22,292 bases of DNA from a virus. The notes under the pieces are model-generated. The model saw only the letters and a program-made list of their open reading frames with translations. It had not been told where the DNA came from and did not search any database. Shown piece by piece: positions 1 through 22,292 of this stretch; the first letter of the stretch is position 1, and the number at the start of each line of letters is the position of its first letter. The stretch is taken from the IMG/VR virus record IMGVR_UViG_3300026209_000016, positions 1 to 22,292 of that record. One strand, 5' to 3'. Made by a program: the position numbers and the translations under genes.

Positions 1-201
1 TTCACCATTTAACCAATTTTCCATTCCCGTTTCAGGGTCAATCATTGAAAGTGAATATCTATCATCTTCCCATTTTGGTGAAGATAGATTGAATCCGGCA
101 TAGACTGTTGAATACTTAAAAAAGTTTTGAAATGCCCCTTCTAATCCTTGTCCAAATAAAAAGGATGTTGATAACAACAATCCAATTAATAATTTTCTCA
201 T
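1..201 (-). CDS. Secreted/outer-membrane-type protein, 3' part missing (left window edge)
   Basis: This gene is too short in the window to stand out as an ORF. Reading minus from the ATG at 201-199, 67 codons stay open to base 1. The protein begins MRKLLIGLLLSTSFLFGQG, a classical Sec signal peptide: two basic residues, a hydrophobic core, and likely cleavage around FG/Q. The mature part starts GLEGAFQNFFKYSTVYAGF, followed by a polar, aromatic-rich stretch, which would suit a beta-barrel or exported envelope protein. An AGGAG site at 208-212, 6 nt from the ATG, supports this start. I recall similar N-termini among conserved hypothetical proteins of marine T4-like phages, but I cannot name a function. 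Phage proteins with cleavable signal peptides are uncommon, so a host-envelope role during late infection is likely (inference). Confidence 0.75.
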   Translation of the reverse strand, partial: MRKLLIGLLLSTSFLFGQGLEGAFQNFFKYSTVYAGFNLSSPKWEDDRYSLSMIDPETGMENWLNGE

Positions 202-207
202 TTTTCT

Positions 208-212
208 CTCCT
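208..212 (-). promoter_or_regulatory. Shine-Dalgarno site of the left-edge signal-peptide gene
   Basis: AGGAG on the minus strand lies 6 nt upstream of the ATG at 201. It fixes the start of the left-edge gene and shows that the gene is translated independently of the MscS-like gene upstream. Confidence 0.75.
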
Positions 213-230
213 GTAGCGTTACTCTACTAC

Positions 231-239
231 TATAAATAT
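231..239 (+). promoter_or_regulatory. TATAAATAT motif in module gap 1
   Basis: This exact 9-mer, which contains the T4 late-promoter core TATAAATA, sits in the 47-nt gap before the left-edge gene. The last base of the motif in the minus direction is 30 nt from the ATG at 201. The same 9-mer occurs in the three other long gaps of the window. It reads TATAAATAT on the plus strand, so in the direction of the genes it is ATATTTATA. A role as a promoter or as an mRNA processing site is therefore inference. Confidence 0.35.
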
Positions 240-248
240 TAAACTTAC

Positions 249-596
249 TTATTTTTCGTATTTAGATAAATCAAGATTTGCTAATGGTTTTTCTATTTTT
301 AGGTCTTTTAATTTAGAATTTGCAACCACTAATTTTGAACCACCTACTATTTTACCACCTACTATATGATAGATAAAAAATACAGTTTTCCACATACTAA
401 CTCTTACTATACGACCAGGTTCTCCATCAACTGTTACGACATCATCTTCGTTATAGTCGTTACCTAAAAAGATCATAAAACCATCAACTGCTTCTCTTAT
501 GGTATTTTGAAAAATGAGTGTGATTACACCCACAAGAAATAACCAACCATATTGTCCTATCAATCCCTCGACAAGACCTTGTGCCTGGTTGTCCAC
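249..596 (-). CDS. Small MscS-like mechanosensitive-channel-fold membrane protein
   Basis: This is a 115-aa protein with a GTG start; AAGGAG at 604-609 supports the start. Residues about 17-45 form a hydrophobic segment followed by an amphipathic one (YGWLFLVGVITLIFQNTIRE, then AVDGFMIFLG). This resembles the pore-lining TM3 of MscS-family channels. Residues about 48-96 look like the MscS beta domain: YNEDDVVTVDGEPGRIVRV corresponds to the family pattern GDxVxVxGxxGxVxxI, and KLVVANSKL to the VIPNxKI strand. The protein lacks the first two MscS helices and the large C-terminal cage, so it is a minimal version of about 115 residues against roughly 286 in E. coli MscS. It stands alone between the fibre cassette and a signal-peptide gene. 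Its role is unknown. Osmotic adaptation of the infected cell, or interference with the host channel, are possibilities (inference). The fold call is fairly firm; channel activity is not shown. Confidence 0.7.
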   Translation of the reverse strand: MDNQAQGLVEGLIGQYGWLFLVGVITLIFQNTIREAVDGFMIFLGNDYNEDDVVTVDGEPGRIVRVSMWKTVFFIYHIVGGKIVGGSKLVVANSKLKDLKIEKPLANLDLSKYEK

Positions 597-603
597 GAGT
601 ATT

Positions 604-609
604 CTCCTT
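604..609 (-). promoter_or_regulatory. Shine-Dalgarno site that decides the GTG start at 596
   Basis: Minus-strand AAGGAG lies 7 nt from the GTG at 596-594. No ATG is available at the N-terminus, so this site supports the rarer GTG start of the MscS-like gene. Confidence 0.7.
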
Positions 610-633
610 ATATTATATTATTGTTTGTTCTTA

Positions 634-642
634 TATAAATAT
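634..642 (+). promoter_or_regulatory. TATAAATAT motif in module gap 2
   Basis: This second exact copy of the 9-mer lies in the 62-nt gap between the GLYND-type paralogue (ends 659) and the MscS-like gene (starts 596), 38 nt upstream of the start. The surroundings are very AT-rich. It is on the strand opposite to the genes, as at the other three sites. Confidence 0.35.
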
Positions 643-658
643 AATATATACGGCGAAA

Positions 659-1762
659 TTACGAGTCAAAACGGACTAAAAATGAAATTGGTAAATCTTT
701 ATCGTTTTTAATTGGATTAGATAATTTTGCAATGGCTAATAACTCCTTTTCATCATTATAAAGACCTATGTTAGTAACATAAGTCCCAAATTCTGAATGT
801 GTTGTGAAATTTTGATATTCTGTTCCTGCATTATAAGATGATAAATAAGAACTACTTGCGGCTGGTAATACTAAATCAGCAGTAGCTTCATATTGGGGAT
901 TACCCCAATTCCCATTATAATTATATCGAGCTCCTTGAGGAATTTGTATACTTCCACTCCTACCTACAACTGTGCTTGGATTTGTTGTGCCAGTAAATTG
1001 ATATTCATCTACACTACAAAGATATTCATATTCAGTAGAAGTTTTAGTTGCTTGAAATCTTATAGACCAACCATCACCACCAGTTCCAAGTCCAATATTA
1101 GTATATGAAGAACCAGTATTTGTAATTGCAACTATACCATGTTCATAAAATATATTTCCTATACAACTTCCACTACCTTGTGCTGTAAGAGTTCCTATTG
1201 CAAAACTTGAAGAATATGCATAATCATATAATTGTCCATATCCATCATCTCTTAAATCTATAGTTACATCAGTGCTATCATCAAGAATTTTAACAGAGTA
1301 TGGTTTTACTTCTTCACCAAAATATTTTTGTGGAATTGTTATAACATTTACTGTATCATGTAATTCTCTCGGAACTATTGAACCCCAATCTTCTCTACTA
1401 TATGGATATTTCCTACTCCAATTTCCCCCTGTATATGGAGGATATCTTGTTACAGTAGATTTTGGATTAGGAATTGTATCATATTGATAATATGAATTTC
1501 TTATTTGATAATATAAAGGAAGTTTAAAAAATGTTCCACAACTATACCAAGTATCCCAAGAATGACCTAAACTTTTAGAGTCTGAATTAAAAACTCCAAA
1601 ACTTTGAGATGCAGCAGAGCCTGTTAAAAAATTATGAAAACTTCCACTTATACCTTCAAGACCAAAAACTCCACTTCCACTATCTGAATGTGTAAAAGTG
1701 AATTGTTTATAGGTTTTGAACTCTTTTATTGACCTATCATCAGAAGATATACCCTTAAACAT
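659..1762 (-). CDS. Phage structural protein, diverged third copy of the GLYNxxxELLAxAKLS family
   Basis: This is a 367-aa protein, started by ATG after an AAGGAG site 11 nt behind the previous stop. It is the most diverged of three tandem paralogues. It keeps the C-terminal motif YVTNIGLYNDEKELLAIAKL and ends LVRFDS, parallel to KVRLDF in its neighbours. The middle also aligns by eye: an I-V-x-I-P-QKYFGEEVKPYSVKI block (around residues 142-160) corresponds to the RYRExxDPGNWELHL block of the others. FYEHGIVAITN corresponds to FYPELGLIILN, and a late CSV...NPS to their FCRV...NPTYF. I recognise the pattern from uncharacterised virion proteins of marine T4-like phages. The C-terminal GLYN/ELLA motif recalls the strand pair of P2-type tail-collar fibre N-terminal domains (xxGLFDxxGxLIAxA). 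A fibre or fibre-attachment role is therefore likely but unproven. Confidence 0.65.
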   Translation of the reverse strand: MFKGISSDDRSIKEFKTYKQFTFTHSDSGSGVFGLEGISGSFHNFLTGSAASQSFGVFNSDSKSLGHSWDTWYSCGTFFKLPLYYQIRNSYYQYDTIPNPKSTVTRYPPYTGGNWSRKYPYSREDWGSIVPRELHDTVNVITIPQKYFGEEVKPYSVKILDDSTDVTIDLRDDGYGQLYDYAYSSSFAIGTLTAQGSGSCIGNIFYEHGIVAITNTGSSYTNIGLGTGGDGWSIRFQATKTSTEYEYLCSVDEYQFTGTTNPSTVVGRSGSIQIPQGARYNYNGNWGNPQYEATADLVLPAASSSYLSSYNAGTEYQNFTTHSEFGTYVTNIGLYNDEKELLAIAKLSNPIKNDKDLPISFLVRFDS

Positions 1763-1773
1763 TGGAATCTCCT

Positions 1774-2829
1774 TTAAAAATCAAGTCTTACTTTGATAAG
1801 TGCTTCAGTATTTGAATCTTTTTTGAATGGTCTCGATAACTTTGCAACTGCTAATAACTCATTATTATCATTATAAAGTCCTACTGATGTAATGTAAGTA
1901 TTTGGTTCTCTAATAAAAGAACTATTATATATTGATGCGTTATCACCAGTAAAATAAGATGGATTTTGACTGTGATTATACTCAGCACCCAATACTTTAC
2001 AAAAATACATTGAACTTCGTTTTTGTTCTTCTCTACGAGCTGAAAAATATGAACCACTTTGTATTGAATATAATAATTTTCTATGATTAAGATTGTTTGT
2101 AGAAGTACTTTTTACAAGTGGTTTTATAAAAGCAGATGGATCATTTGAATCTACTGAACCAGATGCTAATGAATTTGGATTTAAAATTAACATTCCCATT
2201 TCTGGATAAAATAAACCATATGAACCAGAATTTGAAGCTGCAGCTGATGCTGAAGCGGTAGTATGTACTCCATCTGCAATTGAACCAGAAACTATATTAA
2301 ATTCTCGTTTTGAATTTCCAAGTAATGGATTTACATTTGCGTTACTATCGTCTATTAAATTAATACTATTACTTCCACTTGTCAAATGTAATTCCCAGTT
2401 TCCTGGATCCATCTTTTCTCGGTATCGTGCCCTATTTGCAACAATGGCAAAAACATCATCACTATAATAATTTTCCCCTGAATCTCCATGAAAATTAAAT
2501 TGAGTAGTTTGGGCTGGAAGTAAAACTTGTCTTAATTGTGAATATATTCCTTTAGTTGGATTTGTTGTTCCTGTAGTAGTTGAACCTTCTGAACCAGAAC
2601 CAAGTCTGTGACCGTATGTTACCGAAAACTGTACTTCGGTAGATTGATCAGTTGTTGTATGTACATCATAATAATATTTACCATTATTAGAATCTTGAAT
2701 TGATCCAGTAAAAAAAGTAGTTAAAGTTCCTGTAGAATCTGACCACATTGGTTCGGCCACAGTACTATATAAATTTTCTACTTTATTTACCTTCCCATCG
2801 TCATCTATAAATGATTTAAACACGGGCAT
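1774..2829 (-). CDS. Phage structural protein, second copy of the GLYNxxxELLAxAKLS family
   Basis: This 351-aa protein is preceded by AGGAG 8 nt from its ATG. It is clearly homologous to the 357-aa upstream neighbour over its whole length. Shared landmarks are an N-terminal PxWSxxxxTLTxFxTGS, then YYYDV, an EVQFxxxYGHxxGSGS stretch, RARYREKMDPGNWELHL, GSYGLFYPEMGMLILNPN, a SRREEQ-like SARREEQKRSSMYFCKV, SQNPSYF, and the C-terminus TSVGLYNDNNELLAVAKL ending KVRLDF. It is rich in Ser, Thr, Gly and Asn, as phage fibres and decoration proteins are. There is no signal peptide, transmembrane segment or enzymatic motif. It is presumably a virion component of the tail tip, part of a three-gene duplicated set. 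The exact location in the particle cannot be told from the sequence. Confidence 0.65.
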   Translation of the reverse strand: MPVFKSFIDDDGKVNKVENLYSTVAEPMWSDSTGTLTTFFTGSIQDSNNGKYYYDVHTTTDQSTEVQFSVTYGHRLGSGSEGSTTTGTTNPTKGIYSQLRQVLLPAQTTQFNFHGDSGENYYSDDVFAIVANRARYREKMDPGNWELHLTSGSNSINLIDDSNANVNPLLGNSKREFNIVSGSIADGVHTTASASAAASNSGSYGLFYPEMGMLILNPNSLASGSVDSNDPSAFIKPLVKSTSTNNLNHRKLLYSIQSGSYFSARREEQKRSSMYFCKVLGAEYNHSQNPSYFTGDNASIYNSSFIREPNTYITSVGLYNDNNELLAVAKLSRPFKKDSNTEALIKVRLDF

Positions 2830-2846
2830 ATCTAAATCTCCTATTC

Positions 2847-3920
2847 TTAAAAGTCTAATCTAACTTTGATTACCGCTTCTCTATCTCTCGATTTCAATAA
2901 AGGTTGACTTAACTTTGCAACTGCCAACAACTCATTATTATTGTTATAAAGACCAACCGTAGTTATATATGCTTTTGGATCTTGAATGAAAGTAGTATTA
3001 GTCAATTCTGTAGTAGTACTATCAAAGTACGTTGGATTTTGACTCCAATTATATTTGTCAGATTCAACCCTACAAAAGAAATGAGAAGATTTAATTTGTT
3101 CTTCTCTACGGGATTGAAAATATCCACTACCCTGACCAGCTATAATAAGTTTATTGTATAATTTCATTGAATTATCATCATTTGTTCCTGCACTTTCAAC
3201 CGTCGCAAGGGCTAAACCAGGTGGACTAGCTGCCGTTCCTTGATCTAATCTTGTAGCGTTTAATATAATAAGTCCTAATTCTGGATAGAAAAGTCCATAA
3301 CTTCCAACTGCACTTGATGCAAAGTCTGAAGCTGCTTCACCAGCTGGTGAAACAGCAGTTCCAGTTGCTATTGAACCACTAATTACATTAAAAACTCTCT
3401 GTGATGCATTAACAGATGAATCTGAAGTTGCTCCACTATCATCAATTAACTTAATCAGGCCTGGATCTCCAGTTCCCAAGTGTAATTCCCAGTTTCCTGG
3501 ATCCAATCTTTCTCTATACCGTGCTCTATTTACGTTGATAACATAAATATCTTTAAACACATTTGTATTATTTTCAGGAAATTCAAACTTTGAATCACTG
3601 TTTGCGTTTCTAATACAAATATTTCTAAACTGACGATATATAGCTTTAGATGGATTATTTCCCGCAGAAGTAGACAATGATCCACTTCCATCGAAATGTC
3701 CATAAGCTATTGCAAACTGAACTTCTCGTGTGGTATCAGTACCAACTTTATCAAATACATCGTAGTAATAATCACCACTACTTCCACTTTGTGCGGAACC
3801 AGTATAGAAGGAGGTTAAAGTTGTTGCCCCTCCAGACCACACAGGGGAAGATATAGTACTTGGTATATTAGTCCTTTTATCTGTTCCTGCTAATTCGGTG
3901 AAAAAATCGTTTTCTGCCAT
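2847..3920 (-). CDS. Phage structural protein, first copy of the GLYNxxxELLAxAKLS family
   Basis: This 357-aa protein opens the three-gene cassette. AGGAG at 3928-3932 precedes its ATG. Order of conserved blocks: SSPVWSGGATTLTSFYTGS near residue 25; YYYDVFDK; REVQFAIAYGHFDGSGS; RARYRERLDPGNWELHLGTG (about 130-150); LIDDSG; QRVFNVISGSI; GSYGLFYPELGLIILN; SRREEQIKSSHFFCRV; SQNPTYF; and the C-terminal TTVGLYNNNNELLAVAKLSQ. A 25-nt exact DNA match to the next paralogue codes for the DPGNWELHL block. The family resembles uncharacterised marine myovirus virion proteins. The C-terminus resembles the attachment part of P2-type tail-collar fibres (family knowledge, weak match). A host-contact fibre or its adaptor is my best guess. 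Confidence 0.65.
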   Translation of the reverse strand: MAENDFFTELAGTDKRTNIPSTISSPVWSGGATTLTSFYTGSAQSGSSGDYYYDVFDKVGTDTTREVQFAIAYGHFDGSGSLSTSAGNNPSKAIYRQFRNICIRNANSDSKFEFPENNTNVFKDIYVINVNRARYRERLDPGNWELHLGTGDPGLIKLIDDSGATSDSSVNASQRVFNVISGSIATGTAVSPAGEAASDFASSAVGSYGLFYPELGLIILNATRLDQGTAASPPGLALATVESAGTNDDNSMKLYNKLIIAGQGSGYFQSRREEQIKSSHFFCRVESDKYNWSQNPTYFDSTTTELTNTTFIQDPKAYITTVGLYNNNNELLAVAKLSQPLLKSRDREAVIKVRLDF

Positions 3921-3937
3921 TGTTTATCTCCTATGTG

Positions 3938-3946
3938 TATAAATAT
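3938..3946 (+). promoter_or_regulatory. TATAAATAT motif in module gap 3
   Basis: This third exact copy sits in the 62-nt gap between the PKD gene (ends 3983) and the first GLYN-family gene (starts 3920). It lies only 5 nt from the AGGAG at 3928-3932. A minus-strand transcript starting a few bases after it would have almost no leader, so an ordinary promoter reading is not simple here. Confidence 0.35.
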
Positions 3947-3961
3947 ATTCTAAATATATTC
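3940..3961. repeat. 11-bp unit repeated twice in tandem
   Basis: TAAATATATTC occurs at 3940-3950 and again immediately at 3951-3961. The first copy overlaps the TATAAATAT motif. The repeat extends the AT-rich element in this gap and may be a duplicated recognition sequence or simple replication slippage. Confidence 0.6.
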
Positions 3962-3982
3962 TCATTAAATTTTTTAAACGGG

Positions 3983-4336
3983 TTATTTAGCCGGTCCCTT
4001 ACCACCACCGGATTCACCACCTTTACCACCGCCGGATCCACCACCGGATCCACCTCCAGATCCGCCTCCATATCCACTACCACCGCCGGATCCACCACCA
4101 TAACCAGAACTGGGTGGTAAAGCAACTATTGTTGCAGATGTAGAATCTTCTCCATTATCATTTTCCACAGTTAAAGTAACATTCCATACTCCCTGTGAAA
4201 ATGTATGAGTTGGATTTCGTAATGACGAAGTTTGACCATCTCCAAAATTCCATAAAAACTTTAATCCATCTCCAGATGAAGTATCAGTAAAATTAACTGT
4301 TAGTGGTGCGTAATTCATTGTTCCTCCAGCTCCCAT
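3983..4336 (-). CDS. PKD-domain protein with glycine-rich tail
   Basis: This 117-aa protein starts with ATG 7 nt after AGGAG. Residues about 9-74 are a PKD (Ig-like beta-sandwich) domain: YAPLTVNFTDTSSGDGLKFL, the hallmark WNFGDG, then NPTHTF and VWNVTLTVENDNGED. Residues 78-115 are a Gly/Ser/Tyr/Lys tail built on GGGS units. PKD domains occur in surface proteins and mediate protein or carbohydrate contacts; Gly-rich tails often act as flexible linkers or bind glycans. The first PKD strand (usually PxANF) is missing from this ORF. It is present at the very end of the upstream ORF, which is in the same frame with one stop codon between. The domain may thus be completed by readthrough, by assembly in trans, or by the local MGAGG start. 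It is likely a displayed tail component (inference). Confidence 0.75.
   Translation of the reverse strand: MGAGGTMNYAPLTVNFTDTSSGDGLKFLWNFGDGQTSSLRNPTHTFSQGVWNVTLTVENDNGEDSTSATIVALPPSSGYGGGSGGGSGYGGGSGGGSGGGSGGGKGGESGGGKGPAK
3990..4105 (-). repeat. Glycine-codon repeat tract (GGGS units)
   Basis: This is a low-complexity, G-rich coding tract on the minus strand, much richer in G+C than its surroundings, built from recurring units such as GGTGGATCC. It encodes the GGGS-type tail of the PKD protein. Such tracts change length easily by slippage, so the tail length may vary between relatives. Confidence 0.75.
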
Positions 4337-4343
4337 CTTTAAT

Positions 4344-4348
4344 CTCCT
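4344..4348 (-). promoter_or_regulatory. Shine-Dalgarno site immediately after the stop of the KFALGDDE gene
   Basis: AGGAG directly follows the TAA at 4351-4349 and lies 7 nt from the ATG at 4336. It allows independent initiation or reinitiation of the PKD gene. This weakens, but does not exclude, a single readthrough product. Confidence 0.75.
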
Positions 4349-4879
4349 TTAAATGATATTATGAGTGAAATTTGCCATTGGTGAACTACCGGGTGGGGGG
4401 CTACCCTCTTCCGATACCTCAAAAATAAAATTAGATGTAGGTGGAGTATCTGGATTATACATTTCAGCTACATTATCATGTCCAAGAACAAATTCATATT
4501 CTTCTACTCCATCAAAATTATCTGTTATAGGAGCAATTACAATCTTATCTCCTTGCCCTCCTAACACAACTTGTGCGGGTATATTTGATAATTCAAAAGC
4601 TATAGCCATTTCAGGTGCATCTGTCATAAAATAATTCATAATCTCTTGCTGATTAAGAAATCCCTCTACTAATGGCATATTTTCAATCACTCTACCTCTA
4701 AAATTAGATGATAAAGATTCATCATATAAAGAATAATCAATTTCATCGTCACCTAATGCAAATTTAGTAATTACATACGAATCATCAACAGCCCCTGCGA
4801 GTGCGTTTGCTAAAAGTTCTCTACCTTTTTTAGTAAAAGTTGCTGTTACTGTTTGTGTTGTTTTATCCAAATATCCCAT
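4349..4879 (-). CDS. KFALxDDExDY-family structural protein, copy 4, ending in a PKD-like first strand
   Basis: This 176-aa protein starts MGYLDKTTQTVTATFTKKGR, then has the family hallmarks ITKFALGDDEIDYSLYDE and VIENMPLVEGFLNQQEIMNY (about residues 35-85). The shared N-terminal domain of about 85 residues is found in three neighbours. The family resembles uncharacterised marine T4-like virion proteins. The shape also recalls P2-type tail-collar fibre N-termini, in which a similar ITKxALGD motif occurs. The C-terminal half is a different beta-rich domain. The tail carries PPTSNFIFEVSEEG and SPMANFTHNII, both looking like PKD first strands (PxANF). A single TAA separates this from the in-frame PKD gene. 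The start has a weak AAGGA site 11 nt upstream. It is probably a virion surface component. Confidence 0.65.
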   Translation of the reverse strand: MGYLDKTTQTVTATFTKKGRELLANALAGAVDDSYVITKFALGDDEIDYSLYDESLSSNFRGRVIENMPLVEGFLNQQEIMNYFMTDAPEMAIAFELSNIPAQVVLGGQGDKIVIAPITDNFDGVEEYEFVLGHDNVAEMYNPDTPPTSNFIFEVSEEGSPPPGSSPMANFTHNII

Positions 4880-4893
4880 TTCTATTAAAATCC

Positions 4894-5154
4894 TTAACTA
4901 TATATAAAACTCGCAATTGGTCCACGTATTGGATCTGGATCTACTTCTGGTGGATAATATTCTAAAACTGCATCTCCTGGATTTACTACAACATTAACTG
5001 TCCAAGATGTTCCAGTTGACATTCCCGTAATCTTTAAAGTACTATTTCTTATTGTAGTAACTTTTTTGGCCTTTAAACTAACTGCACTACCATATGTAGT
5101 TTTCTCTTTACCTACTCCATCTTCTCCTGTTTGTCCTGCTCCTAATACACTCAT
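4894..5154 (-). CDS. Detached C-terminal half of a KFALxDDExDY-family protein
   Basis: This 86-aa protein lacks the conserved N-terminal domain. Its body (KAKKVTTIRNSTLKITGMST then GTSWTVNVVV) resembles the C-terminal strands of the longer paralogues (TSRETSIIITGQMSGAIYVL). It ends DPIRGPIASFIYS, similar to the start of a PKD domain. It begins 2 nt after the stop of the 103-aa ORF, in another frame, with no strong ribosome binding site, so it probably depends on translation of the upstream ORF. Both flanking frames have stops at the junction (TAA and TGA), so a simple frameshift error is unlikely. The pair 5157-5468 plus 4894-5154 looks like one family member divided at its domain boundary. 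The similarity is by eye and modest. Confidence 0.6.
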   Translation of the reverse strand: MSVLGAGQTGEDGVGKEKTTYGSAVSLKAKKVTTIRNSTLKITGMSTGTSWTVNVVVNPGDAVLEYYPPEVDPDPIRGPIASFIYS

Positions 5155-5156
5155 AA

Positions 5157-5468
5157 TTAATTCTCAATAATTCCGTTTTTAAATAAAAAATATTTCATAG
5201 TTTCACCATCAGTAGGTGATCTCCAATTAACATTTGGTTCTGTTAATGGTTGGTTATCAATTACTTGACCATATGGTTTTACAAAATTTGAACCACTCGG
5301 TGTTACATCCCATAACCCATAATCTATTTCATCATCACTTAGTGCAAATTTAGTAATTACGTGTTCACCATTTTGATTTTCACCAAATACTGCTTTTCTT
5401 AAATAATCTATACCCTTTTTAGTAAGAATTGCGTCTACTGCTAATGTATCTTTATTTATAAATCCCAT
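5157..5468 (-). CDS. KFALxDDExDY-family structural protein, copy 3, N-terminal domain only
   Basis: This 103-aa protein consists only of the family's conserved N-terminal domain: MGFINKDTLAVDAILTKKGI, VITKFALSDDEIDYGLWD, VIDNQPLTEPN and MKYFLF. It then stops just where the paralogues enter their variable C-terminal part. The start is supported by alignment with three neighbours (MGF/MGY) and a weak AGGA 8 nt upstream. The next ORF, 2 nt away, supplies what looks like the missing C-terminal half. The conserved domain may be the particle-anchoring part and the C-terminal regions the exposed part. That is inference from which portion is conserved. Confidence 0.65.
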   Translation of the reverse strand: MGFINKDTLAVDAILTKKGIDYLRKAVFGENQNGEHVITKFALSDDEIDYGLWDVTPSGSNFVKPYGQVIDNQPLTEPNVNWRSPTDGETMKYFLFKNGIIEN

Positions 5469-5477
5469 AATTTATTC

Positions 5478-6170
5478 CTACGTAGTGTTATTTACATAAT
5501 TAACTTTTACTGGTAAAACATAAATTGCTCCTGACATTTGACCAGTTATAATAATTGATGTTTCTCTTGAAGTTCCCATATCTCCCATTAATGTTTTTAT
5601 TCCTGCTTCTCTACCTACTACTTTCTTACTCGTTCTACCAGTTTCTTCACCATAAACAGCTCCAACATTATAATCTACACTTCCGTCTGTTACAATTCCT
5701 ACATCAACTACATTTTTATTTAAAACTAAAAAACTATAATTCTCTCCCGAAAACGCTTGTTCTGCCCCCTGTGTATTTGGATTTAACTGAACATTCTCAT
5801 ATGCCCATGTGGGTGATGTAGAATTACCTGTCAATTGGGTTGTCAATGCGTTGGCTCCGAGAAATGAAGGTGGAGTCATATTACCGATATAAGGTAACGC
5901 TTTAGTTCCTACATCCATCGTAAATAATTTATACTTCATTACAACTTCAGGATCTACACAAGGTTCTAACATTGGTGTAGATTCTAAAACTGCACCATAA
6001 TAATCAGTTCCTTTCGGGTGTGCTGTATCCCATAAAGTGTAATCTATCTCATCATCACTTAAAGCAAATTTAGTAATATTAAACTTACCATCACTTTTTG
6101 CGAGATATTGTTTACCCTTCTTGGTTAATACTGCATTTAATATGTATGAAGTATTATTTATAAATCCCAT
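5478..6170 (-). CDS. KFALxDDExDY-family structural protein, copy 2
   Basis: This 230-aa protein has GAGGT 5 nt before its ATG. The N-terminal domain (1-90) reads MGFINNTSYILNAVLTKKGK, FNITKFALSDDEIDYTLWD, then HPKGTDYYGAVLESTPMLEP and MKYKLFT. It is closest to the 276-aa neighbour, sharing the GTDYYGAV block and the C-terminal TSIIITGxxSGA strand followed by a PVxV strand. The central region, about residues 100-190, differs from all other copies, with an AFSGENYSFLVLN segment that matches the neighbour's LYAGENYTVTLLD. There is no signal peptide or catalytic motif. It is a likely virion protein of the tail or baseplate periphery, one of a duplicated set. Confidence 0.65.
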   Translation of the reverse strand: MGFINNTSYILNAVLTKKGKQYLAKSDGKFNITKFALSDDEIDYTLWDTAHPKGTDYYGAVLESTPMLEPCVDPEVVMKYKLFTMDVGTKALPYIGNMTPPSFLGANALTTQLTGNSTSPTWAYENVQLNPNTQGAEQAFSGENYSFLVLNKNVVDVGIVTDGSVDYNVGAVYGEETGRTSKKVVGREAGIKTLMGDMGTSRETSIIITGQMSGAIYVLPVKVNYVNNTT

Positions 6171-6180
6171 TTTTTACCTC

Positions 6181-7011
6181 TTATGATGAAAAAGTAATCG
6201 TTACTGGAAATTCTATTACTGCTCCTGATAATTCCCCAGTTATTATAATTGAAGTAGTTGAAGTTGCCGAAACTTGTTTTGGATAAAGAACAAGATTTCT
6301 TGGCTCCCCACCAGTAAATTCTAATGTACTTCCATCACCGATAGCAATACCTGATATTGTTTGTGATATATGTTGTACATTATCTACAAACGGGACCCAT
6401 ACAAAGTCTGACCCTACTGGTCCAGTTTGAGCATTTCCTTCAGTCTCAATCAATTGGGTCCCATTCGGTAAAGCCGAAAAAGCTGGTGCCAATACAGCTA
6501 CACTTGAATCCAATAAAGTTACAGTATAATTTTCACCTGCATAAAGTGCATAATCCGTACCCTGTGGAAATTGAACTGTATTATCATGTTGTTCAATCGA
6601 TATCGTAGCAGTCGAAGTTCCAATTTGAGAAGTTGTTAACTCTCCTGCTCCAATACTAACCTTATCGGTTGAAACTCCATCTACCCAACTCAAACCAACA
6701 AGTCCGGCTGTAGTCTGGCCTAACGCATTTAATTTAGCCATTGCCCGAGTTCCTTCAGACCTCGTTACAAGTTTATACTTCATAATCTCAGAAGGATCAT
6801 TAAATGGTTCAAGTGCAGGCAAATTGTCAATTACCGCTCCATAATAATCTGTTCCTTGTGTATGAGTGGTATCCCATAAAGCGTAATCAACTTCGTCATC
6901 ACCTAACGCAAATTTACTTACTTCAAAGTTACCACCACTTGACAAAATTTCTCGACCTTTCTTTGTCAATATGGCGTCTAATATTCTTGTTGAATTGTTT
7001 AAATATCCCAT
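6181..7011 (-). CDS. KFALxDDExDY-family structural protein, copy 1
   Basis: This 276-aa protein opens the tandem cassette, with AGGAG 8 nt before the ATG. The N-terminal domain is MGYLNNSTRILDAILTKKGR, FEVSKFALGDDEVDYALWD, HTQGTDYYGAVIDNLPALEP and IMKYKLVT. The remainder is a long Thr/Ser/Gly-rich beta-strand region with LYAGENYTVTLLDSSV in the middle and TTSIIITGELSGAVIEFPV at the end. It is the longest and most complete member, so it is the natural reference for the split copy downstream. I know the KFALxDDExDY motif from hypothetical structural proteins of marine T4-like phages; no function has been assigned that I can cite. The position straight after the giant wedge/fibre gene fits a distal tail structure. 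Confidence 0.65.
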   Translation of the reverse strand: MGYLNNSTRILDAILTKKGREILSSGGNFEVSKFALGDDEVDYALWDTTHTQGTDYYGAVIDNLPALEPFNDPSEIMKYKLVTRSEGTRAMAKLNALGQTTAGLVGLSWVDGVSTDKVSIGAGELTTSQIGTSTATISIEQHDNTVQFPQGTDYALYAGENYTVTLLDSSVAVLAPAFSALPNGTQLIETEGNAQTGPVGSDFVWVPFVDNVQHISQTISGIAIGDGSTLEFTGGEPRNLVLYPKQVSATSTTSIIITGELSGAVIEFPVTITFSS

Positions 7012-7083
7012 TTTTTTCTCCTGTATTCGGATTTTACATAAATTTTATAAGATTCGATATAATAAAACTTGTTATTCTTCCCT

Positions 7084-7092
7084 TATAAATAT
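7084..7092 (+). promoter_or_regulatory. TATAAATAT motif in module gap 4
   Basis: This fourth exact copy of the 9-mer sits in the longest gap of the window (102 nt), between the end of the baseplate operon at 7114 and the first KFAL gene at 7011. It is 73 nt from the start codon. In the direction of the genes it lies within TTATATTTATAA, which can form a short 5-bp inverted repeat. I see no convincing rho-independent terminator in this gap. Confidence 0.35.
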
Positions 7093-7113
7093 AATCCTTT
7101 TTAATTTTTAACA

Positions 7114-10100
7114 CTATTTGTTTACTGCATCCATCTTAGTTGTAGGTTTATCGGTTGTTACTAACATTGTAGGTGATACATTTTCAACAAACACTGCTGG
7201 TGTATTATCATCCCATCTTCCACCTGGATCCGATATAGTTGTTTCTCCCGTCTGAACACATCCAAGATAAAATAATCTATCAGTTCCAACTGATTCATCC
7301 CACCTATTATCTAAATCAGATAATACAAAACTTGATGAATTTGGTATATGTTTTGATGCATTTTCTGCAGAACTATAATAATACTCTACTTCCATATTAT
7401 TCCGTGATAATACATTTTGATCTACTCGTGGTTGAACTACTTCTTCAAATATAGCCTTACTACTTCCTGCCTGTATAGTAGAGTTATAATAATCACTTCC
7501 ATACCAACCGCTAAAATCTCTATCTCCTATATTATATATAGCAGGTCTTTCTAAAATATGTTTCATTACAAATGAACCAGTTCCAGCTGCATTTTCAGCG
7601 AATGTAGTACTTGGTGCATTATACGAACTAAATGTTGCTGAAATTTCTGCTCCTGACCCTGTTAATTGTGTTCTATTATTCTTTCTAAACGGATCATATA
7701 AATTTAATGGCATTGTATTTAACATTTCTGGAGTTATTTCGTATCCCGATGCAGAAATAAACCCACGTGGTTCTGAACCACTTAATTGTGTATAATAATT
7801 AACTCTAAACGGGTCTGTATAAGTTAAATCTACTTCAAATGTTTTAAACGCTGCAGAAGAAGACATATATGAACCTGTTTGCATTGTTTCTTTATTAATC
7901 CCAAATGGGTTAGACCAATTCATATTATCTTCATAAGTTTGATATGCTGCACTTTCAGAATATTCATTTGTTATATCAATTCTTGTAACATGATGTTGTG
8001 GTTCAAAATCAGGTTCTTTACCAATTATAATCTTATCTCGTTCAAGAATAGTTGGTTCAATCAATATACCAACATTTGCATTTGCACGTGCAGGTATTAA
8101 AGTTCTAACTTGTTTATATAATGAATTATCGTAATATTTTAATAATCTTAAATAATCCCAAAAGTTATTTGGTCCCGAATACTTTTGCCAATATAGGTTT
8201 CTGGCTTCTACTAATCCACTATATTGTTCTTTATATTGGTCGCGTGGATCTCCAATATATTGGTCGAAATCAAGATTGGGCATTGAACTTATAATATCTT
8301 CGTCTATTGCCCTTGATGGTGAAAAATAAATTCCAAGTTTATTACTATCTATTTGTGCGTTATCATAAGCTGGGGTTGTTATACTCTCATGAAATTTTAA
8401 TACTGGACTTCCAACTTTATCAATTCGTGTATCTGCTTCTATTCTCATTTTATTGGATGATTTCATACTCGGTCCCAAATTTGGAACTTTCATTTTTGAT
8501 TCATCTACTACAGATGAAAAATGATCTCCCATAGGACTTGTATAATTATGTGGAACTGCTGATGATGTAAAAGATTGGTCTGCACTTGCATCTTGAAACC
8601 ATTGATTATAAGATATACTTAAATCTTTATCATCATCAAATGAATATCGAGTAACTAAATCTAAATAAGAAGCTGATGGTGTATTACCATCAAATGCTAT
8701 TGGGGCGGCTACATGATTATCAAATGAAGTTTCATTAAGTGGTGTTGTCCAATTTCTATATTCCATCATTGAACCACTAAAAGATTCACCGAAAAAAGTA
8801 TTTTGCTCAGGACCACCGAGTGTTACTGATTTATTACTTCCAAAATATGCTAAATTATATGATGGTTGACTTGAACCAGTTATATATAAAGTTTCACTTG
8901 ATTCATATATAATCTTACTTCTACCTGCATCATATTTTTTAGTATGTAATGTATAAGCAACATTTTGATTAACAATATCACCTCCTACAAATGATCCATC
9001 CCATAAAGTTCTCGTCAACATTACAGACCAAAATTCATTATCATATACAGGAAGATTAGAAGATGAAACCTCTTTATATCCATCACTACCACTTAACATA
9101 AAAGATACATGACCTCTATTATCTACTGAATCATTTTCTTTTAATCTAATTGCCCAATCTGTATCTCGTCTTACCAATACTTGATTCGAACCCGTTGCTG
9201 CTTTAAATCTAAATTCTATTGTATCTGGAACTCTATTAGTTGGTGCACTCCCAGATATTACTGGACTCCAAGCATTATATTGAACATAAGTATTATTACC
9301 TGATCCATAAAAATTTAATGCCTTTGTAAATTTTCTCGTGACCATAAAATCATCTGGCTGACCTGGTAAACTTGGTCCACCATATTCCATTACTCTTAAA
9401 ATACTTGATGGAATACCATAACAACTTATCAAACCTTTAATTGCCCGTGATGTTCCTTTTGTTTTTAAGAAATATGGCATATTGTTTACAATACGACTCC
9501 AAATTTCTCTTGATATATCTCTGTCTGGAGTTAGAGAAAACTGCCAAGGTCGTTCAGAACCAGTTTGTTCCATTCCAAACATATATCTTGGTAGCGATAC
9601 TAAATCTTTTCCATCACGGACTTCCCAACCAAGTGATTGTGCAACTGGATGTAATAAATCTTTTGCTACGCCTTCTGTAAGTTTATCTCTCTTATCATGA
9701 ACATCAGTCATCGCTTTAATGAATACCCAAATATCATCAAAATAGTGACCAATCATATCTATAAAATTAAGAAATACTGTATTTTCATCATCATCTTGAA
9801 CAAACATTGGTAAGTGACTTCTAACTCTATTCTTATTTGCTCTATCATATGCTGATGCAGAAATTAATTGATTTGCGTACCAAGTGGTTGCTGCTGATTG
9901 TGAAGTTCTATAAAGAACATATGGATTTGAATATGTTCCTTGTCCTGATTCTTTGGGCCAAGCATTTTCATGGAATGTACCAATAGATTGACTTGAATAT
10001 GAAGAACTTTGATTAAACATATACTTTTCAAATTTATCAAAGTTAGTAATAACTTCACGACGTTTCTTTTCCCAAGATTGAATTTGTGTTAATGATCCAC

Positions 10101-13100
10101 TTACTGGAGTAAATGGTGGATGTGGAGATTCAGACCCCGAAATACTTAAATATCCTCCTGCTCCTGGGTCTGCTTTAACACTAAGTTTACCAATCGGTAC
10201 TCCTATTGAACCACTATTGGATCCTGCTAAAGACGCACTTCTATCTGTATATTGTTCTATTTGGTCTAATTTATATTTAAAATTTCTAACTCGTTTTTCT
10301 GCAGAACCAAAATGAACGAAATTGGAAAACTGGTTATGATCTACATTAATATCTGCACTTAAACTACCACTTAAAAGTTCATTCTCTATACTTTCTTTTA
10401 TAGAAGTATCTGTTGATGTTAGTTCATTATAAGTTTTATATCTTGTCTGTCCGTGACCTATTGGACTATTGGTATCAGCAAACTCAGGAGTTCTAAGAAC
10501 TATATCACTTACCCATTCTTCTATAAAAGGTATTAATGTACAAGTTTCCTCTACTGGAGGAATCAATTCTTTAACAATAGTAACAAAATCTTTTTCTTGA
10601 ACACTATCTGGAAGTGGTTCATATAATTTATAAACAATTGAATATGGATATTCAGAGTAAGTTGTTGTATCTATTTTAAAATTAGTTATTAAATTAAAAT
10701 TGTTTTGTCCCAATCTAACTAACTTACTTAAATCTTCACTCTTATCTTGTGGATATTGAATAAACCATTTATTAAATGGTTGCATATTATTTAATGGATA
10801 CTTTGAAAAATCATGTCCTACAGCTTCTCCCAATTCTTGATAAGAGTTTCCATCCATAAGAGTAATTTCATTTCCATTTATACTCTCAATATCTCCCCTA
10901 AATGAACCATATATTGGAGTAGCACTATAAAGAGATGAAGTATAATCAACATAAAATTCAGTAAACTTGTTGAATGATCTTATATTTGTAGCATTATCTA
11001 ATACAGCATTTTCTGGTGCCAAATTCTCATAAGTATCAGTTAAAGTTATAGTATTACCATCTACTGATTCTATTTCTGCAACTAAATCATCAGTAACAGG
11101 AGTTCTATTAACTTTTGTACTTGACTCTGTTAATTGAATGGTAGGACTTTCTACCCATAAAATTCCTTCTGGACCATAATGTCCATATATATAAAGAGTA
11201 CTTGCCTTATGTAAATCCCAATCTTCTTCAACAACCCCCGTATAACTAACTTGCTCCCATTCTCCTACCTTTGATACTGGTGCATATCTTAAAAATTCTC
11301 TTTCTCCTGCCGATAAACTACCTTCTTCTTCTGTTGCTGGGTGATATCCTGCCCAAGTACCCCAGTATGGATTTCCATCACTTTTTCTATAATGATGTAA
11401 CCCAACCATTGCACCTTTATTTATAGTATCTGATTTTTGCCACCAACTAATTGTAATTTTATTACCAGTTTCAAGTCCTTGTGCAGCCATTGTATGTGGT
11501 AATGTTTGTGAAATTCCCATCCACCTATGTGCCAATGTAGAAGGTTGGTCTGTATCTGTATTAAATCCTGTTTTATGAATACCTTGATAATCAACATGAT
11601 TTGGTGCACCGAATTGAGTATTCTTATCAATAAACTTCATACAAGTTTCACCAAACTGACCCTCACCTTGTATCCATTTAGCATGATATCCTAACCATCC
11701 AGTATGCCACCTTGATTGTTCAGTTTTTGCTGATTCTGTTCCACCCCAATTAAATGAATTGAATCCTTCGCCCCAACCCTCTGGTTTCACTGCATCTGAA
11801 TGTAAAACTGGATCCCACCATTGCCAAATTAAATCGGTTACAGAACTTTCTGGTGTCCATTGCCAAACTAAATCTTGATCTTCTCTTACTTGAGTTGACC
11901 AAATCCAATCACAATCTCTTAATTGTAAGAGTGTAGTCTTTGTACTTCTACCTAAGACTTCTGACCAATTTAAATCAGCAGCATCAGCAGAGTTTGATAT
12001 AATTTGAAATGGACCTGATGGATTACTAGATATACGAGTAATTTCGGGAGCATCTATTTCATGTGAACCACCATAATGTTCACGTTTCCAATCTTGTTCT
12101 TCTTGATCTGAATAAAAACCTTCACCATCTCCAGTTTTAATTATATTTCCATTCCAAAGGATTTTTGCAAGGAATCCTGCTCCAGATTTACCATTATGAG
12201 TTTGTATTTCTAATCTTGCAAGGTCACCTGGAAGACTATGAGTATAAGATTCAAGATGTGCTCCTGCCACACCTACTGATGAACCAACGATGGTTGGATT
12301 ATTGAATGAATCAAAAGAAGTTATGGTATAATTATTATCGACTCGTAATATAATCTTATTGGCCCCACTACCATGATATGGACTTACTCTAAATTCTCGT
12401 TCATATTTAGCAATATCAGTTGCAAGTGGATTTTTTAATGGAATATCATCTATTACTGTTACTTCTGTATCTTGAGTAAAAATCTCATCTATAACATATG
12501 CATCTTTAATAGTTAATCTACCACTTCCTCTATCATCACTTCCTGCCATTAAATTTGTAAATCCACTATCCTCTTCTGTAAATGATGCTTCTATTTTATT
12601 ATCATCTGTAAATGTAATTAATCCAGTAGTAGGGAAATCAGTTTCTTCTGGTCTTTCTTCTTTCATAAATGGACTTGGAGTTCCACCTAAAGCTCCAGGC
12701 TCCATTTGGATATCTGTAATATAGCGAACTCCAGTTGCTGTTGAATTAGTTTTACCCAAATTCCATTTTACTATTCCATTTGAATCTTCTGGTATAGTTT
12801 TAATTCTATATACTTTATGCCACCGCCTACCATCTATTATCTTACTGTCTAATGTTATATCATCTACTGGTTCTGTATCTGGTATATTTTGTAAATTACC
12901 ACCTACATCCCATTTTCCACGAAATAATCCATGACTATTATCTGGCCAAACTTGTGTCCACGTATCATGAGATTCATTATAACTCTCTTCCCAAGAAACC
13001 CAACAACTCATTATATAACTTTCACCAGGTATTCCATTTAACAACAGTTCATAATTATTATTCTCACCATCTGATGTAGTTTTTAAACACCACTTACTAT

Positions 13101-13986
13101 TACCTGGATTTAAAATATCATCAACAACTTCATGATTTCCACTATCGTTTCCCTTTTCGAGTGCATTAATTCCATCAAAGAAATCACCATTATTTACTAA
13201 ATTGTTTGCCGGTGGGAAAGTTTGAAGTTCGACTTCTGGAACAAATCTTGATATTACTTCAGGTATTTCATCTTCATCTATAACAAAGGCCTCTCTTATT
13301 TTAAGAGTTCCACCAGCCATTTTATCGTTTAAATTAATTCCTTCACCATCTATTGTTGCTACATTACCACTAATAGTTACAGAAGATTGACCACTTATAT
13401 CTGTATATGATAAGCAGGTATATCCCAATATTCTAAACTGTTCATAATAATCTGGATCATCTATTGCTGGGTTTGGTCGAAGTCGTATTTCTGTTCGTGA
13501 CGGTGATATTTCTTGTAACCAAAATTTATCATCTTGAACAAGAAGTTCTATATCTCTTCCTTTATCATCGAGTAAACGAGCCTTTATATCTTCTTCTATA
13601 TAATAACTGGCATATATTCTACCATCAGTCCCTATCATAAATTCACCAGTATAAATACTCTTATCTGATTTTTTAGTTAAAACAAATTTACTAGAACCAC
13701 CTATTTGTCTTAAAAAATTATATACTATTTTATAAGTCCCACGTTCATAACCAAGACTTCTAACATGAGCACCTACATCTAATTCAGTAGGTATTTCAGA
13801 AATTTCACCAGAAGCTATATAATTATCACTTGTATCATATACATGATACTCTATAATATCTTTTGGATTACTTCCAAATACCTCATCGGAATCAGTTAAC
13901 CCGTCTGTTCCAATAAGAGGTAAATCTTTTGATTTTAATCTTGATAATCCCCATTCTGTTGAGGTTAATTGTTTTTTCTTTGGCAT
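7114..13986 (-). CDS. Giant baseplate wedge/fibre protein with P2 gpI/gp7-like core, LamG-like and CBM-like domains
   Basis: This 2290-aa protein starts at an ATG overlapping the previous stop by one base. Domains by eye: an N-terminal beta region (1-180); a CBM-like jelly roll at about 260-442 (NLVNNGDFFDG to QMEPGALGG); a second at about 730-952; and a tandem repeat at about 968 and 1029 (EIESVDGNTITLTD / DIESINGNEITLMD). A P2 gpI/T4 gp7-like region lies at about 1390-1560 (FLNFIDMIGHYFDDIWVFIK, then NNMPYFLKTKGTSRAIKGLI and CYGIP). A LamG-like sandwich lies at about 1570-1765 (IEFRFK...YRNWTTPLNE). A conserved KYYDNSLYKQVRTLIPARAN block follows near 1950, then short DPFRxNxxTQLxGS repeats. 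T4 gp7 is about 1030 aa, so this is more than twice as long. It likely initiates or extends the wedge and displays glycan-binding domains. The gp7 equivalence is inference from the gpI-type motif and from gp6/gp25 nearby. Confidence 0.7.
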   Translation of the reverse strand: MPKKKQLTSTEWGLSRLKSKDLPLIGTDGLTDSDEVFGSNPKDIIEYHVYDTSDNYIASGEISEIPTELDVGAHVRSLGYERGTYKIVYNFLRQIGGSSKFVLTKKSDKSIYTGEFMIGTDGRIYASYYIEEDIKARLLDDKGRDIELLVQDDKFWLQEISPSRTEIRLRPNPAIDDPDYYEQFRILGYTCLSYTDISGQSSVTISGNVATIDGEGINLNDKMAGGTLKIREAFVIDEDEIPEVISRFVPEVELQTFPPANNLVNNGDFFDGINALEKGNDSGNHEVVDDILNPGNSKWCLKTTSDGENNNYELLLNGIPGESYIMSCWVSWEESYNESHDTWTQVWPDNSHGLFRGKWDVGGNLQNIPDTEPVDDITLDSKIIDGRRWHKVYRIKTIPEDSNGIVKWNLGKTNSTATGVRYITDIQMEPGALGGTPSPFMKEERPEETDFPTTGLITFTDDNKIEASFTEEDSGFTNLMAGSDDRGSGRLTIKDAYVIDEIFTQDTEVTVIDDIPLKNPLATDIAKYEREFRVSPYHGSGANKIILRVDNNYTITSFDSFNNPTIVGSSVGVAGAHLESYTHSLPGDLARLEIQTHNGKSGAGFLAKILWNGNIIKTGDGEGFYSDQEEQDWKREHYGGSHEIDAPEITRISSNPSGPFQIISNSADAADLNWSEVLGRSTKTTLLQLRDCDWIWSTQVREDQDLVWQWTPESSVTDLIWQWWDPVLHSDAVKPEGWGEGFNSFNWGGTESAKTEQSRWHTGWLGYHAKWIQGEGQFGETCMKFIDKNTQFGAPNHVDYQGIHKTGFNTDTDQPSTLAHRWMGISQTLPHTMAAQGLETGNKITISWWQKSDTINKGAMVGLHHYRKSDGNPYWGTWAGYHPATEEEGSLSAGEREFLRYAPVSKVGEWEQVSYTGVVEEDWDLHKASTLYIYGHYGPEGILWVESPTIQLTESSTKVNRTPVTDDLVAEIESVDGNTITLTDTYENLAPENAVLDNATNIRSFNKFTEFYVDYTSSLYSATPIYGSFRGDIESINGNEITLMDGNSYQELGEAVGHDFSKYPLNNMQPFNKWFIQYPQDKSEDLSKLVRLGQNNFNLITNFKIDTTTYSEYPYSIVYKLYEPLPDSVQEKDFVTIVKELIPPVEETCTLIPFIEEWVSDIVLRTPEFADTNSPIGHGQTRYKTYNELTSTDTSIKESIENELLSGSLSADINVDHNQFSNFVHFGSAEKRVRNFKYKLDQIEQYTDRSASLAGSNSGSIGVPIGKLSVKADPGAGGYLSISGSESPHPPFTPVSGSLTQIQSWEKKRREVITNFDKFEKYMFNQSSSYSSQSIGTFHENAWPKESGQGTYSNPYVLYRTSQSAATTWYANQLISASAYDRANKNRVRSHLPMFVQDDDENTVFLNFIDMIGHYFDDIWVFIKAMTDVHDKRDKLTEGVAKDLLHPVAQSLGWEVRDGKDLVSLPRYMFGMEQTGSERPWQFSLTPDRDISREIWSRIVNNMPYFLKTKGTSRAIKGLISCYGIPSSILRVMEYGGPSLPGQPDDFMVTRKFTKALNFYGSGNNTYVQYNAWSPVISGSAPTNRVPDTIEFRFKAATGSNQVLVRRDTDWAIRLKENDSVDNRGHVSFMLSGSDGYKEVSSSNLPVYDNEFWSVMLTRTLWDGSFVGGDIVNQNVAYTLHTKKYDAGRSKIIYESSETLYITGSSQPSYNLAYFGSNKSVTLGGPEQNTFFGESFSGSMMEYRNWTTPLNETSFDNHVAAPIAFDGNTPSASYLDLVTRYSFDDDKDLSISYNQWFQDASADQSFTSSAVPHNYTSPMGDHFSSVVDESKMKVPNLGPSMKSSNKMRIEADTRIDKVGSPVLKFHESITTPAYDNAQIDSNKLGIYFSPSRAIDEDIISSMPNLDFDQYIGDPRDQYKEQYSGLVEARNLYWQKYSGPNNFWDYLRLLKYYDNSLYKQVRTLIPARANANVGILIEPTILERDKIIIGKEPDFEPQHHVTRIDITNEYSESAAYQTYEDNMNWSNPFGINKETMQTGSYMSSSAAFKTFEVDLTYTDPFRVNYYTQLSGSEPRGFISASGYEITPEMLNTMPLNLYDPFRKNNRTQLTGSGAEISATFSSYNAPSTTFAENAAGTGSFVMKHILERPAIYNIGDRDFSGWYGSDYYNSTIQAGSSKAIFEEVVQPRVDQNVLSRNNMEVEYYYSSAENASKHIPNSSSFVLSDLDNRWDESVGTDRLFYLGCVQTGETTISDPGGRWDDNTPAVFVENVSPTMLVTTDKPTTKMDAVNK

Positions 13987-14291
13987 TAGAGTTCCGTAAA
14001 TTCTCGTTTGATTATTTTATTAAGTTCTTCTTCTGTATCTTCATATTCAAAATATCCTTCTTCATAAGAAAGAGTATAATTTTCAGGGTGACTTGTTCCA
14101 TCAGTTCCTTGTCCATCAATTATTTTCTCAAATAAAATAATATTTCTAGAGTTTGGATCCCTTAAAACACCCTTTCTTACAACCCCCGAATCAGTTCTCT
14201 TATCTATTAATTCTAAATATTTTGCTTCATCTTGTCTTATGAGAGACTGATAAAATGGAAGATTGTCTAATTCATCTGTTGAATACGGCAT
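13986..14291 (-). CDS. Conserved-looking hypothetical protein in the baseplate operon
   Basis: This 101-aa, acidic, soluble protein starts MPYSTDELDNLPFYQSLIRQ, contains the charged helix DEAKYLELIDKR, then RKGVLRDPNSRNIILFEKII, and ends in a Glu-rich segment EYEDTEEELNKIIKREF. It has no signal peptide, membrane segment or known catalytic motif. Its stop overlaps the ATG of the giant gene (TAATG), so the two are probably translationally coupled. It begins 3 nt after the DNRLRE-like gene. I recall similar short proteins at this position in marine T4-like phages but cannot name a T4 counterpart; a comparison with gp53 showed no convincing similarity. It may be a small wedge component or an assembly chaperone for the giant protein (inference from coupling). 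Confidence 0.6.
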   Translation of the reverse strand: MPYSTDELDNLPFYQSLIRQDEAKYLELIDKRTDSGVVRKGVLRDPNSRNIILFEKIIDGQGTDGTSHPENYTLSYEEGYFEYEDTEEELNKIIKREFTEL

Positions 14292-14294
14292 TTT

Positions 14295-15812
14295 TTATCT
14301 CACTACTTTAAATGAATGTTTCTCATCAAAATATTGAACGGTTTCATCAGCAGTTCCACTACCACTTACTACCTTATAGTTTATTCTATAAAATCTTTCT
14401 GCCTGTAATCCATTCATCCACACATTGAAATAGTTTCCTGTAGAATCACAACTTACTACTGAACCACTTCCAAATGGAACTATAACATCTTCTGTATATG
14501 CGTCTTTAATTTGATAATAAGTACTTCCACTTGGTAGATATTTTGCTGTTGTATATCCCGTACTATATCCACTTGTGGAATACGACTTTTCGGGATACCT
14601 TGCTCTACCAACTACTCTAAATTTTACTTTTGAAGTTTCTTTATATTCTGGACGAAATCCTCTCATATAAAGAACCATATCTTCAACCTCGGTATTAGAA
14701 AGTGCTGATAATGAACCAGTCGTCCATTTAGAATCATCCCAAACTACTTCTAATTTTGGTTGATAAACTGTATGTGTATCTCTACCAAAATATAAAAAAT
14801 GTCCATAATGTGTAGTACTTCCTTCATCTTCAGTAGTGGAATACTCCATACTACCACTTCTCTTTATCATAAATCCTTCATTTGGAACTGTACTACCTAA
14901 CCACTTCCATACAATATCGGTTACATCCATTCTCAAATCTGATGGTTCGTGGGTAAAGGATTGTGAGGCCTCATATCCACTTCCACTATACCAAGTTCCA
15001 CCACCACCCGATAACGTTGTTGTAGAATCTGTTCCACCTTCTACGGCATACGCACTACTTCCATCAAATACAAATAATCCTGAAGATGATGCTGCACTTA
15101 AATTAGAATTAGTTCCTGCAGAACTTCCAGATAAAATTAAATAATCTGGATTACTACCAACTACACTAGCAGAGATAGGTAAGGAATGTAATGAACTACT
15201 ATTATTAATAACATCTCTCAAACTTGTAACAGAACTACCAGTAGTTGAACCTGATGTTACAAATATTTCTGTTGAACTATTATCAAATACAGAAGTTGAA
15301 CCACTTACAAATACAAAATCCACTCCACCAATAGTAACTTCTTGATTATTATAATCACCTTCATTAATTGTTAAAGTTCCATCTGCATAAGTATTTCCTT
15401 GTAATGTAGAATAACTTCCATACCAAGGAGTTGCCGTATCATTATTATCTTTAAACTTCCAACTTGCCCCATCTTCAATTATTGGATTAGAGTGTGCTCG
15501 GCCCGAACCCATATCCCAACTCTGACTTACTGGATACCCATATAAGTTTTGTGTTACATTTAATTCTCTTGAACTTGCATCATATAAATTTAAATAAAAT
15601 TTTGTTTTTGATCCTGATGTAATTAAATTAGATGCTACTGATTTAGAAATATAAGTCAAATCAAATTTAATTAATGCACGAGAAACATTTACTACTGAAC
15701 CGTCTGCGTTCATATCTTTTCTAATCTCAAGAATTTCATCAAGTCCAGTATTCATACTTGCACTTGATTCATATAATGTTGTATCTTTTGTTGCGTATTC
15801 GAAATAATGCAT
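14295..15812 (-). CDS. DNRLRE-like baseplate/fibre protein with an inserted beta domain
   Basis: This 505-aa protein overlaps the gp6-like stop by one base. The N-terminus (MHYFEYATKDTTLYESSASM, NTGLDEILEI, then RALIKFDLTYIS) matches the start of DNRLRE-type extracellular beta-sandwich domains. The rest of that pattern reappears at about 296-358 (MDVTDIVWKWLGS, NEGFMIKRSG, FLYFGRDT, QPKLEVVWDD). Between the halves, at about 142-245, sits a Ser/Gly/Thr-rich segment (VTIGGVDFVFVSGSTS ... SLRDVINNSSSL). It resembles small beta domains of phage tail proteins with the form VTIxGVxFxFV...LxxxIN. Residues 360-505 are another beta domain (FRPEYKETSKVKFRVVGRAR to FYRINYKVVSGSG). It is likely a baseplate-peripheral or fibre protein that contacts polysaccharide or other virion parts. 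A counterpart in T4 (gp8 or gp10 position) cannot be assigned from sequence. Confidence 0.6.
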   Translation of the reverse strand: MHYFEYATKDTTLYESSASMNTGLDEILEIRKDMNADGSVVNVSRALIKFDLTYISKSVASNLITSGSKTKFYLNLYDASSRELNVTQNLYGYPVSQSWDMGSGRAHSNPIIEDGASWKFKDNNDTATPWYGSYSTLQGNTYADGTLTINEGDYNNQEVTIGGVDFVFVSGSTSVFDNSSTEIFVTSGSTTGSSVTSLRDVINNSSSLHSLPISASVVGSNPDYLILSGSSAGTNSNLSAASSSGLFVFDGSSAYAVEGGTDSTTTLSGGGGTWYSGSGYEASQSFTHEPSDLRMDVTDIVWKWLGSTVPNEGFMIKRSGSMEYSTTEDEGSTTHYGHFLYFGRDTHTVYQPKLEVVWDDSKWTTGSLSALSNTEVEDMVLYMRGFRPEYKETSKVKFRVVGRARYPEKSYSTSGYSTGYTTAKYLPSGSTYYQIKDAYTEDVIVPFGSGSVVSCDSTGNYFNVWMNGLQAERFYRINYKVVSGSGTADETVQYFDEKHSFKVVR

Positions 15813-17758
15813 TAGATGTCTCCCATTACCCTACCTCGAATATCTATATCCGGGTATTTTATTTCAAAGATTGCAGGATCTGTTGATGGATAAACTACTC
15901 CATTAAAAGTTGCATCTGGAATATCATATAAATTATTAGAATAACCCTGTGCAGCTCCATTTTTATTATTAATTACAATTAACCGTTGTTCTGTGTTAGG
16001 ATCTTGATTGGGTGGATTGACTACGGTAGCTACTCCCTCAACTGAAACTATTTCAGATGCCACATCAGCCAATATGATTGGTTGATTTATTTGCCACTTA
16101 TTTATACTAAAATAAAGTTTTAATTTATCAACACATTTCAATAACACTTCATTTTTATTAAATCCTCTTTTAGTAAGAACTGCAAACTCAACTCCAATAT
16201 TACATATCCACGCATCCTTTAATTGAACTGCATCAGTCATCATTCTATACTGACTCAAATATACTTTTATATTTTCTTTTACAGCATCATTTATTCTAAC
16301 TAACTTTCCGGTGTTATCATAACCAAGCATATACATATTTAATGCCAATGGATTAGGTTGGAATGTCGGGTCTGTTTCATTCTGTCCAGTTGCTGCAACT
16401 TGTTCATCTTGTATAATATAAACTTTTGCTATATTACCATATTTAGGTGGTAACGAATAAACACGAGTTATATAATCATCTTTGGTTACTGCCCTTCCTT
16501 GTGCTTGGAAATATGCAAGTGCATTCACTCTAACATCCTCAAGTGTTTCTGCTCCACCGCCTCCAGTTGCTGGTTTTGGATTTGATGTTGCCGTGGAGTT
16601 CAAAGTTATAGTTTTCATATTATCATCTAAACTCAAAAAATTATCAAATACAGGTGATTGTAAAGTAATATTATTAACACTATTAGATGCTACATTATCA
16701 TCTATCCCACCCCCATAAGAATATTTTATAGTTAATGTTGTATTTGTTGGACATTGACCATAAGTGTCCGTATTTAAAAAATTTGCCGGATCAAAAGCTG
16801 TATCAAGAAAACTCGGTGTACCTGGTAAATTTGAACCAACATTAGTTGGATTTGGAATAATTTCTTCATCTGCTCCTGCTGCTATTCCAGAACCAAATCT
16901 CATTTCTGTTTTACCATCTGGTCTTATATAAGTTTTAAATCTTTTGGATGTCTTTACAAGTTTTAAAAGAAATGGTGCAAAGTTTCTACCTTCTACTAAA
17001 TCAGGAGAATTATTTGTAGTATTCTCAAAATCTGCATATACCGTGTCTTGTGCTAAGAATGGAACTTCATACCAACTATTTCCATCACTATCCGTTACTG
17101 AAATTATTTCTAATACTGGATCAGAATTCAATACAATTCTTTTATACCTTTCTGCTGCTCCAAATGTTATATAATCCGTAGTAACCGTTCCACTAACCGC
17201 CTTTACTGATTTCTTTAATAACCATTTTGTAATATTTGCAGGATCTTGATCATCAAGTTCAAAAATAACATCTTCTCTTGGACTTAATGAACTTGAATCT
17301 CTAAATGCTACATCACCCGTTGTTCTAAAAACTGTTCCATTCGTAGATGTTGCCTGTAATCCTGATGGAATATGCAAACAATAATCTTCATTTGGTTGTC
17401 TTTTTTCATCTACAACATTATTAGGATCTGATGGTACAGTTTGGAATACATCAAGAGTTACAGATGCTGGTGATGACTGTCTTGGTTTATATCCATATCC
17501 TTGTGCAATTTCGTATATGGTTTTCTTTTCTTCTGCAAAAGCTAACATACTTTCTTTAAATTGTTCATCCATATAATAGGATAAAGTATCACCAACATAA
17601 GATGCCATCTCAATGAACATCATACCTGGGTCTGATTCATTAAAATCATTATATGTGTTTGGAAAATATGTTTTAGCAAATTCTATTAAACTATTTCTAA
17701 ATGCAGAAAAGTCTTTGTTTAAATATTTTACGTCTTTATGACCAGGTGCATGAGGCAT
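15812..17758 (-). CDS. Baseplate wedge protein, gp6-like (baseplate J-related)
   Basis: This 648-aa protein is about the same length as T4 gp6 (660 aa). Its start has GGGAGA about 7 nt upstream. The N-terminus has the classic pattern DFSAFRNSLIEFAKTYFP, NESDPGMMFIEMASYVGDTL, SYYMDEQFKESML, in which the first helices pack in the wedge. The C-terminal half carries the baseplate-J-like signature RAVTKDDYITRVYSLPPKYG NIAKVY (about 416-440), followed by a domain with YRMMTDAVQLKDAWICNIGV and KVKL-type helices (about 503-548). Gp6 forms dimers that make up the inner ring of the baseplate and joins gp25 and gp53/gp7 in the wedge. The gp25 gene directly precedes it and the DNRLRE-like gene is coupled to it by a TAATG overlap. 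I am confident of the family. Confidence 0.9.
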   Translation of the reverse strand: MPHAPGHKDVKYLNKDFSAFRNSLIEFAKTYFPNTYNDFNESDPGMMFIEMASYVGDTLSYYMDEQFKESMLAFAEEKKTIYEIAQGYGYKPRQSSPASVTLDVFQTVPSDPNNVVDEKRQPNEDYCLHIPSGLQATSTNGTVFRTTGDVAFRDSSSLSPREDVIFELDDQDPANITKWLLKKSVKAVSGTVTTDYITFGAAERYKRIVLNSDPVLEIISVTDSDGNSWYEVPFLAQDTVYADFENTTNNSPDLVEGRNFAPFLLKLVKTSKRFKTYIRPDGKTEMRFGSGIAAGADEEIIPNPTNVGSNLPGTPSFLDTAFDPANFLNTDTYGQCPTNTTLTIKYSYGGGIDDNVASNSVNNITLQSPVFDNFLSLDDNMKTITLNSTATSNPKPATGGGGAETLEDVRVNALAYFQAQGRAVTKDDYITRVYSLPPKYGNIAKVYIIQDEQVAATGQNETDPTFQPNPLALNMYMLGYDNTGKLVRINDAVKENIKVYLSQYRMMTDAVQLKDAWICNIGVEFAVLTKRGFNKNEVLLKCVDKLKLYFSINKWQINQPIILADVASEIVSVEGVATVVNPPNQDPNTEQRLIVINNKNGAAQGYSNNLYDIPDATFNGVVYPSTDPAIFEIKYPDIDIRGRVMGDI

Positions 17759-17770
17759 TTAATTTCTCCC

Positions 17771-18199
17771 TTATTCTTTAATGGCCGATTCAAACTGATC
17801 AAAACTTACTGAAACAGTTCCGAACCTATCAGGCTCAAATGATAATCCAAAATCTATTGATATATTTACTCTGTTAATATTATAATCTGGCATCGTAATT
17901 TCTATATTTTTAATGTTTATGTATGGCAACCATTTTTCAAGTGAACTTCTAATTGAATCTTCTAATACATCTCCAAAATCTTCATTCATTGGTTCAAACA
18001 ATATTGAATGTAATTGTGATCCAAACTCAGGCTGTCCCAACCTTTCACCAGGAATTGTTTTTAACAAATTTATAATATTATATTTTGCCTGTTGAAGTGT
18101 AGTTTTAGTTTGTTTGAAATATCCTGTATCTGAATATCCCATAGGAAGTTTTAATCCAATGAAAACATCTGGATTTAAATCTTTTTCTCTTGCTCCCAT
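17771..18199 (-). CDS. 25: Baseplate wedge subunit, gp25 (GPW/gp25 family)
   Basis: This 142-aa protein is close to the 132 residues of T4 gp25. The diagnostic block is IPGERLGQPEFGSQLHSILF at about residues 48-67, matching the GPW_gp25 signature (xxGER.....FGxxLxxxLF). The second half has the family's beta-alpha-beta layout with SSLEKWLPYINIKNIEI, then NRVNISIDFGLSF. Gp25 is the sheath-initiating wedge component; its core bundle with gp6 and gp7 is conserved across contractile injection systems. The start ATG overlaps the stop of the preceding gene by one base. The order gp25 then gp6 is the usual one in contractile tails. Confidence 0.93.
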   Translation of the reverse strand: MGAREKDLNPDVFIGLKLPMGYSDTGYFKQTKTTLQQAKYNIINLLKTIPGERLGQPEFGSQLHSILFEPMNEDFGDVLEDSIRSSLEKWLPYINIKNIEITMPDYNINRVNISIDFGLSFEPDRFGTVSVSFDQFESAIKE

Positions 18200-18807
18200 T
18201 AGTTTATTCTCCTTACAGCAACTATTATACCATTTTTAACTTCTAAAATTGCCCTTCTATATGAAGTTGGTATTATATTACCATCATCATCCAAATCTAC
18301 ATCTGAAATTTGAAATTCATCAGTAATTCCTTCGTATTCTTCATTACCCTCATATGTTTGATATCCACCCGCCTGTATATTTCCGTCTAATTTAATTTCA
18401 TCTTTAGTAAAACGTATATTTAACTTATCAAACAATTTTTTAAATATTTTTAATTGTTTACTAAAATCTAAATTGGCTTTATGTATACTTCTAAACTTTC
18501 TCATTATACTCTGTAACTTAGATTTTTTAGTTTTAGGATCATCTTGAGACTGTATTATATTTAATTGACCTTTATTTGTTAAATACAAACCTCCAGGTAA
18601 TCTATTTTCTAAATAAGACTTATTATCAAATATATCTATATTATCTTCACCAGTTAAATAAGAATGAATAGCATCTGCTTCTTCTTGTGCCAATTTAGAA
18701 TTTTCTTTTCGGATTCTTTTTTTAGTTTCTGAATCCTGGTCTTTGAAAATTCTATCATTCTTAATTTTCTCAAGTTTATACTTTAGAAACTTTTTATCTA
18801 ATGCCAT
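18199..18807 (-). CDS. Hypothetical basic/acidic protein next to gp25
   Basis: This 202-aa protein has GAGGGG 6 nt before its ATG. Residues 1-55 are very rich in Lys, Glu and Asp and probably helical (KKFLKYKLEKIKNDRIFKDQ). Residues about 85-135 form another Lys-rich helical region (SKLQSIMRKFRSIHKANLDF). The C-terminus turns acidic (DVDLDDDGNIIPTSYRRAIL) and ends in a short beta hairpin, EVKNGIIVAVRRIN. There are no membrane or signal sequences. It is coupled to gp25 by a TAATG overlap, so it is probably produced with it in fixed ratio. I do not recognise a family. A baseplate component or an assembly factor is possible. Confidence 0.55.
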   Translation of the reverse strand: MALDKKFLKYKLEKIKNDRIFKDQDSETKKRIRKENSKLAQEEADAIHSYLTGEDNIDIFDNKSYLENRLPGGLYLTNKGQLNIIQSQDDPKTKKSKLQSIMRKFRSIHKANLDFSKQLKIFKKLFDKLNIRFTKDEIKLDGNIQAGGYQTYEGNEEYEGITDEFQISDVDLDDDGNIIPTSYRRAILEVKNGIIVAVRRIN

Positions 18808-18818
18808 TACTCACCCCT

Positions 18819-19370
18819 CTATGGACGAAAATTCGTTCCGCCACCTTTTTTCTGGTCAATAGCTTTCAAAACAGCTGAATAATCTCGTGTTAATGCATCT
18901 TGTACATGGTCTGGAACTTGATCAACATTTACTCTTGCATTTTTGATAGTTTGAACTGCTCCAATATCTCGTTTCTTCTGTTTTGTAGCTTCTGTAGTTG
19001 GTGCTCCTGCGGGTGAACCAGCCAAAACATCATTTATCTTACTCGAATCAAATACTCCATCACCTAAAGTTGGATAATCTTCATATCCTCCAACTTGTGG
19101 TGCTCCACCTTCACCTTGTGGAACTCCACCAGCGGTTTCATTTAACACTTTGTTAAGAGCCGTGTTTGATGTATAATGAACCTCTTTTTTGGGTTTAGCT
19201 TTATACTGTTTTCTGATAGGTTCTTTGAACTCTTTTTCAGTTAATGGTTTTGAAACTAATTCGGTAAGTGAAGATGAATTTTCTTCTTTAATAAATATCT
19301 CATTCATTTGTTTTTTGACTTCCTTACGAACTACTGTTTCAATTATTTTTATTAACTCTTGTTTCTTCAT
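18819..19370 (-). CDS. Hypothetical protein with charged N-terminal helix and Gly-rich middle
   Basis: This 183-aa protein has AAGGAG 8 nt before its ATG. The first 30 residues form an amphipathic, probably coiled-coil helix (MKKQELIKIIETVVRKEVKK, QMNEIF), a kind of N-terminus frequent in short T4-like marine phage proteins. The centre (about 75-125) is Gly/Pro/Ala-rich and likely disordered (AGGVPQGEGGAPQVGGYEDY). The C-terminus has VQDALTRDYSAVLKAIDQKK, again helical, and ends GGGTNFRP. No catalytic motif is visible. Its position between the Cys-rich spike-adjacent gene and the gp25 neighbour suggests a structural or assembly role. The function is unknown. Confidence 0.55.
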   Translation of the reverse strand: MKKQELIKIIETVVRKEVKKQMNEIFIKEENSSSLTELVSKPLTEKEFKEPIRKQYKAKPKKEVHYTSNTALNKVLNETAGGVPQGEGGAPQVGGYEDYPTLGDGVFDSSKINDVLAGSPAGAPTTEATKQKKRDIGAVQTIKNARVNVDQVPDHVQDALTRDYSAVLKAIDQKKGGGTNFRP

Positions 19371-19383
19371 TTTATTATCTCCT

Positions 19384-20739
19384 TTATAAACCTCTTAAAT
19401 AATCTTGTAATACTGGACTTGCAAAACATCTATTTAATTCTTCCATCTGCTTAACAAGTTCATTTGTAAGTGCTGAAGTATCTACTTCATCAAAATCTGT
19501 ATCGGTATCTAAATCTGTCCAAGTACCACTTGCTTCTTCACAAGATTTCTTATCTAAGTGTTCTGTTATAGAACAAAATCCAATGGATTCATCTTCATCA
19601 ATACCTAAATTTTCAGCAGATATCTTATCATACATATCTTGTAAATCTTTTAAATCTTGTGGATCTATCCAAGTTCCACCTGCTGCCTCGCAGGCTTCTT
19701 TACTGTCTGGAGGTGAATCACCAGCTTGTACTGCACACATTGCTAAAATACTCATTAGTTGTGCCTGTAATACAGGAACAATTGTTGTAAATCTACCGAT
19801 TGTTTTTATTAATAAACTAACACACATATCAACTAATCCCATAATATTTAATACTTTCATTAATGCTTCAATTATAGGAACTACAAATGGTGGTGTCCAT
19901 TTTAAAATCTTTCTAACTATCTTTATGACCTTTTGAATAATCTTTATAACTTTAATTATCGCCTTTATTATTACCATCATTTCCATCATCCACGCCATCA
20001 CATCCAACATAGTTTTAATGGCCCTTTTTACGGGAGGAGTACAAACATCTTCTGGATCAATTACTGCTTTAGCCATTATAGCATCAACTTCTGCTGATAA
20101 CTTCCCCAATACCTTATTAAGTTCACCCATCATCTCTTGTATTTTCGCGGTGAATCCAGATAACATCCATGCCTGTAAATCAGGAATTTCCAAATTTGCT
20201 AATTGTGCAAGCCAATCTTCTTCTTCCTCTGTAGGTAAATTAACATTTCCTGCCCCCACACAAAAACCTTTATCTTCATCTTCTCCTGGATCACTAGCGG
20301 TAAGAGGATCAGGACCCGCTATTGCTCCTTCATTTTCTACAATATGTGGTGCACCAAACCAAGTTCCACCATCTTTAACTTGTCCTGCATGAATTTGAGT
20401 TCCTACTGGAACAGTTTCTCCTGGATCAAACTGAAATAAATCATTACCAACATCTGGCCATAATACAGTTGCTCCATTTGCTCCTGCGTATGCACACATA
20501 TCATCTTCACCGATAATAATAGGGGCAAATACTTCAGTTCCACCTTCACAAGTTAGAATCCAAGTTCCACCTGCAGACTCGCATTCCTCTTTCGTTTCAA
20601 CTTGTGGAATTGAACATGAACCAACCTCATTTCCATTTATAAAAACAGAACCATCTATTAATTCACATCCAGCTATTAATCTATCACCTGGTCCTAATGT
20701 TATTTTTTGTCCTGCTATTGATTTACATCTATGTGCCAT
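19384..20739 (-). CDS. Cys-rich possible spike-tip protein with cationic amphipathic helix
   Basis: This 451-aa protein of unrecognised family starts 1 nt after the gp5-like stop. Residues 1-42 (MAHRCKSIAGQKITLGPGDR, then CELIDGSVFINGNEVGSC) loosely recall PAAR tip proteins (GSxxVFINGxPxxxxGDxxxC). H3, C5, C25 and C42 could form a metal site. A motif C(E/S)xAxGTW follows a Lys/Glu-rich turn three times: at about 50-60, 345-356 and 395-406 (KEECESAGGTW, KEACEAAGGTW, KKSCEEASGTW). Residues about 250-280 form a strongly cationic, Ile-rich helix (IIKAIIKVIKIIQKVIKIVR KILKW), within a longer hydrophobic stretch up to about 335. Next to a gp5-like spike gene this suggests a tip or membrane-active cargo (inference). 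A tape-measure role is unlikely given the length and the Cys content. Confidence 0.5.
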   Translation of the reverse strand: MAHRCKSIAGQKITLGPGDRLIAGCELIDGSVFINGNEVGSCSIPQVETKEECESAGGTWILTCEGGTEVFAPIIIGEDDMCAYAGANGATVLWPDVGNDLFQFDPGETVPVGTQIHAGQVKDGGTWFGAPHIVENEGAIAGPDPLTASDPGEDEDKGFCVGAGNVNLPTEEEEDWLAQLANLEIPDLQAWMLSGFTAKIQEMMGELNKVLGKLSAEVDAIMAKAVIDPEDVCTPPVKRAIKTMLDVMAWMMEMMVIIKAIIKVIKIIQKVIKIVRKILKWTPPFVVPIIEALMKVLNIMGLVDMCVSLLIKTIGRFTTIVPVLQAQLMSILAMCAVQAGDSPPDSKEACEAAGGTWIDPQDLKDLQDMYDKISAENLGIDEDESIGFCSITEHLDKKSCEEASGTWTDLDTDTDFDEVDTSALTNELVKQMEELNRCFASPVLQDYLRGL

Positions 20740-20740
20740 A

Positions 20741-21994
20741 TTATGTTGTCTTTACTATATCACTCTTTGGATCATTTAATCGAGTTTTTAATAATTTAAG
20801 TGATCCTTCTAATCCCATACACCCCTCTTTAATACCTGATACTGGAACTACAAAATCTACAACTGATCCCTTTGCACCCTGCATAGTAGTACTAAACTCA
20901 ATTAAATAATCAATTAATTTATCTACAAGATCCATTGTCTGGTCACCCTTCAATACTGGTTCAATCTGAGGTACATCACCACTTGGAAATCCCGTTGTTT
21001 TTCCTTGTTCTGGTGCACTACCAAGATATACTTTTTCATGTCCTTCTAAAACAATTCTATTTTTACTAACTAAATTTATATCATTGTCTGAATATAAAAA
21101 TGCATTTTTTCTTGAATTAAAAACTATTCTATCAGAATTTAAAATTATTTGTTTTCCACTACTATCTGTTCTAAATTTTGGATCCAAATCTTTAACTTTA
21201 CTTTTCTCATGAGTAAGTGGAACTAATTGATCAGTAGTCATCCATAAAGAAGCACCATCTAAATCTATATCTTCTTTTACTGGCTTATAATCTACTGTTT
21301 CTTTTACACCCTGTCCTACTCTCATAATAAGATTAGGTGAATTAACTTTTCCTGTATTTTCCTTTACACCATCTTCAGTTTTAATCTCTTTTATATTACT
21401 ACCAAACCTAATTGAATTTCCAAACCTACCATTAAATGCTATATCACCTTCTTCTACATCAATTTGTCTTATACTAATATTAGGATCTGTTATCTTTGGT
21501 AGATTCTCTTTATACTTATCTGGAATAGTTCCCTTTGTAAAATTAGTTAAATACTTACTTATTCCAGGGTAAGAATTATTAGTTACAACATTATGAAAGT
21601 TCATTTTCTGAGTATAATAAAAATCTTCTGCTCCACCAAGAACATATTGAGCGGCTATAACGGACTCTCCTGGATAAGGATAATCCTTAATATTTGCATC
21701 CATTGGTTTCATAATACGAGTATCACCTTCATGTGCACTACTATAAAATAATCTAGCCTTTATCCATCCATACTTTGACCAATCAGGTTTATCCTTATTA
21801 GGTCCTTTAGTTATTAAAGGTAAATCTTCTTCATCTAACCAAATTTCCAATACCTCTGCCAATTCCAATTCATAAAATTCAGTCGGAGGTGTATCTTTAA
21901 TTGCAGTATAAATATCTTTTATTTTAGCAGGACCTTCTGACAATCCATGAAAAGCATCAACTACTTCTTCAGCCGCTCTTTTAAACCAACCCAT
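20741..21994 (-). CDS. gp5-like baseplate hub/spike protein without lysozyme domain
   Basis: This 417-aa protein has AAGGAAA upstream and overlaps the previous stop by one base. Residues about 39-125 look like the N-terminal OB-fold of T4 gp5-type hubs (ELELAEVLEIWLDEEDLPLI, GWIKARLFYSS, IKDYPYPGESVIAAQYVL), followed by FYYTQKMNFHN. At about 176-226 lies a conserved block I know from marine T4-like phages (EEGDIAFNGRFGNSIRFGSN, LIMRVGQG). Residues about 276-324 are short alternating strands (KQIILNSDRIVFNSR, NDINLVSKNRIVLEGHEKVY), in the manner of the gp5/VgrG beta-helix spike. No lysozyme catalytic segment is present, unlike T4 gp5 (575 aa). The spike would puncture the outer membrane. A gp5 assignment is moderate; it is not identical in domain content. 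Confidence 0.6.
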   Translation of the reverse strand: MGWFKRAAEEVVDAFHGLSEGPAKIKDIYTAIKDTPPTEFYELELAEVLEIWLDEEDLPLITKGPNKDKPDWSKYGWIKARLFYSSAHEGDTRIMKPMDANIKDYPYPGESVIAAQYVLGGAEDFYYTQKMNFHNVVTNNSYPGISKYLTNFTKGTIPDKYKENLPKITDPNISIRQIDVEEGDIAFNGRFGNSIRFGSNIKEIKTEDGVKENTGKVNSPNLIMRVGQGVKETVDYKPVKEDIDLDGASLWMTTDQLVPLTHEKSKVKDLDPKFRTDSSGKQIILNSDRIVFNSRKNAFLYSDNDINLVSKNRIVLEGHEKVYLGSAPEQGKTTGFPSGDVPQIEPVLKGDQTMDLVDKLIDYLIEFSTTMQGAKGSVVDFVVPVSGIKEGCMGLEGSLKLLKTRLNDPKSDIVKTT

Positions 21995-22292
21995 TAATTT
22001 TCCTTAACTGATTGTATATCGTCTGTTATTTTATCTGATTTCTTTTGAATGTCTACAACTACCTCATCTATACTTGTGAGTAATTGTTCTTTCTCTTTGT
22101 CCGATAAACCGAACTCTGCTTCTGCACCACCTTTGTTTTCAGCAGCAATTAATCGTTGAACAACTGTGGCCAACTTAACAAGTTGTTCATCATTCTTTAC
22201 ATTTATATCCAAATATTCTTTTATCATAGGAATTAACTGAATAGCCATATCCCCATCTTTGATAAATCCAGCAACTTCACCAACTAATACTT
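21994..22292 (-). CDS. Hypothetical protein, 5' end beyond the right window edge
   Basis: The frame stays open from the TAA at 21996-21994 to the window end. An ATG exists at 22248 (84 aa), but the codons before it read VLVGEVAGFIKDGD, look like coding sequence and contain no stop. No clear ribosome binding site precedes that ATG, so the true start is probably outside. The visible part is helical: DMAIQLIPMIKEYLDINVKN, DEQLVKLATVVQRLI, then DKEKEQLLTSIDEVVVDIQK. It has no membrane segment or recognisable family. It is coupled to the gp5-like gene by a TAATG overlap, which suggests a related function. Confidence 0.6.
   Translation of the reverse strand, partial: VLVGEVAGFIKDGDMAIQLIPMIKEYLDINVKNDEQLVKLATVVQRLIAAENKGGAEAEFGLSDKEKEQLLTSIDEVVVDIQKKSDKITDDIQSVKEN

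Follow-up and report, generated by a model that had tools for sequence, protein, structure and literature searches.

In the window, the whole 22,292-nucleotide stretch of DNA analysed here, the gene adjoining the central spike encodes p451, a conserved and undescribed virion-type protein that combines a small β domain, a predicted cysteine-bracketed helical hairpin and small Cys motifs. We propose, with a probability of about 0.4, that p451 would assemble with the central spike/hub as an accessory, non-enzymatic virion protein that aids envelope passage. In the proposed arrangement, the N-terminal β domain is probably the docking part, and an acidic linker would lead into two long helices folding back at a Pro-Pro hinge and bracketed by C233 and C335. 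Helix 1 of this hairpin would carry a conserved lysine stripe, while the Cys-GTW modules would represent small baseplate-type modules. The cationic hairpin would then contact either a membrane or an acidic partner, helping the spike through the host envelope.

The first-pass annotation had placed the gene at 19384-20739; ORF calling on the window returns the same coordinates and assigns the gene to the minus strand, with a product of 451 aa. The p451 ATG lies one base past the spike stop codon, and the gene order spike–p451–p183–p202–gp25–gp6 is constant in p451 loci, as far as each locus extends:

20741..21994, minus strand: gp5-like spike of 417 aa in which no lysozyme was detected (ORF, profile search)
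19384..20739, minus strand: p451 (ORF; full-length IMG/VR relatives and a diverged branch)
18819..19370, minus strand: p183, conserved gene bordering the variable slot opposite the spike (present in 74/83 gp6-anchored loci)
17771..18199, minus strand: gp25-like baseplate wedge protein (PF04965, E 6.6e-12; phrog_261, E 2.3e-20)
15812..17758, minus strand: gp6-like baseplate wedge protein (phrog_6, E 1.5e-19; 47% identity to Mel-JY01)

The spike is 27–30% identical to ORFs of Microcystis phage Mel-JY01, Flavobacterium phage immuto and LR756508, and profile search detects no lysozyme domain in the spike protein, in agreement with the initial reading of it as a gp5-like spike devoid of that domain. 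The view of p451 as a conserved gene beside the spike is likewise upheld, by full-length relatives in IMG/VR and by the constant gene order. In a counterpart of p202 (L054, 5883-6905, plus strand), the C-terminal domain is of the gp53-like tail fibre type (PF21882, E 1.2e-18), which makes p202 a possible short fibre protein. Separately, an ORF of PP395634 annotated as 'tail lysozyme' (L056, 6981-7484) is hit by a gp25 profile derived from the window gp25, and this label is probably a misannotation.

The window derives from an uncultured marine phage. Its p451 belongs to a near family with full-length relatives in IMG/VR, and a second, diverged branch comprises 23 loci; judged from these searches, the two-branched family appears only in uncultured viruses, on records that are mostly fragments rather than complete genomes. 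Neither p451 nor the diverged members of both branches find a relative in INPHARED (50,697 phage records), none was found in GTDB genomes, and no curated relative of p451 is present in Pfam, PHROG or PDB. The PDB sequence matches that did appear (succinyl-CoA ligase at E 0.0012, and others) were judged to be chance. The family is conserved, and the phage collection searched holds no cultured relative of it; six invariant cysteines together with P283 and K273 are kept in both branches.

Two features define the N-terminal part of the protein:

20314..20739, minus strand: N-terminal β domain, residues 1-142 (β-strands in AlphaFold2)
20548..20616, minus strand: insert, residues 42-64, with the first C-x10-C-x3-GGTW module (only in the window and its 85–95% relatives)

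The AlphaFold runs on p451 draw on shallow alignments; the β domain is modelled with fair confidence over residues 10-142, and the AlphaFold2 pLDDT is about 74–88 over most of residues 11-140, falling to 59 in block 91-100. Fold matches for this domain are cupin/CNBD-like at Z of only 5.6–6.9, leaving room for unlisted folds (PAAR conical fold, pseudo-threefold base), and Foldseek returns no match in PDB or BFVD at E≤0.001. Within the protein, GPGEPIIPGCELIDGSG / DPGESVPVGTQIHQGQV forms an internal repeat that is weak, with 2 of 500 permutations reaching it. The insert occupies the same N-domain loop in which L048 (2026-3591, plus strand) carries a PPVGSPxGxPPPV...DGNIWVWEGTPSPGQW unit in duplicate, which marks this loop as an insertion hot spot.

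The N-terminus had at first been taken for a PAAR-like start, which would make p451 a PAAR-type spike tip. The position of the gene is comparable to that of T4 gene 5.4, the PAAR tip encoded between genes 5 and 6, and the small N-terminal β domain and invariant C5 agree with such an assignment. In PAAR structures, conserved His and Cys residues form a metal site. The cysteine half of the proposed Cys/His start holds in the family (C5 in 43/43, C25 in 37/43), whereas H3 is present in only 4/42 members and no histidine is invariant (H117 37/45, H132 13/45, H394 35/48), so that the conserved His set is missing. The window p451 gives no PF05488 match at E≤1; six-frame translations of 11 records (Mel-JY01, immuto, the window and eight of its viral relatives) likewise give none at E≤1, with seven control genomes positive, and PF05488 is absent among the best 25 of 29 Pfam families listed for 34 p451 members. 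Moreover, p451 shows no sequence or profile similarity to T4 gp5.4 (hhalign probability 1.2%), and the PAAR-looking GSVFINGN of the window protein is not family-wide, most relatives having GSGIFxN. Given also the cupin/CNBD-like fold matches, a PAAR tip is extremely improbable.

The interval between spike and p183 is variable in content. A gp6-anchored survey with a simple ORF caller yields 53 loci holding both flanking genes, and in 36 of these the slot is empty, 25 having a spike shorter than 470 aa and 11 a spike of 470–629 aa, most of the latter with helical C-terminal extensions. Six loci carry short, helical proteins containing a hydrophobic hinge, and another six carry 150–185 aa proteins of a different type, the two types having been sorted by reading sequences rather than by formal clustering. 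p451 occupies two loci, and one locus each has a GH19-like lysin (Mel-JY01), a 371-aa helical protein (immuto) and a 335-aa protein (L313). These varied contents, together with the position of T4 gene 5.4, make the slot look like a site of optional spike-side modules, and a slot that is empty, holds a muralytic enzyme or holds helical proteins offers a natural comparison set for envelope passage by contractile phages whose spike has no lysozyme.

The Mel-JY01 slot protein (PP395634) is an enzyme (phrog_181 endolysin, E 9.9e-33) without sequence relation to p451. Because that genome encodes another phrog_181 lysin elsewhere, the slot copy is plausibly tail-associated and the other the endolysin. 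This lysin, seen in a single related phage, fits a role of the slot in passing the cell envelope. SLT and phrog_181 lysins were not found in the p451 records, most of which are fragments. Since the slot is optional and its possible occupants include a muralytic enzyme as well as other helical proteins, we infer that p451 may be a non-enzymatic envelope-passage module. The same adjacency to the spike, optional presence in relatives and acidic character would also suit a factor outside the virion that assists spike assembly or acts as a spike chaperone; Cys-GTW modules of baseplate type, along with the six invariant cysteines, would be more typical of a virion protein, and we regard the chaperone role as very unlikely.

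The immuto slot protein, gene 156 (MW353175; L057, 6393-7508), is annotated 'DNA repair ATPase, RecN' although it lies in a baseplate operon flanked by spike and gp25; the label is probably a misannotation, and the protein resembles a helical hairpin protein.

The central part of p451 is organised around a proline hinge:

19897..20031, minus strand: long helix 1, residues 237-281, with the Lys/Ile cationic amphipathic part at 250-281 (AlphaFold and sequence statistics)
19876..19899, minus strand: Pro hinge W281-T-P-P-F-V-V-P288 (P283 in 48/49, P288 in 45/49)
19726..19875, minus strand: long hydrophobic helix 2, residues about 287/289-338 (AlphaFold; Kyte-Doolittle maximum 1.96 at 285-303)

The Lys/Ile helix noticed at first reading is confirmed, with 8 K/R and a single D/E in residues 250-281. 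The hydrophobic moment of residues 258-281 is 0.85, a value reached by 0.12% of shuffles of those 24 residues, and the 24 residues preceding the hinge carry 7–10 K/R and 0–1 D/E in both branches, with P283 present in 12/12 and 12/13 members of the two. Specifically, K266 (48/49), K273 (44/47) and K277 (46/49) are near-invariant.

Both branches keep C233 and C335 without exception; each lies 51 residues from P284, so that their midpoint coincides with the hinge. A comparable geometry is found in two other occupants of the slot: immuto gene 156 possesses only two cysteines, and these lie at equal distances from a Pro-rich hinge amid long helices (midpoint 205.5, in IPTPTAIIPP), and the cysteines of the L313 protein (midpoint 108) are equally spaced about a Pro-containing hinge. 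Homology of these proteins to p451 is undetectable, and the shared spacing suggests that p451 forms a cysteine-braced helical hairpin, though with six cysteines chance is not negligible for p451 alone. By hhalign, no homology of p451 to immuto gene 156 or to the Mel-JY01 lysin is found, and a 24–38% probability for the L313 protein against the p451 helices was not accepted as homology.

Models of the helical part have low confidence (AlphaFold, pLDDT 55–56, pTM 0.46), and VIA on the helical model retrieves STAT coiled-coil domains at Z 10.9, below the Z 13 advised for helical bundles. Hydrophobic helix 2 and a match to the tape-measure family phrog_305 over residues 190-332 (E 1.6e-4) raise the alternative of an ejection-channel or tape-measure-like protein, with hydrophobic helices that would insert into the inner membrane and let DNA through. 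These families share the hydrophobic helical composition of p451; the reversed p451 sequence, however, also matches phrog_305 (E 0.0096), so much of the match is composition, and on this control a tape measure identity was rejected. p451 is also far shorter than a tape measure, and the channel role appears unlikely. A weak match of phrog_788 'tail protein' to the helical part of diverged members was left aside because all 14 of 14 control genomes match it too.

The Cys-GTW modules are the third component of the protein, and two of them follow the hairpin:

19669..19737, minus strand: second Cys-GTW module, C335-x14-C350-x3-GTW, residues 335-357 (both branches keep C335 and C350 invariant)
19519..19575, minus strand: third Cys-GTW module, C389-x10-C400-x3-GTW, residues 389-407 (Pfam Gp10_D3; absent from branch 2)

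All three C-x-x-A-x-G-T-W motifs reported from the sequence are present, as CESAGGTW (53-60), CEAAGGTW (350-357) and CEEASGTW (400-407). Copy 1 is a lineage-specific insert in the N-domain of the window protein and its closest relatives, whereas the near family retains copies 2 and 3 (C350 49/49, W357 47/49, C400 47/48, W407 48/48). The consensus C-x10-C-x3-GG-x-W is found at residues 42-60 and 389-407, the latter with SGTW in the window and GGTW in most relatives, while residues 335-357 have the x14 spacing. Gp10_D3 (PF22670) matches 32/34 p451 members (best E 2.9e-6). Inspection of the T4 sequences places the same module in gp8 (Phage-Gp8, PF09215; C142/C153, GGKW) and in domain 3 of gp10 (C331/C342, GGTW), but only this module of about 20 residues is common, the remainder of p451 being unrelated to gp8 and gp10 by sequence. 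Matches of Pfam Gp8 and phrog_977 at residues 34-77 cover the inserted GTW module only.

A DNA-pattern scan of viral contigs extends this distribution: among the matches listed, most GTW copies lie in unrelated ORFs, with a partner Cys at -11 in 46/108 and at -15 in 36/108, the 108 including a few p451 relatives missed by a simple filter. The motif is real and is no p451-specific feature; it is a common small baseplate/virion module, Cys-x10/14-Cys-x3-GG-x-W. Literature searches on the Cys-GTW motif and on Mel-JY01 gave nothing useful.

The occurrence of these modules in the T4 wedge proteins gp8 and gp10 suits a hub or baseplate connector with a purely structural role, in which the Lys/Ile helix would be buried in a helical bundle or paired with acidic segments of p451 itself or of a neighbour, without membrane contact. 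Such a connector agrees with the conservation of the helix 1 lysines as K at exact positions, K/R exchange being almost absent, with the net charge of -47 for p451 minus residues 240-285, and with the AlphaFold placement of the Lys/Ile helix inside a multi-helix bundle, itself of low confidence. It argues in the other direction that the p451 gene is optional among related phages, which gp25 and gp6 are not. The structural connector and the spike-accessory, envelope-passage protein are equally likely.

Within the spike-accessory reading, insertion of the p451 hairpin into a membrane is possible on its charge and hydrophobicity pattern. For the T4 spike tip complex, liposome binding is not seen (PMC7600766). 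This result, the K-not-K/R conservation and the coiled-coil-like periodicity of 3.4 residues per turn over residues 237-281 count against membrane contact, and a buried or partner-binding helix explains the pattern equally well. The lysine conservation and the low-confidence bundle packing of the helix would nonetheless fit a membrane-active helix no less than a packed structural one. Rather doubtful is the broader scheme in which phages of this group would swap slot content between a wall enzyme and non-enzymatic cysteine-braced hairpins, with the cationic hairpin of p451 crossing the envelope by action on the membrane rather than by wall cleavage.

Several other genes were observed in passing. 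On the minus strand of the window, a 115-aa ORF at 249-596 has a weak MscS β-domain match (PF00924, E 0.012, below the cut-off), three tandem paralogues with a C-terminal LLAxAKLSxPxxK lie at 659-3920, and an ORF at 3983-4336 combines a PKD domain (PF18911, E 3.9e-15) with a Gly/Ser-rich tail. Further tandem paralogues at 4349-7011, also on the minus strand, start with MGxxNxxTxxLxAxLTKKGRExL, also contain KFALxDDEIDYxLWD and are likely repeated tail or neck proteins. In the related viral contig L023, an ORF at 1723-2916 (plus strand) reads as IMP dehydrogenase / GMP reductase-like by inspection of its sequence.
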